The notes under the pieces: generated by a model | What the model saw: only the letters and a program-made list of their open reading frames with translations | Database searches by the model: none | What the model was told of the DNA's origin: nothing | Position numbers and translations under genes: made by a program | From: Methanofollis ethanolicus | GTDB lineage: Archaea > Halobacteriota > Methanomicrobia > Methanomicrobiales > Methanofollaceae | NCBI RefSeq assembly: GCF_001571385.1 | Contig: NZ_BCNW01000001.1 | Location: forward strand, 744,001-808,000 | Length of the DNA stretch: 64,000 nucleotides | Direction: 5' to 3' | Shown here: positions 1-64,000 of the stretch, one piece after another | How positions within the stretch are numbered: position 1 is the stretch's first letter | How the letters are laid out: every line of letters begins with the position of its first letter

Positions 1-531
1 CCCGGAAGATTCCGTGGAGAGTGTCTCTCCGCATTCCTGGTTTGTTTCCTGTGTGTCCCGCAAAAGGATCATCGGCGTCTCCTGATAATCACGCGGGCCG
101 TTGCTATATCAGTCTGGTGCACCTGACAGGAGTGTCATACACTCCGTCCTTTGTGATCTGTGGATCTTCACATCACGACGGATTGGGTAAAAAAGATTCC
201 GGATCCCGATAGATCTCGCTATGCACGGGAAGCAGGATCCGGACGGCCTGATGCCTGGTGCCGGGTGCTTCCTGCTGCCCGGACTGTGCGGCGGCCATAT
301 GATGCGAAGAGGTGGCCGGGAACGTACCCCGTGTCGATAGGTGAATGCTGCAGAATGTTATCCCGGTTCGGTTCTCTGCTGGATTGAAGTTTAGGATGTC
401 GGGAGTACATTATTCCAGCATTCGGGTGTACGATCCCCGGTGTCGCCTCTCCACGCTTCGATGTGGTACGTGTCGCCATATAATTGTGGTGAAACCAAAA
501 AGGGTTGCATTTTAGGTGCTTTCGGCGATGT
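1..531. other. Non-coding stretch, no gene recognised
   Basis: Only short, unconvincing open frames occur here and none resembles a protein I know. The base composition is closer to 50-55% GC than the flanking genes. An AT-rich patch lies near 478-515. It adjoins the 3' end of the permease gene on the minus strand, so it probably holds that gene's termination region and the edge of an unrelated locus to the left. Confidence 0.5.
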
Positions 532-1866
532 TCACATCATGAACATCATCCACAGCATGCCGACACCGACAGCCACCGTCACCAGCAGGGTGACAAGGCC
601 GACCTTCAGGAAGTCGATGAAACGGATCGAGATGCCCTCTCTCTCCGCGATCCCGAGGACGACGACGTTCGCTGATGCGGCGATGGCCGTCCCGTTCCCG
701 CCGAGGCACGCCCCCAGGGAGAGTGCCCACCAGATGGGGTAAATGTCGATATCTCCCGCGGTACTCAGTCCGATATCCTGGATAAGCGGGATGAGTGCGG
801 CCGTGAGGGGGATGTTGTCCACGATCGCGGATGCAAGGGCCGAAAACCACGCGATGAGGAGCATGGCGCTCCCTGTTGTGTGGACACTCCCGATCATCCC
901 GGAGGCGATCCCTGCGATCACGCCGGTCTCGACGAGGGCGCCGACGAGGACAAAGAGCCCGCCGAAGAAGAAGAGGGCAGGCCACTCGATCTTCTCCAGG
1001 ATCGCCTCGGGTTCCTCCCTGCTCCAGATGAGGAGAAGGGAGGCCCCGATGAGGGCGACCGCGGCGGGCGTCAGTTCCAGCGCCGGGTCGACGAACGGGA
1101 GGATGGGATGCAGGATCGCTCCGATCTGGTCGTGGACGAAGAAGAGGGTGACGACGAGGAGGATCGTGATCACCGATTTTTTGAAGAGGGAACGGTCCCG
1201 GATCGCCGCCTGTTCATCGAGTCCGTTCACTGTCCTGAGGATCTCGTCCCGGTCGTCCTTCTTGACATGGAGGTCGCCCCTGTAGATGAGGATGAACATT
1301 GCGATGACAATGATGAGATCGACGAGGGCAATCGGTCCCATGGTGATGAGGAACTCATTGAATGTGAGACCGGCCGCGGAGGCGATCATGACGTTTGGCG
1401 GGTCGCCGATGAGCGTGGCCATCCCGCCGACATTGGATGCCATGATCTCGGCGAGAAGGAAGGGAACCGGCGGGACCTTCATCACCTTCGTGATGTAGAG
1501 GAGCATCGGCGTGAGAAGGAGGACGGTGGTCACGTTGTCGAGGATGGCCGAGGTCACTGCGGTCACCAGGGAGAAGAGGACCAGCACCGCAAGCGGGTTC
1601 CCTCCGGCGCACTTTGCAGTCCTGATTGCGATATACTCGAAGAGGCCACTGTTTCGTGCGGTGTTGACGATGATCATCATTCCCATCAGGAGGAAGATCG
1701 TGCCGAAGTCGATGTGGTGAAGAAGACTGTCCCAGGGAACGATGCCGAGAAAGACCACGATCGCAGCGCCGGCCATTGCGGCGACTGCACGGTGGATCCT
1801 TTCGTCTATGATGAGGGCGTACGTCACGAGAAAGACGAGGACTGCTATAAGTTCGGTGGTCATCAT
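532..1866 (-). CDS. ArsB/NhaD-type (SLC13-like) ion permease
   Basis: This is a 444-residue polytopic membrane protein with about 11-12 hydrophobic segments. It belongs to the ArsB/NhaD ion transporter superfamily, which exports arsenite or exchanges Na+/H+ and includes SLC13-like anion carriers. Family signatures visible are two related asparagine-rich loops, L-D-N-V-T-T-V near residue 107 and V-D-N-I-P-L-T near residue 350, plus N-V-G-G-M-A-T-L-I-G-D-P-P-N near 145. This internal repeat is typical of the fold. The substrate cannot be read from sequence. The gene starts with two consecutive ATG codons and lacks a strong ribosome binding site. It is divergent from a TrmB-type regulator, which could control it, but no arsenic or sodium genes are next to it. 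Confidence 0.85.
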   Translation of the reverse strand: MMTTELIAVLVFLVTYALIIDERIHRAVAAMAGAAIVVFLGIVPWDSLLHHIDFGTIFLLMGMMIIVNTARNSGLFEYIAIRTAKCAGGNPLAVLVLFSLVTAVTSAILDNVTTVLLLTPMLLYITKVMKVPPVPFLLAEIMASNVGGMATLIGDPPNVMIASAAGLTFNEFLITMGPIALVDLIIVIAMFILIYRGDLHVKKDDRDEILRTVNGLDEQAAIRDRSLFKKSVITILLVVTLFFVHDQIGAILHPILPFVDPALELTPAAVALIGASLLLIWSREEPEAILEKIEWPALFFFGGLFVLVGALVETGVIAGIASGMIGSVHTTGSAMLLIAWFSALASAIVDNIPLTAALIPLIQDIGLSTAGDIDIYPIWWALSLGACLGGNGTAIAASANVVVLGIAEREGISIRFIDFLKVGLVTLLVTVAVGVGMLWMMFMM

Positions 1867-2011
1867 GGTGTGTTGCTCCCGTATCTACAGGCGAAGGGCC
1901 TGCGGCATGAAAACGTCGGGCCAGGGTTTCAACAGGTCGGGTGTCGTTTTCTGCACATCATTTCTCAAATTTTTGTCCCATCAATATGATGCAACCCGGG
2001 GGAGTTTCAAA

Positions 2012-2030
2012 GGCGATATGCTTAATGGGT
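2012..2030 (+). promoter_or_regulatory. Putative TATA promoter of the TrmB-type gene
   Basis: An A/T-rich box (atatgcttaa, 2016-2025) preceded by a purine-rich BRE-like stretch lies about 30 bases upstream of the ATG at 2053. That spacing would place transcription initiation within a few bases of the start codon, so the mRNA may be nearly leaderless. Confidence 0.4.
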
Positions 2031-2052
2031 GCGGGGCACGAACAGATGGACG

Positions 2053-2793
2053 ATGACAGACGAGATCGTCCTGCAACTCCGCACCCTGGGACTCAATGAA
2101 TACGAGTCGAGGGTCTACGCCACTCTTGTCGGTCTCAAGAGGGCGACGGCGCGGGAGATCCACGAGGCGAGCAAGGTGCCGCGGGGCCGGATCTATGAAG
2201 TACTTCACGACCTGGCGCAGCGCGGCTTTGTCGGGGTGGAGGACGGGTCGCCTGCCCGGTATCATGCCGCCGATGCCGATGAGGTGATCGACCATATCAG
2301 GGACGAATATCTTGCCTCCCTGGAAAAGACGAGGTCGGCCCTCAAAAGCCTCTCCACGACGGTTCCTCTCCCGCCGCCTCCTTTCTACATGCTCAGGAGC
2401 GACTGGGCGATCGAGAACCAGCTCCAGTCGGTCTTCAGGAGGGTGAAGGAGCGCATGGTCCTCATCTGCCAGGACCCCTCCTTTCTCCGGAAGAACCTGA
2501 AAGTCCTGAAGGCCCTTCGGAAGAAGATCGACCTCTATGTCCTTGTCAGGGACAGGAAGGCGTTCTCCGGGATCGACCTCCCCCTCGTCGAGGGCAAGGG
2601 GATTGTGGCCGACCTCCTGGCCCGGCAGACCCCTCCGGGCGTCCACGCAGAGCAGGAGTGCTCGATCCTGATCGACAACGGCGAACTTCTCGCCATTGGT
2701 TCGTCGGGCGCCGAGAGGTTTGCGGTGATCGGGTCAGAGACTCCCATCATGAGATACTTCCTCCTCTCCCTGATCGAGCATCTGGAGAGGTGA
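2053..2793 (+). CDS. TrmB-family transcriptional regulator
   Basis: This is a 246-residue regulator of the TrmB family. These are archaeal winged-helix proteins that usually sense sugars or other small molecules and repress or activate transport and metabolic genes. The N-terminal 70 residues form the TrmB winged helix: L-N-E-Y-E-S-R-V-Y near 12, then A-R-E-I-H-E-A-S-K-V-P-R-G-R-I-Y-E-V-L. A coiled segment follows near 85-110, and then a C-terminal PLD-like effector domain (110-246). I chose the ATG at 2053 over the GTG/ATG-like codons upstream because the family begins at this point and the TATA box fits a near-leaderless start. The target is unknown; the divergent permease is one candidate. 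Confidence 0.85.
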   Translation: MTDEIVLQLRTLGLNEYESRVYATLVGLKRATAREIHEASKVPRGRIYEVLHDLAQRGFVGVEDGSPARYHAADADEVIDHIRDEYLASLEKTRSALKSLSTTVPLPPPPFYMLRSDWAIENQLQSVFRRVKERMVLICQDPSFLRKNLKVLKALRKKIDLYVLVRDRKAFSGIDLPLVEGKGIVADLLARQTPPGVHAEQECSILIDNGELLAIGSSGAERFAVIGSETPIMRYFLLSLIEHLER

Positions 2794-2875
2794 TGGCCGG
2801 CGCCTCTCTCCTCCCTGCACCACCATTATATTCTCGCGCGAATATACTGGCCCGAGGCTTCTGTCATGGCATGCC

Positions 2876-3574
2876 ATGGCGAAGGGGAGTTGGTATCTGA
2901 TGGAAGACGGATCAAGAGGCGCGATTCTCCAGCGCGACAGGAAGACCTATGCGATCGTCCCGAGGACACCGGCCGGGATCGTCGCCCCGGAGGACCTGGA
3001 GAACATTGTCAAGGTCGCGCGGCGGTATGCTATCCCGGTCATCAAGATGACCTCGGGGCAGCGGATGGCGCTCGTCGGGATCAAGGAAGAGGACGTCGAC
3101 AATATCTGGAAGGAACTCGGGATGACCGTCGGGGAGGCGACGGCGCCCTGTCTCCACTATGTCCAGACCTGCCCGGGGACCGAGACCTGCAAGTACGGCG
3201 TGCAGGACTCCCTCGGCCTCGGGCTGAAACTTGAGGGGGTGAACCAGGACCTGAATCTTCCTGCGAAACTGAAGATGGGGGTTTCAGGCTGCCCGCGCTG
3301 TTGCGGGGAGAGTTATGTGCGGGACATCGGGCTGATCGGGACGGCAAAGGGGTGGACGGTGACCTTCGGCGGGAACTCAGGTGGGCGCCCCAGGATCGGC
3401 GATGTGGTGGCAAAGGACCTCCAGGTCGATGAGGCCGTCGGCATGGTGAGGCGTCTCCTCGAGTACTACCGCGACAACGGGAAACCCGGCGAGAGGACGC
3501 CGAGGTTTGCCGAGAGGGTCGGTATCGAAACGATCCGTGCCGCCATGCTCGGCCTGGCGCCGCCCCAGACCTGA
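2876..3574 (+). CDS. Small sirohaem/4Fe-4S sulfite/nitrite reductase-like protein
   Basis: This is a 232-residue protein of the nitrite/sulfite reductase sirohaem superfamily, in the short form found in methanogens (dissimilatory-sulfite-reductase-like, Dsr-LP type). It has one ferredoxin-like half-domain (20-75). The coupled sirohaem/4Fe-4S ligands follow as Cys-x5-Cys (C-P-G-T-E-T-C, near 101-107) and Cys-x3-Cys (C-P-R-C-C, near 140-144). At this length it lacks the second ferredoxin-like repeat and partner subunits of true sulfite reductases. No assimilatory genes are adjacent. The physiological substrate of these stand-alone proteins is not established. A TATA-like box (ttatatt near 2825) lies about 50 bases upstream; a second ATG at 2866 is out of frame. 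Confidence 0.85.
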   Translation: MAKGSWYLMEDGSRGAILQRDRKTYAIVPRTPAGIVAPEDLENIVKVARRYAIPVIKMTSGQRMALVGIKEEDVDNIWKELGMTVGEATAPCLHYVQTCPGTETCKYGVQDSLGLGLKLEGVNQDLNLPAKLKMGVSGCPRCCGESYVRDIGLIGTAKGWTVTFGGNSGGRPRIGDVVAKDLQVDEAVGMVRRLLEYYRDNGKPGERTPRFAERVGIETIRAAMLGLAPPQT

Positions 3575-3632
3575 CCTCTGTCTGAGTCTCTCGAATCTCT
3601 CTTTTTTCCCCGACCCGCGCGGGTTATCTACC

Positions 3633-4448
3633 ATGGTGTCCTCATACTCCCTGATGACCGACGGCGACCGCACCCTCGTCTCAGGCGCCGACCAGGACTT
3701 CCTGGAGGAACTCTCTGAGTACCTGGACGTCCTCGGGAACCCGACGCGCCTGCGGATCCTGAAGATCATCGAGCACACACCGCGGGATGTGCGGGAGATC
3801 TCACGGGCGATAGGGACAAGTTACGAGAACACAAAAAAGCACCTGGACAAACTCCTCCTTGCCGGTCTCGTGAAGAAGGAGGCAGGGTTCTCGGGGGAGA
3901 CCGTGACCGGCGTCCACCCTGTCTGGAAGTACTCCCTGGTCGCCGGGGGCCTGGAGACAGTCATCCAGAACCTCGGGATCTTCGGGAATCTCGGGATCGC
4001 GGCCGACGCCCAGGGTGTCTCCCTCCGCCTGAGGGAGATGAAAGACCGTGTCTCGGCGGCCTTCTCCGGCGGCACGCCTGCCGTCCTTGTCGTCGGCGGC
4101 CCCGACGACGGCCGGGCCTTTCCCCTCGCCGGTGCCCGCTGTGCCGTCGGCCGCGAGGATCCGGAGGCCGCCCCCCTGCAGGGGTGTGCGGTCCCCCTTT
4201 CCGCGGCATATGCCGCCGTCACCCGGGTCACCCGCCCCCACTGCCTGCTGAGTCTCTCCGGCGGCGTCTGGCATGTGGAGGACTGCGGGAGCACGGGAGG
4301 GACGGCCGTGAATGCCGTCCCTCTCCGGCGGCACGAGCGCCGCCCCCTTGCCGACGGCGACCTCATCGACCTTGCCCGGGGGCCGCAGGGGGTACGCCTC
4401 CTCTTCACCGTCCCCCTCCCTGACGATGGTCAGGATCGCCCGTCTTAA
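3633..4448 (+). CDS. ArsR-like winged-helix regulator fused to an FHA domain
   Basis: This is a 271-residue predicted DNA-binding protein. Residues about 27-95 form an ArsR-type winged helix (E-Y-L-D-V-L-G-N-P-T-R-L-R-I-L-K, then S-Y-E-N-T-K-K-H-L-D-K-L). Residues about 155-262 resemble a forkhead-associated (FHA) phosphothreonine-binding domain, with G-R-E near 180, a S-x-x-H-C-L-L-like strand and a D-C-G-S-T-G-G-T-A-V-N motif (FHA consensus N/D-x-S-x-x-G-T-x-V-N). The gene ends 25 bases before a membrane Ser/Thr kinase gene, a natural source of phosphothreonine. This supports a phosphorylation-switched transcription factor, though that is inference. ATG 3633 is the first ATG giving the full domain; ATG 3654 is an alternative. 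Confidence 0.8.
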   Translation: MVSSYSLMTDGDRTLVSGADQDFLEELSEYLDVLGNPTRLRILKIIEHTPRDVREISRAIGTSYENTKKHLDKLLLAGLVKKEAGFSGETVTGVHPVWKYSLVAGGLETVIQNLGIFGNLGIAADAQGVSLRLREMKDRVSAAFSGGTPAVLVVGGPDDGRAFPLAGARCAVGREDPEAAPLQGCAVPLSAAYAAVTRVTRPHCLLSLSGGVWHVEDCGSTGGTAVNAVPLRRHERRPLADGDLIDLARGPQGVRLLFTVPLPDDGQDRPS

Positions 4449-4473
4449 TATTCCCGGCCACCCACCTCATTGC

Positions 4474-5793
<1,320 letters not shown>

Positions 5794-5900
5794 ACCAATC
5801 GGTTCAAGCTCAGAACCGCCTCCATTTTCTTTATTTATCCCTCGGGTCGTCGACCTATGGTATGCAGCTGTCGGGAGACCGGCAGCACAGAGGATAGACC

Positions 5901-6185
5901 ATGAAAGGAAAACTTGCAATCGGAGCGGCCCTCCTGCTCTGTCTTGCCCTGGTCTCGGTGGTTCCGGCCGCCGCAGCATCGGGTCAGGACGGAAAGATGG
6001 GTCAGCAGGCCTGCTGGCAGAACACCGTCCAGGAGAGCACATCCGCGGGCGCCTGTCCCTGTGCCGAAGAGGGCACCTGCCAGCAGTACAGGACCGCAAA
6101 CCAGACGCGGTCTGCAAACTCCTCTGGTGCCGGCGTCTGTGACGCCACATGCGACCAGACCCGGAGCCGCCAGCGGCTTTGCTGA
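5901..6185 (+). CDS. Small secreted cysteine-rich protein
   Basis: This 94-residue protein has a clear signal peptide (M-K-G-K-L, hydrophobic core to about residue 26, A-A-A-A cleavage region). The mature part of about 68 residues contains eight cysteines, including C-P-C and C-D-A-T-C, and is rich in Gln, Thr and Ser. I recognise no family. The even cysteine count suggests disulfides or metal binding outside the cell. A GAGG ribosome binding site lies seven bases upstream of the ATG. It follows the kinase gene by about 107 bases, and a hairpin terminator follows it. Confidence 0.65.
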   Translation: MKGKLAIGAALLLCLALVSVVPAAAASGQDGKMGQQACWQNTVQESTSAGACPCAEEGTCQQYRTANQTRSANSSGAGVCDATCDQTRSRQRLC

Positions 6186-6204
6186 ATCTGAACCCTGATA
6201 ATTT

Positions 6205-6247
6205 CCCTGTCCTCTTTACGGAAGACAGGGTCCGATACACCTATTTT
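6205..6247. terminator. Hairpin plus T-tract between convergent genes
   Basis: CCCTGTC (6205-6211) and GACAGGG (6224-6230) form a seven-base-pair stem. A run of six T lies at 6242-6247, just before the convergent regulator gene ends. This suits termination of the small secreted protein gene. Confidence 0.5.
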
Positions 6248-6248
6248 T

Positions 6249-7661
6249 TCACCTGTCCGCGCCCCTTACCTCGCGGGCGATGGAGCAGAAGTACATCCTC
6301 CCGGCAAAGCGCACGAAGGTCCGGGAGACCTCGACCTTGAAGACGGTGCCGTCCTTCTTCCTGTGGACCGAGACGACTCTCTCCTTCTTCCCGGGTTCGG
6401 CCCGCGCCCACATCTCCTCCCACTGCGGCGCGGTGACCGAGGGGTTGAGGCCGAAGATGGTGACGGCGATGATCTCGTCCTGACTGTAACCGAGGAGGCT
6501 GCATGCCGTCTCATTCGCCTTGTAGATCCTGCCGTCCCTGTCGAAGAGGATGATGGAGTCGGAGGCATGGTCGAAGGCGAAGGTGGTGAAGAGGAGTTCG
6601 CGCTCGATCTCCTCCTTCTCCGCGAGCACCTTCAGGAGCGTCCTGTTCGCCTCCTGGATCCCGGTGGTCCGCCCGGCGATGAGGCACTCCATGTTCTCGT
6701 GGTACTGCTCCAGCTGTTCCCTGCACTGCTGCAGTTCGGTGATGTCGGTGCCTGCCAGGTGGTAACCCCGGGCCCTCCCCCCATTCCCGAAGATGCCCCT
6801 GACCTGCCACCTCTCCCAGCCGAGGGTGCCGTCTGTCCTCACCGATCTGACCTCCAGGGCCGTGGTCGGGCTCTCCGGGGTGAGATAGATGAGCGCTGCC
6901 TTCATACGCTCCCTGTCGCCGGGCGGGAGGAGGGGGAGGAAGCGGAAACCTATCAACTGCTCTCGTGTCCGACCCGCGTACCTGCAGAATGACTCGTTGA
7001 CGAACTCGAGGGTGAGGTCGGGTCTGGTATGGAGGACAAAGCCGGGGAGGTCCGCGGTGAGCGCCTCATACTGCTGCCGCGAGGCCTCCAGCGCCCCTGT
7101 CGCCTCTCTGCACGCGGTCTCGTCGATGAGCACGATGGCGCACCCGTCCTTCCCGGTGTCGAAGACCACCGGGACGAGGTGGACGCGGAGGTGGCGCCGT
7201 CTCCCGCGGATCACGGTAGCGGCGGGAAAAAGCGCCTGCGTCCCCTGCACAGCCTGACGGCATCGTTCAAGGAACTCGGGGGCCGTGAAGAGAGAATAGG
7301 GAAGTTCCTGGACTTTTTCGCCGTACAGTACCTCCAGCGGGCATTCGAGGAGGTCGAGGGCGCTCTGGCTCACCATCACCACCTCGTCCCGCCCGTCAAC
7401 GACGACCGCCGGGTGGAGGGAGAAGTGGAGGAGGGCGGCGACTGGCATCCTCCGCGCGAGGAAGTAGGTCTTCGCGGTCCCGACCTTCCTGATGTCAGCC
7501 TCCCCCTTCTGGACGAGCATGTCCAGGTGCTTTGCGGCCGTGTTCCTGTGGAGGCCGAGAGCCCCCGCGATCTCGGTAATGGAGAGCCCTTTCGGATGTT
7601 TCCTGAGGAGTTCCCTGATTGTGATCGCGTCCCCGACCCTCTCTGCTGTGCTGCCCGGCAT
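6249..7661 (-). CDS. HTH and PAS-domain transcriptional regulator
   Basis: This is an approximately 470-residue one-component regulator. The N-terminal 65 residues form a MarR/IclR-like winged helix (T-I-R-E-L-L-R-K-H-P-K-G, then L-H-R-N-T-A-A-K-H-L-D-M-L). About three PAS-type sensor domains follow, near 80-185, 200-310 and 345-465. A coiled stretch around 310-345 separates the last two. No histidine kinase domain is present. The architecture (HTH plus tandem PAS) is common in Methanomicrobiales, where the ligand is unknown. The gene is divergent from acetyl-CoA synthetase across about 107 bases, and a perfect inverted repeat spans that gap, so it may regulate acetate activation. I prefer the ATG at 7661; a GTG two codons upstream (7667) is also possible. 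Confidence 0.8.
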   Translation of the reverse strand: MPGSTAERVGDAITIRELLRKHPKGLSITEIAGALGLHRNTAAKHLDMLVQKGEADIRKVGTAKTYFLARRMPVAALLHFSLHPAVVVDGRDEVVMVSQSALDLLECPLEVLYGEKVQELPYSLFTAPEFLERCRQAVQGTQALFPAATVIRGRRRHLRVHLVPVVFDTGKDGCAIVLIDETACREATGALEASRQQYEALTADLPGFVLHTRPDLTLEFVNESFCRYAGRTREQLIGFRFLPLLPPGDRERMKAALIYLTPESPTTALEVRSVRTDGTLGWERWQVRGIFGNGGRARGYHLAGTDITELQQCREQLEQYHENMECLIAGRTTGIQEANRTLLKVLAEKEEIERELLFTTFAFDHASDSIILFDRDGRIYKANETACSLLGYSQDEIIAVTIFGLNPSVTAPQWEEMWARAEPGKKERVVSVHRKKDGTVFKVEVSRTFVRFAGRMYFCSIAREVRGADR

Positions 7662-7738
7662 ATGCACTGCATAGGTGTTGTGCAGAGCGAAGATTTATCA
7701 TTATCTATCATGGAGAACTCTATATATGCACAGCAGAG
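7641..7738. promoter_or_regulatory. 11-bp perfect inverted repeat across the regulator/acs divergent promoter
   Basis: CTCTGCTGTGC at 7641-7651 recurs as its exact reverse complement GCACAGCAGAG at 7728-7738. One arm lies in the first codons of the regulator gene; the other abuts the TATA box of the acetyl-CoA synthetase gene. Related half-sites (gttgtgcagag near 7676, tatgcactgcat near 7661) occur between them. This layout suits an operator for the winged-helix regulator, possibly with DNA looping. That role is inference. Confidence 0.4.
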
Positions 7739-7760
7739 TGGCCCGGAGAGGTCCGGGAGG
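7719..7760 (+). promoter_or_regulatory. acs promoter (TATA box) and ribosome binding site
   Basis: A strong archaeal TATA box (ctatatatg, 7720-7728) lies about 45 bases upstream of the ATG at 7769. A gggagg Shine-Dalgarno sequence (7755-7760) lies eight bases before it. This choice of signal decides the ATG at 7769 over the GTG at 7760. Confidence 0.6.
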
Positions 7761-7768
7761 TGGTGCTT

Positions 7769-9661
7769 ATGGCAGAGACATTTGACGTGAAACTTGCCGG
7801 CAAGGTCTACATGCCCGACCCCGCGTACCGGGAACGCTCCTGGACCGGGGACTGGGAGACGGCGTACAAACGCTATCTTGACGACCCCGATGGCTTCTGG
7901 GCAGGGATCGCCGGTGAACTGGAGTGGTTCGCTCCGTGGGAGACGGTGCGCGAGTGGGACAACCCCTATGCCCGCTGGTTCACCGGGGCGAAGTTGAACA
8001 TCACCCACAACTGCCTCGACCGCCACGCCGCCAGCGAACGGCGGAACAAGGTCGCCCTGATCTGGCGGGGCGAGGACGACGAGAACGAGCGTATTCTCAC
8101 CTACCGCCAGCTCCACCGCGAGGTGATGCGCTTTGCGAACGCCCTCAAGGGCCTTGGCGTCGGGAAGGGGGACACAGTCTGCATCTACATGCCCCTTGTC
8201 CCCGAGCAGGTCGTCGCCATGCTCGCCTGCGCCCGTATCGGGGCGGTGCACAGCATCGTCTACGGCGGTTTCGGGGCCTCGGCCCTCAACACCCGTATCC
8301 GCGACGCACAGGCGAAGATCGTCATCACCGCCGACGTCGGCTTCAGGCGGGGCAAGAGGGTGCCCTTAAAGACCATCGTCGACGAGGCGGTCGTGAACGC
8401 GCCCTCTGTCGAGAAGATCGTCGTCCTGCGGCGGACGAAACCCGAGATCGAACTCTTCTCAGAGATGGAGGTGGACTTCGAGGAGATCATGGCGGCAGCC
8501 GCACCGTACTGCGAGCCCGAAGTGATGGACGCCGAGGACCCGCTCTTTATCCTGCACACGAGCGGGACGACAGGCACACCGAAGGGGATCGTCCACACCT
8601 CTGCCGGCTACATGGTCGGCGCCTACTATACGACGAAGTACGTCTTCGACTTGAAGGAGAACGACGTCTACTGGTGCACCGCCGATCCCGGCTGGATCAC
8701 CGGCCACTCGTACATCGTCTACGGTCCTCTTGCCGCCGGCGCCACCGTGCTCCTCACTGAGACGACGCCCGATTTCCCCGACCCCGGCATCTGGTGGCGG
8801 ATCGTCGAGGACTTTGGCGTGACCGTCTTCTACACCGCCCCGACGGTGATCCGGATGTTCATGCGGTTTGGCGAGGAGTGGCCGAACCGGTCCAACCTCG
8901 ACACCCTCCGCGTCCTCGGCTCTGTCGGCGAACCCCTGAACCCCGAGGCCTTCGAGTGGTTCTATCATAATGTCGGGAAGGACCGCTGCCCGATCGTGGA
9001 CACCTGGTGGCAGACCGAGACAGGGATGCACATGATCACGACGCTCGTCGGCGAACCGATGAAGCCAGGTTTTGCCGGCCGGCCTGTCCCGGGCGTGATG
9101 GCCGACGTCGTCGACAGGGAGGGCAACCCTGTCCCCCCGGGCATCGGCGGCCTCCTGGTGATCCGGGAGCCCTGGCCCTCGATGATGCGGACGGTCCACA
9201 ACAACGACGAGCGCTACCGGAAGTACTGGACGACCGTTGACTCCCTGTACACCGCGGGCGACCTTGCGGTGAAGGACGAGGACGGCTATATCATGGTCCT
9301 CGGCCGGGCCGACGACATCATCATCGTCGCCGGGCACAACATCGGCACCGCCGAGGTGGAGTCAGCCCTCGTCTCCCACGAGGCGGTCGCCGAGGCGGCG
9401 GTGATCGGCATCCCGGACGCCGTCAAAGGGCAGGCGGTCAAGGCGTTCGTCATCCTGAGGCAGAGTTACAGGCCGACCGAGAAGCTGAAGGGCGACCTCA
9501 GCTACCATGTGCGGATGAGCCTCGGCCCGATAGCGATGCCGGCCGCGATCGAGTTCGTCGACGCCCTCCCGAAGACGCGGAGCGGCAAGATCATGCGGCG
9601 CGTCCTGAAGGCGAAGGAGATGGGGATCGACCCGGGAGACATCTCGACACTGGAGGACTGA
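7769..9661 (+). CDS. acsA: AMP-forming acetyl-CoA synthetase
   Basis: This is a 630-residue cytoplasmic enzyme that activates acetate with ATP and CoA to acetyl-CoA through an acetyl-adenylate, supplying carbon for biosynthesis. ANL-superfamily motifs are all present: T-S-G-T-T-G-T-P-K-G near 264, the T-A-D-P-G-W-I-T-G-H region near 307, W-W-Q-T-E-T-G near 412, and the C-terminal P-K-T-R-S-G-K-I-M-R-R motif, whose Lys (about 607) is the conserved catalytic and regulatory acetylation site. The length is normal for the family (about 630-660). A propionate or broader acyl specificity cannot be excluded. The MFS gene begins four bases after its stop, implying co-transcription. Confidence 0.93.
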   Translation: MAETFDVKLAGKVYMPDPAYRERSWTGDWETAYKRYLDDPDGFWAGIAGELEWFAPWETVREWDNPYARWFTGAKLNITHNCLDRHAASERRNKVALIWRGEDDENERILTYRQLHREVMRFANALKGLGVGKGDTVCIYMPLVPEQVVAMLACARIGAVHSIVYGGFGASALNTRIRDAQAKIVITADVGFRRGKRVPLKTIVDEAVVNAPSVEKIVVLRRTKPEIELFSEMEVDFEEIMAAAAPYCEPEVMDAEDPLFILHTSGTTGTPKGIVHTSAGYMVGAYYTTKYVFDLKENDVYWCTADPGWITGHSYIVYGPLAAGATVLLTETTPDFPDPGIWWRIVEDFGVTVFYTAPTVIRMFMRFGEEWPNRSNLDTLRVLGSVGEPLNPEAFEWFYHNVGKDRCPIVDTWWQTETGMHMITTLVGEPMKPGFAGRPVPGVMADVVDREGNPVPPGIGGLLVIREPWPSMMRTVHNNDERYRKYWTTVDSLYTAGDLAVKDEDGYIMVLGRADDIIIVAGHNIGTAEVESALVSHEAVAEAAVIGIPDAVKGQAVKAFVILRQSYRPTEKLKGDLSYHVRMSLGPIAMPAAIEFVDALPKTRSGKIMRRVLKAKEMGIDPGDISTLED

Positions 9662-9665
9662 AGGG

Positions 9666-10901
9666 GTGGCCGGAGAGGACCTGACTATCCTGGGCATGCG
9701 GGCAGAGCAGGGGCGCTGGGCCCTTGTCCTTACCGGCATGCTCATCAACCTCTGCCTCGGCTCCATCTACTCATGGAGCGTCTTCGTCGCCCCTCTGACC
9801 GGGCACTTTGCCGCGACCGGGACGGCGGTGACGGCGACCGGGATCCTTCTCCCCTTCTCCGTCTTTCTGGCGTGCTTTGCTATCGCCATGCCCTTCGCCG
9901 GGCGGTTCATCGAGGTGCGGGGGCCGCGGGTTGCCACGGTCGCGGGCGGCCTCCTGACAGGCCTCGGGTGGCTGCTCGCATCCTATGCCGGTTCGGTGCA
10001 GATGCTTGCCCTGATGTACGGCGTCGTCGGCGGCCTTGGGGTCGGGATCGCCTACGGCGTCCCGGTAGCGGTGGCGGCGCGGTGGTTTCCCGACATGCGG
10101 GGGCTTGCGGTCGGGCTCACGGTCCTCGGCTTCGGTTTCTCCGCTTTTGTGACAGCGAACGTTGCCGGGGCTCTCATCGGGGCGGTCGGTGTGATGGAGA
10201 CCTTCCGCGTCTTCGGCGTCGCCTTCATCATTCTTCTTACTCTCTGCGCCCTGCCCCTCTCTTTCCCGCCGTCCGGGTGGAGCCCGAAAGGCTGGCACCC
10301 GCCCGACGGGGGAGGGGGTGCGGCCTCCGAGTACAGGCGGGAGGAGATGGTCAGGACACCGGCTTTCTTCGGCCTCTTTGTCTGCTACTTCATCGGCTGC
10401 CTTGCCGGTCTGATGGCGATATCCATCGCAAAGCCCGTCGGCACGGGAGTGGGGATCGAACCGGCCCTGGCGACCGCCCTTGTCGGTTTCTTCGCCCTCT
10501 TCAACGGCGGCGGCCGGCCGGTCTTCGGCGCCCTCACCGACAGGATCTCTCCCCGGAGGACGGCGATGCTCTCCTTCGTCCTGATCGGGGCGGCTTCCGC
10601 GGCGATGTGGCTGGCTCCCGCCGGATGGACTTACATTCCGGCCTTTGCCCTCCTCTGGGGCTGCCTCGGGGGGTGGCTTGCGATCGCCCCGGCCACCACC
10701 GCCCTCTATTTCGGGACCTCCGACTATCCCCGCTGCTATGGCGTGGTCTTTTTGGCCTATGGCGCCGGCGCCATTGCGGGCCCGCAGCTTGCAGGCTATG
10801 TGATGGCGGCGACAGGGAGTTATCTGGGCGTCTTTCCGCTCGTCACCCTCCTTGCGGCTGCCGGGTGTGCGGTGGCGTGGGTTTTCCTGAGGGGGCCGTG
10901 A
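9666..10901 (+). CDS. MFS transporter, oxalate/formate antiporter (OFA) type
   Basis: This is a 411-residue major facilitator with 12 predicted membrane helices and a central cytoplasmic loop around 205-225. It resembles the OFA family (N-L-C-L-G-S-I-Y-S-W-S-V-F near residue 30, G-G-L-G-V-G-I-A-Y-G near 123, and a second-half F-N-G-G-G-R-P-x-F-G-x-L-T-D-R motif). Directly downstream of acetyl-CoA synthetase, with a GTG start and ggagg site placed in the end of acs, it is probably a monocarboxylate carrier. Acetate or formate uptake is a reasonable guess from context only. An ATG at 9696 is an alternative start. Confidence 0.85.
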   Translation: MAGEDLTILGMRAEQGRWALVLTGMLINLCLGSIYSWSVFVAPLTGHFAATGTAVTATGILLPFSVFLACFAIAMPFAGRFIEVRGPRVATVAGGLLTGLGWLLASYAGSVQMLALMYGVVGGLGVGIAYGVPVAVAARWFPDMRGLAVGLTVLGFGFSAFVTANVAGALIGAVGVMETFRVFGVAFIILLTLCALPLSFPPSGWSPKGWHPPDGGGGAASEYRREEMVRTPAFFGLFVCYFIGCLAGLMAISIAKPVGTGVGIEPALATALVGFFALFNGGGRPVFGALTDRISPRRTAMLSFVLIGAASAAMWLAPAGWTYIPAFALLWGCLGGWLAIAPATTALYFGTSDYPRCYGVVFLAYGAGAIAGPQLAGYVMAATGSYLGVFPLVTLLAAAGCAVAWVFLRGP

Positions 10902-10916
10902 GAGGTGGTCTCCCCA

Positions 10917-10956
10917 TTTTTTTTGGGGGGCGGGCATGCCGGGGATATCCCGGCAT
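10917..10956 (+). terminator. T-tract and 8-bp hairpin after the MFS gene
   Basis: A run of eight T (10917-10924) lies between CCCC and GGGG. ATGCCGGG / CCCGGCAT (10936-10943 / 10949-10956) then gives a perfect eight-base-pair stem with a five-base loop. This probably ends the acs-MFS transcript. Confidence 0.45.
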
Positions 10957-10988
10957 CTCCCTGCCCTGCGTATATTTTTAGAAAAAAG

Positions 10989-11256
10989 GGCTTTGTAGAA
11001 ATCCTCCTCCGTCGGTTGATAGTGCGTGCTGATCCTCTGCCTTCCCGTTCGCCGGGGGACTTTTGCCCCCGGACCCCCGCGCGAGGATTGGTCCCGGGAA
11101 GAAAGGGTCGGAGTCCTGAAGGAGGAGGCCATCCCGCCCCTATCGTAATGGCAGGGGGTATGGGGGGCGGCAGCCCCCCGGACCAGGCACTTCTGAACAG
11201 AATTTTTTCCCCTATCACGTCAGGAAGTACTTTCCCGCAAGGGTTTCTACAGGGCC
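10989..11256. repeat. Family A MITE-like element (copy A1)
   Basis: A 268-bp ORF-less repeat with imperfect terminal inverted repeats: GGCTTTGTAGAAA (10989-11001) and TTTCTACAGGGCC (11244-11256), matching 11 of 13. The octamer GAAAAAAG lies directly outside both ends (10981-10988 and 11257-11264), as expected for a target-site duplication, although A-tracts make chance agreement easier. The interior holds GC-rich palindromes (gggggactttTGCCCCC; ggggggcggcagcccccc). Nearly the same sequence recurs at 62470-62739 with roughly a dozen differences by eye. It sits between two convergent genes. Confidence 0.75.
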
Positions 11257-11271
11257 GAAAAAAGAGAGGCT

Positions 11272-14200
11272 TCATCTCCTCCGTGCAAGGAGGAGGGCGG
11301 CAAATGCGGCCGCGAGGGCAGGGATGAAGAGGGCGACAGGGCTTTGCTGCGGGGTTGCGGGGACGCCGGCGGACGGTGCCCCGGTAGGTGTCTCTTCGAC
11401 GGCGGCAGTCCGGGCCGATGCCCCCTCACTCTCCGTTTTCTCGGCAACGGCGATCGCGAAGTACGAGAAACCCGGCGTCTCCGCCACGTACAACGCCTCG
11501 CCGCTCTCCTCCTTCACGAACCTCGTCTTCAGGGAGGTCCAGGCGCCGTCATGATACCTGAGGAGGACGACATCGTGCGTGCCAGCACCATGGTCCTCCA
11601 TCCATGCGAGGGGCACGGTGAAGGAGATTTCACCGCCCGTGAGACCGGCAGCGGTGACATGGAAGAGGAGGATCTTCTCGTATTCGTAGACCCTGGCCGC
11701 AGGCGGGGGGATCGCGGAGGGCAGGTCCGTCTTCTCGGCGACCACTATGGCACTGGTGAGGTCGGCGACCGAGGTCAGGTCGATCCTGGAGACCGCGGTC
11801 TGGCCCTTCACCGGGTACGAGGCCTCGTGGGAGGAGGCGTCCTGGTCCATCGGAGAGGAGGGCATGAAAGCGCCACCGCCTCCACCACCGCCTCCTCCTC
11901 CTCCGCCGCCAGCGGGTGCCGGTGCTGGTGTGGGTGTCGGTGTGGGTGTGGGCGTGGGCGTGGGCGGGAGAACGCCCACCAGATAGTGGTCGGCGGAGAG
12001 GACCAGCGGGCAGGTATCGTTGATGCCCGCGACGGCGTACGGCGTCTCCCCGATCCCGTCGCCATCGGCGTCGGTGCCTGCATAGTCGTCCCAGAAGTTG
12101 CCGAGGGCGTGTGTGAAGTAGGTACCGTTATACCGGTACGGGAACGGTGTGGTGGAGTTCAGGGCGACCAGACCCTCAAGGACGAGGTGGCCGCCGGTGT
12201 TGTTTGCAAAGGTGTTGTGCCAGAGGGCCGTATCGCCCGGCGTCGCGGCGGCAAGGAGTGCACCAAACTGGTTGTCGGCGATGAGCGAACCGGTGACGGT
12301 AGTTGCGGTAGTGTTGAGGGAGGATATCCCCGCGTACTCGTTGCCCGAGAAGGCGGAGGCATCGATGAGGATGTCGTCCGAACTCCCGAAGAACGCCCCT
12401 GCGTAATTGCCGGTGGCCGTGACATTCCTGACGGTGATGGCGGTGGAGTTGGCGACGATGAGGCCGACATAGGCACCGGAGAGGGTGAGGTCCTCCGCGG
12501 TGATGTTCCGGCACCCGAAGAGGTACACCATGCCGGCGTCTGCGGGCACGGCCGCGTCCTCCTGTCCTGTCCAGACACAGACCCGCTTGCCGTCGACAGT
12601 GGTCGTCTCGTCCACCGTGACCGTGCCCTCATAGCCCGGTACGGGGACGAGGCGGAAATTCCACCTGTTCCCGGCCATCACGGTCTCTGACACCTCGCCG
12701 TCCCGCACATCCTCGAGGGCAAGGCCTGTCCCGCCATTTCCGGTGGCGAGACAGTTCGTCAGCGTAAAGGACCCGGAGGAGGTGACGGCGATCCCGTCGG
12801 CACCGCTCCCGGAGACACTGCACTGGAGCAGGGCGGTCCCGGTGGTCTCATTGACCAGAATCCCGGTGTGACCGGCACTCCGGACGTCGGCACCGATGAC
12901 GGAGGCATTCGAAGCGCCTTCAAGAGCAATGCCGTCGCCGCTGCACCCGGTCACCGTCAGGTCCATGAGCGTGGCGTTCTCACCGGTGACCACGACGCCG
13001 TCGCGTCCGCCGGTGAGAGTGATACCCCTGACGGTGACGTTCGCCCCGGTCAGGGTGAGTACGTCCCCGCCGTTGCCGTCAATGACAGGGTCGCCGCTCC
13101 CGACGAGGGTGAGCGGCCTGTCGATTACGATATTCTCTTCGTACACGCCGCTCCTGACAAGGATTACATCGCCGGGGAGGGCGGCGTCGACGGCCGCCTG
13201 GATGGTGGCATAGTCCTCGGGCACGCTGGCGGGATCGGCCGTGAAGGCCTTGATGCAGATATTGGTGTCAGGGATGATGGTGGTGAGGTCGTCCCACTGC
13301 ACCCCGTCGTCACTCACGAAGCTCTCGCCGGTATGGGCCGTGGCCATGCTCGCGTAGCCTACAATCGGTTTCTCGACGACGAGAGGGTGGGTGTCGGTCG
13401 GCGCTGTGAGTTTGAGGGTCACCGAGAATCTATCGCCCGGGCCGAGGGGCACAGGTGTTGCGAGGGGAAGGGTGTGGTAACCGGGGAGCACCATCGTCCC
13501 GTCTGCGGCATAGACCTGACAGGAGGTGTTTCCCCCGATGAGGTGGACGCTGGCCTCATACGCCGTGCCGGGCTCGCGGGTGAAGAAACTCACCGCCTCC
13601 AGATCCTCGTAGCGCTCTGCGGTGAAGACGTTCCTGCCATGCATCGTGGTCGAGGCGCCGGTGCCGACGCTGGTGGTCCATCCGAGGGGGTCGTACTGGT
13701 AGAGATGGTCGTGGGTCTCGACCGGTTCACCGGTGAAGAGCACGGTCGCCGTGGCCAGACCGGTGCCGATATGCTCTGTCTCGGGGTTCTTGAAGCGGCC
13801 GATACTCCGGTCGTAATACGAGATATAGAAGTAGCCGTTGTCCCCCGACGAGGTGCCCCACGAGTTCCTGGCGATGAAGGCGCCGTCGCCGGGCGGAGTC
13901 TCGACGAAGTTCTCCGCAGAGTAGGTGTCGTTCCACCCGACGAGGAGGACGGCGTGGCCGCCGTCGATCTTTGCGGTGCTATTCTCGGGGAAGTAGTATG
14001 TCGTGGCCTTCGGCCCGAAGAAGGTATAGTTTACCAGGAAACCGGCATAGAGGCCGCCTTCCTCCTTGATCGCCGTCTTGATCAGGTCGTTGTCGAGGGG
14101 ACCCGACCGCGGCGGGAGGAAGGTGACGTTCTGGACATGCATCACTGACACAAGACCGGGAGGCGATGTTGAGGACGGAACGGGAAGGAGGTACGGGTCG

Positions 14201-14757
14201 TCCGTCTCGTCCACCGGTCCCGACCACCGGGAGAGGTAGGCCGTCGACATGAAGGGGTTGCCTCCGTCGCAGGGCTCACTATCGAAGCCGTGCGTGTTCT
14301 TCAGGTTATTTTCCGAGAGGTCCCACTCACCGAAGCCATCGGTGAGGAGAGCAGACTCCAGGGACCCGAGAGAGGCAAAGGCCCAGCAAGACCCGCACTC
14401 TCCCTGGTCCTTCACTGCGGTGACGCGGCCTTCGTCGGCGAGGTTGAAGTACGGTTCAGAGGGTGGTTCTGCCGTCGCAATGATGGAACCACCAGACCAG
14501 ACAGGGGTGTCGGGTGCAGGGATCAGGGTGTTCGGATAGAGGGGATGTTCGTCCTCCGGCGTCCCGGGAGCGGGTGCGGCCGCAAGGAATACGGACTCCC
14601 CGGGAGGTGCCGCCTCCTGCTCATCCATATACTGAACAAAATCAGGATTCAATGGGGCGGTCTCGATATCGACGGCCCCTGCCCCCTGCACGACGGGGGG
14701 GGCAAGACACAGGCAGAGAAGAAGAATAACTATGGTCGGCAGGTGCTGGTTGGTCAT
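11272..14757 (-). CDS. Secreted papain-like (C1A) protease with beta-helix domain and C-terminal cell-surface anchor
   Basis: This is a protein of about 1,161 residues exported by a signal peptide. Residues about 100-330 are a C1A cysteine protease: Q-G-E-C-G-S-C-W-A-F with the catalytic Cys near 124, G-G-H-A-V-L-L-V-G-W His, and R-N-S-W-G-T Asn. A lectin-like region (about 340-500) follows, then a NosD/right-handed beta-helix (about 510-900) of short repeats. A Pro-Thr and poly-Gly linker (about 930-970) leads to a PGF-pre-PGF-type domain (about 1000-1105) and a C-terminal hydrophobic helix ending R-R-R. The catalytic triad is intact, so an active surface protease is likely. A TATA box about 26 bases upstream favours a leaderless start at ATG 14757; ATG 14766 is the alternative. 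Confidence 0.85.
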   Translation of the reverse strand: MTNQHLPTIVILLLCLCLAPPVVQGAGAVDIETAPLNPDFVQYMDEQEAAPPGESVFLAAAPAPGTPEDEHPLYPNTLIPAPDTPVWSGGSIIATAEPPSEPYFNLADEGRVTAVKDQGECGSCWAFASLGSLESALLTDGFGEWDLSENNLKNTHGFDSEPCDGGNPFMSTAYLSRWSGPVDETDDPYLLPVPSSTSPPGLVSVMHVQNVTFLPPRSGPLDNDLIKTAIKEEGGLYAGFLVNYTFFGPKATTYYFPENSTAKIDGGHAVLLVGWNDTYSAENFVETPPGDGAFIARNSWGTSSGDNGYFYISYYDRSIGRFKNPETEHIGTGLATATVLFTGEPVETHDHLYQYDPLGWTTSVGTGASTTMHGRNVFTAERYEDLEAVSFFTREPGTAYEASVHLIGGNTSCQVYAADGTMVLPGYHTLPLATPVPLGPGDRFSVTLKLTAPTDTHPLVVEKPIVGYASMATAHTGESFVSDDGVQWDDLTTIIPDTNICIKAFTADPASVPEDYATIQAAVDAALPGDVILVRSGVYEENIVIDRPLTLVGSGDPVIDGNGGDVLTLTGANVTVRGITLTGGRDGVVVTGENATLMDLTVTGCSGDGIALEGASNASVIGADVRSAGHTGILVNETTGTALLQCSVSGSGADGIAVTSSGSFTLTNCLATGNGGTGLALEDVRDGEVSETVMAGNRWNFRLVPVPGYEGTVTVDETTTVDGKRVCVWTGQEDAAVPADAGMVYLFGCRNITAEDLTLSGAYVGLIVANSTAITVRNVTATGNYAGAFFGSSDDILIDASAFSGNEYAGISSLNTTATTVTGSLIADNQFGALLAAATPGDTALWHNTFANNTGGHLVLEGLVALNSTTPFPYRYNGTYFTHALGNFWDDYAGTDADGDGIGETPYAVAGINDTCPLVLSADHYLVGVLPPTPTPTPTPTPTPAPAPAGGGGGGGGGGGGGAFMPSSPMDQDASSHEASYPVKGQTAVSRIDLTSVADLTSAIVVAEKTDLPSAIPPPAARVYEYEKILLFHVTAAGLTGGEISFTVPLAWMEDHGAGTHDVVLLRYHDGAWTSLKTRFVKEESGEALYVAETPGFSYFAIAVAEKTESEGASARTAAVEETPTGAPSAGVPATPQQSPVALFIPALAAAFAALLLARRR

Positions 14758-15172
14758 GGGTCTCATCTCAGGCTGATCAATATAAATGGGAATATGTGAT
14801 AAAAAATCGACTGTTTTACGTTAAAAATAAAATATATGCAATAATTGTTCAATATTGGCTGAATAAAAAAACAGAAACTTGCATATATTACGATGCCTGA
14901 ATAAACAGATTTTCGACCCCCACGCCCCGATCGCACAGGCCGAGAGAATAGAACAAATATCCTGGATGGCAGGGGATCGTATGCATTTCATTTCACAAGA
15001 AAATACATTGTGTCGCCTTTAATTTGTTATACATCGTCATAATGGCATTAAAAAAATAAAAAAATCTTTTGCGCTCCGCAGTATCCCGTAACTGAGTGGT
15101 CCGCGTTTTTCATCTCGATAACCAGAACGACGTGCCGAAACATCCATATCCCGGACTGCACCATCCCCCTCC
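14758..15172. promoter_or_regulatory. AT-rich divergent intergenic region
   Basis: About 400 bases with far lower GC than the genes on each side. On the minus strand a TATA-like box (tttatatt, around 14779-14787) fits a leaderless protease transcript. Long A/T runs (14815-14880, 15040-15070) may host the promoter of the plus-strand aldehyde dehydrogenase. I see no ORF or RNA gene. Confidence 0.45.
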
Positions 15173-16600
15173 ATGACAGACCCTCGACCCTTCCTTGTCG
15201 GCGGGGAGTGGCGGACGAGCGAAAAAATCCTTGACGTCCGTTCTCCCTACGACGACTCCCTCGTCGGCACCGTCTGCCTCGCCGGGGCGACAGACGCAGA
15301 GGACGCCGTCCGCTTCGCGCGGCACGGCTTCGAGCGGACCCGCAGACTCCCGGCGCATGAACGGATCCGTGTGCTCCGGCGCCTTGCCGGTCTGATCGAT
15401 ATCCGGAAAGATGAGATCGCGGAGACGATCACCCGTGAGGCCGGGAAGATCGCCGCCCTGGCCAGGGCCGAGGTGGAACGCGCTGTCGAGACGATCATCC
15501 TCTCCGCTGAGGAGGCGGGGCGGATCTACGGCGAGGTGATCCCCCTTGACCTCACCCCTGCCGCAACCGGCAGAACTGGTTATCTCCGCCGTGTCCCTCT
15601 CGGCACGGTTCTTGCGATCACCCCCTTCAACTTCCCCTTCAATCTCGCCTGCCACAAGATCGGTCCGGCGGTCGCCGCCGGTAATGCCGTCATCCTCAGA
15701 CCGTCCTCAAAGACCTCGCTCTCCGGCCTTATTCTGGGCGAACTCCTCGTCGAAGCAGGGTACCCCGAAGAGGCCGTCTCGGTCGTCCCGTGCACCACCG
15801 ATATCGCGGAGTGGATGGTGCAGGACGGCCGGATCGCATACCTCTCCTTCACCGGCAGCCCGGCCGTCGGCTGGCACCTCCGCGAGATCTCCGGGAGAAA
15901 GCGTGTCGGCCTCGAACTCGGCGGGAACGCCGCGGTGATCGTGGACGCGGACGCTGACCTCCCCTATGCAGCGGAGAGGATCGTGCAGGGAGGTTTTTCC
16001 GGTGCAGGTCAGGTCTGCATCTCTGTCCAGCGGGTCCTCCTCCACCGGTCGGTGTATGCACAATGCCTGGAGATGATCCTGGAACGGACCGGCGCTCTCA
16101 GGACCGGCGACCCCCGCGACCAGACCGTCGACGTGGGCCCGATGATCTCGGAGGAGGCTGCTGCCGCGGCCGAGAAGAAAGTGCGGGAGGCCGTCTCTGG
16201 TGGTGCGACCGTCCTCGCCGGGGGGACGCGGGCCGGCACACTCTTTGCCCCCACCATCCTCACCGACACGCTCCCGACGATGCGGGTGAATGCCACGGAG
16301 ATGTTCGCTCCCGTGATCACCATCACGCCTTTCGATGATTTTGCGGCCGCCCTTGCGCTGGCGAACGACTCCCCCTTCGGTCTCCAGACCGGCATCTTCA
16401 CCAACCGCCTCGAACGCGCCTTTCATGCCTTCGATGAGTGCGAGGCCGGCACCCTTGTCGTCAACGACGTCCCGACCTTCAGGACCGACGCCATGCCCTA
16501 TGGCGGGGTGAAGGCGTCAGGGTCGGGCAGGGAGGGGCCGAGGTATGCGATCGAGGAGATGACCGAGCCGCGGCTGATGGTCATGAACAGGCGGGGGTGA
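15173..16600 (+). CDS. cofA: Aldehyde dehydrogenase, probable lactaldehyde dehydrogenase (CofA-like)
   Basis: This is a 475-residue NAD(P)-dependent aldehyde dehydrogenase. Visible motifs are the T-P-F-N-F-P-F-N cofactor/Asn loop near 146, F-T-G-S near 225, L-E-L-G-G-N with the general-base Glu near 247, and catalytic Cys282 in G-Q-V-C-I-S. Methanogen orthologs (CofA) oxidise lactaldehyde to lactate, the precursor of the phospholactyl part of coenzyme F420. The short archaeal length and the order of motifs agree with that group, but no other cof gene is adjacent, so the substrate is inferred. No Shine-Dalgarno sequence precedes the ATG. Confidence 0.8.
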   Translation: MTDPRPFLVGGEWRTSEKILDVRSPYDDSLVGTVCLAGATDAEDAVRFARHGFERTRRLPAHERIRVLRRLAGLIDIRKDEIAETITREAGKIAALARAEVERAVETIILSAEEAGRIYGEVIPLDLTPAATGRTGYLRRVPLGTVLAITPFNFPFNLACHKIGPAVAAGNAVILRPSSKTSLSGLILGELLVEAGYPEEAVSVVPCTTDIAEWMVQDGRIAYLSFTGSPAVGWHLREISGRKRVGLELGGNAAVIVDADADLPYAAERIVQGGFSGAGQVCISVQRVLLHRSVYAQCLEMILERTGALRTGDPRDQTVDVGPMISEEAAAAAEKKVREAVSGGATVLAGGTRAGTLFAPTILTDTLPTMRVNATEMFAPVITITPFDDFAAALALANDSPFGLQTGIFTNRLERAFHAFDECEAGTLVVNDVPTFRTDAMPYGGVKASGSGREGPRYAIEEMTEPRLMVMNRRG

Positions 16601-16608
16601 CCTGACCC

Positions 16609-18576
16609 TCAGGCCCGGTCCGGGACAGTCGCCGGCTTCTGCACTATCCGGTATCCTTCCTTTGGAACCCGGATCTCAAAGCGTGCACATTTTTCGCATT
16701 CTCCTGTCTCTCTGATCTCGATGCCGGTGATCGCCAGGATCTCCCTGCAGAGGAAGAGGCCGAGGCCGGTGTTGTTCCCGTACCCCCGCCTGAAGATCTT
16801 CTCCTTCTCGCCTTCTCTGACCCCGATGCCATTGTCCTCCCAGACGATGCTCATGGCTCCGTCCTCCTCTATCCTGGTGGTGACCCTGACCTCCGTGACC
16901 CGGATCCCGTGCCTGACGGCATTGTCGAGGAGATTGTAGAAGACTCTCCCGAAGAGGGGGTCGGCGTACACCTCAAGCCTCCGGATCTTCGTTGTGATCG
17001 TGATGTCATCCTGCCTGAGCCTGGCGACCTGCCACCTGACATCGAGCCACTGGGGTTCCCGCACGCCGAGGTCCTGGTAGTCGCGGGCGAACTCCAGCTG
17101 CTCCCTGATATTCTGCGCCGAAAATTTCATCCGGCTGAGGCTCTCCATGACCTCCGTTTCCCTGCACTCCTCCTCGGCGATCTCCAGGTATCCGAGGAGG
17201 ACGGTGAGCTGGTTGAGGATGTCGTGGCGGGTGATGCTGTTCATGATCGTGAGCTTCCCGTTGATCCTGGCAAGCGACTCCGAGTAGCGTTTGAGCTCCT
17301 CGGCATGGTATTCAAGTTCTTTCTCAAGGATCAGTCGTTCTGTGAGGTCTGTCAGCAGGACGAGCGCGGCTTCCCTGTTTCTGAAAGTGATGGGAGCGAC
17401 CCGCAGCGTCGCCTGCAGCACATCGTCTGTTGCGCTTCTGATGCCGATCTCGAATGACCTGCGTTTTTGTCCGGTGAATGCGTCCCGTACAGCGGTATCG
17501 AAGTCCGGCAGCGAAGACTCCGCTATGAAGGTCCGTAGCGTCTTCCCTGTCAGGGCGCCCCCCGTGCATCACAGGGCGGCCTCCGCGGCAGGGTTGGCGA
17601 AGATGATCTCCCCATCCCGTGTCAGCACGATGATATACTCCGGAAGACCGTCGATCAGTGCCCTGTTGAGGTCTGCACTCTCGTGTGCCGCGGCCTCGGC
17701 CTGCTTCCTTTCAGTGATGTCGCGGAGGGTGACCGTGATCGCTTTCTTTTCTTTCCAGGTGATGGTGCTGCTGAGGCCTTCGACCTGCCGCACCTCTCCC
17801 GAGGGGGTGACAAAGGTGTACTCTGCGGGAATACTATCTGACCCTCCGCGTACGCTCAGCAGATCCCTGAAGATGGCATGTGCCAAGTCCTGGTGAACGA
17901 ACTCCAGGATGTTCCTCCCGACACAGTCGTCGGTCGACGGGAGGCCTACCAGTTCGCACGCAGCCCTGTTTGCGTACCTGACAGTGCCGTTTTCGCTGAG
18001 GATCAGGACGCCGTCACGGATAGCCTCCAGGAGGGTGGTGAAGAAATGTTCCCGTTCCTTCAGGTTCTTTTCTACCTCTTTCTCTTCGGTGGTGTTGCTG
18101 AAACTCCATACCCTGCCCGTGATCTCGCCGTTGATCGTCTGGGGCCGGGTAAAATATCCGATGGTCCCGTTGTCAGTTTTGTCTGCAATGGCCTGGAATA
18201 ATGGTTCACTTCGATTCGCGGATTGATCCGGGATCTGCTGCTCTGCGGCAATACTGCTGAGGCATGAGAGCAGGGCTGTCGGCCTGCCCTCGCTATCCTG
18301 AGAGTCTGATGCCCTGTTCCTGTCATCGAAATCGTCAAAGAAGATGAAGGGAGTATGACATCCACTCTCCCGTGCCGCCTGCAGGAGGTCGACCCCTTTC
18401 ATGTCCGGCATTTCACGACCCGAAAGAATGATATCAAAAGGCTGTTTTTTCAGGAGATTGAGGGCTTCCTCCCCGGAACGCAATGTCGTGACTGAAACAT
18501 CGCCTTTTTCTTCGAGGTCTCGACGGATATGGTCGATTGCCCCGGGTTTGTCATCGACACAGAGAAGGGATATCAT
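16609..18576 (-). pseudogene. Receiver-PAS-PAS histidine kinase interrupted by one in-frame TGA
   Basis: A single reading frame of 656 codons is broken only by TGA at 17571-17569 (codon 336). Before it lie a receiver-like domain (1-90) and two PAS domains (about 150-285 and 305-410, the second split by the stop). After it the same frame continues C-T-G-G-A-L-T-G-K-T-L, finishing the PAS fold. It then runs into a dimerisation helix with H-D-I-L-N-Q-L (His about 451) and an ATPase domain (D-N-A-V-R-H, D-N-G-I-G-V, T-G-L-G-L-F-L). The receiver is also degenerate: the phospho-acceptor Asp position reads Gly53 (L-S-G-R-E-M-P) and the usual T-G-K/R-G motif is missing. Decay is the simplest reading. 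Two separate polypeptides or readthrough remain possible. Confidence 0.8.
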
Positions 18577-18640
18577 TGGGTTCGCCGGTAGAGTGTGGGA
18601 TACGGAGATGGAGATTTTACATATATCTGTATGGTGTGAT

Positions 18641-18650
18641 ATTTATACAT
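18641..18650 (-). promoter_or_regulatory. TATA box upstream of the sensor kinase
   Basis: On the minus strand the sequence reads tgtataaatatc, an excellent archaeal TATA box. It lies about 65 bases upstream of the kinase ATG at 18576. The remainder of the 18577-18892 gap shows no gene. Confidence 0.5.
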
Positions 18651-18892
18651 TGCAATCATGTGCCCCTTCTTGTATCCCATGTATCTGGTTTTTTTGTCTT
18701 GAAGATCCGTCACAACCCGGCCATTATGCCCATGTTTTGTCTCTGGCCCTGAAGGGGCGGGAGGAGACCCTTCTTCATACACGCACCGGCATGCCGGTTG
18801 TCCGGTCTCGACCGAGTGGCCAGACCGTGGCATATGTCCTCCTGCGGGGAGGAGGAGGGGAGAAAATGCGAAAAAGAGTGGTTATGGTGCTA

Positions 18893-19372
18893 TCAGGTGC
18901 AGGTGTCGTGCCTTGACACGTCTTCGAGAGGTGCGAGACAGGCGCTGATTTTCTTCCTGATGTCGCGGCTGATCCGGTCCTTCACCGCCCGGGGCATCTC
19001 CCCTGTCCCGTCGAGGGCGTCGGTGATGATGCCGACGACGTCCTCTGTCATCTCCTCCGGGTCGAGTGCGTCAGGGTCGAAGTATGCCCCGTCGTCGTCC
19101 TCCTCTTCGTCTTCGTCCGGGTCGTACAGGGCTTCGTCCGTCCTGTCAGAGAAATAGACCTCGATGTCCTCCCTGATCCTGTCCCGGAGTTCTCCGGACA
19201 CGTGGTCAGAGAAGTCCCGGCGATAATAGTCATCGAGGACCGCGTTCACGTCGGGGGTGCAGTCCTCATACTGCTGCCAGTCGACAGTGGTCATACTCTC
19301 CCCTTCTTTTTCGTCCGGATATTTTTTGCGAATCTCTTCTGCCAGCATGCCGGCCCGGACCGCTGCCTTCAT
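18893..19372 (-). CDS. Acidic hypothetical protein
   Basis: This is a protein of about 159 residues (134 if it starts at the ATG at 19294) with no family I recognise. It is strongly acidic, with a D/E-rich run (D-E-D-E-E-E-D-D-D near the centre), and predicted mostly helical. The sequence A-L-D-G-T-G-E-M-P-R-A-V-K near the C-terminus suggests a soluble protein. The longer open frame continuing to 19864 is the antisense shadow of the HIT gene and is not included. Its promoter must overlap the start of the divergent HIT gene. Confidence 0.5.
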   Translation of the reverse strand: MKAAVRAGMLAEEIRKKYPDEKEGESMTTVDWQQYEDCTPDVNAVLDDYYRRDFSDHVSGELRDRIREDIEVYFSDRTDEALYDPDEDEEEDDDGAYFDPDALDPEEMTEDVVGIITDALDGTGEMPRAVKDRISRDIRKKISACLAPLEDVSRHDTCT

Positions 19373-19396
19373 CCTCTCCCGGCGGAAAATCCCTGT

Positions 19397-19789
19397 ATGA
19401 ACGATGACCCTCTGACTGGTGCCACCTGCCCCTTCTGCGACCCCTCTCCCGCCGACATCGTCGTGCAGAATACTCTCGCCTACGCGAGGGCCGACGCCTT
19501 CCCGGTGAGCCCGGGCCACACCCTCATCGTCCCCTTCAGGCACGTCTCTTCCTTCTTCGAGGCGACGGAGGCGGAACGGGTCGCTCTCCTCGACCTCCTC
19601 TGTCGTTGCCGGGATGCCCTGGAGGAGAGGTACCACCCTGACGGGTGGAATATCGGCATCAATGTCGGCCCTGCCGCGGGGCAGACGGTGCCCCACCTCC
19701 ACATCCACCTCATCCCCCGCTATGCCGGCGACGTCCCCGACCCCCGCGGCGGTGTCAGGGGTGTGGTCCCGGAAAAAAAGATGTATTGA
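19397..19789 (+). CDS. HIT-family nucleotide hydrolase/transferase
   Basis: This is a 130-residue histidine-triad protein. The triad H-L-H-I-H-L-I-P lies near 101-108 and an N-terminal C-P-F-C zinc-type pair near 11-14. HIT proteins hydrolyse or transfer nucleoside-phosphate bonds (Ap4A, AMP-amidates, adenylylated adducts); the exact substrate here is not known. The ATG at 19397 puts the C-P-F-C motif at its usual distance from the N-terminus. It is divergent from the acidic protein gene. Confidence 0.88.
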   Translation: MNDDPLTGATCPFCDPSPADIVVQNTLAYARADAFPVSPGHTLIVPFRHVSSFFEATEAERVALLDLLCRCRDALEERYHPDGWNIGINVGPAAGQTVPHLHIHLIPRYAGDVPDPRGGVRGVVPEKKMY

Positions 19790-19930
19790 TCTGTTCAGGA
19801 GATCGAGACGCTCCAATTCCCATCTGAGATGATGTTCAGATCTGATGAAGGATTTCCGGGCCATTCCCGGATCAATCGCTCGCGCCAGAAACCGGCAATG
19901 AAATGAATCTGGCCGACGGAGATCAATGGA

Positions 19931-21058
19931 ATGCTCTATAGACAGATACCATCATCAGGGGAACCTCTCCCCGTCCTCGGCATGGGCTGCATGCGCCTGC
20001 CAGAGACGCCTGAGGGCCGCATCGACGAGGGGGCGGCCGTCGCCCTGATCAGGGCGGCGATCGACGGCGGGGCGTCGTACATCGATACGGCGGTGCCCTA
20101 TCACGGAGGAGAGTCGGAGGGTGTCGTCGGCAGGGCCCTTGCCGACGGGTACCGCGAGAGGGCCTTACTTGCAACGAAATTGCCCGCAAAGAGGGTGGAG
20201 TCCCGCGATGACATGGATCGCCTTCTGGACGGGTCTCTCCGGCGCCTCGGCACCGATCACCTTGACGCCTACCTGATCCACGCCCTGACGAAGAGCAGGT
20301 GGAACAGACTCTGGGACCTGGAGGTCGACCTCTTCCTCGATGAGGCGAAGGCCGACGGGAGGATCCGGTACGCCGGGTTCTCCTTCCACGACACTGCCGA
20401 TGCGTTCCGGGAGATCGTCGACGCGTACGCCTGGGACCTCTGCCAGGTCCAGTACAACTATCTCGACACCGGCTACCAGGCCGGGACCGCGGGCCTCAGG
20501 TACGCCGCGGAGAAGGGCCTTGCCGTCGTCGTGATGGAACCCCTCAGGGGCGGCATGCTTGCCGCGCCGCCCGCCGGGGTCGGGGAGATCTTCGCCGCCG
20601 CCCCGGTCACCCGGAGCCCTGCCGCATGGGGCCTCCGCTGGGTCCTCGACCACCCTGAGGTGACGACCGTCCTCTCCGGCATGAACGCGCCGGTGCAGCT
20701 TGCAGAAAACCTCGCGGCCGCGGAAGAGGGCCTGCCCGGATCTCTCTCCCCCGACGAGCACGAGACCGTCCGGAGAGTTCGGGACGCATTCAGGGAGAAG
20801 ATCCGCGTCCCCTGCACCGCCTGCCGGTACTGCATGCCCTGCCCCGGCGGCGTGAACATCCCCGAGTGTCTTGCCCGCCTGAACGACATCGCCCTCTTCG
20901 GCGATCACGAGCATGCCGCGTTCTTCTACCGCCACGTCCTCGGCGACACGGGTTACGCCTCTCTCTGCGCCGAGTGCGGGGCCTGCGAGGAGATCTGCCC
21001 GCAGGGGATCGGGGTGATCGATCACCTCCACGAGGTCGCCGACCTCTTCGGACGGTAA
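19931..21058 (+). CDS. Aldo/keto reductase with C-terminal 4Fe-4S ferredoxin domain
   Basis: This is a 375-residue oxidoreductase. Residues 1-280 are an aldo/keto reductase barrel with the tetrad visible as D-T-A-V-P-Y (Asp and Tyr, near 50-55), A-T-K-L-P (Lys) and Y-L-I-H-A (His). The C-terminal region holds two cysteine groups, C-T-A-C-R-Y-C-M-P-C (near 297) and C-A-E-C-G-A-C-E-E-I-C-P (near 345), suited to 4Fe-4S centres. This two-domain form is common in anaerobes, where electrons may come from ferredoxin instead of NADPH. The substrate is unknown. GGAGAT before the ATG supports the start. The next gene, an iron-sulfur flavoprotein, is a plausible electron partner. Confidence 0.88.
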   Translation: MLYRQIPSSGEPLPVLGMGCMRLPETPEGRIDEGAAVALIRAAIDGGASYIDTAVPYHGGESEGVVGRALADGYRERALLATKLPAKRVESRDDMDRLLDGSLRRLGTDHLDAYLIHALTKSRWNRLWDLEVDLFLDEAKADGRIRYAGFSFHDTADAFREIVDAYAWDLCQVQYNYLDTGYQAGTAGLRYAAEKGLAVVVMEPLRGGMLAAPPAGVGEIFAAAPVTRSPAAWGLRWVLDHPEVTTVLSGMNAPVQLAENLAAAEEGLPGSLSPDEHETVRRVRDAFREKIRVPCTACRYCMPCPGGVNIPECLARLNDIALFGDHEHAAFFYRHVLGDTGYASLCAECGACEEICPQGIGVIDHLHEVADLFGR

Positions 21059-21102
21059 GGGATATGAACCCCTGACGCCACTCGTGCGATCGGAGACATG
21101 AG

Positions 21103-21678
21103 ATGAAAGTCGTCGCATTCAACGGGAGTCCCAGGAAGGACGGGAACACCGCCCGCCTTCTGGTGGCCGTCCTCACAGAACTTGAGAAGGAAGGCATCGA
21201 GACCGAACTCATCCATATCGGCGGGAAAAAAGTTCACGGCTGCACGGCCTGCGCGAAATGTTTCGAGAACCGGGACGGACGATGCGTCATCGACGACGAC
21301 GTCGTCAATGACTGCATCGCGAAGATGGCAATCGCCGACGGGTTCATCATCGGGTCGCCGACCTATTTCGCGGACGTCAGCACCGAGACGAAGGCCCTCA
21401 TCGACCGCGCCGGCTATGTGGCCCTCGCCAATGGCGGCATGTTCACCCGGAAGGCCGGTGCGGCCGTCGTCGCCGTCCGCCGCGCCGGCGCCGTCCGTGC
21501 CTACGACACCATCAACCACCTCTTCGGGATCTCGCAGATGGTCACGGTCGGTTCGTCGTACTGGAATATCGGCATCGGGCTTGCGCCGGGCGACGTCGAG
21601 AAGGACGAGGAGGGCCTGCAGACGATGCAGACCCTGGGAAAGAACATGGCCTGGCTCCTGAAGAAGATCCGGGCCTGA
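21103..21678 (+). CDS. Iron-sulfur flavoprotein (NADPH-dependent FMN reductase fold)
   Basis: This is a 191-residue flavodoxin-fold protein. The FMN phosphate loop [10 protein letters not shown] is at residues 6-15. The compact motif Cys-x2-Cys-x2-Cys-x7-Cys (C-T-A-C-A-K-C ... C, near 47-61) matches the 4Fe-4S signature of methanogen iron-sulfur flavoproteins (Isf). Those proteins move electrons from ferredoxin and may detoxify O2 or H2O2. G-S-P-T-Y-F-A-D near 84 is the second flavin loop. It lies 44 bases after the aldo/keto reductase, probably in one transcript. Confidence 0.85.
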
Positions 21679-21682
21679 GAGA

Positions 21683-21871
21683 TTACAGGATCCCGAACCA
21701 GACGGTGTACGAGATGAGAACCATCGCGACGAGGGCGACGACAAGTCCTTTGTACAGGCACCCCGGGCAGATCTGGATCCGGCATCCCACACACTCGGGA
21801 CAGAAGCCCTGCCCGCAGATCCGGCACCGGCCGGTGATGGTGTTTTCCGGGTGGCGGTCACACCTTTCCAT
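21683..21871 (-). CDS. Small zinc-ribbon membrane protein
   Basis: This 62-residue protein has an N-terminal cysteine/histidine-rich segment (C-D-R-H-P, C-R-I-C-G-Q-G-F-C-P-E-C, C-P-G-C), resembling a B-box or zinc-ribbon, and one C-terminal membrane helix (about 41-60). Only the last part of a much longer open frame is real: a GGAGG site sits just before this ATG, and upstream the frame is antisense to nudC. The function is unknown. The gene is convergent with the flavoprotein gene, with four bases between their stops. Confidence 0.7.
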   Translation of the reverse strand: MERCDRHPENTITGRCRICGQGFCPECVGCRIQICPGCLYKGLVVALVAMVLISYTVWFGIL

Positions 21872-21929
21872 GCCGCCTCCTCTCCGCGGTTCCAGATAAA
21901 TGTGCCGGGAACACATACTATCGACTCCC

Positions 21930-22763
21930 ATGACACGAACGCACTTTGCCGTAGAACGCCTCGCATTCCATCCTGATAGCCTGCCCGACTGCCCGCACTG
22001 CTGGCTTCTCGTCCGGGGAGGGGATGTGCTCTGCCGTGAGGACGGGTCGCCCATCCTTTCGTCCCTGCCCGACGGCATCGACCCTCTGGGTGCGGTCCCT
22101 CTCGGTGCCCTCGACGGCGTGTCCTTCTCTGCTCTCGGGACAGAGGCCGTCCCCACCCCTTTCAGGCCGATCCCCCTGCGCGACCTCTTCGGTCGCGTGG
22201 ACGGGGAGACCCTCGCCATCGCGGGGAGGGCCGTGCACCTCGTCCGCTTCGACGAGGAGAACCGTTTCTGCGGCAGGTGCGGGGGGCCGACCGTCTGGAA
22301 GGAGGACGAGGTGGCGAAGGTCTGCACGCGGTGTGGCGGCGTCGTCTACCCCCCGGTGACCCCTGCCGTGATCGTCCTGATCAGGAGGGGCCGGGATATT
22401 CTCTTCGTGCGTTCGCCCCGCTTCCCTCCCGGACGCTACTCCCTCGTCGCCGGCTTCGTCGAACCAGGCGAGACCCTCGAGCACGCCGCGGCGCGGGAGG
22501 TCGCCGAGGAGACGGGCGTCTCCATCGAAGGCCTCCGCTATGCCGGGAGCCAGCCCTGGCCCTTCCCCCACTCCCTGATGGCCGGTTTCTTCGCCGAGTA
22601 TGCAGGCGGCGAGGTGCGGCCCGACGGCGTGGAGACCGAGGAGGTGCGGTGGTTCTCCCCCGACGCCCTGCCCGACCTCCCCGGCAAAATGAGCATTGCG
22701 TGGGCCCTGATCGAGAGGCACCTCAGGGACGACTCCCCTGATCCCCCCGACCCGCGTGGGTGA
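21930..22763 (+). CDS. nudC: NudC-type NADH pyrophosphatase
   Basis: This is a 277-residue Nudix hydrolase that cleaves NADH to NMNH and AMP; bacterial NudC also removes NAD caps from RNA. It shows an N-terminal NudC domain, a C-x2-C...C-x2-C zinc ribbon (F-C-G-R-C near 114 and C-T-R-C-G near 131), the Nudix box G-F-V-E-P-G-E-T-L-E-H-A ... E-V-A-E-E-T-G (near 178-200) and the diagnostic S-Q-P-W-P-F-P near 208. ATG 21930 fits the family N-terminus; a TATA-like stretch lies about 30 bases upstream. Confidence 0.9.
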   Translation: MTRTHFAVERLAFHPDSLPDCPHCWLLVRGGDVLCREDGSPILSSLPDGIDPLGAVPLGALDGVSFSALGTEAVPTPFRPIPLRDLFGRVDGETLAIAGRAVHLVRFDEENRFCGRCGGPTVWKEDEVAKVCTRCGGVVYPPVTPAVIVLIRRGRDILFVRSPRFPPGRYSLVAGFVEPGETLEHAAAREVAEETGVSIEGLRYAGSQPWPFPHSLMAGFFAEYAGGEVRPDGVETEEVRWFSPDALPDLPGKMSIAWALIERHLRDDSPDPPDPRG

Positions 22764-22833
22764 CTATAATTTTCTCGAAGACCGATCTGATCTAGGGAAC
22801 AGCTCCGGACCCGTATTTTTATGGTGCACCACA

Positions 22834-25800
22834 ATGACCGATTCAGTAGTTGACAGTATCCTTGCGGCCCGTTACCTCCGCAAGGGCGAAAAAAACTTCG
22901 ACGACATCTGCCGGCGGGTGGCGACCGCACTCGCCCGTGACGATGCCGAGAAGGAAGAGTATTATGACGCCATGCGCTCCCTCTCCTTCCTCCCGAACTC
23001 CCCCACCCTGATGAACGCCGGCACCGAACTCGGCCAGCTCTCGGCCTGCTTCACCCTCCATGTCGGCGACTCGATCCCCGAGATCTTCCATGCCCTGGAA
23101 TGGGGGGCCCTCATCCACAAGAGCGGCGGCGGCACAGGCTACAACTTCTCCCATATCCGCCCGGAGGGCGCGCCCGTCCAGTCCACGGACGGCGTCGCCT
23201 CCGGCCCCATCTCCTTCATGAAGGTCTTCAACGCCGCCACCGACGTGATCAAGCAGGGCGGCCGCAGGCGCGGGGCCAACATGGGCATCCTCAATGTCTG
23301 GCACCCCGACATCCTGCGCTTCATCCACGCGAAGAACGTCGAGGGCGAACTCTCGAACTTCAACATCTCGGTGATGGTCAATGACCGGTTCATGGAGTTC
23401 GTCGAGTCCGGACAGCTCCAGAAGGTCTGGCTCACCCACCCGTACACCGGCGAGGAGATCACGGTCGGCGCCATCTGGAACGGCATTGTCGACGGTATCT
23501 GGCGGAACGGCGAGCCCGGCGTCCTCTTCTACGACGAGATCAACAGGGAGAACCCGACACCGCAGCTCGGGCCCATCGACACCACAAACCCCTGCGTCAC
23601 CGCGGACACCTGGGTCATGACCGCGGAAGGGCCCAGGCAGGTGCGTGACCTGGTCGGCCGCCGTTTCGACGCCGTCATCTGTGGTGTCGCCGTCCCCTCA
23701 GGGTCAGACGGTTTCTTCCCGACCGGGACAAAGGAGGTGCTCTGTCTCCGTACCCGGGAGGGCTACCGCCTGCGGCTCACGGCCGACCACCCTGTTCGCC
23801 GGGTCTCCTCCCTCACCAGGTATAGCATGGCGAGCGAGTGGGTCAGGGCTGGCGACCTTGCCCAGGGAGACCGCGTCCTCCTCCACGACCACCACACTCT
23901 TGCCGGATGGGAGGGCGCCCTCACCGAAGAGCAGGGCTATCTCCTCGGTCTGCTTGTCGGCGACGGCACGCTGAAAGCAGATGCCGCCGTCCTTTCTGTC
24001 TGGACAGGCGCCGGCGCCCGGTCGGTCATGGCCCATGCCGAGACCTGTGCCGGAACCCTCGATCACCGCTCCGACTTCTCCGGTTGGTTCCCGGTGGAGG
24101 GACGGGACGAGTTCAGGCTCAAACGTGCGGCGGTCCGCGACCTTGCCACGGCGATGGGGATGGCGCCCCGCGCGAAGGTCATCACCCCTGCGATCGAGCA
24201 GGCCTCCTCGGCCGGGTATCGCGGTTTTCTCGCCGGCCTCTTCGATGCCGACGGCTCGGTGCAGGGCACACCCGCGAAGGGCGTCAGCGTCAGGCTCTCC
24301 CAGAGCAGTCGCCCGGTCCTTCTCGCAGCCCAGCGGATGCTCCTCCGCCTCGGCATCAGGAGTACGATCTACCGGCGCCGCCCCGCAGGCCTCAGTCTCC
24401 TCCCTGACGGTCGCGGCGGTGCGAGGCCGTACAGGGTGCGGCAGCAGTACGACCTTGTCGTCAGCGGGGAGAACCTCCTGACTTTCCGTGACCGCGTCGG
24501 GTTCAGGGGCGAAGAGAAGGCCGGGAAACTCGACGACCTCCTCTCGTCGTATTCCCGGAGCCTGAAGAGGGAGCGCTTTGTTGCGACCGTGGCGTCGGTC
24601 GTCCCGGACGGCACTGAAGAGGTCTATGACGTCCAGGTACCTGGTGCGAACACTTTCGACGCGAACGGGTTTGTGGCTCACAACTGCGGTGAACAGCCGC
24701 TCCTCCCCTTCGAGTCCTGCGTGCTCGGGTCCATCAACCTGGCGAAGTTTGTCAGGGACGGCGCCATTGACGAAGAAGCACTGAAGGGGATCACCCGCAT
24801 GGCCGTCCGGTTTCTGGACGCGGTCATCGACAGGAATGTCTTCCCGATCCCGCAGATCGAGGAGGCGACGAGAAAGACGAGGAAGGTCGGCCTCGGCCTG
24901 ATGGGCGTCCACGACGCCCTGCTGATGCTTGGCCTGCCGTACGACTCCGACGAGGGCCGGGCCGTCTGCGACCGGGTGATGGACCTCATGACCAGGACCG
25001 CGGTCGAGGAGTCGCACGCCCTCGCCGCGGAGAAGGGCACCTTCCCGGCCTTCGAGGGGAGCATCTGGGACGAGTATGCGATGCGGAACGCCGCGCTCAC
25101 CACGATCGCCCCCACTGGCACCATCTCCCTCCTGGCCGGGTGTTCCTCAGGGATCGAGCCCGTCTTCTCCTATGCCTACACCCGGAAGAACACCGTGGGC
25201 AAGACCTTCGTGATGCTCCACCCGCTCTTCGAGGCCGAACTGCGGCGGGTCGTCGGTGGTATGGGCCTCGCCCCCGAGGAGACGGAGAGCAGGGTCAGAG
25301 AGGTGATCGACCACGTCCACGAGGCCGGTACGATCCGGGACGTCGCCTGGCTCCCGGCGTCCTTCAGGCACCTCTTCAGGACTGCCATCGACATCGACTG
25401 GCGCGACCATGTGCGGATGCAGGCGGTCTTCCAGCAGCATGTCCACGCCTCCATCTCGAAGACGATCAATATGCCCAATGCCGCGACCCGCGAGGAGATC
25501 GCGGAGGCCGTCCTCATGGCCTGGAAGAGCCACCTCAAGGGCATGACCATCTACCGGACAGGCAGCCGCGAGGACGTTGTTCTGGCGCTCAAGGAGAAGA
25601 AGCCGGCCGCCGAACCCGGGCCTGTGCCTGAACAGAAGGCGGCCCGCCCGAAGGAACTCTCCGGCAAGACCTATCTCTGCCAGTCAGGCTGCTGCCGGCT
25701 GTACATCACCGTCAACCTCATGGACGGGAAACCCTGGGAGGTCTTTATCAGGACGGTCGGGAGCGGCGGCTGCGAGGCGAACTCCAATGCCCTTGGCCGG

Positions 25801-26106
25801 GCGATCTCCACCGGCCTCCAGAATGGCGTGCCGTACCAGAAGTTCGTGCGGCAGTTTGCGAAGGTAAACTGCATTGTCGCCCTCAAGAACCCCGTGGCCG
25901 AGGGTCTCTCCTGCGCTGACGTCGTCGGTAAGTGTATCGACCTCGCGGCCTCGAAGCAGACGATCACCACCCTCGACACCTGGAAGATCGCCGACGTCAC
26001 CGGCACGAAGAAGAACCTCTGCCCGGAGTGCGGGGCTGAACTCGACTTCGGCGAGGGCTGCAATCAGGGGATCTGCAAGAACTGCGGCTGGAGCGGCTGC
26101 AGTTAA
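22834..26106 (+). CDS. nrdJ: Class II (adenosylcobalamin-dependent) ribonucleotide reductase with intein
   Basis: The 1,090-residue precursor yields a mature protein of 726 residues once the 364-residue intein is removed. It reduces ribonucleotides to deoxyribonucleotides using B12. Visible features are the N-terminal active-site Cys (Q-L-S-A-C-F-T-L), S-G-G-G-T-G near 95, the radical loop N-P / C-G-E-Q split by the intein, and P-T-G-T-I-S near 770. The C-terminal TSCPD-like domain has many cysteines (C-Q-S-G-C-C), followed by a C-terminal zinc ribbon (C-P-E-C ... C-K-N-C-G-W). Class II enzymes work without oxygen, fitting an anaerobe. ATG 22834 is preferred since the upstream frame is non-coding and GGTG precedes it. 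Confidence 0.93.
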   Translation: MTDSVVDSILAARYLRKGEKNFDDICRRVATALARDDAEKEEYYDAMRSLSFLPNSPTLMNAGTELGQLSACFTLHVGDSIPEIFHALEWGALIHKSGGGTGYNFSHIRPEGAPVQSTDGVASGPISFMKVFNAATDVIKQGGRRRGANMGILNVWHPDILRFIHAKNVEGELSNFNISVMVNDRFMEFVESGQLQKVWLTHPYTGEEITVGAIWNGIVDGIWRNGEPGVLFYDEINRENPTPQLGPIDTTNPCVTADTWVMTAEGPRQVRDLVGRRFDAVICGVAVPSGSDGFFPTGTKEVLCLRTREGYRLRLTADHPVRRVSSLTRYSMASEWVRAGDLAQGDRVLLHDHHTLAGWEGALTEEQGYLLGLLVGDGTLKADAAVLSVWTGAGARSVMAHAETCAGTLDHRSDFSGWFPVEGRDEFRLKRAAVRDLATAMGMAPRAKVITPAIEQASSAGYRGFLAGLFDADGSVQGTPAKGVSVRLSQSSRPVLLAAQRMLLRLGIRSTIYRRRPAGLSLLPDGRGGARPYRVRQQYDLVVSGENLLTFRDRVGFRGEEKAGKLDDLLSSYSRSLKRERFVATVASVVPDGTEEVYDVQVPGANTFDANGFVAHNCGEQPLLPFESCVLGSINLAKFVRDGAIDEEALKGITRMAVRFLDAVIDRNVFPIPQIEEATRKTRKVGLGLMGVHDALLMLGLPYDSDEGRAVCDRVMDLMTRTAVEESHALAAEKGTFPAFEGSIWDEYAMRNAALTTIAPTGTISLLAGCSSGIEPVFSYAYTRKNTVGKTFVMLHPLFEAELRRVVGGMGLAPEETESRVREVIDHVHEAGTIRDVAWLPASFRHLFRTAIDIDWRDHVRMQAVFQQHVHASISKTINMPNAATREEIAEAVLMAWKSHLKGMTIYRTGSREDVVLALKEKKPAAEPGPVPEQKAARPKELSGKTYLCQSGCCRLYITVNLMDGKPWEVFIRTVGSGGCEANSNALGRAISTGLQNGVPYQKFVRQFAKVNCIVALKNPVAEGLSCADVVGKCIDLAASKQTITTLDTWKIADVTGTKKNLCPECGAELDFGEGCNQGICKNCGWSGCS
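23593..24684 (+). mobile_element. LAGLIDADG-type intein in nrdJ
   Basis: An in-frame 364-residue intein begins at Cys (C-V-T-A-D-T-W), has the splicing T-A-D-H motif in block B, and ends V-A-H-N before the +1 Cys of C-G-E-Q. Two homing endonuclease dodecapeptides are intact, L-L-G-L-L-V-G-D-G and F-L-A-G-L-F-D-A-D-G, each keeping its catalytic Asp, so both splicing and homing activity look possible. The insertion point is between N-P and the thiyl-radical cysteine, so the downstream extein nucleophile is the enzyme's own catalytic residue. Confidence 0.92.
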
Positions 26107-26176
26107 ATCCCTTTTTTTGCCGCGCACGATACCAACCCTTATATACCCTGTCCGTCTACTTTCAGCCGGGAGTTTT

Positions 26177-26443
26177 ATGGCCGGGCAGAATACTATCGGT
26201 GCTGTTGCCGTTACATCAGGGGACAAAATAAAGTACGTCGTCCTTGACCAGCCTCTTTTCGAACTGCTGGCCCAGATCAGGTCTGCGCCCGATAGCGAGT
26301 GGGAGCATGACCTCTGCCGCTGTCTCCGGGCTGCCGATTTCGGGTCGTCTGTCGTGCACGTCGAAGACGAGCGCCTGGAACCCCTCTTTGCGGCGCTGGA
26401 AAGGTACCTTGCGGCCGCAGCGCCCGAACGCCCCTCGCCCTGA
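26177..26443 (+). CDS. Small hypothetical protein
   Basis: This 88-residue soluble protein is mainly alpha/beta, with no signal peptide or membrane helix and no family I can name. A gggag site precedes its ATG by six bases. It begins about 70 bases after nrdJ, with a T-run (26110-26116) in between that may end the nrdJ transcript. It is convergent with trkH, and the two stops are eight bases apart. Confidence 0.6.
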   Translation: MAGQNTIGAVAVTSGDKIKYVVLDQPLFELLAQIRSAPDSEWEHDLCRCLRAADFGSSVVHVEDERLEPLFAALERYLAAAAPERPSP

Positions 26444-26451
26444 CCCTTTCC

Positions 26452-27915
26452 TCAGTCGAACCCCCTTACCGCCCCGACGGCGAGGACGATCACCGGCACC
26501 ATCTCCAGCCGTCCGAACCACATCAGGAAGATGAAGAGCCATTTCGAGACCGGACTGATCTCGGGGTTTGCAAAGCCGGTGGAAAGCCCCACATTGCACA
26601 TCGCCGAGACGGCCTCGAAGATGACGTCTGCCACCTCGAAAGGTCCGGCGGCCTGGAGGTGGAGGAGGATGAGGCTTGCAAGAAAACCGGTGAAGATGAA
26701 GAGGAAGATGGTGAGCATCGTCTTTGCCACCGCGAACTCGGCGACCCTGTGAGGTATGATCCGGCCCTCATACCGGAAGGGCACGATCGCCCTGCTCGAG
26801 TGAAAGATACGCCTGAACCACCAGACAAGGCCGTCGAAACCGGTGATGATCCGCCCGATCTTCATCCCGCCCGAGGTGCTCCCGGAGGAACCGCCGATGA
26901 GCATCAGCAGGGTAATGAAAAGGACAGTCGCCCCTGTCCATTCGAAGGGGTTTGCGTTCTGGAAACCGGTGCAGGTGATGGCGCTCGTCACCATGAAGAG
27001 GGACTGGCGGAGGGCCGTCGGGATGTCGAGGAGGTTCTTCGTCACCAGGTCGAAGGCCGTGACCAGGGTGCCGGTGGCGACGAGGAGGAAGAGCACCCGC
27101 GCCTGCGGGTCTTTCAGGATGTGGACCCGCCGGTGGCTGTGGATCATCAGGTAGTAGAGCTTGAAGGGGAGAGCGCCGGCGAGCATCACCGGGACGACGA
27201 GCATTTCGAGGAGGACATTGTTGTAGTAACTGATACCCGCGGTGTGGACGGAGAAGCCGCCTGTGGCGAGGGAGGTCATGGCGATGTTGACGGCGTCCCA
27301 GAGGGAGACCCCGGAGAGGAGGATGAGAGCGGTCGAGAGTGCCGTGATCAGGATGTAGATCTGCCACATGTTCGCCGCCGTCGCCACGACGCCCGGCATC
27401 AGGGACTCAGACCTCCCTTCGTACCTGTACAGCCCTCTCTGGAGGGTGCCCGACCGCCGGGAGAGGGCGACGGTGAAGGCGACGATCCCGATGCCGCCGA
27501 GCCACTGCATGAAGGACCGCCAGAAGAGGAGGGTCTTTGGCGTCTTGTCCACGTCGGTGATGAGGGTGAGGCCGGTGTCGGTCCATCCCGACATGGCCTC
27601 GAAGACGCTGTCGGTGAAGGGCATGTGGTGGCCGACCATGAAGGGAAAGGCGCCGATGAGGGCGCAGACGAACCATATGCAGGCGACGGCGGCGATGGCC
27701 ACCGAGAGGTGCGCCTCCCCTTGCGGTGCCTGCAGGGGCGAGAGCAGGCCACCGATGATGAAAAATGCGAGGGGTGCGGTCGCCATCGCGGGGAGGAGGC
27801 TCCATTCGCGGTATATGACCCCGACGAGGAGGGGCGTGAGGCAGACGAGACCGATCAGGAGGAAGATCCTGCCCATGTCCGGGAGGATCGTCGCGATCTG
27901 GTCCCTGCCGCGCAT
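26452..27915 (-). CDS. trkH: TrkH-family potassium uptake membrane subunit
   Basis: This is a 487-residue polytopic membrane protein of the Trk/Ktr superfamily of K+ translocating subunits. It shows repeated M-P-M pore motifs, with selectivity-type glycines in S-x-x-T-G-G/G-W-T-D-T-G and L-A-T-G-G-F-S segments, W-L-G-G-I-G-I-V near 138, and G-S-T-S-G-G-M-K near 340. Such subunits work with a cytosolic RCK (TrkA) protein; none is next to this gene, but an RCK-DHH protein is encoded at 41451. Start alternatives are ATG 27915 (preceded by GGGAGGG) and ATG 27873. Confidence 0.9.
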   Translation of the reverse strand: MRGRDQIATILPDMGRIFLLIGLVCLTPLLVGVIYREWSLLPAMATAPLAFFIIGGLLSPLQAPQGEAHLSVAIAAVACIWFVCALIGAFPFMVGHHMPFTDSVFEAMSGWTDTGLTLITDVDKTPKTLLFWRSFMQWLGGIGIVAFTVALSRRSGTLQRGLYRYEGRSESLMPGVVATAANMWQIYILITALSTALILLSGVSLWDAVNIAMTSLATGGFSVHTAGISYYNNVLLEMLVVPVMLAGALPFKLYYLMIHSHRRVHILKDPQARVLFLLVATGTLVTAFDLVTKNLLDIPTALRQSLFMVTSAITCTGFQNANPFEWTGATVLFITLLMLIGGSSGSTSGGMKIGRIITGFDGLVWWFRRIFHSSRAIVPFRYEGRIIPHRVAEFAVAKTMLTIFLFIFTGFLASLILLHLQAAGPFEVADVIFEAVSAMCNVGLSTGFANPEISPVSKWLFIFLMWFGRLEMVPVIVLAVGAVRGFD

Positions 27916-28117
27916 GGTACCCGCTTCCCTCCCTGTTTTTTCATCAACTTTCCGGTGAAGATGATCGCCGCGGTGAAGGAATACGACGGCGAATCCCCGC
28001 GCCAGAATTCGTCCGGATGATATCTATGAAAAACGAAAAGAAAGAGATCAACACGTTCCGCTTCGTGAAATTGCCACAACCTGTCATTGGATGAGGAACG
28101 AGTCTATATTTTACAAT

Positions 28118-28467
28118 GAGGTCATCCCAAAACTGATCCGAACCTTCATGCACGCCGACGAAAGGACTCACATTCGGTTCTGAAAAATCCTGTTCTTGCG
28201 TTTTGTCCGGGGGGTTTCACCCCCCGATCCCCCCATCATTGCGAGAGGGGGTGGAGGGCAATCTCCTTCATCAGGATCTCTCTTCCCCGACCCTATCCTG
28301 TTTCGGGGGTCCGGGGGCATCAGTCCCCCGGCAGAGAGGTAGGGGAAGACAGGGGTTTCGCACGATTCTTCAGGGAATTCAGGAAGATATCGACCAGAAC
28401 ATGATATTCTCTCCCGATCCCTGCATGCAGAGATGGGGGGAATGAACGAGAGTTTTGGGATATGTTC
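28118..28467. repeat. Family B MITE-like element (copy B2)
   Basis: A 350-bp ORF-less repeat. The ends are GAGGTCATCCCAAAACT (28118-28134) and AGTTTTGGGATATGTTC (28451-28467), an inverted repeat with a perfect 11-base core, ATCCCAAAACT. AAT lies directly outside both ends (28115-28117 and 28468-28470). It is oriented opposite to B1 and B3 and shares with them the core blocks gggggtccgggggc, ctctcttccccgaccctatcctg and ccgatccccccatcattgcg. It lies between trkH and the RavA/ViaA-like pair. Confidence 0.72.
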
Positions 28468-28679
28468 AATGTATTTCCGATACGAGTTGTATTGAACTAC
28501 AGAGTGAATCAATTCAACCCAAAAAACAATGAGGTCAGGCAAAGGTACGGAGTGAGCATCTTAAAAAACGGTTTTCATTTCTCAAAAGGGCTTCAAATCA
28601 CAATAAGTGTCCCTTTTTTGTTAAAGTGATTAATGCCATATTATATGAAATCGGAATGTTTATTATTTTTAATTTTAAT
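28468..28679 (+). promoter_or_regulatory. AT-rich upstream region of the RavA-like gene
   Basis: About 210 bases with very low GC. Candidate TATA boxes include atattatat (28637-28645) and tttattattttt, within 45 bases of the ATG at 28680. A T-run (28614-28619) precedes them. No ORF is apparent. Confidence 0.4.
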
Positions 28680-30083
28680 ATGAAATACGCGATGGCCATA
28701 AGAGAAAATCTTTCGGCAATTCAGTCCTCTTTCCAGTCTATTTTTAAGGAGCGGGACGATGAAATCCGGGGAGCGCTCCTTGGAATAGTATCCGGAGAAC
28801 ATGTTCTCTTCCTCGGGCCACCGGGAACAGCCAAAACATACCTGGCCTACACCATCTGCAAGTCGATCGAGGGGGGCACATTCTATTATTATCTGCTCAC
28901 TCGCTTTACAACGCCCGATGAAATATTCGGCCCTCTTTCGCTGAAAGCCCTCGAACAGGATGAATTCCGGCGTAATATTGACGGATACCTGCCGACTGCG
29001 CATATCGCCCTTCTCGACGAAATCTTCAAGGCAAACAGTTCCATCCTCAACAGCCTTCTGACCATCCTGAACGAGCGAAAGTTCCACAACGGGAAAAATA
29101 TTCTGGATGTCCCGCTGCTCTCGGTCTTTGGTGCATCAAATGAACTCCCGGAAGAGGATGAAAATCTCGAAGCCCTGTATGATCGTTTCCTGTTCCGGTA
29201 CTCTATCGACTACATTCAGGATGAAAAGAACTTTTTCGAATACCTCACCGGAAGCAGCGACGGCTTTACGCCCTCCACAACACTGTCGGTCCAGGATATC
29301 AATGCCATCCGGAAGAAAGCGCAAGAATTACCTGTTGACCCGGACGTCCTGGACAGCATTTTAGCGCTCCGGAAGGAGTTGTGGTCCATGGATATTCACA
29401 TTTCAGACCGTCGGTGGAAGAAGATCCTTCATGTACTGAAAGTCGCGGCCGCAGCAAATGGTGATGCGAGCGTCAACCGCACAATGCTCCCTCTGCTCCA
29501 GCATATGCTCTGGATAGTTCCCGATCAACGAGAGCAGATCAGGAAACGTATTCTGGACGTGGCCGTTTCCGGTGGAATAGACACGTACCAACTGGGTGGC
29601 GAGGTGAGCGACTTCGACAAAATAAGTCGGTCCGTCCAGTATTCATATGATCCGGGTCAGAAACTTCCTCAGGTCGTGACGTGTAAAAATTGCAATGATA
29701 CATTCGGCACAGTCTGGGACCTGATCAGTCATAGCGAAAAGAATCCGTCTCATAAGTATTATACAAATTCAAATTGGCAAACGTATAATGCGACTGACAC
29801 ACTCAGGTCGCTCGGAATGAAACCAAACACTATTGACCACTCTAAATATAAAATGCTGATTCGTGAATATAACGAAATTTTGGAGAAAAAGAATAGATTA
29901 AAGCAGTCATTGGACTCTGAAACGGAAGATCTGAAGAACCATCTCAATCAAAATATCTGGATCTCTCGCAGAGACGTCGATGAAATTCTCCTCAGGTACG
30001 AAGAGAAGATCAGGGATCTTTACACAATAGAAGAAAAGATGGCAAATATCGAGAAGAGTATTGAATATCGACATAAATCCTGA
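28680..30083 (+). CDS. RavA-like MoxR AAA+ ATPase with internal C2H2-type zinc finger
   Basis: This is a 467-residue AAA+ ATPase closely patterned on bacterial RavA (MoxR family). It has Walker A G-P-P-G-T-A-K-T near 45-52, L-T-R-F-T-T-P-D-E-I-F-G-P-L-S near 77, Walker B I-A-L-L-D-E near 108, sensor G-A-S-N-E-L-P near 150, and L-Y-D-R-F-L-F-R near 168. RavA-type proteins partner a VWA protein (ViaA) in chaperone-like remodelling. The C-terminal third differs: a C-K-N-C ... H ... H motif near 335-358 looks like a zinc finger, and a long coiled coil (about 395-465) follows. Codon use and GC are clearly lower than in neighbours, suggesting transfer. ATG 28692 is an alternative start. Confidence 0.85.
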   Translation: MKYAMAIRENLSAIQSSFQSIFKERDDEIRGALLGIVSGEHVLFLGPPGTAKTYLAYTICKSIEGGTFYYYLLTRFTTPDEIFGPLSLKALEQDEFRRNIDGYLPTAHIALLDEIFKANSSILNSLLTILNERKFHNGKNILDVPLLSVFGASNELPEEDENLEALYDRFLFRYSIDYIQDEKNFFEYLTGSSDGFTPSTTLSVQDINAIRKKAQELPVDPDVLDSILALRKELWSMDIHISDRRWKKILHVLKVAAAANGDASVNRTMLPLLQHMLWIVPDQREQIRKRILDVAVSGGIDTYQLGGEVSDFDKISRSVQYSYDPGQKLPQVVTCKNCNDTFGTVWDLISHSEKNPSHKYYTNSNWQTYNATDTLRSLGMKPNTIDHSKYKMLIREYNEILEKKNRLKQSLDSETEDLKNHLNQNIWISRRDVDEILLRYEEKIRDLYTIEEKMANIEKSIEYRHKS

Positions 30084-30157
30084 ACATTTTTCCACGCAGA
30101 TCCATCTGCAGCATTATTGAAAGTGCGACATAAAACCCTCAAGAAAGCGTGAATAGA

Positions 30158-32245
30158 ATGGATGAGCATTCGATATCTGGAATGGGGTCCCCCTACGAGT
30201 TGAACCGGCTATCACAGATCGTGAAGGGCGATCTGAATCCTATCATTTCGGTTCCCCGTACCATCCCGCGTCGGGTTCGTGAAGATATCGCGGAAATATG
30301 TGTATCAGAACTTATCCTGGGGGATCATTACGAGATCCGGGATGCCCGTCGCTTCATAGAGAAGTTTGGCGTGTTTTACCCTCTATACCTGAACCTTAAA
30401 TGGAACCGCGCCTGGTCGGATCTTCGGAACCTTGCCGAGAAAAGCCCTGTTGCAGGCATTCAGGCACTGAAAGTTCTCCTCAAAAAGATATTTGACATCA
30501 TCGACTCTTTCTCACAACAGTCTCTGCACCTCAAAGACTCAACCGACTCATCATTGCAGGAGGCGCTGAACGAACTTTCCAGGATCATTGAGCAGACGCG
30601 GCGGGTCTGGGAGAACCCGGAACAGGAAGGAGATCGCGATCTCCCGCAGGATGCAGAAACAGGTCCGAATCTCACACCGCAGTTTGAAGATCTCTCCGGC
30701 GATCTCAAAGTGTTGCAGAGTACTTCCGACCCTCAGGTGTTACACAATTTCCTGAATGATGCCTTCCAGGCCGGACAGGATCTGCAGGATTTTATTCGGG
30801 TAGAATCTGCAAGGGCACCGTCACCTGATGAAGATACAGACATCAATGTCCTGTCGTACTATGCAGAGCAGTTTGCTCAGGAATATTTCCGTCTTCTTGA
30901 AACCACTTCGGTGGGGGAAGAGCGGTCTCCTTCAGATGATGATGGAACTGAGGAAACTGCCGAAGAAAAGTTATCCGGGCCGACTCTGGACGCAGGCGAT
31001 GAAAGTGCTTCTACAAGTATTCGTCCGGTCAGAGAGGCAGGTCAGACGCAGTTCTCTGATAACGACCTGCCCATATTTTCGCCATCAGAAGAAATGCAGA
31101 CAGACATTCTGGACGATCTCGATAATACCATCTCCGGGATTATTCTGGCACTGAAATCCGGATCAAAAGACGCTTCCGATTCAGACAACCCGCAAGAAGA
31201 ACTGGTCGGAGGAGTTCTGAAGTTTATGGAAAAACCAGAGTCCAATGAGATCATCCAGACAATTCTCCGACACCAGTTAAACCCTGCAATGGACCTGGTT
31301 TTATCCACTTTGTGGAAGAACCTCGACGTTCTTGAGATACTCGTCCAGCTCTTCCCTGGCAGGCAGTGGGATTACTCATTGAAGGATCTTCACAGGAATT
31401 ATCTCGAAAATCTTGAGCACTATGCAAAGATTGCAGAAAATAGCGAGACGCTCAAAGAAATCGTTGAGCAACTCGGGCGCATTGAGATGGAGTACGGGTC
31501 GAGGAAGATATCTGTTTCCTCTCACGGAAAGACGGAGATGCATTCCATCACTTATTCCTCAGATCTTGACCATCTTCTTCCTACTGAAGCGGTAAAACTT
31601 CAAAACCCGACCCTGAAACTCAAATTTGCTGCAGACCTCGCGGAAAAAAAGCTTCTGACCTATCAGTTGCGGGGGAAGAACTGGGTCGGGGGCTCCCTGT
31701 CGACCAGAAAAAGGGGGCCTGTTGTGGCGCTGGTCGACACATCAAAGTCGATGCGCGGTTCACCCGAGACGATAGCAAAAGCCACGATCCTGGCCATTGC
31801 CCGGAGGATGCTGAAAGAAGAGAGGGACGTGAAAGTAATTCTCTTTTCATCACGGAATCAGCTGGATACGATAGACCTTACAGGTACGAAGAGGATGGCC
31901 CGGGAGTTTCTTGAATTCCTCAATCAAACATTCGGTGGAGGCACGGATTTTAACACCGCCCTGAAGGCGGGAATGCAGTCCCTGAAAGAGCCACAGTTCC
32001 GGAGCGCTGATCTTCTCTTTATCACCGACGGAGGCTCGAAAATCTCGAATGAAGCACTTCTCGATGGGTGGAGCTCCCTGAAAAAAGAGCAGGATGCGCG
32101 GATTTTCTCGATGATCATAGGCAGGACGACTGCAGGGGGTCTTGAACAGGTATCGGATGAGACCTATCTTATGCAAAAGGCTGACACCTGGAGTCCGGGC
32201 AACAGCCCTGCTCATCTGATACGACATATCACGATGAGATCCTGA
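30158..32245 (+). CDS. ViaA-like VWA-domain protein, partner of the RavA-like ATPase
   Basis: This is a 695-residue soluble protein. The C-terminal 180 residues form a von Willebrand A domain with a complete metal site: D-T-S-K-S (D about 527), G-G-G-T-D and F-I-T-D-G. The central part (about 150-330) is acidic and low in complexity; the N-terminal part is helical. Domain layout and gene order (AAA+ then VWA) match E. coli RavA-ViaA, but this protein is about 200 residues longer than ViaA. It lies 74 bases after the ATPase gene, presumably in one operon. ATG 30158 is preferred to the GTG three codons upstream. Confidence 0.82.
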   Translation: MDEHSISGMGSPYELNRLSQIVKGDLNPIISVPRTIPRRVREDIAEICVSELILGDHYEIRDARRFIEKFGVFYPLYLNLKWNRAWSDLRNLAEKSPVAGIQALKVLLKKIFDIIDSFSQQSLHLKDSTDSSLQEALNELSRIIEQTRRVWENPEQEGDRDLPQDAETGPNLTPQFEDLSGDLKVLQSTSDPQVLHNFLNDAFQAGQDLQDFIRVESARAPSPDEDTDINVLSYYAEQFAQEYFRLLETTSVGEERSPSDDDGTEETAEEKLSGPTLDAGDESASTSIRPVREAGQTQFSDNDLPIFSPSEEMQTDILDDLDNTISGIILALKSGSKDASDSDNPQEELVGGVLKFMEKPESNEIIQTILRHQLNPAMDLVLSTLWKNLDVLEILVQLFPGRQWDYSLKDLHRNYLENLEHYAKIAENSETLKEIVEQLGRIEMEYGSRKISVSSHGKTEMHSITYSSDLDHLLPTEAVKLQNPTLKLKFAADLAEKKLLTYQLRGKNWVGGSLSTRKRGPVVALVDTSKSMRGSPETIAKATILAIARRMLKEERDVKVILFSSRNQLDTIDLTGTKRMAREFLEFLNQTFGGGTDFNTALKAGMQSLKEPQFRSADLLFITDGGSKISNEALLDGWSSLKKEQDARIFSMIIGRTTAGGLEQVSDETYLMQKADTWSPGNSPAHLIRHITMRS

Positions 32246-32348
32246 AGACAGAGGAAAGGGTCTTCGTAATTCTCCGGGGCACCATGTTACGAACGACCGT
32301 GACACCTGATCACTCAAAAAATGATTCGTACAGCGGATTTCCACGCGG

Positions 32349-32399
32349 CCGAGAAAGAGCAGAGATTTCTCGGTCTGGCAGGCACCCCTGGCATGCCTG
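32349..32399. terminator. Two hairpins between convergent genes
   Basis: CCGAGAAA / TTTCTCGG (32349-32356 / 32366-32373) is a perfect eight-base-pair stem. CAGGCA / TGCCTG (32379-32384 / 32394-32399) follows. They lie between the ViaA-like gene and the convergent radical SAM gene, so a two-way terminator is likely. Confidence 0.4.
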
Positions 32400-32425
32400 A
32401 CCCGATGTGATCTCTCCACTCCTGA

Positions 32426-33742
32426 TTATTCTCGTCCTCCCCCGTCGTACCTCTCGATCAGCGCGGTCACCCGCCGCACGTCCTCCCCCTGCTTCCGCGC
32501 CTCCGCCAGGTAGAGGCTGAAGACCTCGTCGGTGACCACGTGGAGGAGGGGTTTGTACATATCGGCGTGCTGGGAGAGGTCGAACCACCGCGCCTCCGCC
32601 TCGGTGAGGTGGAGGGAGCGGTACTCCCCTTCGTGGGGCGTGAAGACCGGGTTCTTCTCATGCGGCGTCCGCAGCACGAGGTCTGCGAGGGGCGTGCGGG
32701 GGATCGGTTCGGCGACCGAGATGAAGACGTCGTCGAGCATCTCCGCGGCGATGAACTCCTTCGTGGCCTCGTAGTCCTCCGCGGTCTCGGTTGGGTAACC
32801 GACAATGAAGCACCCGGCGACCTTCAGGCCGTGCTGGCGGGACTGCTCCACGGCGTCGTGCATCTGCGCGACGGTCACCCCCTTGCCCATATGCCTGAGG
32901 ATACGGTCGCTCCCCGACTCGAAGCCGAAGAAGAGCCAGCCGATGGTGTACTTCTGGATCGCCTCCAGGATCTCGTCGGTGATCGCGTCCACCCTGATGT
33001 CGGGTGCCGAGACATTCCTTGGCCCGAGTTCCCCGGCGAGCATCTCCAGGAGGGCGATGACGGCGTCGTCGTCGATCGCGCCGTCATAGCCGTACAGGGA
33101 CCCGGTGCCGCCGGAGACAGAGAGTCTCTTCGCCCCTTTCTCCCGGAAGGTCCGCACCTCTTCCCTGATCTCGTCGAGGCTGCGACTCCGGATATCGCGG
33201 CCGAAGAAACGGGGCACCTGGCAGAAGGTGCAGGCCCCTGTGCAGCCGCGGTGTGTCTCGATATAGGCATTCGCGCCCCTGATGGACTGCTGCCCGATGG
33301 CGTCCGGGATCAGGGGGAGGGGCCTCCTCTCCACCGGCGCCTTCGGTGCCGGGGAGGTGACCACGGTCTTTTCCCCGTCGAAATAAGCGATGCCCGGGAG
33401 GTCGGGGTGTATCCCCACGTCGAGGAGGCGGGGCACCGTTATCTCGCCCTCGCCGACGACCACCGCGTCGGGGGCGAGTTCGCCGAGGACGTATTCCGGG
33501 TACGCCGAGACAGGGCCGCCGATATAGACGGGCCTTCCCGAGGCCCTGACGCCGGCGACGAACGCCTTCATCTCGGGGTCCATCAGGTGCTGGGTCGAGT
33601 ACAGGGAGAGGAGGACGGCCTCTGCGTCCCCGGCCGCGAGCGCGGTGGAGAGGGCGACCTCGTGCCCGGCCTCCCGCGCAACCCCGCCGATGAGCATGGC
33701 GCCGTAGGTGGCGATCCCCGGCGAAATGACCACGGTCTTCAT
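32426..33742 (-). CDS. B12-binding radical SAM protein
   Basis: This is a 438-residue protein with an N-terminal cobalamin-binding-like Rossmann region (1-110, I-G-G-P-V-S-A-Y-P near 74) and a radical SAM domain with C-T-G-A-C-T-F-C (Cys-x3-Cys-x2-Cys, near 168-175) for the 4Fe-4S cluster. G-F-E-S-G-S-D and G-Y-P-T-E-T follow as family motifs. It resembles the archaeal B12/radical SAM families conserved in methanogens. The reaction is not known; methyl transfer is a common role for this architecture. Confidence 0.85.
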   Translation of the reverse strand: MKTVVISPGIATYGAMLIGGVAREAGHEVALSTALAAGDAEAVLLSLYSTQHLMDPEMKAFVAGVRASGRPVYIGGPVSAYPEYVLGELAPDAVVVGEGEITVPRLLDVGIHPDLPGIAYFDGEKTVVTSPAPKAPVERRPLPLIPDAIGQQSIRGANAYIETHRGCTGACTFCQVPRFFGRDIRSRSLDEIREEVRTFREKGAKRLSVSGGTGSLYGYDGAIDDDAVIALLEMLAGELGPRNVSAPDIRVDAITDEILEAIQKYTIGWLFFGFESGSDRILRHMGKGVTVAQMHDAVEQSRQHGLKVAGCFIVGYPTETAEDYEATKEFIAAEMLDDVFISVAEPIPRTPLADLVLRTPHEKNPVFTPHEGEYRSLHLTEAEARWFDLSQHADMYKPLLHVVTDEVFSLYLAEARKQGEDVRRVTALIERYDGGGRE

Positions 33743-33843
33743 CCCGTGATCTATCGGCCCGGAGGGTCTTGAAGGATGCGATCAGGGCGTTGGGTTCCGG
33801 TGGGATGGGGGAGACCGCGCCCCTGACCCGCCTCACTCCCTTT

Positions 33844-35073
33844 TCAGGCGTCTGAGGCCGGGAGAGGTCCCACCTGCCACTCGCGGTAGACCCCCGACCC
33901 TGCCACCACCCTCCCGTTGGCAGAGGTCCAGCCCTGCGGTTCGCCGGTGATGGTGAGGTGATAGCGGTCTGAATAGTGATTGGAGATCCAGGCATCGAAA
34001 AACTCTCTCCAATCGTTCGCTCCCTCGATCCCGGAGGATATCTCGACCTGTGTCCCGTTATCGTAGTATGCAGAGATGGGAATGGCATAGGTGCAGGAAT
34101 AACCTGGATTGGTGCCGTGCGTCTTCACCTCCCCCGGAGAGCAGTCTGCATGGGTGAGGTTCTGCCCGGAGGAGAAAAGGGACTCGTTGTTGAAGGGGTA
34201 GAGGGTGTTGACCAGCTGCGGCACGACCTCCGGGCTGAAATTCTGGCCGAGTGATGTGTAGTTCTGATAATCAAGAGAGATCTCGTCCCCGGCGTCCATG
34301 TGCGGGGTGGTCAGCCGCAGGTAATGCCGGCCGTCGACAAGGACGAGGGTGGACGTGACGTTCTCCGGGAGACGACTGGAGTAGAAATCATCGGTGATCG
34401 GTTCGGGACCGATGGCCGGACGGTTGTGGTATGTCGGGACCGGGAGGAGGAATGTCACGTTCTCGATGGGCGTCCTGGTCTGGATGGAGAGGTCGTAGGT
34501 GTAGCGGGTGCTCAGATATGAAGGGCCCTCCGGGATATTGCTGAACACCACGACGAGGGCAATAAAGAAGAGGACGAGTGCGATCCCCGGTACCGGGATG
34601 ACTGCGCCCGCCGCCCGCCCGGTCGAGGTCTCGTGGAGTTCTCTGACCCCGACGGCCGCAAGGCCCAGGGTCCAGAGCCATGCGAGGATGCCGATGAGGG
34701 GGACCCACCCGAGGAGGAGACCAGGGGTAGCGGCGTATGCGAGAGTCTTGATAGTCTCCTTGATGCCTTTCCCGCCGATGAGGAGGACGACGAAGAGGTG
34801 GAGGGTCAGGGCGGCGAGGACGAAGAGGACGATCGTGCCGATTGCGTCAGCGATGACGGAGACGAGCACAGCAAATACGATCAGTCCGGGTTCTCCCCCG
34901 GACACCAGAACAAGCCCGCCGATGACGAGAAGGCAGAGGAGGACGAGGTTGACGGCGAGGAGGGTGCCGAAGTACACGAGTGCGGCGCCGAGATAGTCGG
35001 CTCGTGCATCTCGAAATGTCTCGACAGGGTTGATGAGGAACCCCTGTGCTCTTTCGACGATCGTCTGCCGCAT
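33844..35073 (-). CDS. Yip1-like membrane protein with external C-terminal domain
   Basis: This is a 409-residue protein. Residues 1-135 form four to five helices of the Yip1 type (F-L-I-N-P-V-E-T-F-R near 12, then helices). A further helix lies at about 155-180. The rest (about 185-409) is a soluble domain with N-glycosylation-type N-x-T/S sites and Y-T-Y, consistent with an external location. I recognise no function. It is on the same strand as the radical SAM gene, with about 100 bases between them. Confidence 0.65.
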   Translation of the reverse strand: MRQTIVERAQGFLINPVETFRDARADYLGAALVYFGTLLAVNLVLLCLLVIGGLVLVSGGEPGLIVFAVLVSVIADAIGTIVLFVLAALTLHLFVVLLIGGKGIKETIKTLAYAATPGLLLGWVPLIGILAWLWTLGLAAVGVRELHETSTGRAAGAVIPVPGIALVLFFIALVVVFSNIPEGPSYLSTRYTYDLSIQTRTPIENVTFLLPVPTYHNRPAIGPEPITDDFYSSRLPENVTSTLVLVDGRHYLRLTTPHMDAGDEISLDYQNYTSLGQNFSPEVVPQLVNTLYPFNNESLFSSGQNLTHADCSPGEVKTHGTNPGYSCTYAIPISAYYDNGTQVEISSGIEGANDWREFFDAWISNHYSDRYHLTITGEPQGWTSANGRVVAGSGVYREWQVGPLPASDA

Positions 35074-35199
35074 ACTGAGAGTGCAGATGGGGAAGGATAT
35101 ATCAGTTTGTTTTTGCAGGGCCGGAGGAGAACCTGATATGGAGTATGGGGGTTCCTGTCTCCCCTTTCGCTCTCATCTGGACACAGAAAAAAGAAGATT

Positions 35200-36516
35200 T
35201 CAGTGTTCTCTCCGGGCCGCGAGGTACCCGAGGACCGCAAGGGCCCCGAGGGCTGGGACGACCATGCCCGGAGACTTCTGTGTCGTCGGCGGGACTGCCG
35301 CGAGCTGCGCCGAAATCGGTGTCGTCGTGCCGGTATTCACCGTCGCGGTCGTCGTCCAGTCGACATAGCCGTTGAGTTTGAGGGCGACAGTGTAACTGCC
35401 CGGCGCAAGGTCGTTGAGTGTCACCGGGGTGACCCCCTTGTAGGCATTGTTCAGGTAGATCTCTGCCCCTGCCGGGTCAGAGGTGATCTCCACCGAACCC
35501 GTGTTTGTCCCCGGGGTCTGGAGGGTCGAACGCACCGACGACTGCTGGCCCGAGTTCACGTTCACCGAGGTGGCCGCGTCTTTGTAGCCGTCAAGCTTGA
35601 GGTTCACGGTGTGGGCGCCCGGCGAGACGCCGATGATCACGAAGCCCTCAGGGGAGGTGCGGCCCTGGTAGGCGCCGTCAAGGTAGATGTAGGCCCCGAT
35701 GGGATCGGAGTAGACCGCGATGGTACCCACGGTCGGCTGGGGGTTGGGGCCGAGGCTTGCCGAGACATAGGCCTGCTGGTTGGAGACGACAGTCACCGGT
35801 CCGCTCCATTCCTGGTAGCCGGCAAGTTCGACGTCGACATAGTGCCTGCCCTCGGCAATGCCGGAGAGGGTCCGCGGGGTCGTTCCCTTGTACACGCCGT
35901 CAAGGTAGATGTTCGCGCCCGAGGGATCGGACGAGACATAGATCGAACCGAGCGTCGGTTTGTGTGTCAGGGAGGCATAGACGTCCGTGACCTGGCCGGC
36001 CCTCACGCGGGAGCTGCTCTTCCAGGTCTCGTAGCCGTCGAGGGTGACCTCGACCCGGTGGTCGCCGGTCGAGAGACCTGAGATGACTTGGGACGTCCTG
36101 CCGTAATACGACCCGTCCACATAGACCTTGGCGCCGCTCGGCGAGGAGGTCACCGAGAGGGTGCCGGTGGTTGCCGGTGCCGGGGTCGGGGTCGGGTTCA
36201 GGGTGATGTACACTGTCCTGGTCTCGCCGGCTGCGGGATAACTGCCGATCGAGGTCGACGAGGTGTAGTAGCCGTCCATGACGGCTTTTGCCGTGTGGTA
36301 CGGCGTGCCGGTGGTATAGACCGGGACATTCAGTTCGCCGCCGGCGATCTGCCCCTTGTAGTCGCCGTCAAAGTAGACCGATGCGCCTTCCACGTTGCAG
36401 CGCACCTGGATCCATGCCTCGTTCCCGCCGATAGCTGCAACGGGCATGACCAGGAGGAGCATGGCCATCAGCACTACTCCCAACGCAATGACTCTCTTCG
36501 TGATCATAGTAATCAC
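35200..36516 (-). CDS. Secreted PEGA-repeat surface protein
   Basis: This is a 438-residue exported protein with a signal peptide (about 1-28), a short N-terminal domain, and four to five PEGA repeats of about 70 residues. Each has S-x-P-x-G-A-x-I/V-Y-x-D/N-G/N-x-Y-x-G (near 118, 190, 262 and 345). The C-terminal helix ends A-R-R-E-H after K-S-P-G-M, resembling an archaeal PGF-type surface anchor. PEGA domains are widespread in S-layer-associated proteins and are thought to bind polymers or proteins. ATG 36507 (the second Met) is also a possible start. The internal repeats are coded, not DNA satellites. Confidence 0.88.
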   Translation of the reverse strand: MITMITKRVIALGVVLMAMLLLVMPVAAIGGNEAWIQVRCNVEGASVYFDGDYKGQIAGGELNVPVYTTGTPYHTAKAVMDGYYTSSTSIGSYPAAGETRTVYITLNPTPTPAPATTGTLSVTSSPSGAKVYVDGSYYGRTSQVISGLSTGDHRVEVTLDGYETWKSSSRVRAGQVTDVYASLTHKPTLGSIYVSSDPSGANIYLDGVYKGTTPRTLSGIAEGRHYVDVELAGYQEWSGPVTVVSNQQAYVSASLGPNPQPTVGTIAVYSDPIGAYIYLDGAYQGRTSPEGFVIIGVSPGAHTVNLKLDGYKDAATSVNVNSGQQSSVRSTLQTPGTNTGSVEITSDPAGAEIYLNNAYKGVTPVTLNDLAPGSYTVALKLNGYVDWTTTATVNTGTTTPISAQLAAVPPTTQKSPGMVVPALGALAVLGYLAARREH

Positions 36517-36645
36517 GCAAAAATGGAAATAATTAGGATTTATTGTTTCCGGTTTTTCTCGACAATTGTATCATCGATTTTCCATATTTGTGATTATCTG
36601 GATGTTTGATCTTCGAATCCGGTTTATATCCGGATGTGGTGATCC

Positions 36646-37719
36646 TCAGGCCATCGCCCGGCGTGCGATCAGACGGGCATAGCGGTCGATGACGGTGGCG
36701 AGGAGGAGGGTCCCGCAGAGGACGACGGCGAGGGCGGCCCAGTGCCAGGGGACGTCGGCCCCCGCGGCAAGGAGAACGATGAAGTTCGCCGGGTTTGCCG
36801 GGGCTGCAAGGGCGACGAGGAGGACGACCACAAGGCCGGTTGAGAAGATGAACTGTGCGTTTGTCCGGTCCCTGAAGTGGAGGGCTGCGAGGGCGCCGAG
36901 GAGGATCAGGACGAACGAGGCAGCGGAGACGTGGACCAGCACCTCGACGATATTGTGGACGGCGATGCCGTTGAGGCCGAGGAGGAGGAGCCATGCGCCG
37001 CCCTGGAGGGGCACGAGCACCCAGGCCGCGAAGACCTTGCCCCAGAGAATCTCCGTGAAGGTGAGGGGGGTGGAGAGAAGGGTGTCGAGTGTGTGAGCGC
37101 TGTATTCCTCGGTGATGAAGTCGATGATCAGGCTTGCCGAGATGATCGCGGGCATGAAGAGGAGGAGGGGGATGAGGAGGCCGTAGATGAAGAGGAAAAA
37201 GCTCTGGCCCCCTGTTCCTGCCGGGACGGCGACCTCGATGGGTGCGGCAGAGAGGCGGTCTGCCCGCGCATATCGGAGGAGGGTCTCGTACTCCTCGAAG
37301 TCCTCCTTCAGTTCCACGCCCACGACCGCCGTCTGGATATCGTTTTTCAGGGTGTACAGGGTGACCTGCACGGACTCCACCGCATCGGGCGGGGTCGGCG
37401 GGACATAGACGACGGCCGCAAGCTGCCGTTCTTTCAGGGCGGCGACCGCAGGGGAGAGGTCCATCCGGTAGACGGCAAACGTGTCGTCAGCCTCCAGGAT
37501 CCCCTGCAGGGGAGAGTCGGCCCCGGCATAGCCGACGGCATAGACGCTGCCCGAACGGTCCATCGAGGCCGGGTCGTAGAGAGAAGTGAGGCCGATGACC
37601 AGGAAGGAGGAGAACATGGCGATGAAGACCTGAAGGAGGATCGCAAGCACGATCGTCCGCTCCTGCCCTATCCCCCTGAACTCCTTTTTTGCGACGGTCC
37701 AGACATGTCGTGCGTTCAT
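36646..37719 (-). CDS. ABC-2 type exporter permease
   Basis: This is a 357-residue membrane protein. It has an N-terminal helix (about 23-45), a large outside loop (about 46-165) and five to six helices in the C-terminal half (about 175-345), as in ABC-2 permeases of the NatB/CcmB type. It begins M-N-A-R-H-V-W-T-V-A-K-K-E, the usual cytoplasmic amphipathic start. Its ATG overlaps the stop of the upstream permease by four bases (ATGA), so the two are translationally coupled. The ATPase is divergent at 39568. The substrate is unknown. Confidence 0.85.
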   Translation of the reverse strand: MNARHVWTVAKKEFRGIGQERTIVLAILLQVFIAMFSSFLVIGLTSLYDPASMDRSGSVYAVGYAGADSPLQGILEADDTFAVYRMDLSPAVAALKERQLAAVVYVPPTPPDAVESVQVTLYTLKNDIQTAVVGVELKEDFEEYETLLRYARADRLSAAPIEVAVPAGTGGQSFFLFIYGLLIPLLLFMPAIISASLIIDFITEEYSAHTLDTLLSTPLTFTEILWGKVFAAWVLVPLQGGAWLLLLGLNGIAVHNIVEVLVHVSAASFVLILLGALAALHFRDRTNAQFIFSTGLVVVLLVALAAPANPANFIVLLAAGADVPWHWAALAVVLCGTLLLATVIDRYARLIARRAMA

Positions 37720-39452
37720 ACTGCGCCTCCGATGAGGATGAGGTTATAGAGGGCGTGGACGCCTGCGGCGATGACGAGGCCGGGGAGGTACATGCGCCGC
37801 CCTCCGGCCTTGACGGCCGCACCGAGGATGAATGCCCCGCCCGCGTGGAGGAGGAAGGGTACCCAGAGGAGGCCGACGCCCGAGAAGAGGATGGTGCCGA
37901 ATACCGATCCTGTGACCTGGGCGATCATCACGAAGAGGAGAAGTTTCTCGCCGATAAGGAAACCGGCGCCTGTCGCCACGGCGGCAAGGACGAGGTTCGT
38001 CCAGGTGAAAGTGCCCGGCGTCCCCCTGAGGACGGCGATGATGCCGATCGATTTCGCCACCTCCTCGGTCGCGGCGGCGAGGAGGATGAGGAGAATGAGG
38101 GAGAAGGGCATCGGGATGTTGAAGAGGAGGACGAGGTACATCAACTGCACCATGAAGACGAGGGGGATGATGCAGGCGTTGAGGGCGACGAGGGAGGCGA
38201 TCGGGTGCGCCCGCGCCATCGCCCCCCTGACGAAGGAGATGATCCGGGAGGTGAGGCTCTCCTGCGAAAAGAGTCTCTCTTCGTTGAAGTTCCGCACGCA
38301 GAGCCAGAGCACGGCGGCGGAGGAGAGCCAGAAGAGGGCGGTGGCGTACAGGTAGTCCGCGGCCGAGAAACCGGTGCCCTCGAACTGGAGGACGACAAGG
38401 GTCAGCGGCGATATCCTGCTGATCGCGTGGACGTTTGCAAAGATCGAGGGGAAGAAGAGGTACGATGTGATGACGGTCGAGAAGAAGATGGAGAGGAAGG
38501 AAAGTTCCCGGAAACTCCGGGCCGTCATGCCGATGAGGAGGGCCGCCGCAAGGAAGAAGACGATCACCGGGACCAGAGGGAGGAGGACGAGGAACGAACC
38601 GCCGGTCAGGAGGATGATCGCCGAGGAGACGGCGAGCATCAGGAAGAAGTACGGGACTGCCTTGCCGAGGATGATCGCGAGCGGCCCCGCGGGGGTGGAG
38701 AGGAGGGCCTCGCCGCGCCTGTCGACGCGTTCGTTCGCGATCGTCATCATGTAGAACTGGGAGGTGAAGTACAGGGGGAAGATGAAGACGAAGACGTAGA
38801 TGAGAGAGTCGAAGGGGAGGGGAGGGGCGAGTTGCGAGGGGGTTTTGAAATGCCCGAGGTCTGGCCCGCCGGAGACCATGTCCACGTACCGGGAGACCTG
38901 ATCGTTCCCACCAGAGGCGAGTTTCTCTTTCAGGTCGCCGGTCGGCATGGCCTGCACCGGCGGGGGGGTCGGCACCTCCTCGACAGGTCCGGAGGGGGAC
39001 GGCACGCTCTCCCCCTGCGGCTGTAGCGAGACTGTCTGTCCGCTCTCCGTCGCCGTGAAGTCGAGTTCGCTGGTCACCTCGACGGTGTCGATCCAGAGGG
39101 GGTAGGCGGCGAAGAGGTCGTCCTCCGCGGTGTAGACGGTGTTCCTGTAGTGCCGCCAGGCCGTTGCAAAGGCTGAGAGCGCGGCCTGGCCCTTCTCCGT
39201 CTCCGCGGTATATGTCCGGCCGCCGCTGATGATCAGGTCGTATCCCGCGAGGCCCCGCGAGAGAGTCGCACTGTCGACGAGGTGCACGGTGAAGAGGGGG
39301 TCGTGTGCAAGGATGGCGGCGACGTCCGGGTCGTCGGTGACGGCGGCATAGAGTCCGTCCTGGAGGTGGACGCCGCTCTGGGCCGCCAGGCCTGATGCCA
39401 GGAAGAGGGCGAGGAGCAGGACGGCGGTCATGGGAAGGATATCCCTGCTCAT
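37716..39452 (-). CDS. ABC permease fused to a PrsW-like membrane protease domain
   Basis: The first ATG gives 578 residues. Residues about 1-390 are an ABC-2 permease (signal-like helix, external loop, then five helices). About 415-575 is a second membrane domain with E-E-V-A-K (E-E-x-x-K motif, near 485) and later conserved H-A and H-x-L-Y-N histidines, as in PrsW-type membrane peptidases. The frame stays open upstream and reads I-S-A-R-N-V-L-T-I-A-R-W-E-A-K-R before the first ATG, just like the start of the neighbouring permease. The natural start is therefore probably an ATC at 39512, with AAGGAG nine bases before it. The pair may export and process a peptide. Confidence 0.8.
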   Translation of the reverse strand: MSRDILPMTAVLLLALFLASGLAAQSGVHLQDGLYAAVTDDPDVAAILAHDPLFTVHLVDSATLSRGLAGYDLIISGGRTYTAETEKGQAALSAFATAWRHYRNTVYTAEDDLFAAYPLWIDTVEVTSELDFTATESGQTVSLQPQGESVPSPSGPVEEVPTPPPVQAMPTGDLKEKLASGGNDQVSRYVDMVSGGPDLGHFKTPSQLAPPLPFDSLIYVFVFIFPLYFTSQFYMMTIANERVDRRGEALLSTPAGPLAIILGKAVPYFFLMLAVSSAIILLTGGSFLVLLPLVPVIVFFLAAALLIGMTARSFRELSFLSIFFSTVITSYLFFPSIFANVHAISRISPLTLVVLQFEGTGFSAADYLYATALFWLSSAAVLWLCVRNFNEERLFSQESLTSRIISFVRGAMARAHPIASLVALNACIIPLVFMVQLMYLVLLFNIPMPFSLILLILLAAATEEVAKSIGIIAVLRGTPGTFTWTNLVLAAVATGAGFLIGEKLLLFVMIAQVTGSVFGTILFSGVGLLWVPFLLHAGGAFILGAAVKAGGRRMYLPGLVIAAGVHALYNLILIGGAV

Positions 39453-39567
39453 CGTGGATAGGGACCGTTTTGCCTCCCACCGTGCGATAGTCAGGACATT
39501 TCTGGCGCTGATCGGGATCGACTCCTTGAGATCAATGGTGCCGCGGGGAATATGATTTATCCGGTGG

Positions 39568-40473
39568 ATGCCGACCAGATCCCCAATGATCGCAGCGCAG
39601 GATCTGGTGAAGGACTACGGGGCCTTCCGCGCCCTGGACGGCGTGAGTTTCGACTTCGGCGATGCCGGCATCCTTGGCATCGTCGGGCACAATGGTGCCG
39701 GCAAGACGACGCTCCTGAAGATCCTCTCCGGCCTCCTCGCCCCGACCTCGGGGACGGTCGAGATCGGGGGGTGTGACATCCTCAAGCACCCTGCTGCCCA
39801 CAAGAACGCCCTCGGCTACCTGCCCGAAGAGTCGCGCCTCTACGAGACAATGCAGGTGTACGACTACCTCTCTTTCTTCGGCGAGATCTACGGCCTCGAC
39901 CGAGGGACGGTCAGGGAGCGCGGGGAGCGGATCCTCTCCTCCCTCTCTCTCGACGCGGGCGAGAAAAAGATCGGGGAACTCTCCAAGGGGATGCGGAGGA
40001 AGGTGGCCATCGCCCGGTCCCTCATCCATGACCCGACATTTCTTGTCTATGACGAACCGACCTCCGGCCTCGACCCCATGACCGGGCGGTTCATCGGGGA
40101 CTACCTGAAGGGGCTGCGGGACGAGGGGAAGACGATCGTCCTCTCGGCCCACAATCTCTACCAGGTCGAGGAGATCTGCGACAGGGTGATGATCCTCCGC
40201 CGCGGGCAGATCGAGGCCTTCGGCACGATGCAGGAACTGCGGGAGCGTTTCGGGTCCCTCACGTACGCGGTCTATTTCACCATCGCCGACCCCGGCGCCC
40301 TCGACCCTGCCCTTGACTATACCTGCACTGCAGGGGTCTGCATGGCCGAGGCCGGGGACATCGAGAGGATGAATGCCGTCACCTCGATGGTCGCCGCGGT
40401 CGGGGGGCGGGTGGAGAGGATCGAGTCGCGGTACCCGAGTCTTGAGGAGATGCTCGTTGCGGTGGGGAAATAA
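39568..40473 (+). CDS. ABC exporter ATP-binding subunit
   Basis: This is a 301-residue cytosolic ATPase (295 if it starts at ATG 39586). It has Walker A G-H-N-G-A-G-K-T-T near 44, the Q-loop, signature L-S-K-G-M-R-R-K near 137, Walker B F-L-V-Y-D-E-P near 160 and the switch His. An extra C-terminal region of about 75 residues follows, as in exporter ATPases. The sequence belongs to the CcmA/NatA group. It is divergent from the two permeases, with which it most likely forms one exporter. The TATA-like tatgattta (39551-39559) serves this gene. Confidence 0.9.
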   Translation: MPTRSPMIAAQDLVKDYGAFRALDGVSFDFGDAGILGIVGHNGAGKTTLLKILSGLLAPTSGTVEIGGCDILKHPAAHKNALGYLPEESRLYETMQVYDYLSFFGEIYGLDRGTVRERGERILSSLSLDAGEKKIGELSKGMRRKVAIARSLIHDPTFLVYDEPTSGLDPMTGRFIGDYLKGLRDEGKTIVLSAHNLYQVEEICDRVMILRRGQIEAFGTMQELRERFGSLTYAVYFTIADPGALDPALDYTCTAGVCMAEAGDIERMNAVTSMVAAVGGRVERIESRYPSLEEMLVAVGK

Positions 40474-40507
40474 GTTTTTCAGGGCTCTGTTGAATCGTTC
40501 ATGAAAC

Positions 40508-40800
40508 GGCTCTGGAGAAATCCTGTTCTGGAGTGCCTGGCCCGGGGGACTACGCCCCTGGCCTTCGAAAATCACAGATTTTCTCGAACTCGCTCCGCTC
40601 GCACCCCGCTCAGGATAGGGATGGGATGGCAATCTCCCTCCTCTGGATATCCCGTTCGCTCTTCCCGATCCTATCCCGAATGGGGGTCTGGGGGCGATAG
40701 CCCCCGGTTCAGATGTAGGGGAAGGCAGGGGATCCACACTCACTCAATGAAATTCGCAGGGAGCGACATCACCCTGAATAGGAGGGTTTCTACAGAGCCC
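40508..40800. repeat. Family A MITE-like element (copy A2, divergent subfamily)
   Basis: A 293-bp ORF-less repeat, GGCTCTGGAGAAA (40508-40520) to TTTCTACAGAGCC (40787-40799, plus C). A second near-identical left end, GGCTCTGTTGAA, lies 25 bases outside at 40483, so the left flank may be a remnant of another copy. The interior resembles the outer element at 62445-62932 (shared cctgttctgg, tgcctg, cgaaaatc...attttctcg hairpin). No clear target duplication is seen. Confidence 0.6.
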
Positions 40801-41288
40801 GTACCGGGGAAATCTCCAGAGTCTGGATCGGGACACATTCCAACCCCTTTCCCTCCTCTTCCCCGGCACCAGGGAGCCGGGAGTGGAGGGGGCTTACCCG
40901 TAATCATATCGACGACCAGAGGGCGTTGAGTCCTGCCGGATTTCATTCTGTTCTGCCCACGGCCCCCGGTATGCCCGGATCGCCGGATCTCCCCGTTATG
41001 GCCCTGAAAGGGTGGTGGGATCCCTCTAATGGGGGCATATCCGGGCGTATTTGACCCGGGCCGTGTCCCGCGGGGCCCACGCCCTCATGCTCTGACATGC
41101 AACACCCCGGGGCCTTTGATTTGTCTCTGTAGTTCTTTCTTCCCGGAACGTATCCCGGGTCGTGAATAGAATATCGAAGCTTTTCGCCGAAATAACTGGC
41201 CGGACTTAAAGGAGAGAGACCACGGTCCAAGATCAAAACAGTGCGGCGACACAGTGAATGAATGACCAGAAGAGAAGAATACAAAGAA
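40801..41288. other. Non-coding stretch with inverted repeats
   Basis: About 490 bases with no credible ORF. GCCCGGAT (about 40974-40981) and ATCCGGGC (about 41039-41046) are inverted repeats around a GC-rich segment with runs of CCCC and GGGG, and a second CCCGGG-rich hairpin region lies at 41055-41090. It could hold a structured RNA or a degraded repeat. I find no signature of SRP or RNase P RNA. Confidence 0.35.
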
Positions 41289-41362
41289 CGGGCCTGAAGG
41301 GATTTGAACCCCTGGCCTGCGGATTAAGAGTCCGCCGCTATGCCAAACTAAGCTACAGGCCC
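41289..41362 (-). tRNA. tRNA-Lys (anticodon CTT)
   Basis: The 74-base gene folds into a standard cloverleaf. The acceptor stem is GGGCCTG/CAGGCCC with discriminator G. The D arm is GCTTAGTTTGGCATAGC, the anticodon stem is GCGGA/TCCGC with loop CTCTTAA (anticodon CTT), and the T arm is AGGGG-TTCAAAT-CCCTT. No intron and no encoded CCA are present. Archaeal lysine tRNAs typically carry discriminator G. A TATA box lies about 35 bases upstream. Confidence 0.97.
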
Positions 41363-41396
41363 TCTGTGCTTTGACTCTACCATATTGGGCGCGTTT

Positions 41397-41405
41397 CCAT
41401 ATAAA
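41397..41405 (-). promoter_or_regulatory. TATA box of the tRNA-Lys gene
   Basis: On the minus strand the sequence reads TTTATATGG, a near-consensus archaeal box A. It lies about 35 bases before the mature 5' end, leaving a short leader to be removed by RNase P. Confidence 0.65.
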
Positions 41406-41450
41406 CATTGCGGCGATGAGTTGTTATCTCCAGAGATCCCATATTCTGTG

Positions 41451-42920
41451 ATGGCCGATGCGGCTCAGCCCGGGTCTCCCGGGAAGATCGTAAAATACCT
41501 GATATGCGGCTGCGGAAGCACAGGATACAACGTTGTTGAGGAGCTGCTCAAGGAAACCGACTCAATATTAATCCTCGACCGGGACGAGAAGCGCGTCGAA
41601 GATCTTCGCGATCAGAAATACGACGCGATCGTCCGGGATATGCAAGAACCGAACGCTTTTGACGATCTACCTGTTCCTGAAGTCCTTTTTGTCCTGTCCA
41701 ACGACAAAGACGCCAATCTTTCGGCAGTGAGGACTGCAAAAGGGAAATATCCTCTTGCACACGTGATTGCCCGCGCCCCCGACCCGGTGGGCAAGGACAT
41801 GCTCGAGAGCGCAGGGGCCGACGTCGTCCTCTATCCCCAGGAGGTCATCGCCAAAACCGCCGTCCACCACATCAGGAGACTCTCTGCCTCGCGCATCGCG
41901 CGGCGGCTCTCCGCTCTCCTCGGGTCCTGGGAGGGCACCCTCGGGATCGTCGCCCACACGAACCCCGATCCAGACTCGGTATCGAGCGCGATGGCCCTCG
42001 CGGCGATTGCCCACGACGCCTCGGGAGGAAAACTCGTCTCCCGTATTCTCTATGACGGCAATATCGGCCACCAGGAAAACCGGGCCTTCGTCAACCTTCT
42101 CGACATCAAGATGGAGAAGATCTCGCCCGAGGTCCTCGCCGCCTGCGAACACCTCGCCCTTGTCGACTCCACGGCGCCGGGATCGAACAATGCCCTCGGC
42201 AAGGACGCGCGGGTGAACATTATCATCGACCACCACAAGAACGGCACCCACGACACCACCAAGGTCGAGTTCGTGGACATCAGGCCGGGGATGGGGGCGA
42301 CGGCAAGCATCATGACGCAGTACCTCCAGGAGCTCGACCTCCCGGTGGACACGAAAGTGGCGACTGCCCTCCTCTACGGGATACGGGCCGACACCCGGGA
42401 CTTCAGGCGGAACATCACGCCGCAAGACCTCAACTATGCCGCGTTCCTCCTGCCCCTCACCGACCGTGACATCCTCGACAAGATCATGTCGCCGTCAGTC
42501 TCGCAGGAGACCCTCGACGTCCTCGGGAACGCGATCCGGAGCCGCGAGGTCGTTTCCGGCTATCTCTTCACGAATGTCGGCTATCTTCGCAACAGGGACG
42601 CCGTGCCGCAGGCCGCCGACACCCTCATCAATCTGGAGGGAGTGAATACCGCCATCGTCTACGGGATCACCGATACGAACATCATCTTCTCGGCCAGGAA
42701 CAGGGACATCAGGATCCATATCGGCAAGGTGCTGGAGGAGGCCTTTGCCGGGATAGGCGAGGCCGGCGGTCACGCAACCATGGCGGCGGCGGCCATACCT
42801 CTCACCTATTTCTCGATGGTGAAGGAGAAGGAGGAACTCCTCGACCTGATTATCGAGCCCATCCTGAAGAAGATCCGCCGGATCGTTGGCCTGGAGAACG
42901 AGGCCAAGCATGAAGTTTGA
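41451..42920 (+). CDS. RCK (TrkA-N) domain fused to DHH-family phosphoesterase
   Basis: This is a 489-residue cytosolic protein. Residues about 12-135 are an RCK/TrkA-N NAD-binding fold (I-C-G-C-G-S-T-G-Y-N-V). About 155-330 is a DHH phosphoesterase domain (A-H-T-N-P-D-P-D-S-V-S-S, V-D-S-T, I-D-H-H-K-N). About 400-480 is DHHA1 with G-G-H-A-T-M-A. DHH proteins hydrolyse short oligoribonucleotides or cyclic dinucleotides such as c-di-AMP, and RCK domains bind nucleotides, so a nucleotide-signal phosphodiesterase is a reasonable but unproven role. It overlaps mptE by 11 bases. Confidence 0.85.
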   Translation: MADAAQPGSPGKIVKYLICGCGSTGYNVVEELLKETDSILILDRDEKRVEDLRDQKYDAIVRDMQEPNAFDDLPVPEVLFVLSNDKDANLSAVRTAKGKYPLAHVIARAPDPVGKDMLESAGADVVLYPQEVIAKTAVHHIRRLSASRIARRLSALLGSWEGTLGIVAHTNPDPDSVSSAMALAAIAHDASGGKLVSRILYDGNIGHQENRAFVNLLDIKMEKISPEVLAACEHLALVDSTAPGSNNALGKDARVNIIIDHHKNGTHDTTKVEFVDIRPGMGATASIMTQYLQELDLPVDTKVATALLYGIRADTRDFRRNITPQDLNYAAFLLPLTDRDILDKIMSPSVSQETLDVLGNAIRSREVVSGYLFTNVGYLRNRDAVPQAADTLINLEGVNTAIVYGITDTNIIFSARNRDIRIHIGKVLEEAFAGIGEAGGHATMAAAAIPLTYFSMVKEKEELLDLIIEPILKKIRRIVGLENEAKHEV

Positions 42921-43530
42921 GGAGTGGGATCCCCTCTACGAAGAGATCCTGGACTATTTTGCCTTTGACCGGGTGGGCGACGAAGAGGCGGCGCGCCTCC
43001 TCGCCTCCCTTCTCCCCCGCGACGACCTCGCCCTCCTCGAAGGCCTCTGCCAGGGGAAGACGGTCACCGTCTGCGGGAACGCGCCCTCTCTTCCCCGCGA
43101 GACCGGCCGGATCGAGGGGACGGTCTTTGCGGCAGACGCCGCCGCCGATGTGCTGTACAGCCGGGGCATCAGGCCCGACGCCGTCTTCACCGACCTCGAC
43201 GGTGCGACCGACAGTCTGGTCGCGATGAACAGGGAGGGGACGGTGGTCGTTGTCCATGCCCACGGCGACAACATCTCTCTCCTCCGTCACTGGGTGCCGA
43301 AACTGCCCGGCCCTCTTGTCGGGACGACGCAGGCCGCTCCCTTCGGCGGCATTCACAATTTCGGGGGTTTCTCCGACGGCGACCGTGCGGCCTTCGCCGC
43401 CCACGCCCTGGGAGCGGCGCGGGTCTCCCTTGTCGGCTTTGACCTCGACGACCCTGACGTCGACCCGGTGAAGCGGGGCAAACTCTTATGGGCGCGGCGC
43501 CTCCTCGCCCTCCTCGGCCATGATATCTGA
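42910..43530 (+). CDS. mptE: 6-hydroxymethyl-7,8-dihydropterin pyrophosphokinase (MptE type)
   Basis: This is a 206-residue enzyme of the MptE family (former DUF115). It transfers pyrophosphate from ATP to 6-hydroxymethyl-7,8-dihydropterin in methanopterin synthesis. Visible motifs are V-C-G-N-A-P-S-L near 57, A-A-D-A-A-A-D near 78, T-D-L-D-G near 96, V-H-A-H-G-D-N near 116, and a G-F-S-D-G-D-R-A region. The length is typical. It overlaps the genes on either side by 11 bases each, which implies translational coupling in a three-gene operon. Confidence 0.85.
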   Translation: MKFEEWDPLYEEILDYFAFDRVGDEEAARLLASLLPRDDLALLEGLCQGKTVTVCGNAPSLPRETGRIEGTVFAADAAADVLYSRGIRPDAVFTDLDGATDSLVAMNREGTVVVVHAHGDNISLLRHWVPKLPGPLVGTTQAAPFGGIHNFGGFSDGDRAAFAAHALGAARVSLVGFDLDDPDVDPVKRGKLLWARRLLALLGHDI

Positions 43531-45166
43531 CGCCGTCATTCTGGACGGGTATGTGGACGAACCCGCGTGCCTGGGCGTTCCCCCGTATATCTCCCCCTAT
43601 ATCAGGTACTGCGCCGGCGTCCTTGCCGAACATGGCTATACCGTCAGGTACACGACGATCGATGCCGTCAGGAAGGACCCCGCTGTCCTCAGGACATTCA
43701 ACGACGCATCCATCCTCCTGGTAATCGCCGGGATCACGGTGCCGGGGAAGTACCTCGCGGGGACGCCCGCCACCCTCACCGAACTCTCCCAGATCGGCGT
43801 GCAGGTCCGCGGCCCCGAGAAGGTGCTCGGCGGGCCTATCGGCTTTGGCTACTCCCCGCAGGGGGGGAAGAAGGCCGTGGAGACGGCAGCGGCAGGGTTC
43901 GATCACCTTCTTTCAGGGTCGCCGTCTGCCGCCCTCGATTCCCTCCTCTCCGGCGGGGAACCGGCAGGGACGGCTGGGTACGCGGATATCGACCGGTGGA
44001 GCGTCCTCGGCGCTCCGGTGATCGGGCAGCACCCCCTCTTTCCGCGGGTGATCTGCGAACTGGAGACGGCGCAGGGGTGCTCCCGCGCCGCCGGCGGAGG
44101 GTGCTCCTTCTGCACCGAACCTTTCTACGGCCTGCCGCGCTACCGCTCCGCCGCCGGCGTCGCTGCTGAGGTGGCGGCGCTCTCCGCCGCGGGCGCCCGC
44201 CACTTCAGGCTCGGCCGGCAACCCGACCTCCTCGCCTTCGGCACAGGCGGCGGGGACGAGTTCCCGACGCCGCGGCCCGACCTCCTTGCCGACCTCTTCT
44301 CGCGCATCAGGGCGTCGGCGCCCGACCTCCAGACCCTCCATATCGACAATGTGAACCCCGGCACCATAGCCCACCACGAGGAGGAGAGCCGTGAGGCCCT
44401 CGCCGCGATCGTGGCCGGCCACACGCCCGGCGACGTCGCCGCCTTCGGCATGGAGACCGCCGACCCCGCGGTGATCCGGGCGAACAACCTCAAGGCCCTC
44501 CCCGACGACGTCTTCCGGGCGATCGAGGTCGTCAACGAGGTGGGCGGGGGGCGGAGGGATGGCGTCCCCGACCTCCTGCCCGGCCTCAACTTCGTCTGCG
44601 GCCTTGCCGGCGAGACCGTGGATACCTATGCCAGAAACCGCGCCTTCCTGGAGAGGGTGCTCACCGCCGGCCTCCAGGTGCGGCGGGTGAACATCAGGCA
44701 GTTGATGCCCTTCATGGGGACGCGGGCCTACGAGGAGAACACTCTCGGCCGGCACGAAGGGGCGTTCCGCGCCTTCAAGGAGTGGGTGAGGAAGGACTTC
44801 GACCTCCCCATGCTCAGGCGTGTCTTCCCGACAGGAACCCTCCTCCGCGACGTCGGCGTCGAGGTCTCCGGGCAGACGAGTTTCGGCCGGCAGATGGGGT
44901 CGTACCCCATCCTCGTCGGTCTCCCCCTCCCCCTTCCCGAAGGGACGGTCACCGACGCCGTCGTCGTCGACTGGGGCATGCGGTCCATCACCGCCCTCCC
45001 GGCGCCTGTCGAGGTGAACACTCTCCCACCGTCGGCGATTCGCTCTATCCCCGGCGTCGGCAAGAAGACGGCTGTCATGGTCCTTGCGAAGCGGCCCTTC
45101 GCCGACCTCGCCGCCTTCAGGAAGGTCGCGGGGGAGACCGCGGTGGAGGGGTACCTCGCGTTTTGA
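43520..45166 (+). CDS. Radical SAM protein with helix-hairpin-helix C-terminus (COG1031-like)
   Basis: This is a 548-residue protein. The radical SAM cluster motif is unusual: C-S-R-A-A-G-G-G-C-S-F-C (Cys-x7-Cys-x2-Cys, near 191-202) in place of Cys-x3-Cys-x2-Cys. G-M-E-T-A-D and F-V-C-G-L-A-G-E-T mark the rest of the barrel. About 450-505 may be a TRAM-like RNA-binding domain. The end has helix-hairpin-helix S-I-P-G-V-G-K-K-T-A (near 513). This suggests a nucleic-acid substrate, but the reaction is unknown. It overlaps mptE by 11 bases. Confidence 0.82.
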   Translation: MISDAVILDGYVDEPACLGVPPYISPYIRYCAGVLAEHGYTVRYTTIDAVRKDPAVLRTFNDASILLVIAGITVPGKYLAGTPATLTELSQIGVQVRGPEKVLGGPIGFGYSPQGGKKAVETAAAGFDHLLSGSPSAALDSLLSGGEPAGTAGYADIDRWSVLGAPVIGQHPLFPRVICELETAQGCSRAAGGGCSFCTEPFYGLPRYRSAAGVAAEVAALSAAGARHFRLGRQPDLLAFGTGGGDEFPTPRPDLLADLFSRIRASAPDLQTLHIDNVNPGTIAHHEEESREALAAIVAGHTPGDVAAFGMETADPAVIRANNLKALPDDVFRAIEVVNEVGGGRRDGVPDLLPGLNFVCGLAGETVDTYARNRAFLERVLTAGLQVRRVNIRQLMPFMGTRAYEENTLGRHEGAFRAFKEWVRKDFDLPMLRRVFPTGTLLRDVGVEVSGQTSFGRQMGSYPILVGLPLPLPEGTVTDAVVVDWGMRSITALPAPVEVNTLPPSAIRSIPGVGKKTAVMVLAKRPFADLAAFRKVAGETAVEGYLAF

Positions 45167-45434
45167 AAGGGGTGGATAGACTGACGCGAAAAGACGCGCA
45201 GATATTGAAGGGTAAATCCGGATTTTATTTCTTCGCGCCCATAGCGTGAATGAACGGAAAATGATTATCGTCGTGGTTGAAGTCCACGGATTTTCACCTC
45301 CGATTTCTGTGCTTTTTTATGTTTTTGTTCAATTAATGGATTTTTAATAATCGCTATTTTGTGAGATCATCTGTTCTCAAAAATGCAAAACATATATTAT
45401 ATGGTATTGATCATATTCAGTGTTGTGAAATAAA
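45167..45434. other. AT-rich non-coding leader of the low-GC cassette
   Basis: GC falls sharply after 45240. The sequence includes atatattatatgg (45390-45402), a good TATA box about 35 bases upstream of the small gene at 45435. No ORF is credible here. Confidence 0.4.
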
Positions 45435-45599
45435 ATGGCGACAAATACTGGGAATGGGTATCGTAGAGGAGCAGTAAAAAAGACAAGCCAATTTAACAAT
45501 CCTGTGACCGGATTGAACTGCAAGAGAGATGCAAAAACGGGACGGATCAAGAGTTGTAAGACAACAGGGGGGAAGTATAAGGGGGTCCGGAGAGAGTAG
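45435..45599 (+). CDS. 54-residue basic conserved-type small protein
   Basis: This short gene encodes M-A-T-N-T-G-N-G-Y-R-R-G-A-V-K, continuing through Q-F-N-N-P-V-T-G, K-R-D-A-K-T-G-R and ending K-G-V-R-R-E. It is basic, soluble and has no membrane helix. The pattern (N-T-G-x-G-Y-R-x-G-A-V, N-P-x-T-G, K-R-D-x-x-T-G-R, F/Y-K-G-V-R-x-E) resembles a family of about 50-60-residue proteins of unknown function that I know from many bacteria. The HNH gene begins one base after its stop (TAG C ATG), indicating an operon. Both share very low GC, as expected of acquired DNA. Confidence 0.72.
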   Translation: MATNTGNGYRRGAVKKTSQFNNPVTGLNCKRDAKTGRIKSCKTTGGKYKGVRRE

Positions 45600-45600
45600 C

Positions 45601-46095
45601 ATGGCAGGGCTCTTTGATGAACGAACCGACAAAGAAAAGACACGGGATGCTCTTACTGCGGCCAAAAAAAAGAATATAATGGCTGCAGTGGGGAATAAAT
45701 GTGAAAAGTGCAGAAAAAAATTTCCTCAAAGAAATCTCAAGATTCACCATATCGACGAAGTGGCGAAAGCTTCCGGAGCAAAAGATCTGAACACGCAGAG
45801 CAATTTGCTGGTTTTGTGTTCTCTCTGCCATGATGATGTTCATCATAAACCGATTTCCAAAAGCACCCAGAAAGGATGGATTCAAAAACGGCCCGACTCT
45901 GTAAAGACTGATATTCGGAGTATCTTGCGGAATAGGCCAAAAGTGAATGGTTCGGAGTCGTCGGCATTCATGGTACATGCGCCGAAAATATCGCAGCATA
46001 AAATCAAACCGCCGAAGGTTGATATGCCGGATCTTTTTGGGCAAAGTGGTTCTCGAAAGAAAAAGAAGAGCAACAACGATTGGGAATTTTTCTAA
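45601..46095 (+). CDS. HNH-endonuclease domain protein
   Basis: This is a 164-residue protein with a zinc-type HNH domain: C-E-K-C near 38-41, I-H-H-I-D-E near 52, N-L-L-V-L-C-S-L-C-H-D-D-V-H-H near 77-91. HNH nucleases cut DNA in restriction, homing and anti-phage systems. The Lys-rich C-terminal half (F-V-H-A-P-like, K-K-K-K-S) is unassigned. The start at 45601 is preferred because the previous gene's stop is immediately upstream. Base composition is far lower in GC than the flanks. A family A repeat begins right after the stop codon. Confidence 0.82.
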   Translation: MAGLFDERTDKEKTRDALTAAKKKNIMAAVGNKCEKCRKKFPQRNLKIHHIDEVAKASGAKDLNTQSNLLVLCSLCHDDVHHKPISKSTQKGWIQKRPDSVKTDIRSILRNRPKVNGSESSAFMVHAPKISQHKIKPPKVDMPDLFGQSGSRKKKKSNNDWEFF

Positions 46096-46101
46096 ATAGT
46101 G

Positions 46102-46394
46102 GGCTCTGTAGAAACCCTCACCTTTTCCGTGTATGAACGTGGCCCAACCGCCTTCCTCCATCTTCGCACCGGGGGACTTTTGCCCCCGGACCCCCGCGCG
46201 AGGATTGGACGTTCCCGACTCGCGGCGTCGTTTTGCCCGCGCACCCCGGACCCCCGCGCGAGGATTGGACCTCAAAAGGGCAAACGTGCATCTTGAAGAG
46301 GGGACTGCCCTCCACCCCCCTATCCTAATAGCGGGGGACCGGGGGGTGGCAACCCCCCGGACGAGACACTCCAGAATAGGATTTCTACAGAGCC
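46102..46394. repeat. Family A MITE-like element (copy A3)
   Basis: A 293-bp element with a perfect 13-base terminal inverted repeat, GGCTCTGTAGAAA (46102-46114) and TTTCTACAGAGCC (46382-46394). The flanks are AAATAGTG (46094-46101) and AAATAATG (46395-46402), an eight-base direct repeat with one mismatch; the left one overlaps the HNH stop codon. Inside, cggacccccgcgcgaggatt occurs twice, 60 bases apart (46188 and 46248), a local duplication. Confidence 0.78.
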
Positions 46395-46401
46395 AAATAA
46401 T

Positions 46402-46794
46402 GAGCATATCCCAAAACTCTCGTTCACTCCCTCCATCTGTGCATGGGAACTCGGGAGAAAAGATCATGATCGGGTCGATATCTTCCTGAATTTCATGAAG
46501 AATCGTGCGAAACCACCGCCTTCCCCCAGATCTCTGCCGGGGGACTTACGCCCCCGGACCCCCGAAACAGGATAGGGTCGGGGAAGAGAGACCAGAGATC
46601 CTGATGAAGGAGATTACCATCCACCCCCTATCGCAATGAGGGGGGTACGAGCGTTAGCGAGCATGAGAAGACGAAGTCTTCGAGGGCGGGGGGTGAAACC
46701 CCCCGGACAAGACGCCAGAACAGGATTTTTCAGAACCACATACCGATCATTCCATCGACCGGACAGAGGGTAGGATCAGTTTTGGGATGGCCTC
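46402..46794. repeat. Family B MITE-like element (copy B1)
   Basis: A 393-bp element, GAGCATATCCCAAAACT (46402-46418) to AGTTTTGGGATGGCCTC (46778-46794), 14 of 17 positions matching as inverted repeats. AAT-type sequence lies outside the right end and within TAAT at the left. It abuts copy A3 with no spacer, so the two insertions are back to back. The interior matches B3 closely. Confidence 0.72.
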
Positions 46795-46816
46795 AATCAA
46801 TATTTTAGACTTTTTG

Positions 46817-47110
46817 GGCTTTGTTGGAACCCTCATGCCGGGTTTGATGTCTTCCCCCCCTGATCGCAGGGAGGGAGCGCGGACCCACCGACCGCCTTCC
46901 CCTCAATCTGTGCCGGGGGACTGCCTCGAAGGTCTTCGACCTTCTCGTTGCCCCCAGACCCCCGAGAATAGGATTGGTCCTGGGAAGAGTGGACAGGATA
47001 TCCTGACAGGGAGATTGCCGTATCCCTGCCTATCCTGAGCGGGGGTTCGGGGGAACGACCGAAGGGAGTCGAGAAGACCATCAGGTCTTCGCTGGCAGTC
47101 CCCCGGTGCG
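46817..47110. repeat. Truncated family A element
   Basis: GGCTTTGTTGGAACCC (from 46817) resembles the family A left end, and the core blocks ccgccttcccctcaatctgtgccgggggactgcc and cccccagacccccgagaataggattgg follow in order. No right-hand terminal repeat is visible before the M50 protease gene ends at 47142, so this copy appears truncated or much diverged. Confidence 0.45.
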
Positions 47111-47141
47111 AGGCACCATCCGCCGCCTTCCCTTGGCTCCC

Positions 47142-48287
47142 TTACGCCTCCTTGATCTCCAGCGTCGTCAGGATATCTGTCCTTGTCACGATGCCGACGA
47201 CCTCCCCCTCCTCGACGACAGGTATCCTGCCGATCCCGGTCTGCGACATGATCCTCATCGCCTCGGTGAGCGGGGCCTCGGGCGGGAGGACGACGAGGTC
47301 CTTCGACATCAGGTCGCGCACCTGCATCGCCTCGCGGTCGAGAGCCGGCGCCGCATGGACGTCCCCGAGAGTGACCATGCCGACAAGGCCGCCGCGGTTC
47401 ATCACCGGGAAACCGAGGTGCTTCGTGTCGTACATCATCGTCACCACCTCGTTGACCGGCATGTCGGGCGGCACCGTCGTCACCGGCGAGGACATCACGT
47501 CGCCGACCGAGACGTCGCGGAGGAGGAAACTGTAGCGCACCGCCGTCGCCTCCTGGTTCGCCCCGATATAGATGAAGAAGGCGATGATGATCAGGATCGG
47601 GCTGAAGATGAGAAACCCGAAGATCCCGAAGAAGACCGCAAAGCCCCGCCCGATGTCGGCCGCGATCTTCGTCGCCTGATGGAGGGGCATCTTCTTCGCA
47701 AGCCACGCCCGCAGGACCCGCCCGCCGTCCATCGGGAAGGCCGGGAGCAGGTTGAAGAGGAAGAGGACAAAGTTCAGCAGGGCCAGGTAGCCGAAGAAAT
47801 AGATGAGGACGCCGCCGACCTCAGGGCTCAACTTCCCCGCGTCCACGAGCCATACCGGGGCATAGGTGAGGGCGACCGAGACGATCGCGACGCCGAGACT
47901 CGCCAGAGGCCCGACAAGGGCCATCGGCAGTTCGACCTTCGGGTCGGGCAGTCCCTCCTCCATGGAGGCGACGCCGCCGAAGATGAGAAGGGTGATGGAG
48001 TTAATTTTGAGGCCCATCGACCGCGCCACCACCGAGTGGGCGAGTTCATGGATGAGCACCCCGGCAAAGAGGCCGAGCGATATCGCGGCCCCGAGGATGT
48101 AGGGGGCAAGGCCCTGGAGAAAGAGAGTCATCGTGATCTCGACGCCGAAGAGGCCGGCGATCATCGTGGCCGTCAGGGCGATCTGACTCCCGATGATCCA
48201 GGCGAAGAGCGGGATCACGATAAGGAAAGTCCAGTGAAGATAGATAGGAATTCCGAATAGATGCCCGATTCGTAAGGATCCGTTCAT
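47142..48287 (-). CDS. Site-2-type membrane metalloprotease (M50) with two CBS domains
   Basis: This is a 381-residue intramembrane protease. Zinc motif H-E-L-A-H lies in the second helix (near 66-70) and the third ligand in F-P-M-D-G-G (near 170). Six helices occupy about 1-225. Two CBS domains (about 245-300 and 315-375), which bind adenosyl nucleotides, occupy the C-terminus. It probably cleaves membrane-bound regulators or signal peptide remnants in response to a nucleotide state. It is divergent from the PRC-barrel gene, 52 bases away. Confidence 0.9.
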   Translation of the reverse strand: MNGSLRIGHLFGIPIYLHWTFLIVIPLFAWIIGSQIALTATMIAGLFGVEITMTLFLQGLAPYILGAAISLGLFAGVLIHELAHSVVARSMGLKINSITLLIFGGVASMEEGLPDPKVELPMALVGPLASLGVAIVSVALTYAPVWLVDAGKLSPEVGGVLIYFFGYLALLNFVLFLFNLLPAFPMDGGRVLRAWLAKKMPLHQATKIAADIGRGFAVFFGIFGFLIFSPILIIIAFFIYIGANQEATAVRYSFLLRDVSVGDVMSSPVTTVPPDMPVNEVVTMMYDTKHLGFPVMNRGGLVGMVTLGDVHAAPALDREAMQVRDLMSKDLVVLPPEAPLTEAMRIMSQTGIGRIPVVEEGEVVGIVTRTDILTTLEIKEA

Positions 48288-48339
48288 GGAAAATGATAGT
48301 CTTTTTATCGTTTATAGTCTATACCATGAATCGATAGTG

Positions 48340-48609
48340 ATGAAGACGCAGGTCACCGAACTTTTTGGCATGAGCGTATACACAGACAAGGCGATCTATG
48401 TGGGGGACGTGGACGATGTCCTGCTCGATATCGATGGCAAGAAGATCGAATCCATCGCCGTTGGCAACCTCAACCCCGAACTCTCCGATCCCAAGGGCCA
48501 CCGCGGCTACCTCATCCCCTTCAGGATCATCAAGGAAATCGGGGATATTATCGTCATACGCCACATCTCCGCAGCGTTCAAGAAGGCAAAGGGCGAGACG
48601 AAAGCCTGA
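48340..48609 (+). CDS. PRC-barrel domain protein
   Basis: This is an 89-residue single-domain PRC-barrel protein: T-E-L-F-G-M-S-V-Y-T, V-D-D-V-L-L-D, a G-x-x-x-x-I-P-F-R-I-I-K-E-I-G-D-I-I-V segment and a short Lys-rich tail. Archaeal PRC-barrel proteins of this size include CdpB-type cell division adaptors that link FtsZ-associated proteins; that role is only possible here. TATA box tttatag at 48311 lies about 26 bases before ATG 48340, implying a leaderless mRNA and deciding the start. Confidence 0.8.
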   Translation: MKTQVTELFGMSVYTDKAIYVGDVDDVLLDIDGKKIESIAVGNLNPELSDPKGHRGYLIPFRIIKEIGDIIVIRHISAAFKKAKGETKA

Positions 48610-48630
48610 GCCGGACGGTACGGCACAGCC

Positions 48631-49353
48631 ATGGAAAACCATGAGATCTTCTCGAATCTTGCCCTCTACCCCCCGGTTTTTCTCCGTCTTGACGGGAGGG
48701 CATTCCACCGGCTGACCGGTACCTGTGAAAAGCCCTTCGATGCACGGTTTCATGCGGCGATGGTCGGGACCTGCAGGCGACTGATCGCAGAGAGCGGCCT
48801 CAACCCCCTCTGTGCCTATACTTTTTCAGACGAGATCAGTCTCTACCTCCCCGTCCTGCCTTTTGGCGGCCGTGTGGAGAAACTGGACTCCATCTCTGCC
48901 TCCTATGCGGCGAGCGCCTTCACCCTGGAGTACGGCTGCACCGAACCTGTCGCCTTCGACGCCCGCATCATCCCGGCGACGCCGGACTATATGCTCGAGT
49001 ACCTTGCGATGCGCCAGGCCGAGGCATGGAGGAACCACATCAATGCCTACTGCCAGGCCGCACTCATGGAGGAGGGCCTGACGCCCCGTGCGGCGGCGGT
49101 GCGCCTCCTCGGCATGAAGGCGGAGGATATGCATGAGATGATGTTCTCCCGCGGCGTCAACCTTGCCGAGACGCCGGCCTGGCAGAGGCGCGGCACCCTG
49201 GTGCGCCGGGGAAAATATACAAAAGAGGGGATGAACCCGATGACCGGGGAAAAGGTGACGGTCGAGAGGCAGGGTATCGTCGCCGACGGGGACCTGCCCC
49301 TCTTCTCGGCCCCTGAGGGCCGGGCCTACCTCTTTTCACTCATCGGCGCGTGA
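48631..49353 (+). CDS. thg1: Thg1-family tRNA(His) guanylyltransferase / 3'-5' polymerase
   Basis: This is a 240-residue enzyme with the Thg1 motifs F-L-R-L-D-G-R-A-F-H (near 17) and Y-T-F-S-D-E-I-S-L (near 68), the carboxylates being metal ligands, and R-N-H-I-N-A-Y-C (near 128). Thg1-like proteins add nucleotides in the 3'-5' direction at the 5' end of tRNA, either to tRNA(His) or for repair. Its 3' end overlaps the convergent ileS by 18 bases. Confidence 0.9.
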   Translation: MENHEIFSNLALYPPVFLRLDGRAFHRLTGTCEKPFDARFHAAMVGTCRRLIAESGLNPLCAYTFSDEISLYLPVLPFGGRVEKLDSISASYAASAFTLEYGCTEPVAFDARIIPATPDYMLEYLAMRQAEAWRNHINAYCQAALMEEGLTPRAAAVRLLGMKAEDMHEMMFSRGVNLAETPAWQRRGTLVRRGKYTKEGMNPMTGEKVTVERQGIVADGDLPLFSAPEGRAYLFSLIGA

Positions 49354-52300
49354 GAGGCCCATCCGCATCTCCACGCCCTCGACCTCCCATTCTGCGGCCT
49401 GTTCCCAGGTGCCGGCAAGGGCGTCGCCCTCGCGGACGTCGAGCGTCTTCGCGCGCACCTCGCCCGAGATCGCCTCCGTCCATCCGGACACGAGAGCCGC
49501 GATGCGCGGGTCCGCGACCGCGATCTCGGCGGCGATGTTTTCCTCGACCTTGAGGTCGCGCTGCCGCCGCATCTCCTGGAAACGGCGGATCACCTCGCGG
49601 GCATAGCCCTCGGCCTCGATCTCCGGGGTGAGGGCCACGTCCACATAGACGGTGGCGTCCTGCATCGGTGCGGCAAAGACGTCCGCGGGGAGTTCCTCGT
49701 CGAAGGTCACCATCTCCGGGGTGACCTCGTACGCCCCTGCGGTTGCCGTGCCGGTCTCGGCAAGCGCGGCCTTCAGCGCGTTGCCGTCGGCCGCCTCGAT
49801 CGCCGCCTTCACCTTCGGGGCCTCTCTGCCGAATGTCGGCCCGAGCACCCGCATCACCGGTTCGGCCTTCCAGCCGATCCTGTCCCAGCGCCCGGCGACG
49901 ACGGTGACAGCCTTCGCATTCGCCCGCGTGCGGCAGAGGGCGTTGAGGCGGGTGACCGCCTCCTGCACCGCGGCCGAGGAGGTGACGACGACGACCTCGC
50001 CCACAGGCCAGCGGAGTTTCCTCTTCCCGTCCTGCCGCGCTGTTGCGGAGGCGTCGTCGAAGGCCTGCACGACGGCCATCGCCGTCTCCAGGTCTCTGTC
50101 GACGAGCCTTTCGTCCGCCTCAGGCCAGTCGAGCATGTGGACGCTCTCGGGATCGCCGCTGCAGCGCAGGTTCCCGTAGATCGCCTCAGTCAGGTGCGGG
50201 GTGAAGGGCGAGAGGAGCTGGACCAGGCGGCGGAGCACATAGTACACCGTCTCGTAGGCGTACCTCTTCTCGGGTGCGTCCTCTTCGAGCCACATCCGCG
50301 GCCGCACCAGCTGGAGGTACCAGCGGGAGACGTCCTCCAGGATGAAGGTGATGAGAGACCGGGTGATCTTGTGGAGGTTGCACTCCGCGAAGTCGGCGGC
50401 GATCTCCTCGGTGAGGGTGTTGACCCGCGAGAGGATCCACCTGTCCTCGTCGGGCATCGCGGCGAGCATCGCGGCGACCGCGTCCTCGTCCCAGCGGCCG
50501 TCTGCCGTCTGCGCGGGTGCGAAGTTGTCCAGGGCCATGTACGGCAGGGGGAAGCGGTAGACGTTCCAGAGGATGTTCAGGGCCCGGTTGACGGTCTTCA
50601 CACCCTCCCAGTTGAACTTCATGTCGTCCCAGGGGGCGTTTGCCGAGAGGACGTACAGGCGCAGCACGTCCACGCCGCCTTTCTCGATGACCTCGCCCGG
50701 CGTCACGACATTGCCGAGACTCTTCGACATCTTCTTCCCCTCGGCGTCGAGGGCGAAGCCGTGCATCAGGACCGATTTGTACGGAGACCGGCCGAAGGCG
50801 ACCATCGAGGCGCCGAGCTGCGAGTAGAACCAGCCGCGGGTCTGGTCCTGCCCCTCGGTGATGAAGTCGGCAGGCCAGTACTTCTCGAAGTCCTCTCTCT
50901 TCGCCGGGAACCCGAGGGTCGCCCAGGAGGCGACGGCCGAGTCGAACCAGACATCGAAGATGTCGGAGACCCGGTGCATCGTGCCGCCGCAGCTGCACGG
51001 GATGGTCACCGTGTCCACGTACGGGCGGTGCGGGTCCTTCACTTCCATGTCGCTCGCCTCTTCGAGTTCGGCGACCGTGCCGATGACCCGGCGGGTCTCG
51101 CAGGTGTCGCACTGCCAGACCGGGATCGGGATGCCCCAGTAGCGCTGGCGGGAGATGCACCAGTCGCGTGCCTCCTTCACCCAGTCATGGAAGCGGGCGC
51201 TCCCGGCCCATTCGGGGTACCACCGCACCTTCGCCACCTCGTCGAGGAGTCTGTCCCGCATATCCGCGGCCTTGATGAACCACTGTTCGGTGGCGCGGAA
51301 GATGATCGGGGTCTTGCACCGCCAGCAGTGGCCGTACCTGTGGGTGATCGTCCCCTGGTGGAGGAGGTGGTGGCCGAGGGCGTCGAGCACCTTCTGGTTC
51401 GTCTCCCTGTCCTTGACGTAGAGGCCCTCGAAGACGCCGCCCTTCTTCGTGAACCGGCCCGTGCCGTCGACAGGGCAGAGGATGGGGAGGTTCTCCCTGA
51501 TGCCGGTGAGGTAGTCGTCCCACCCGTGGCCCGGCGCCGTGTGCACGAGGCCGGTGTTCTCCAGGGCGACATAGTCGGCGAGGACGACGCGGTGCGCGAT
51601 CTCCTTCTGGACGGGAACGACGTCGGCGAGGGGTGACTCGTACTCCATGCCTGCAAGATCGGCGCCGGACACGGTGCGGAGCACGTCGAAGCTCTGGTAC
51701 CGCCCCTTCTTGAGCACCTCCTTCACGAGGCCCTCGGCCATCCAGAGACGCTCCTCGGCCCCGTCCTTCCGGGCGGCGACCAGGGCGTAGGTGATCTTCG
51801 GGTGGGCGGCGACGGCGACGTTCGCGGGGAGGGTCCAGGGCGTGGTCGTCCAGATGACGAGGTACTCGTCTGCCTGCCCCTTCACCGGGAACTTCACGTA
51901 GATCGAGGGGTCGGTGGCGTCGGCATACTCCACCTCGGAGTCGGCGATCGCGGTCTCGCAGCGCGGGCACCAGTTCACGACGCGGGAGCCCCTCTCAAGC
52001 ATCCCGTTCTTCTCGGCCTCTTTCAGGGTCCACCAGGCCGCCTCGATGTACTCCTTCTTCAGGGTCTGGTAGGGTTCGTCGAAGTCGAGCCAGATGCCGA
52101 GTTCCCGAAACTGGTCTGACATCTCACCCATTCTGGCGATGGCGTACGTCCGGCAACTCTCGATGAAGCGGTCGATCCCGAAGGTCTCGATGTCCTTCTT
52201 GGAGGCGAAACCGAGTTCGTGCTCCACCTGCACCTCGATGGGCAGGCCGTGCATGTCGTAGCCTGCCCGTTCAATGACGTTCATCCCGCACATCCGGTGG

Positions 52301-52509
52301 TGGCGGAGGACGGCGTCCTTCAGGATCTTGTTCCATGCCGTGCCCAGGTGGATGTGGCCGGTGGTGTACGGCGGGCCGTCCACGAAGAAGAACTGCTTCC
52401 CTGAGCGCCTCAGGTCCTTTACCGCGTGGTAGGTATCGTTGGCCCGCCAGAATTCCCTGGCCGAGGCCTCGACAGCCTTCGCATCATAACTGCTGGTGAC
52501 TTCCTTCAC
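49336..52509 (-). CDS. ileS: Isoleucyl-tRNA synthetase
   Basis: This is a 1,057-residue class Ia synthetase charging tRNA(Ile). It has H-I-H-L-G (HIGH motif, near 52-56), an editing domain around 200-380 and K-M-S-K-S near 590, followed by anticodon-binding and C-terminal zinc-type domains. It begins with GTG: the family start M-K-E-V-T-S-S-Y-D matches here and no ATG exists nearby, with gaggg a few bases upstream. The length matches archaeal enzymes. Confidence 0.96.
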   Translation of the reverse strand: MKEVTSSYDAKAVEASAREFWRANDTYHAVKDLRRSGKQFFFVDGPPYTTGHIHLGTAWNKILKDAVLRHHRMCGMNVIERAGYDMHGLPIEVQVEHELGFASKKDIETFGIDRFIESCRTYAIARMGEMSDQFRELGIWLDFDEPYQTLKKEYIEAAWWTLKEAEKNGMLERGSRVVNWCPRCETAIADSEVEYADATDPSIYVKFPVKGQADEYLVIWTTTPWTLPANVAVAAHPKITYALVAARKDGAEERLWMAEGLVKEVLKKGRYQSFDVLRTVSGADLAGMEYESPLADVVPVQKEIAHRVVLADYVALENTGLVHTAPGHGWDDYLTGIRENLPILCPVDGTGRFTKKGGVFEGLYVKDRETNQKVLDALGHHLLHQGTITHRYGHCWRCKTPIIFRATEQWFIKAADMRDRLLDEVAKVRWYPEWAGSARFHDWVKEARDWCISRQRYWGIPIPVWQCDTCETRRVIGTVAELEEASDMEVKDPHRPYVDTVTIPCSCGGTMHRVSDIFDVWFDSAVASWATLGFPAKREDFEKYWPADFITEGQDQTRGWFYSQLGASMVAFGRSPYKSVLMHGFALDAEGKKMSKSLGNVVTPGEVIEKGGVDVLRLYVLSANAPWDDMKFNWEGVKTVNRALNILWNVYRFPLPYMALDNFAPAQTADGRWDEDAVAAMLAAMPDEDRWILSRVNTLTEEIAADFAECNLHKITRSLITFILEDVSRWYLQLVRPRMWLEEDAPEKRYAYETVYYVLRRLVQLLSPFTPHLTEAIYGNLRCSGDPESVHMLDWPEADERLVDRDLETAMAVVQAFDDASATARQDGKRKLRWPVGEVVVVTSSAAVQEAVTRLNALCRTRANAKAVTVVAGRWDRIGWKAEPVMRVLGPTFGREAPKVKAAIEAADGNALKAALAETGTATAGAYEVTPEMVTFDEELPADVFAAPMQDATVYVDVALTPEIEAEGYAREVIRRFQEMRRQRDLKVEENIAAEIAVADPRIAALVSGWTEAISGEVRAKTLDVREGDALAGTWEQAAEWEVEGVEMRMGLSRADE

Positions 52510-52587
52510 CTCTATCCCTCAACTCGCCCCGGAGGGCGTGATCATATCTGGTATGGTGGGTCTCCGCTCCCAAAGTATTTTTTCAAT

Positions 52588-53017
52588 GAGCATATCCCAG
52601 AACTCTCGTTCATTCCCCTTTCCCCGCATGCAGGGATCGGGAGAGAATATCATGATCGGGTCGATATCTTCCCAAATTCCCTGAAGAATCGTGCGAAACC
52701 ACCGCCCTCCCCCACCTCTTCGCCGGGGGACTGACGCCCCCGAACCCCCGAAACAGGATAGAGTCGGGGAAGAGAGATCCTGATGAAGGAGGTTGCCATC
52801 CACCCCCTATCGCAATGAGGGGGGATCGGGGGGAGGGAGCGATAGCGACCTTGAGAAAATCTCTGATTTTCGAGTGGCGACCGTGGGGAGTCAAGAAGAC
52901 CCATCGGGTCTTCACCGAAACCCCCCGGACAAGACGCCAGAACAGGATTTTTCAGAACAAAATGTGAGTCCTTTCATCGGCGTGCATGAAGGTTCGGATC
53001 AGTTTTGGGATGACCTC
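52588..53017. repeat. Family B MITE-like element (copy B3)
   Basis: A 430-bp element, GAGCATATCCCAGAACT (52588-52604) to AGTTTTGGGATGACCTC (53001-53017), with AAT immediately outside both ends (52585-52587, 53018-53020). Relative to B1 it carries an extra hairpin segment (ttgagaaaatctctgatttt, near 52850). It fills the gap between ileS and the LOG-like gene and probably contains or displaces their promoters. Confidence 0.72.
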
Positions 53018-53062
53018 AATGCCTCCGTCACATCCTTCTCCCTGTCCGCCGATCTCTTCGTC

Positions 53063-53545
53063 ATGCAGATCGCAGTCATCGGTACCGGGACTCCCTCGCC
53101 GGACGAGTCGGCCGCGGCGGAGACGGTCGGCGCCCTCCTTGCAGAGCAGGGCGCCGTCCTCCTCTGCGGGGGCCTCGGGGGCGTGATGGAGGCGGCGTGC
53201 CGGGGAGCGACGGCGCACGGCGGGACGACCGTCGGGATCATCCCCGGCCTGGACGGGGAGAACCCGTACGTCGATATCGTCGTCAGGAGCAATATGGGCC
53301 AGGCGCGGAACGCTCTCCTCGTCGCCTCGGCCGACGCCGTCATCGCGGTCGGCGGCGGTTACGGCACCCTCTCGGAGATCGCCTTTGCACTGAAGATGAA
53401 AAAAGAGGTCTTCGGGGTGGGCACCTGGACGGTCGAGGGCGTCGTCCCCTGCGCCGCTCCCGACGAGGCGGTGCTCAGGGCAGTCTCCGCCACACGCCGG
53501 TCTCGGCCGTCCGGTAGCCGCCCATCTCCTGAAGGACCGTCTTGA
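53063..53545 (+). CDS. LOG-like Rossmann protein (TIGR00725 / lysine-decarboxylase-like)
   Basis: This is a 160-residue Rossmann-fold protein. It shows I-G-T-G, C-G-G-L-G-G-V-M-E near 36, G-I-I-P-G near 60 and G-G-G-Y-G-T-L-S-E near 97, a version of the P-G-G-x-G-T-x-x-E motif of LOG proteins, which may cleave nucleotide monophosphate N-glycosidic bonds. The natural C-terminus seems to lie near D-E-A-V-L-R-A-V. The last 20 residues, rich in Arg, Ser and Pro, read through the end of the convergent moeA-type gene, giving a 71-base overlap. Confidence 0.75.
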   Translation: MQIAVIGTGTPSPDESAAAETVGALLAEQGAVLLCGGLGGVMEAACRGATAHGGTTVGIIPGLDGENPYVDIVVRSNMGQARNALLVASADAVIAVGGGYGTLSEIAFALKMKKEVFGVGTWTVEGVVPCAAPDEAVLRAVSATRRSRPSGSRPSPEGPS

Positions 53546-55334
53546 AGGTCTCGGAGGCGACCGCCTTCGCGATCGCCGCCACCCGCGGGTCGTCGAGGGC
53601 GTCGGCGTGCATCACCAGTTCGTAGCGCTCTGTCGTCACCGGCGTGAAGGCAAGACCGAGGGCCTTCGCCGCGGAGTACACCCCCATGCCGCAGTCGGCC
53701 TCGCCCGACCTGACGGCCAGGGCGACGCCCAGGTGCGTGGTGAACTCCCTCTCGTACCCCCGGATCCCGGAGGGCGCGATCCCGCGTTCGCCGAGGAGAC
53801 GGTCGAAGAGGACCCGCGTCCCCGATCCTTTCTGTCGGTTCGCGTACCGCAGGGTCGGGACGTCGTCGAAGGATACTTTATCCCGCGAGATCAGCCCCTG
53901 CTCCCTCTCCGCGACGCAGAGGAGGACCAGGTCCTCGCCAGGCATGTACTTCCGCAGGTACGGGAGGTTGTACTCGCCGTCCGGGCCGATGAGGTGCATC
54001 GGCGCCGCATGGCACTGCCGCTTCTTCAGGGTCAGGAGACCGCCCATCGACCCGACATGCGTCGAGTGGATGCCCACGCCCGCCGGCCTGACCATATCGG
54101 CCAGGCGGTCCAGGCAGGGGTCGTGACTCCCCGTAATGAGCACCCCTTCCTCCGCCTGCCCCCTCGGCACGAGGAGACGGGCCCCGACCGTCTCCCCGGC
54201 CTCGGCCCCCTCCTTCGAGGACGGGATCGTCATCAGGGCGTTCGCCCGCACCGCGGACATCTGGACGCCCGCGCCCCGCGACTGGGGCACCGCCACCCAC
54301 CTCTCCCCGACCCTCCCCACGGAGAGGAGGACGAACTCGTCGGTGCCGATGTCAGAGTGGAGCGTCGTCGTGAGAACGGCGTCCACAGTCTCCGGTTCAG
54401 GGACAGGGAAACCGTACTGCCCGATCAGCGGCGTGACGACCTCCCTCAGGATCGTGTAGGCGGCGAGGGGGTATCCCGGCAACCCGATGACGGGTTTGCC
54501 CTCGACCTCCCCGATGATCACCGGCTTTGCCGGTTTGATCCCGACGCCGTGGACGAGCACCTCGCCGCGTTCGGCGATGAGGGAAGCGGTGAAGTCCCGC
54601 GTCCCCGCGGACGAACCCGCGGAGACGATCAGGAGGTCGTTCTCCCTGATCCCCCTCTCGATCGCCGCCCTGATCTGGTCTGGCTCGTCCGGCACGATCG
54701 GGTACCGCCTGGCCGCGACGCCGAGGGCCCTGAGATGGGCCGCCGCCATCAGGGAGTTGCTCTCCACTGCCTGCCCCGGTCCCGGCCGCGTGCCCGCGGG
54801 CACCAGTTCGCTCCCTGTCGGTACGATGCCCGCGGAGAAGGCGAGCACCTCCACCTCTGTCACCCCGTAGGCGGCGAGGGCGCCGAGTTCGTGCGGACGG
54901 ACCGCGTGGAGGGAGGGGAGGATCATCTCCGACTCCCCGATGTCCTCGCCGACAGGCCGCACATGCTGCCAGGGTGCCGCCGGTTTCCGGATCGTCCAGG
55001 TGCCTTCGCCGATCCAGACGTCCTCGATCATGATCACCGCGTCGTATTCGGGCGGCACCAGGTTGCCGGTGTTCACCCGCACGGCGTCGGGGAGGACGAT
55101 GGGCCTGGTCTCTGAGGCCCCGTGCGTCTCCGCGCTGCGGACGGCGATCCCGTCCATCGCCGAGATGTGTATGCCCGGCACGGAGAAGCGGGCATAGATC
55201 GGTCCCGCGGTCACCCGGCCCGCCGCCTCTTCGAGGGGTACGGTCTCGGTCCGCGGCTTTCTGCTGCCAAACCTCTCCCTGATGACTTCGAGGGCGCGGG
55301 CGAGGGAGACGAGGTCCAGGTATCTCGTCACCAC
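53475..55334 (-). CDS. MoeA-type molybdopterin molybdotransferase fused to a PBP/LysR-type substrate-binding domain
   Basis: This is a 619-residue fusion. Residues about 1-400 are MoeA: the middle domain has S-A-G-S-S-A-G-T-R-D near 240 and G-I-K-P-A-K-P near 270, as in enzymes that insert molybdate or tungstate into molybdopterin. Residues about 410-619 are a periplasmic-binding-protein-like domain (G-S-H-D-P-C-L-D near 405, A-N-R-Q-K-G-S-G-T-R near 500), probably sensing oxyanion or the cofactor. Methanogens need tungsten/molybdenum for formylmethanofuran dehydrogenase. It begins with GTG, overlapping moeA by seven bases. Confidence 0.88.
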   Translation of the reverse strand: MVTRYLDLVSLARALEVIRERFGSRKPRTETVPLEEAAGRVTAGPIYARFSVPGIHISAMDGIAVRSAETHGASETRPIVLPDAVRVNTGNLVPPEYDAVIMIEDVWIGEGTWTIRKPAAPWQHVRPVGEDIGESEMILPSLHAVRPHELGALAAYGVTEVEVLAFSAGIVPTGSELVPAGTRPGPGQAVESNSLMAAAHLRALGVAARRYPIVPDEPDQIRAAIERGIRENDLLIVSAGSSAGTRDFTASLIAERGEVLVHGVGIKPAKPVIIGEVEGKPVIGLPGYPLAAYTILREVVTPLIGQYGFPVPEPETVDAVLTTTLHSDIGTDEFVLLSVGRVGERWVAVPQSRGAGVQMSAVRANALMTIPSSKEGAEAGETVGARLLVPRGQAEEGVLITGSHDPCLDRLADMVRPAGVGIHSTHVGSMGGLLTLKKRQCHAAPMHLIGPDGEYNLPYLRKYMPGEDLVLLCVAEREQGLISRDKVSFDDVPTLRYANRQKGSGTRVLFDRLLGERGIAPSGIRGYEREFTTHLGVALAVRSGEADCGMGVYSAAKALGLAFTPVTTERYELVMHADALDDPRVAAIAKAVASETFKTVLQEMGGYRTAETGVWRRLP

Positions 55335-56530
55335 AGGACCACCTCCACCTCGTCGCCCTCCTCAAGGCCTTCCCGCCCTGCCGGAACGACGACAAGGCCG
55401 TCGCTCTTCACCAGGGTGTTCAGCAGGCCCGACTTCCCGAAGACAGGCGTCGCCTGTCCCCCCTCGACACTGACGCGGACATAGTCCTCTCGCCCCTTTG
55501 CCGAGGGGATGTTCGCAGCAAGCCGCGCCCGCACCCGGCGCACAGGCACGGGCGCGCCCGAGAGCGCCGCGAACAGGTGGCCGACCACCGCCGCCAGGAC
55601 GACATAGGCCGATCCCGGGTGGCCGGGCAACCCGATCACCGGCGTCTCCCCGACCGTCCCGATGATCGTCGGTTTCCCCGGTGAGATGGCGATCCCGTGG
55701 ACCAGCACCTCGCCGAGGTCGGCGATCACCCGTGCGGTCATGTCCCGCATGTCCTTCGAACTCCCGCCCGAGATGAGGACGCAGTCGCACTCCCTGACGG
55801 CCTCTTCGAGGACCGGCCTGAGGAGCGCCGGGTCGTCCCTTATGATGCCGTAGCGTACCGGTTCGCACCCGTGCTCACGCACGAAGCCCGCGCACAGGTA
55901 GACGTTGGCGTCCCGCACCTGTCCGGGCGCGAGGTCGGCCTCCACCGGCACCACCTCGTTTCCCGTCGATATGATCCCGACACGCGGCAGTCCGAGCACC
56001 CTGACCGCGGCCACCCCTGCCGAGGCAAGGACGCCGAGGTCCTGCGGGGTGAGACGCCGCCCCGCCTTGAGGACGACAGCCCCGGTCGCAAAGTCCTCGT
56101 CATGGGAGAGCACGTTCTCTCCGGGCGCGACCGGCTTCTGGACGAGCACCTCGTCCCCGACCGCCTCCGAGTATTCGATCATGGCGACGGCGTCCGCCCC
56201 TGCCGGGAGCACCCCGCCTGTCGGGATATACCAGCAGGTACCGGCGTCCACCTTTCCCGGCGGCGCCCGGCCCATCTCGATCCTCCCCTGTAAGGAGAGC
56301 ATCGCCGGGATCGCCTCCGAGGCGCCGGTCGTGTCCGACGCCTTCACGGCATACCCGTCCACCACCGAGCGGTCGAAACCGGGCAGGTCGTGGCCCGCCC
56401 TGACGTCGTCGGCGAGCACCCGGTGGAGGGCGTCTTCCAGCCGCACCTCTTCGGTGTCGACAGGCCGGGCGGTCGAGAGGACGACCTCCACGGCCTTTGC
56501 GACCGGCACCACATCGAGAAAGAGGCTCAT
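55328..56530 (-). CDS. moeA: Molybdopterin molybdotransferase MoeA
   Basis: This is a 400-residue MoeA enzyme that ligates molybdate to adenylylated molybdopterin. Motifs include D-R-S-V-V-D-G-Y-A near 58, S-G-G-S-S-K-D near 255 and G-L-P-G-H-P-G-S near 305. The start at 56530 is favoured because it overlaps the stop of the upstream small gene as ATGA; an ATG at 56539 would extend it by three codons. It is followed directly by the second MoeA-type gene, a pair typical of archaea. Confidence 0.92.
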   Translation of the reverse strand: MSLFLDVVPVAKAVEVVLSTARPVDTEEVRLEDALHRVLADDVRAGHDLPGFDRSVVDGYAVKASDTTGASEAIPAMLSLQGRIEMGRAPPGKVDAGTCWYIPTGGVLPAGADAVAMIEYSEAVGDEVLVQKPVAPGENVLSHDEDFATGAVVLKAGRRLTPQDLGVLASAGVAAVRVLGLPRVGIISTGNEVVPVEADLAPGQVRDANVYLCAGFVREHGCEPVRYGIIRDDPALLRPVLEEAVRECDCVLISGGSSKDMRDMTARVIADLGEVLVHGIAISPGKPTIIGTVGETPVIGLPGHPGSAYVVLAAVVGHLFAALSGAPVPVRRVRARLAANIPSAKGREDYVRVSVEGGQATPVFGKSGLLNTLVKSDGLVVVPAGREGLEEGDEVEVVLW

Positions 56531-56709
56531 CTGAAGCAACCCAGCTGGCAGGAGCGGATCTTGATCTTCGGGTCGTGGCGGTTACAGTACCGGGCGATGT
56601 CCATCTTTGGTATGTCGTATTTTTCGCTGATGGCAAACGCCTGCTCACACCCGATCTCGGTGGTGATCCCGCTCTCGGCGAATGCCTTCTCGATCAGTTC
56701 TTTGTCCAT
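56527..56709 (-). CDS. Small cysteine-containing protein in the moeA operon
   Basis: This 60-residue soluble protein is mostly helical with four cysteines, including a C-terminal C-Q-L-G-C-F-R. I cannot name a family. The gene has GGTGATC just upstream, an excellent match to the 16S rRNA end. It overlaps moeA by four bases (ATGA), which argues that it is real and translationally coupled with molybdopterin genes. A metal or cofactor accessory role is conceivable but unproven. Confidence 0.7.
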   Translation of the reverse strand: MDKELIEKAFAESGITTEIGCEQAFAISEKYDIPKMDIARYCNRHDPKIKIRSCQLGCFR

Positions 56710-56788
56710 GATGAGATGATCACCCTCAAAAAAGATAGTATTTCCGCCTCTGGCAAGACTTTAGCCCCTGCAGACAAAACCATCACTC

Positions 56789-58117
56789 ATGCATATTGCC
56801 TTCCTTCACTCGGCCATCGACCCTGCGGGACGAAACCTCGCCCGCCGGATCCGGGAACTCCGTGCAGAACGGGACGACTGGCCTCTCTGCCGGGCGGCAT
56901 CTCTCTCCTTCCACGAGAGCGGAGGGCGCCTCATCTACGCGGAGGGTGCCGACAGGGACCTCGGCGCCGACATCCTTGTCTTCCTCTCCCGGCACTCGAG
57001 TTCGCACCCGACGCCGGCCCTCACCGTCCATGTCACCGGCAACTATGGGGAACCGGTCTTCGGCGGGGAGGCCCGGACCCTCGCCCCCGCGGCCCCGGCG
57101 ATGATGCACGCCGTCCTCCGCGGTCTTGCCCGCCATGCCCCGCCCGGCTACCGCGCCAGTTACGAGGCGACCCACCACGGCCCGACGACCCTTGGCACTC
57201 CCTCTCTCTTCGTCGAGATCGGGAGCACCGAGACCGAGTGGAACGACCCTGCCGCGGCCGACGCCGCCGCCCGCGCCGTCCTGGAGGCCGTGCCCGAGGA
57301 CGCGGTCCCTCTTGTCGGCTTCGGCGGCACCCACTATGCCGTCCGCCAGACCGAGATCGCGCTCTCATCGAAGGGGGCCTTCGGCCACATCGCGCCCTCG
57401 CGAGAAGTCCCCGGTCTCGACCGCGACCTCGTCGCCGCCATGGCCCGGCAGACCGGGGCGGTCGCCGCCTACCTCGACAGAAAAGCTCTTGCAAAACCCG
57501 ACGCAGACCGTCTCCAGGAGATCCTCGCCGACACCGGGCTGCCCGTCCTCTCGGAAGGTGAGATCACCGGTATCGGGGACCTCTCCTGGGAGACGTACAC
57601 GGCCGTTCGCGCGACGGCAGAAAAAATCGCACCGGGCTGCCGCGTCCATATCGGCACCCTTGCAGGGACGGGCGATCCGGTCGTTGTGACGATACCTGCG
57701 GCTCTCGTTTCAGAGGCGGATAAAGCCGACCCGAAAGCGTTCAGGGAGGCACTGGATCTCCTCCCCGCGGCATCGGTCGCTGGGGAGCACGGGGAGATCC
57801 TCCCGGCGTTCATCACCTTCGCGAATCAAAGAGAAGAAATAATACATTATTTAATATCCCTGTGTATTAAAATCATAGATGATCGGTGGAGCACTGCAGC
57901 TGAAGGGGACGACCTCGTCATCATGAAGGCGAGGTTCGACCCCGATACGGCCCGGCAGCTCGGGGTTCCGAAAGGCCCGCTCTTCGGACGTCTTTCGAGC
58001 GGTCAGCCCGTCGAGGTCGGAGGGCGGACGATCACCCCGACCATGGTCAGTTCCTGCAGTGAAACACGCATCCACATCCCGGGGTTGGAGAGGTATATCG
58101 ATGAAGTCCATAGTTGA
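56789..58117 (+). CDS. dtdA: D-aminoacyl-tRNA deacylase, archaeal type
   Basis: This is a 442-residue enzyme of the DtdA family that removes D-amino acids mis-attached to tRNA. It shows F-L-S-R-H-S-S near 70, H-V-T-G-N near 85, Y-E-A-T-H-H-G-P near 128, E-I-G-S-T-E near 147 and G-F-G-G-T-H-Y near 178. The C-terminal 140 residues include [11 protein letters not shown], similar to the C-terminal signature of RNase Z. Some archaeal relatives are only about 270-280 residues, so this is the long form. The gene overlaps ftsZ by 17 bases. Confidence 0.88.
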
Positions 58118-59195
58118 AGAGGCATTATCACGGGCACGAGACGAGTTTGAGACCGCCGTCCAGCCGGATGACGACCTTGAGGAACTCCTGCGAGACCTCA
58201 AGACCGAGATCGTCGTCGTCGGGTGCGGCGGCGGTGGCTCGAACACGATGACCAGGATCGCCGAGGAAGGCGTGGTGGGAGCGCGGCTCATCGCGGTCAA
58301 CACCGACGCCCAGCACCTGATCCGCACCAAGGCCGACAAGAGGATCCTCATCGGCCGCCAGCGGACGCGCGGCCTCGGCGCCGGTTCCATTCCCCAGATC
58401 GGCGAGGAAGCCGCCCTGGAGAACGAGGACCAGATCAAGACGTCCCTGGAGGGTGCCGACATGGTCTTCATCACCACCGGCCTCGGCGGCGGCACCGGCA
58501 CCGGCTCGGCCCCGATCGTCGCAAAGGCCGCGCACGAAGAGGGCGCACTGACGATCGCCGTCGTCACCCTCCCCTTCACCTCCGAGGGATCGATCCGGTC
58601 GGAGAACGCGGAGGCCGGTCTTGAACGCCTGCGCGACGTCGCCGACACCGTCATTGTCGTCCCGAACGACCGTCTCCTCGAAGTCGTGCCGCGTCTGCCC
58701 CTCTATGCCGCCTTCAAGGTTGCCGACGAGGTGCTCATGCGGGCGGTCAAGGGGATCACCGAACTGATCACCGTGCCCGGCCTCGTGAACCTGGACTTCG
58801 CCGATGTGCGGACCGTGATGGAGCGCGGCGGCGTCGCCATGATCGGCATGGGCGAGTCCGACGCCGAGGACAAGGCTGCCGACTCCGTGAAAAAGGCCCT
58901 GCGTTCGCCTCTTCTCGACGTGGACATCTCCGGCGCGACCGCCGCGCTTGTCAATGTCGTCGGCGGCCCCGACATGACGATGGCCGAAGCCGAGGGTGTC
59001 GTCCAGGAGGTCTACAACAGGATCGATCCCAGTGCCCGGATCATCTGGGGCGCCCAGGTCGACCCTGATATGCAGGGCAAGGTCCGGACGATGCTCGTCG
59101 TCACCGGTGTGAACTCCCCCCAGATCTATGGGCGGGGCGAGCGCAAGTCTCTTCCCCGCGTGGCGAAAGAATTTGATATAGACTTTCTGAGGTGA
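58101..59195 (+). CDS. ftsZ: Cell division GTPase FtsZ
   Basis: This is a 364-residue tubulin-like GTPase that forms the division ring. It has G-C-G-G-G-G-S-N near 38, signature G-G-G-T-G-T-G-S near 130, N-A-E-A-G-L near 176 and a conserved D-F-A-D-V near 233. The N-terminal extension of about 30 residues and a short tail (L-P-R-V-A-K-E-F) are archaeal FtsZ1-like. ATG 58101 is the natural start; upstream Met codons lie inside dtdA. It heads the secE-spt5-ribosomal protein cluster. Confidence 0.95.
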
Positions 59196-59200
59196 GATAG

Positions 59201-59401
59201 ATGGAGATCAATGTCGGATCCGAAAAACTCGGCTCTCTCTATGAGGAGTATATCCAGAAATACATCCGCGTCCTGAAACTGGCGCGGACGCCGTCCCGTG
59301 ATGAGTTTACCAAGATCGCCCTTGTTGCGGCAATGGGCGTCTTTATCATCGGTCTCATCGGGTTTACGATCTATGAGCTGATGCTCGTGCTGCCGCACTG
59401 A
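59201..59401 (+). CDS. secE: Protein translocase subunit SecE (Sec61 gamma)
   Basis: This is a 66-residue protein with one C-terminal membrane helix (about 40-62) preceded by an amphipathic helix with R-V-L-K-L-A-R-T-P-S-R-D-E-F, the SecE/Sec61gamma signature. It forms the SecYEG translocation channel. It starts five bases after the ftsZ stop, and its stop overlaps the spt5 ATG (TGATG). Confidence 0.92.
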   Translation: MEINVGSEKLGSLYEEYIQKYIRVLKLARTPSRDEFTKIALVAAMGVFIIGLIGFTIYELMLVLPH

Positions 59402-59877
59402 TGTCCATGACCAGCGAAATACAGACCCGGGTATATGCCGTCAAGACGACGGCAAAACAGGAGCGTGCCGTCGCGGACGGGATATATCGTGCGGTTCTGC
59501 ACGACCCGTCCTTCAAGGTGAAGGCGGTGGTCGCTCCCGATGAACTGAAAGGCTACGTCCTTGTCGAGGCCGATGAGCCCCACGCACGTATTGCCGAACT
59601 GATCGAGACGGTGCCGAGCGCCCGGACAGTGGTGCCCGGCGAGACCTCCCTTGCAGAGGTCGGCCATTATCTCGTTCCGAAACCGGCCGTGTCCGGTATC
59701 GACGAGGGTACGATCGTCGAGCTCATTGCCGGACCTTTCAAGGGGGAAAAGGCCGTCGTCAAGAGGGTCGACTCCTCCAAGGAGGAGATCACCGTCGAGT
59801 TGTACGAGGCCATGGTGCCGATCCCGATCACCGTGCGCGGCGACAATGTCCGCGTGATCGACCGTGGCGAAGCCTGA
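59401..59877 (+). CDS. spt5: Transcription elongation factor Spt5 (NusG)
   Basis: This is a 158-residue archaeal Spt5 with an N-terminal NGN domain (about 10-90) and a C-terminal KOW domain (G-P-F-K-G-E-K-A-V-V near 118). It clamps RNA polymerase with Spt4. The usual archaeal linkage secE-spt5-rpl11 is kept. ATG 59407 is an alternative start. Confidence 0.94.
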   Translation: MSMTSEIQTRVYAVKTTAKQERAVADGIYRAVLHDPSFKVKAVVAPDELKGYVLVEADEPHARIAELIETVPSARTVVPGETSLAEVGHYLVPKPAVSGIDEGTIVELIAGPFKGEKAVVKRVDSSKEEITVELYEAMVPIPITVRGDNVRVIDRGEA

Positions 59878-59910
59878 TCCTCTTCATCTTTTTTCCCGCT
59901 CCCTGTGATA

Positions 59911-59920
59911 GTATTAAGTG
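59911..59920 (+). promoter_or_regulatory. Putative promoter of the L11-L1-L10-L12 operon
   Basis: A TATA-like gtattaagtg box follows the T-run (59888-59894) that likely ends the spt5 transcript. GGTGAT (59974-59979) then precedes the rpl11 ATG by six bases and matches the 16S rRNA 3' end. Confidence 0.45.
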
Positions 59921-59985
59921 CGCACCGGGAAAACCTTAGTCACCCAGGCTCAGTACCCTTCTGGGAAAAGCATGGTGATTGTACT

Positions 59986-60462
59986 ATGGCAGAAACGGTC
60001 GAGGTATTAGTACCCGGTGGAAAGGCAACTGCAGGCCCACCTATTGGTCCTGCCCTGGGTCCCCTCGGTATCAACGTGAAAGCGGTCATTGACGAGATCA
60101 ATAAGAAGACCGCTGAATTCAACGGCATGCAGGTGCCGGTGACGATCGACGTCGACGAGAAGAAGAACTTCACCGTAACGGTGGGTATTCCTCCGACGAC
60201 AGCACTCGTCATGAAGGAAGCTGGTATCGAGAAGGGGTCCGGCGAGCCGTCCACTCAGTTCGTGGGTGATCTGCCGCTCGAGGCCGCTGTCAGAATCGCG
60301 CGCATGAAGTTCGACGACATGCTCTCCTACCGCCTGAAGTCGGCGGTCAAGGAAGTTGTCGGGACCTGTGTCTCTATCGGTGTGACGGTCGAAGGCCGCA
60401 AGCCGAAGGAGATGCTGGCAGCGATCGATGCGGGCGAGTTCGACAGTATGCTCGAGAACTAA
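59986..60462 (+). CDS. rpl11: Large ribosomal subunit protein uL11
   Basis: This is a 158-residue ribosomal protein that binds 23S rRNA at the GTPase centre. It carries P-G-G-K-A-T-A-G-P-P-I-G-P-A-L-G-P-L-G near the N-terminus and K-K-N-F-T-V-T-V-G-I-P-P-T. The start at 59986 is set by GGTGAT upstream. It is the first gene of the L11-L1-L10-L12 cluster. Confidence 0.96.
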   Translation: MAETVEVLVPGGKATAGPPIGPALGPLGINVKAVIDEINKKTAEFNGMQVPVTIDVDEKKNFTVTVGIPPTTALVMKEAGIEKGSGEPSTQFVGDLPLEAAVRIARMKFDDMLSYRLKSAVKEVVGTCVSIGVTVEGRKPKEMLAAIDAGEFDSMLEN

Positions 60463-60515
60463 ACGGGATTCATCCATAGGAGATCAAACACGGTCGTGTA
60501 CTATGGAGGCACGTA

Positions 60516-61160
60516 ATGGTTGAGAGAGAACAGATATTGAAGGCTGTGCAGGCGGCTCTTGAGACTGCGCCGGAACGCAAGTTCACGGAGAGCGTTGATC
60601 TCACGATCAACCTCAAGAATATCGACATGGCGCAGCCGAAAAACCGTATTGATGAGACTATCCTTCTCCCGCACGGTATGGGCACGCCGATAAAGGTCGC
60701 TGTCCTCGGAAAGGGCGAGATCACGACGCAGGCAAAAGAAGTCAACGTCGACCTGATCATCAGCCCCGAAGAGATCGAGCGCCTGGGCGGCGAGCCCCGT
60801 GAGGCACGGAAGATCGCAAACGAGTACCGCTTCTTCCTTGCGGAAACAAGCGTGATGGGTCTTGTGGGTCGCTGGCTCGGTCCGAGGCTCGGTCCCCGCG
60901 GCAGGATGCCGATGCCGATCCAGACCGGGATGGACGTCCGTCCGATCATCGAGAGGCTCCGCTCCTCGGTGAAGATCCGGTCGAAGGACAAGAAGGTCTT
61001 CCACGCGCCTGTGGGCAGCACCACGATGGCCCCTGAGGAACTTGCAGACAACATCGACGCGGTCATGAAAAAGATCGAGTCTGTGCTCGAGCAGGGTCCG
61101 CAGAATGTCCGCTCGGTCTATGTGAAGACGACCATGGGTCCGGCAGTGAGGCTGATCTAA
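60516..61160 (+). CDS. rpl1: Large ribosomal subunit protein uL1
   Basis: This is a 214-residue L1 that binds 23S rRNA at the stalk base near the E site. Signature G-R-W-L-G-P-R-L-G-P-R-G-R-M-P near 118. In Methanococcus L1 also represses its own operon through an mRNA mimic near the start of its gene; whether that holds here cannot be told without folding the 60463-60580 RNA. ggagg precedes the ATG. Confidence 0.96.
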   Translation: MVEREQILKAVQAALETAPERKFTESVDLTINLKNIDMAQPKNRIDETILLPHGMGTPIKVAVLGKGEITTQAKEVNVDLIISPEEIERLGGEPREARKIANEYRFFLAETSVMGLVGRWLGPRLGPRGRMPMPIQTGMDVRPIIERLRSSVKIRSKDKKVFHAPVGSTTMAPEELADNIDAVMKKIESVLEQGPQNVRSVYVKTTMGPAVRLI

Positions 61161-62011
61161 TGGCGCTCTACACTCACCACCTGCCCGTATGGAAGAAGAA
61201 CCAGGTCGATGAGATCAAGCAGCACTTTGTCGATTACCCGGTGGTCGGGCTCGTGGATATGTACGGTATCCCGGCGAGTCAGCTCCAGCACATCAGGCAG
61301 AACCTCCGCGAGGTCGCCTATATCAAGATGACCCGCAACACCCTGACCTCTCGTGCTCTCGACGAGGTCGGTGGCGAGGTCGCCACGATGGCCGGGCACA
61401 TTGCCGGACAGAGTGCGCTTATCTTCACGAAGGAAAACCCCTTCAAGCTCTACAAGCTCCTTGAGCAGACGAAGACGAAGATGGCCGCAAAGCCGGGCGA
61501 AACTGCTCCGGAGGACATCGTCGTTGCCAAGGGCCCGACGAGCTTCAAGCCCGGTCCGATCGTCGGCGAGCTTCAGCAGGCCGGCATTCCGGCCGTGATC
61601 GAGGCCGGCAAGGTCAAGATCAAGGACACGAAGACGGTCGTGAAGAAGGGCGAGGTCATCTCCGCGAAGATGGCCGACGTGCTCGCAAAGCTTGACGTCA
61701 AGCCGATGGATGTCGGTCTGATCCTTCGGGCGGCATTCCAGAACGGCACGGTGTTTGCACCTGAGACGCTCGCGATCGACGAGTCGGTCTACCTTGGCAA
61801 GATCACGCTCGCGGCCCAGCAGGCATTTAACCTGTCGGTGAACGCAGCGATCCCGACCACGGAGACGACCGGTGCGATCCTGGCGAAGGCCGTCCGCGAC
61901 GCCCGCAGCCTCGGTATCGAGGCCGGTGTCTACGAGAAGGATATCATCGACGCGATCATTGGAAAGGCGTACAGATCATCGCTTGCTCTGAAGGGAATTG
62001 TCGAAGAATAA
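61160..62011 (+). CDS. rpl10: Large ribosomal subunit protein uL10 (P0)
   Basis: This is a 283-residue archaeal L10/P0 that anchors L12 dimers. The N-terminal rRNA-binding part is conserved (R-N-T-L-T near 56, G-P-T-S-F-K-P-G-P near 130). The start overlaps the rpl1 stop by one base (TAATG). Archaeal L10 usually ends in an acidic P-stalk tail; here the tail is short, finishing K-G-I-V-E-E. Confidence 0.95.
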   Translation: MALYTHHLPVWKKNQVDEIKQHFVDYPVVGLVDMYGIPASQLQHIRQNLREVAYIKMTRNTLTSRALDEVGGEVATMAGHIAGQSALIFTKENPFKLYKLLEQTKTKMAAKPGETAPEDIVVAKGPTSFKPGPIVGELQQAGIPAVIEAGKVKIKDTKTVVKKGEVISAKMADVLAKLDVKPMDVGLILRAAFQNGTVFAPETLAIDESVYLGKITLAAQQAFNLSVNAAIPTTETTGAILAKAVRDARSLGIEAGVYEKDIIDAIIGKAYRSSLALKGIVEE

Positions 62012-62038
62012 AATTGAGAAAAATTTGAGGTGAATGAA

Positions 62039-62347
62039 ATGGAATACATCTACGCTGCACTGCTCCTGCACAACGCAGGCAAGGACATCAACGAAGAGAA
62101 TGTCAAGGCTGTTCTCTCCGCTGCCGGTATCGCCGCTGACGACGCTCGTGTGAAGGCCCTCGTGGCCGCACTCGACGGTGTTGACATTGAGGAGGCCATC
62201 TCGAAGGCCGCCGTCGCCACCGTTGCCGCTGCACCCGCCGCAGCCGCTCCGGCCGCAGCCGCCCCTGTTGAGGAAGAGGCTGAGGAAGAGAAGAAGGAAG
62301 AGGAAGAAGAGTCCGGCATGGCCGGCCTCGGTGCCCTCTTCGGCTAA
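62039..62347 (+). CDS. rpl12: Large ribosomal subunit protein P1/L12 (archaeal stalk)
   Basis: This is a 102-residue acidic stalk protein with an N-terminal helical dimerisation part ([11 protein letters not shown]), an Ala-rich hinge, an E/K-rich run and the universal C-terminal [10 protein letters not shown] that binds elongation factors. GAGGTGA precedes ATG 62039, setting the start over the GTG at 62030. Confidence 0.96.
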
Positions 62348-62364
62348 ATCTTTTTTTCTTTTCG
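62348..62364 (+). terminator. T-rich terminator of the ribosomal operon
   Basis: A T-rich stretch (atctttttttcttttc) directly follows the rpl12 stop, as expected for oligo-T termination by archaeal RNA polymerase. Confidence 0.55.
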
Positions 62365-62444
62365 GGTCGCGCTGCTGTCGGGCCCTGTTTATTGTTCCGC
62401 TGATTCTTCTGTGCAGACCGTAGGGTGGGAAACGATCCGGTCAG

Positions 62445-62932
62445 GGCTCTGGAGAAAATTGGTTTTTTTGGCTTTGGAGAAATCTTCCTCCATCGGTTGA
62501 TAGTGCGTGCTGATCCTCTGCCTTCCCGTTCGCCGGGGGACTTTTGCCCCCGGACCCCCGCGCGAGGATTGGTCCCGGGAAGAAAGGGTCGGAGTCCTGG
62601 AGGAGGAGGCCATCCCTGCCCCTATCGTAATGGCAGGGGGTATGGGGGGCGGCAGCCCCCCCGGACCAGACATGTCTGAACAGAATTTTTTCCCCTATCA
62701 CGTCAGGAAGTACTTTCCCGCGAGGGTTTTTACAAAGCCTTTTTTTGTAAAATTCCTGTTCTGGTGTGCCTGCACCGGGGGACTGCCTCGAAAATCTAAA
62801 ATTTTCTCGTGCTCCCTTCGGTCGCAGCCCCGGGTGAATGGTATGAGACGGCGGGGGATACACCCCTCTACTCTCAGGATCTGGATACACATCGATCCAA
62901 GCATGATCGAGCAGGAGTGTTTCCAAAGAACC
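62445..62932. repeat. Outer family A element carrying a nested copy
   Basis: The left end is GGCTCTGGAGAAA (62445-62457) and the right end TTTCCAAAGAACC (62920-62932). Once the inner element at 62470-62739 is taken out, the outer sequence continues aaatt...|...aaaattcctgttctgg, matching copy A2 at 40508. The outer repeat was thus hit by a second insertion. It occupies the gap between rpl12 and the M24 peptidase. Confidence 0.6.
62470..62739. repeat. Family A MITE-like element (copy A4), nested
   Basis: A 270-bp copy, GGCTTTGGAGAAA (62470-62482) to TTTTTACAAAGCC (62727-62739), almost the same as A1 at 10989-11256. Seven T lie on each outer side (62463-62469 and 62740-62746), compatible with a target duplication in an oligo-T site. 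Confidence 0.75.
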
Positions 62933-62979
62933 GCCCGAAACTTTGTTTCATACGCGGTTCAGCCGGGCCGAAAAAAAGG

Positions 62980-64000
62980 TCACCAGACCGGCATCAGGCC
63001 TGGGTGGTCGCCGGTGATGCACCGCCCCCCTGCGGGCGTGACCACGAAGGTGTTCTCGGTCCCCACCATGCCGACGCCCCTGATACCTTTCTTGGGTTCG
63101 ACCGCGAAGACCATGTTCTCCTCCAGGGGGTCGTCGAAACCCCGCGCGATCACCGGCATCTCGTCGACCTGGAGGCCGATGCCGTGGCCCAGGAACTTTG
63201 CCTGCCGTGCGCCGAAACCCATGAAGTTCTCACGAAACGCCGGCTCCAGGTCTCCCATGACGGCGTCGTAGATCGCCGACGGCACCGCCCCGGGCCGGAG
63301 CATCGCCGCGGTCCTGTGCTGGACCTCCACGCATCGCCGGTGGGCCAGGACCGCCTCGTCGGGGAGCGGGGCGCCGAACATATAGGTCATGGTCTTGTCG
63401 GTGTGGTAGCCCGCGACGCCGCACCCGACATCGACGAAGACCAGGTCGCCCCTCTTCAGCCGTCTCTCGCGGCTGCCGAGCAGGGGCACGGCCGGGGACA
63501 GGCCGTAACTGCCGCCCGGCCCGTCGAAGCAGGTGGGATAGATCGAACTCTCGCCGAACCCCACCTGCCCGACCGCCATCTCGGTGCCGAACCCGCCGAA
63601 CCGCACGATGCCCTGGTGGCCTTCCTCGACCATGACGTCATAGAGGGCGGTGATAAACGCCATCTCCGTCATTCCCTCCCGCAGGAGGCCGGGCACCCGC
63701 TCTTCGAGGACGCGGCGGTGGACCTCGCCGGCCCGCTCCATGCACCCGAGTTCGTACGCGCTCTTGACGGCCCTGACCTTCGCCGCCTGCCGGTCGAGGG
63801 ACTGCGTGTGGTCGAAGGGGAAATGTTTCCTGAACCTCTGCAGCAACGCGAGAGGCACCAGTTCTGTTTCCAGGTGCACGGTCCCGAACGGGTGGCCGAG
63901 GTCTCCCGCGGCGTCGCGGAAACTGCCCATCGGCCTGATGCAGGGAAAGAGCGACTCGTCGCAGGCCCTTTCGTAACTCCGGCGCACCCTGAATACGGCC
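62980..64000 (-). CDS. M24 family (Xaa-Pro type) metallopeptidase, 5' end cut by the window
   Basis: At least 340 residues of a creatinase/aminopeptidase-P-like protein. The pita-bread domain has D-V-G-C-G near 210, H-T-D-K-T-M-T near 217, H-G-I-G-L near 290, and E-N-M-V-F-A-V-E-P near 308, giving the dinuclear metal ligands. The frame stays open to the window edge (V-F-R-V-R-R-S-Y-E), so the N-terminal creatinase domain is only partly included. It is probably a cytosolic dipeptidase or aminopeptidase. Confidence 0.88.

Follow-up and report, generated by a model that had tools for sequence, protein, structure and literature searches.

MITEs associated with IS5-family elements have been described in methanogens of the genus Methanosarcina and in M. 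burtonii, where gene-less elements of 140–252 bp, linked to ISMbu10, ISMba19, ISMma12 and ISMac15, are present in 5–24 copies and carry inverted repeats of 15–17 bp and direct repeats of 0–3 bp (PMC3852290). In bacteria, the QMITE and Chunjie MITEs form families of tens of copies that vary in size and are in part incomplete, with short inverted repeats and duplications (PMC10969869). Here, we analysed a 64,000-nucleotide stretch of the Methanofollis ethanolicus genome (the window; C1:744001–808000 of 2.71 Mb) and the repeat family represented in it by copy A1. Like the MITEs of other methanogens, the A1 family is gene-less and is linked to an IS5-family element mainly through its ends; unlike them, it shows an 8-bp duplication, instead of 0–3 bp, and a higher copy number. 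The traits listed for QMITE and Chunjie are shared by the A1 family, whereas the ends, hosts and partner transposases differ. A search of open-licence papers returned none describing this particular family. The element is well proven but ordinary, belonging to a known type, the MITE of an archaeal IS5-family element. We consider it very likely that it was mobilised in trans by such a transposase, with insertion into A/T-rich 8-bp sites, and that it is probably immobile in this strain.

Copy A1 occupies positions 10989–11256 on the plus strand of the window (268 bp). Its ends, GGCTTTGTAGAAA and TTTCTACAGGGCC, form 13-bp terminal inverted repeats with 2 mismatches: the left repeat GGCTTTGTAGAAA lies at 10989–11001 on the plus strand, next to bases similar to those at the right end of the autonomous IS, and the right repeat, which reads GGCCCTGTAGAAA on the minus strand, lies at 11244–11256, where the match to the left IS end is GGCCCTGTAGAAACCCTT. 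The octamer GAAAAAAG is perfectly repeated outside both ends, at 10981–10988 and 11257–11264. The first-pass annotation, which described an ORF-less element with terminal inverted repeats and an 8-bp flanking direct repeat at 10981–11264, is confirmed, its span being the element plus both octamers; "ORF-less" holds in the useful sense that the longest stop-free stretch inside A1 is 89 codons and that the two mechanical ORFs crossing it have no Pfam match. Thus, A1 is short (MITEs are typically shorter than 500 bp) and non-coding, with the inverted repeats expected of a MITE.

The duplication is a property of the family and not of this copy alone. We compared 134 convergent inverted-repeat pairs taken from fetched stretches totalling 256 kb, a sample that may miss pairs in the rest of the genome. 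The flanking octamers are identical in 31 and match at 7 of 8 positions in 13 more; when the right flanks were shuffled among pairs 1000 times, perfect octamers numbered 0.67 on average and never more than 5. Given that none of the 31 perfect pairs extends to 9 bp, the duplication has a constant length of 8 bp. The duplicated octamers are A/T-rich, the first base being most often G and the last most often C or G. The pattern of ends and duplication at A1 is therefore not due to chance, and many further copies also have duplicated octamers, the lack of which, according to the first-pass annotation, would have made mobility unlikely.

The family is multicopy and dispersed. A search of the whole genome with the 268-bp copy gave matches at 60 places, of which 17 reach ≥92% identity, and also picked up more distant relatives and fragments. 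Genome-wide, the 13-bp end occurs 137 times with at most 1 mismatch, compared with 7 occurrences of the reversed control pattern; within the window, it occurs 10 times with at most 2 mismatches, where 0.43 are expected. The near-identical second copy noticed at the outset, copy B (62470–62739, plus strand, 270 bp), belongs to the same subfamily and aligns with A1 over its full length at ~96% identity. Its flanks, GTTTTTTT and TTTTTTTG, are T-runs that match at 7 of 7 positions and in register at only 6 of 8, which leaves the duplication at copy B ambiguous. In the relatives, the sequence downstream of the L12 gene could not be aligned by eye, and a search there for a clean empty site of copy B was accordingly negative. 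Two more elements with the same terminal inverted repeats lie on the plus strand of the window, a related MITE of 293 bp at 46102–46394, with flanking octamers AAATAGTG and AAATAATG (7 of 8), and a related element of 292 bp at 40508–40799 without an intact duplication. Among the 11 genomes grouped with that of the window in the same genus, G009 has one long match at 90% identity and G010 a few long matches at 76–79%, and matches in the remaining ones are mostly weaker or shorter, so that the A1 subfamily must have expanded mainly in this lineage.

Several variants accompany the family. Sister elements of 495–905 bp that share these ends and have perfect 8-bp duplications (C1:601317–601935, 994854–995758, 1188083–1188774 and 2557108–2557657) contain MITE sequence plus a second repeat, and we read them as composite elements made of nested or fused units. 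At C1:174643–174849, a MITE variant with the ends GGCTCTGTTGAAT and TTTCAACAAAGCC directly adjoins another MITE, and similar TTGAA ends bound IS5-family transposases in G004 and G044 (L108 and L109), indicating that at least two end types co-exist. The same MITE arrangement is found at C2:2796–3439 and, on the chromosome contig, at C1:2556916–2557559; C2, a contig of 4.7 kb, may be an assembly duplicate.

Insertion is also documented by empty sites. Upstream of A1 lies a gene for an MFS transporter, the orthologue of which in G009, of the same genus, is 95% identical. Downstream of this orthologue, the flanks align base for base, except for a few substitutions and one gap, and a single GAAAAAAG is present, with the 268-bp element and the second GAAAAAAG absent; this is the exact pre-insertion site of A1. 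Hence, the insertion of A1 postdates the split of the two lineages; precise loss in G009 is the alternative, at the cost of an extra assumption. The possibility that the sequence occupies orthologous positions in all relatives is thereby refuted, and, together with the duplicated octamers at many copies, the empty site supports the original proposal of a non-autonomous transposable element. Sister elements that inserted into other repeats have paralogous empty sites as well. For the 550-bp element at C1:2557108–2557657 there are ~10, most of them 91–97% identical, including an intact repeat copy at 52917–53004 (plus strand) and a second site at 28131–28226 (minus strand) of the window; for the 619-bp element at C1:601317 there are others, with a match at window positions 40523–40634.

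The search for a transposase gene with ends containing GGCTCTGTAGAAA, suggested by the first-pass annotation, led to an IS5-family element, of which relatives have intact versions and this genome a degenerate one. DDE_Tnp_1 has a single match in the genome (C1:1589440–1589811; PF01609, above the cut-off), and this match sits in a 954-bp element, C1:1588915–1589868, bounded by GGCTCTGTAGAAA and ATTCTACAGAGCC, the same ends as those of the MITE, and flanked on both sides by the 8-bp duplication CGAAAATC. The reading frame of its transposase is broken by frameshifts; the fragments were accordingly searched separately, and all three match NF033579 (IS5 family). In the relative G006, a 1008-bp element that is 84% identical to the 954-bp element over the full length has the same ends, the duplication GAACAATC and an intact 305-aa protein, which scores 237 bits against NF033579 (cut-off, 140 bits). 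Autonomous partners with the ends of A1 are present at C1:1588915–1589868 and L105:1462–2469. Methanoculleus, Methanoregula and other Methanomicrobiales assemblies contain related elements whose ends are identical or similar, several with 8/8 duplications, and the named genomes in which the transposon occurs belong to the Methanomicrobiales. A search of the PDB with the transposase sequence gave no match. Within the IS5 family, the ISH1-type subgroup makes an 8-bp duplication and is further delimited by clustering with ISH1 in a transposase tree; the partner IS, a possible member, has an IS5-family transposase, a length of ~1 kb and an 8-bp duplication.

The MITE and the IS share only ~17–20 bp at each end. 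The right MITE end, GGCCCTGTAGAAACCCTTGCG, resembles the left IS end, GGCTCTGTAGAAACCCTTCCG, and the left MITE end, GGCTTTGTAGAAATCCTC, resembles the right IS end, GGCTCTGTAGAATTCCTC; the IS has a different subterminal sequence at each end, and each of them has its counterpart in one MITE end. No part of the MITE interior matches the IS, and, with unrelated interiors, origin of the MITE by internal deletion of the IS is not supported. Archaeal MITEs usually show little similarity to their partners outside the ends (PMC3852290).

Judging from these sequence relationships, the IS5-family transposase appears to be the mover of the MITE, a short gene-less DNA transposon that would be mobilised in trans through recognition of ~13–20 bp at each end (GGCTYTGTAGAAA...). 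A staggered 8-bp cut in A/T-rich intergenic DNA, followed by fill-in repair, would then leave the 8-bp duplication. Copies have spread through the methanogen genome, often into other copies or related repeats. Because the transposase copy in this genome is broken, we infer the active source from the relatives. For the same reason, the family, which has no other transposase here, is probably stranded and no longer mobile in this strain, and would stay so unless an intact element re-enters.

Three other readings deserve consideration. Both the IS6 and the IS1595 families make 8-bp duplications, and the ends of IS6 elements begin with GGCxxTGT, so that the end sequence and duplication length of A1 resemble those of the IS6 family; mobilisation by a transposase of either family is nevertheless highly improbable, given that these very ends enclose an IS5-family transposase, both in this genome and in several relatives. 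As candidate sources, IS6 was rejected for want of a PF13610 match (IS6/IS240, DDE_Tnp_IS240) in the genome, and IS1595 for want of a PF12762 match (DDE_Tnp_IS1595). The repeats could also be conceived as fixed and non-mobile, REP-like or a structured RNA, and spread by recombination or vertical descent, as the genus-wide occurrence of the GC-rich hairpin core, partly outside the inverted-repeat-bounded elements, might suggest. The exact empty sites and the 31 perfect 8-bp duplications render this reading extremely improbable, and for the bounded element it is already refuted by the empty site in G009. Among structured RNAs, all Rfam matches fall below the gathering score.

There is somewhat more to be said for continued mobility in this strain through an intact transposase that escaped detection. 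The 13 A1-type copies diverge from their consensus by a mean of only 2.8%, and G009, a near relative, lacks the A1 insertion. Against this stand the single DDE_Tnp_1 match and the search with the transposase fragments, which again found one place only, the same frameshifted copy. We therefore regard continued mobility as unlikely and favour a MITE family left without its IS5-family transposase.

The GC-rich core of the MITE has a wider distribution than the element. The core hairpin CCGGGGGACTTTTGCCCCCGGACCCC, with neighbouring core sequence, is also present in repeats that lack GGCTCTGTAGAAA ends, at 28205–28331, 46536–46720 and 52719–52960 of the window, and the core is thus a genus-wide module of its own. 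Five A1-family copies carry ~40-bp inserts in GC-rich hairpin loops, with stems that differ at the same place. Such modules are seen in the window at 40560–40615, 46918–46950, 52840–52920 and 62785–62830, and in MITE copies at C1:1296517, 2099690, 1188083, 1736980 and 186516; in each, a perfect hairpin (GAA...TTC) precedes a second palindromic stretch (CTCGCT..GCTCGC or GGTCGC..), the stems differing between copies with pairing kept. Few true cases emerged from a strict scan in which double hairpins had to be perfect and adjacent, and a looser scan that still required pairing, used instead, found 48 modules in the fetched stretches. Both inner pairs are kept in 17 of the 21 distinct module forms, compared with a mean of 7.3 and a maximum of 16 after shuffling, which ignores relatedness. 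When inner pairing was not required, a pattern search of 61 genomes found one module form in 8 of the 12 same-genus genomes and in none of the 49 others. Tentatively, and with considerable doubt, the MITE cores might be viewed as scaffolds for a second, genus-restricted mini-element, namely, ~40-bp two-palindrome modules in GC-rich hairpin loops, with varying but paired stems, as if inserted or swapped as units by an unexplained process. These palindromic inserts with variable stems are more curious than the MITE itself.

The clean empty sites, the 8-bp duplication and the intact transposase candidate make mobilisation in trans directly testable. The results document a large MITE family and its IS5-family partner in a Methanomicrobiales methanogen, and explain many repeated intergenic sequences in the genus, which is useful for annotation.

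Follow-up and report, generated by a model that had tools for sequence, protein, structure and literature searches.

The window, the 64,000-nucleotide stretch of the Methanofollis ethanolicus genome that was analysed, encodes a RavA-type MoxR ATPase next to a ViaA-like VWA protein, and the ATPase carries a predicted and conserved C2H2-type zinc finger where Escherichia coli RavA carries its LARA domain. The reading favoured here, at a probability of about 0.6, is that the two proteins form a RavA–ViaA-like remodelling machine in which the finger recognises the target, and that the pair was gained once in Methanofollis before the four carrier species split. It is a known kind of machine with a swap of its targeting module, not a new type of system. 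Finger-bearing RavA–ViaA is apparently a real, conserved variant that is undescribed in the literature searched: no publication on a finger-bearing RavA was found among the titles and abstract starts of the MoxR, RavA/ViaA, VWA and archaeal zinc-finger literature. The RavA–ViaA papers that were found deal nearly all with E. coli and Vibrio, in which LARA connects RavA with lysine decarboxylase and lipids.

Table 1 Features of the ATPase–VWA locus (window coordinates)
Feature	Position	Strand	Remarks
RavA-type MoxR AAA+ ATPase	28692..30083	+	463 aa; alternative in-frame ATG at 28680; RavA and Pfam matches, invariant motifs
C2H2-type zinc finger (predicted), residues 331-354, C-x2-C-x3-F-x8-H-x6-H	29682..29753	+	ligand conservation, profile search, model
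C-terminal helical hairpin (predicted), residues 383-462, N-x-W-x4-D turn	29838..30077	+	model helices, alignment to 3nbx
ViaA-like VWA protein	30158..32245	+	695 aa; ViaA match, Pfam, alignment
N-terminal helical domain, residues 1-152	30158..30613	+	archaeal relatives match ~18-153; model poor
Acidic low-complexity linker, residues ~153-347	30614..31198	+	variable length
VWA domain, complete MIDAS D527, S529, S531, T596, D624	31715..32173	+	invariant columns
350-bp element, imperfect terminal inverted repeats	28118..28467	.	later insertion, outside the pair unit
TrkH-like K+ transporter, divergent from the pair	26452..27915	-	seen only in the carrier subclade; candidate member of the unit

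A RavA-type ATPase and its VWA partner

The ATPase reading frame spans 28626-30083, with a likely start at 28680 or 28692. Residues 3-295 match the solved structure of E. coli RavA (E 9e-60), and the NCBIfam RavA equivalog NF010054 is matched at E 6e-67 with 226.8 bits, below its cut-off of 681; both matches bear out the earlier note, which had called the ATPase RavA-like. A Pfam scan recovered the MoxR AAA+ core (PF20030, E 9.4e-56) and the lid (PF17868, E 1.2e-15). In a profile comparison with 23 archaeal rows, 39% identity to RavA was found over 294 columns, ending just past the lid, and the Walker A (GPPGTAK), Walker B (LDEIFK), SNE, YDRF and SDRRW motifs are invariant in 23 ATPase rows. 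The ATPase alignment (A1) was made without L066 and without the shortened reading frames of L048 and L050, which were also cut short at an alternative start in the finger-motif survey (that of L050 likewise in the Pfam scan). The ATPase is under strong purifying selection, with dN/dS of 0.06-0.16 in six pairs.

Beyond the lid, neither LARA (PF20265) nor ATPase_RavA_C (PF12592) was present in the window ATPase in the Pfam search at E<=1, and neither was matched in any of six intact archaeal ATPases scanned alongside E. coli RavA, the control, which matches LARA_dom at E 1e-39 and ATPase_RavA_C at E 1.8e-23. Sequence comparison of the ATPase C-terminus with the C-termini of E. coli RavA and of archaeal ATPases that have another insert at the LARA position detected no homology.

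The VWA gene lies next to the ATPase gene, with 74 bases between them (reading frame 30149-32245, likely start 30158), and its product has a VWA domain with a MIDAS and a preceding conserved block, encoded beside the ATPase as in ViaA. The ViaA equivalog NF008230 is matched over residues 400-668 only (E 4e-40; 138.4 bits vs a cut-off of 500). An hhalign comparison with the C-terminal half of E. coli ViaA reached a probability of 99.8 (E 1.7e-29), with no alignment before residue 397 in the N-terminal half. The MIDAS residues are invariant across 22 VWA rows, the VWA alignment (A2) being built without L014, L028, L048 and L050. Structure prediction of the protein has a mean pLDDT of 45 and is unreliable in the N-terminal region. 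The acidic middle comprises 195 residues with a net charge of -35, and the corresponding stretch is 7-26 residues long in family f14, which we take to be Methanocellaceae, and in the copy-B rows of the genus of G535, which we take to be Methanosarcina; judged by these sequences, it is a variable linker. The description of the partner as ViaA-like with a long acidic middle was therefore correct, the ViaA match lying in the C-terminal half. No Arg-rich C-terminal helix of the kind with which E. coli ViaA binds lipid was seen at these VWA C-termini.

A conserved predicted finger on a probable RavA-like arm

The four predicted ligands of the finger, C331, C334, H347 and H354, follow the lid and a short helix. 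The pattern C-x2-C...[FLI]-x8-H-x6-H is kept in all 22 rows of the finger branch, which come from 15 genomes (four rows from Methanofollis, seven each from Methanosarcina copies A and B, four from family f14), and all seven copy-A rows have 23 additional residues after the second Cys. The ligands are found in none of the four rows of a sister clade (G188, G204, G210 and G052) and in none of four outgroup rows (three archaeal LARA-position rows and E. coli RavA). The C-terminal alignment (A3; 21 rows, without L048 and without the finger-less rows) contains 14 invariant columns, four of which are the finger ligands, while the others include the N, W and D of the hairpin turn.

Classical C2H2 fingers follow the pattern C-x2-4-C-x3-hydrophobic-x8-H-x3-5-H, and all of its spacings except the last, here x6, are satisfied in the 22 rows. 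The AlphaFold model has the strand-strand-helix layout of a classical finger (strands 329-330 and 337-338, helix 341-350; pLDDT about 62-64), with pLDDT below 50 for residues 295-328 and most of 355-381; just two sequences in its input cover the C-terminal part of the ATPase. When the C-terminal profile was compared with solved structures, the top matches were C2H2 fingers, led by PRDM9 at a marginal E of 0.0037, and 53 of the 60 PDB matches listed are zinc-finger proteins by name, most of them at the same profile positions. Pfam finger models match weakly (best E for the window row 0.033, below cut-off) and none is among the passing families. Taken at the level of sequence, the motif is a complete C2H2-type finger rather than a loose motif, and it would be expected to bind zinc. 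The finger read from the window alone was thus confirmed, and its ligands are conserved in the relatives that make up the branch. As the pair persists in the four sister-clade relatives, which lost the ligands, the finger appears dispensable for core function in some relatives.

Downstream of the finger, the model predicts helices at 383-419 and 426-462. When the model was superposed on RavA (3nbx), the alignment ran over its residues 1-461 (Z 36.0, rmsd 11.1, 340 aligned residues), and among the structural matches listed, the non-RavA rows end by residue 306. The hairpin is probably the counterpart of the RavA triple-helical domain, and the topology of the model suggests a RavA architecture with the finger in LARA's place. 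The earlier note had proposed that a finger plus coiled coil replace the ATPase C-terminus. Both the finger and the helices were found, but the helices are probably RavA's own arm and not part of a replacement.

Distribution and neighbourhood

The VWA search matched four of the 12 genomes of Methanofollis (within 61 searched), 11 of 232 genomes in the class and 42 of 392 in the phylum. The class matches comprise eight of this subfamily, one of the LARA-position type (G056) and two marginal VWA matches (E ~7e-4). Across the phylum, the C-terminal profile matched 27 of 392 genomes, 25 of them of the finger type because the match includes the finger; in G052 and G057 the profile matches the helices only. 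All 30 Methanosarcina genomes match this profile, 25 with two or more matches (one copy in G348 is reported as two pieces), and so do all four genomes of family f14. The finger is therefore general in a whole archaeal branch and not peculiar to the island in the window.

The finger was looked for in the phylum of the window and on viral contigs, plasmids and phages, three settings where ATPases of the RavA type are common. The finger motif was found in the tail of none of 80 viral-contig relatives (68 of the 80 loci gave usable reading frames and 49 entered the structure alignment). Coverage of 80% of the query was reached by none of the 21 matching phage records and by two of 79 plasmid records, and one of these two, an Azoarcus plasmid protein, lacks the finger.

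The pair is kept together across lineages while the neighbouring genes differ. In the window it is flanked by TrkH and a radical-SAM (rSAM) gene. Divergent TrkH genes also adjoin the pair in the Methanosarcina-B loci of G348 and G525, with ~31% identity between the window type and the Methanosarcina-B type, and kup adjoins ravA in E. coli. TrkH was not found in the stretches searched of the other Methanosarcina-B loci fetched, so the adjacency may be chance and TrkH was rejected as a functional partner. A gene for an NYN–LOTUS protein, a putative RNase with an RNA-binding domain, directly adjoins the finger-less pairs in G052 and G188. An RNase III-domain gene adjoins two of seven LARA-position pairs (L061 and L062, in genomes G475 and G509) and was not matched at L013, L116, L118, L119 and L120. 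A link of the pair to an RNase was likewise set aside, with two loci for each type of gene and none among the finger-type loci fetched.

With 40 of 188 candidates scored, the genome has no fewer than 41 long copies of the 350-bp element beside the pair, so the repeat in the earlier note is real, and this site lacks it in the carriers G009 and G010. It is a later, unrelated insertion. It was rejected as part of the pair unit, and its reading as a sign of acquisition is not supported.

Origin of the pair in Methanofollis

In the ATPase tree, E. coli RavA groups with the LARA-position rows, the three rows of that type tested forming a clade with it at 100/100, and the finger branch is separate at 100/100. 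With family f14 at its base, the branch would have had the finger from the start, and a single loss would account for G188, G204, G210 and G052. In the tree of ATPase and VWA protein together, Methanofollis has a long branch of its own and groups weakly, at 87/87, with other Methanomicrobiales, the finger-less rows. An AU test did not reject a grouping of Methanofollis with Methanosarcina (p 0.254), and a grouping of the two other groups without Methanofollis had p 0.057. Based on the separate branch and its placement, a recent transfer from a sampled Methanosarcina was set aside as not supported.

The pair has a GC content of 0.47-0.50 vs 0.62 for the window, and GC3 is 0.55 in both genes vs 0.78-0.90 in nine neighbouring genes. 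Composition is low in all three other carriers as well (0.49 vs 0.62-0.64), while at 12 loci of other lineages the pair and its surroundings differ by at most about 0.09. The carriers are monophyletic within the genus at 100/100 in a tree of the DNA of the adjacent rSAM gene. In G002 the ribonucleotide reductase gene lies 226 bp from the rSAM gene, an empty site, and in G003-G006 other sequence stands between the two genes. Between G000 and G010, dS is 0.194 for the ATPase and 0.204 for rSAM; as these values are close, the gain would predate the species split.

The most likely history is a single gain from a source of lower GC, made in Methanofollis before the four carrier species diverged. 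Alternatively, descent may have been vertical, with two or more losses inside the genus. As for the earlier suggestion of acquisition, foreign GC3, monophyletic carriers and an empty or variable site in non-carriers speak for it, and only the adjacent repeat fell away as an argument. The pair is not core in Methanomicrobiales, so the suggestion stands.

Possible roles of the finger

By analogy with RavA, the ATPase would form a hexamer that hydrolyses ATP at its subunit interfaces, and the VWA protein would dock on this hexamer, its metal site possibly holding an acidic residue of a client protein. The helical arm is predicted to project from the hexamer, carrying the single C2H2 finger instead of LARA. 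Recognition of the target by the finger most likely works through contact between proteins, in the way that LARA recognises LdcI in E. coli; its position in LARA's place suggests a docking element for a different client. Since the neighbouring genes differ between lineages, the neighbourhoods do not name this client. A conserved finger in the place of a docking domain would point to the arm as a targeting module that can be exchanged. The finger is also a defined, mutable site in Methanosarcina, a genetically tractable genus in which most genomes have two copies, which would open an archaeal MoxR–VWA pair to direct functional tests.

Other roles were weighed. The pair could be an ordinary RavA–ViaA engaged in work on membrane or respiratory complexes, in which the finger does no more than cap the arm structurally. 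The finger-less sister clade, which retains both the pair and the arm, is in line with this, as is the action of E. coli RavA–ViaA at the membrane (PMC9489729, in the sections consulted). The invariance of the ligands throughout the branch is harder to reconcile with a mere cap, and the VWA proteins do not show the lipid-binding helix of ViaA. This role seems unlikely.

It is rather doubtful that the finger binds nucleic acid and recruits the machine to DNA, RNA or ribonucleoproteins. Its C2H2 spacing and its best profile matches, which are DNA-binding fingers such as PRDM9, would fit, as would the NYN–LOTUS and RNase III-domain genes beside some finger-less and LARA-position pairs. However, those nuclease genes occur in two loci each and in none of the finger-type loci fetched, H-x6-H exceeds the usual H-x3-5-H, and a single zinc finger is rarely enough for specific DNA binding. 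The more specific form of this proposal, in which a client-docking domain was replaced by a finger that steers the ATPase to nucleic acid or ribonucleoprotein and the nuclease neighbours of the relatives reflect the same link, is quite improbable; if true, the finger-bearing branch would connect MoxR–VWA remodelling with the processing of DNA or RNA.

It is very improbable that the pair serves in conflict or defence as the MoxR-vWA-beta-propeller ternary systems do, a role that had been raised as possible: the patchy occurrence in Methanomicrobiales, the variable site and the abundance of related ATPases on viral contigs, phages and plasmids might hint at it, but no PADLOC family was better than E 0.014, the pair has no conserved third gene beside it, be it for a propeller, an effector or anything else, two groups carry the pair in 30 of 30 and four of four genomes, none of the 80 viral relatives has the finger motif, purifying selection is strong, and a conflict role taken from the Pfam name bpMoxR was rejected, as E. 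coli RavA matches that domain equally well and the match does not discriminate.

Comparison with known systems

The pair in the window resembles E. coli RavA–ViaA in its AAA+ core and lid, in the adjacent VWA gene with a homologous C-terminal half and in the predicted arm after the lid. MoxR ATPases and their VWA partners are believed to act together in the maturation or remodelling of protein complexes (PMC3893208). Unlike E. coli RavA, the window ATPase is without LARA and ATPase_RavA_C, whose place a C2H2 finger would take. E. coli RavA can bind ViaA without LARA but requires it to bind LdcI and phosphatidylglycerol, and the N-terminal half of ViaA binds RavA (both from PMC9489729), while the outward contacts of RavA in the cage structure are made by the triple-helical domain and LARA (PMC6987120, in part). 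Unlike E. coli ViaA, the window VWA protein has an acidic linker, no Arg-rich tail and an N-terminal half without a detectable match.

From the MoxR-vWA-beta-propeller ternary conflict systems, as presented in the portion of PMC7159879 consulted, the pair differs in having no propeller or effector gene beside it, although it shares with them the Pfam bpMoxR domain and a VWA partner. RavA-type ATPases of phages and plasmids share the AAA+ core and lid, mostly at 31-46% identity, but most of these matches end near residue 290. The archaeal LARA-position RavA–ViaA (G056, G475, G509, G433, G444, G456 and G495) has an AAA+ core ~35% identical and a VWA pair but differs in carrying, between the lid and the C-terminal helices, a long insert of another kind and no finger.

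The site of the pair in Methanofollis

The interval between the ribonucleotide reductase and radical-SAM genes, where the RavA-type ATPase and its ViaA-like VWA partner are encoded, is a variable site in Methanofollis. In genomes of the genus that lack the pair, it is 226 bp long (G002), holds a subtilase-like gene (G004) or an NYN-like gene (G003), both named by eye, or is occupied by 8.9 kb of other sequence (G005). The 350-bp element at this site is flanked on both sides by AAT, is present in at least 41 long copies in the same genome and has diverged matches in other Methanofollis species. The adjoining ribonucleotide reductase carries an apparent intein at approximately residues 281-643, and by tblastn this candidate intein was found in G010, which has the pair, and in G002, G003, G004 and G006, which lack it, while it was absent from G009 (with the pair) and G005 (without it).

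Features at the site of the pair and at related loci
Feature	Position
Ribonucleotide reductase gene with apparent intein	window 22756-26106
Variable interval, ribonucleotide reductase to radical-SAM gene	window 26106-32426; loci L098-L105
TrkH paralogue, divergent from ATPase gene	window 26452-27915
350-bp element with terminal inverted repeats	window 28118-28467
NYN–LOTUS gene (putative RNA nuclease)	L012:11998-12792
NYN–LOTUS gene (putative RNA nuclease)	L026:11567-12364
RNase III-domain gene	L061:8709-9401
RNase III-domain gene	L062:7024-7716
Two conserved genes upstream of copy A	L049:11319-13272 and matching loci
RavA-like ATPase and VWA genes, then DUF364 gene, Azoarcus plasmid	L201:3998-7740

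Neighbours of related pairs

Nuclease-type genes adjoin several relatives. In two genera an NYN–LOTUS gene lies immediately 5' of a RavA-like gene without the finger ligands, and in two genomes an RNase III-domain gene directly follows an archaeal pair of the LARA-position type, which has another insert in place of the finger; no match to the RNase III-domain gene was found in five other such loci searched. On the upstream side of copy A, one of the two copies in most Methanosarcina-like genomes, two genes are conserved in all seven loci fetched: a ThiF/E1-like gene and one for an uncharacterised protein with no match in Pfam, which in L049 contains an HExxH motif. In a third, possibly decayed pair in G499 (L235), the ATPase match begins only at residue 265 and the VWA match is broken into pieces. 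The Azoarcus plasmid genes adjoin those for 2-oxoglutarate dehydrogenase.

The TrkH paralogue is limited to the Methanofollis genomes with the pair, those without it having only a 68-72% DNA match at another place. A TrkH gene is also divergent from the ATPase gene in two Methanosarcina-like genomes (G348, G525), and in E. coli kup is divergent from ravA.
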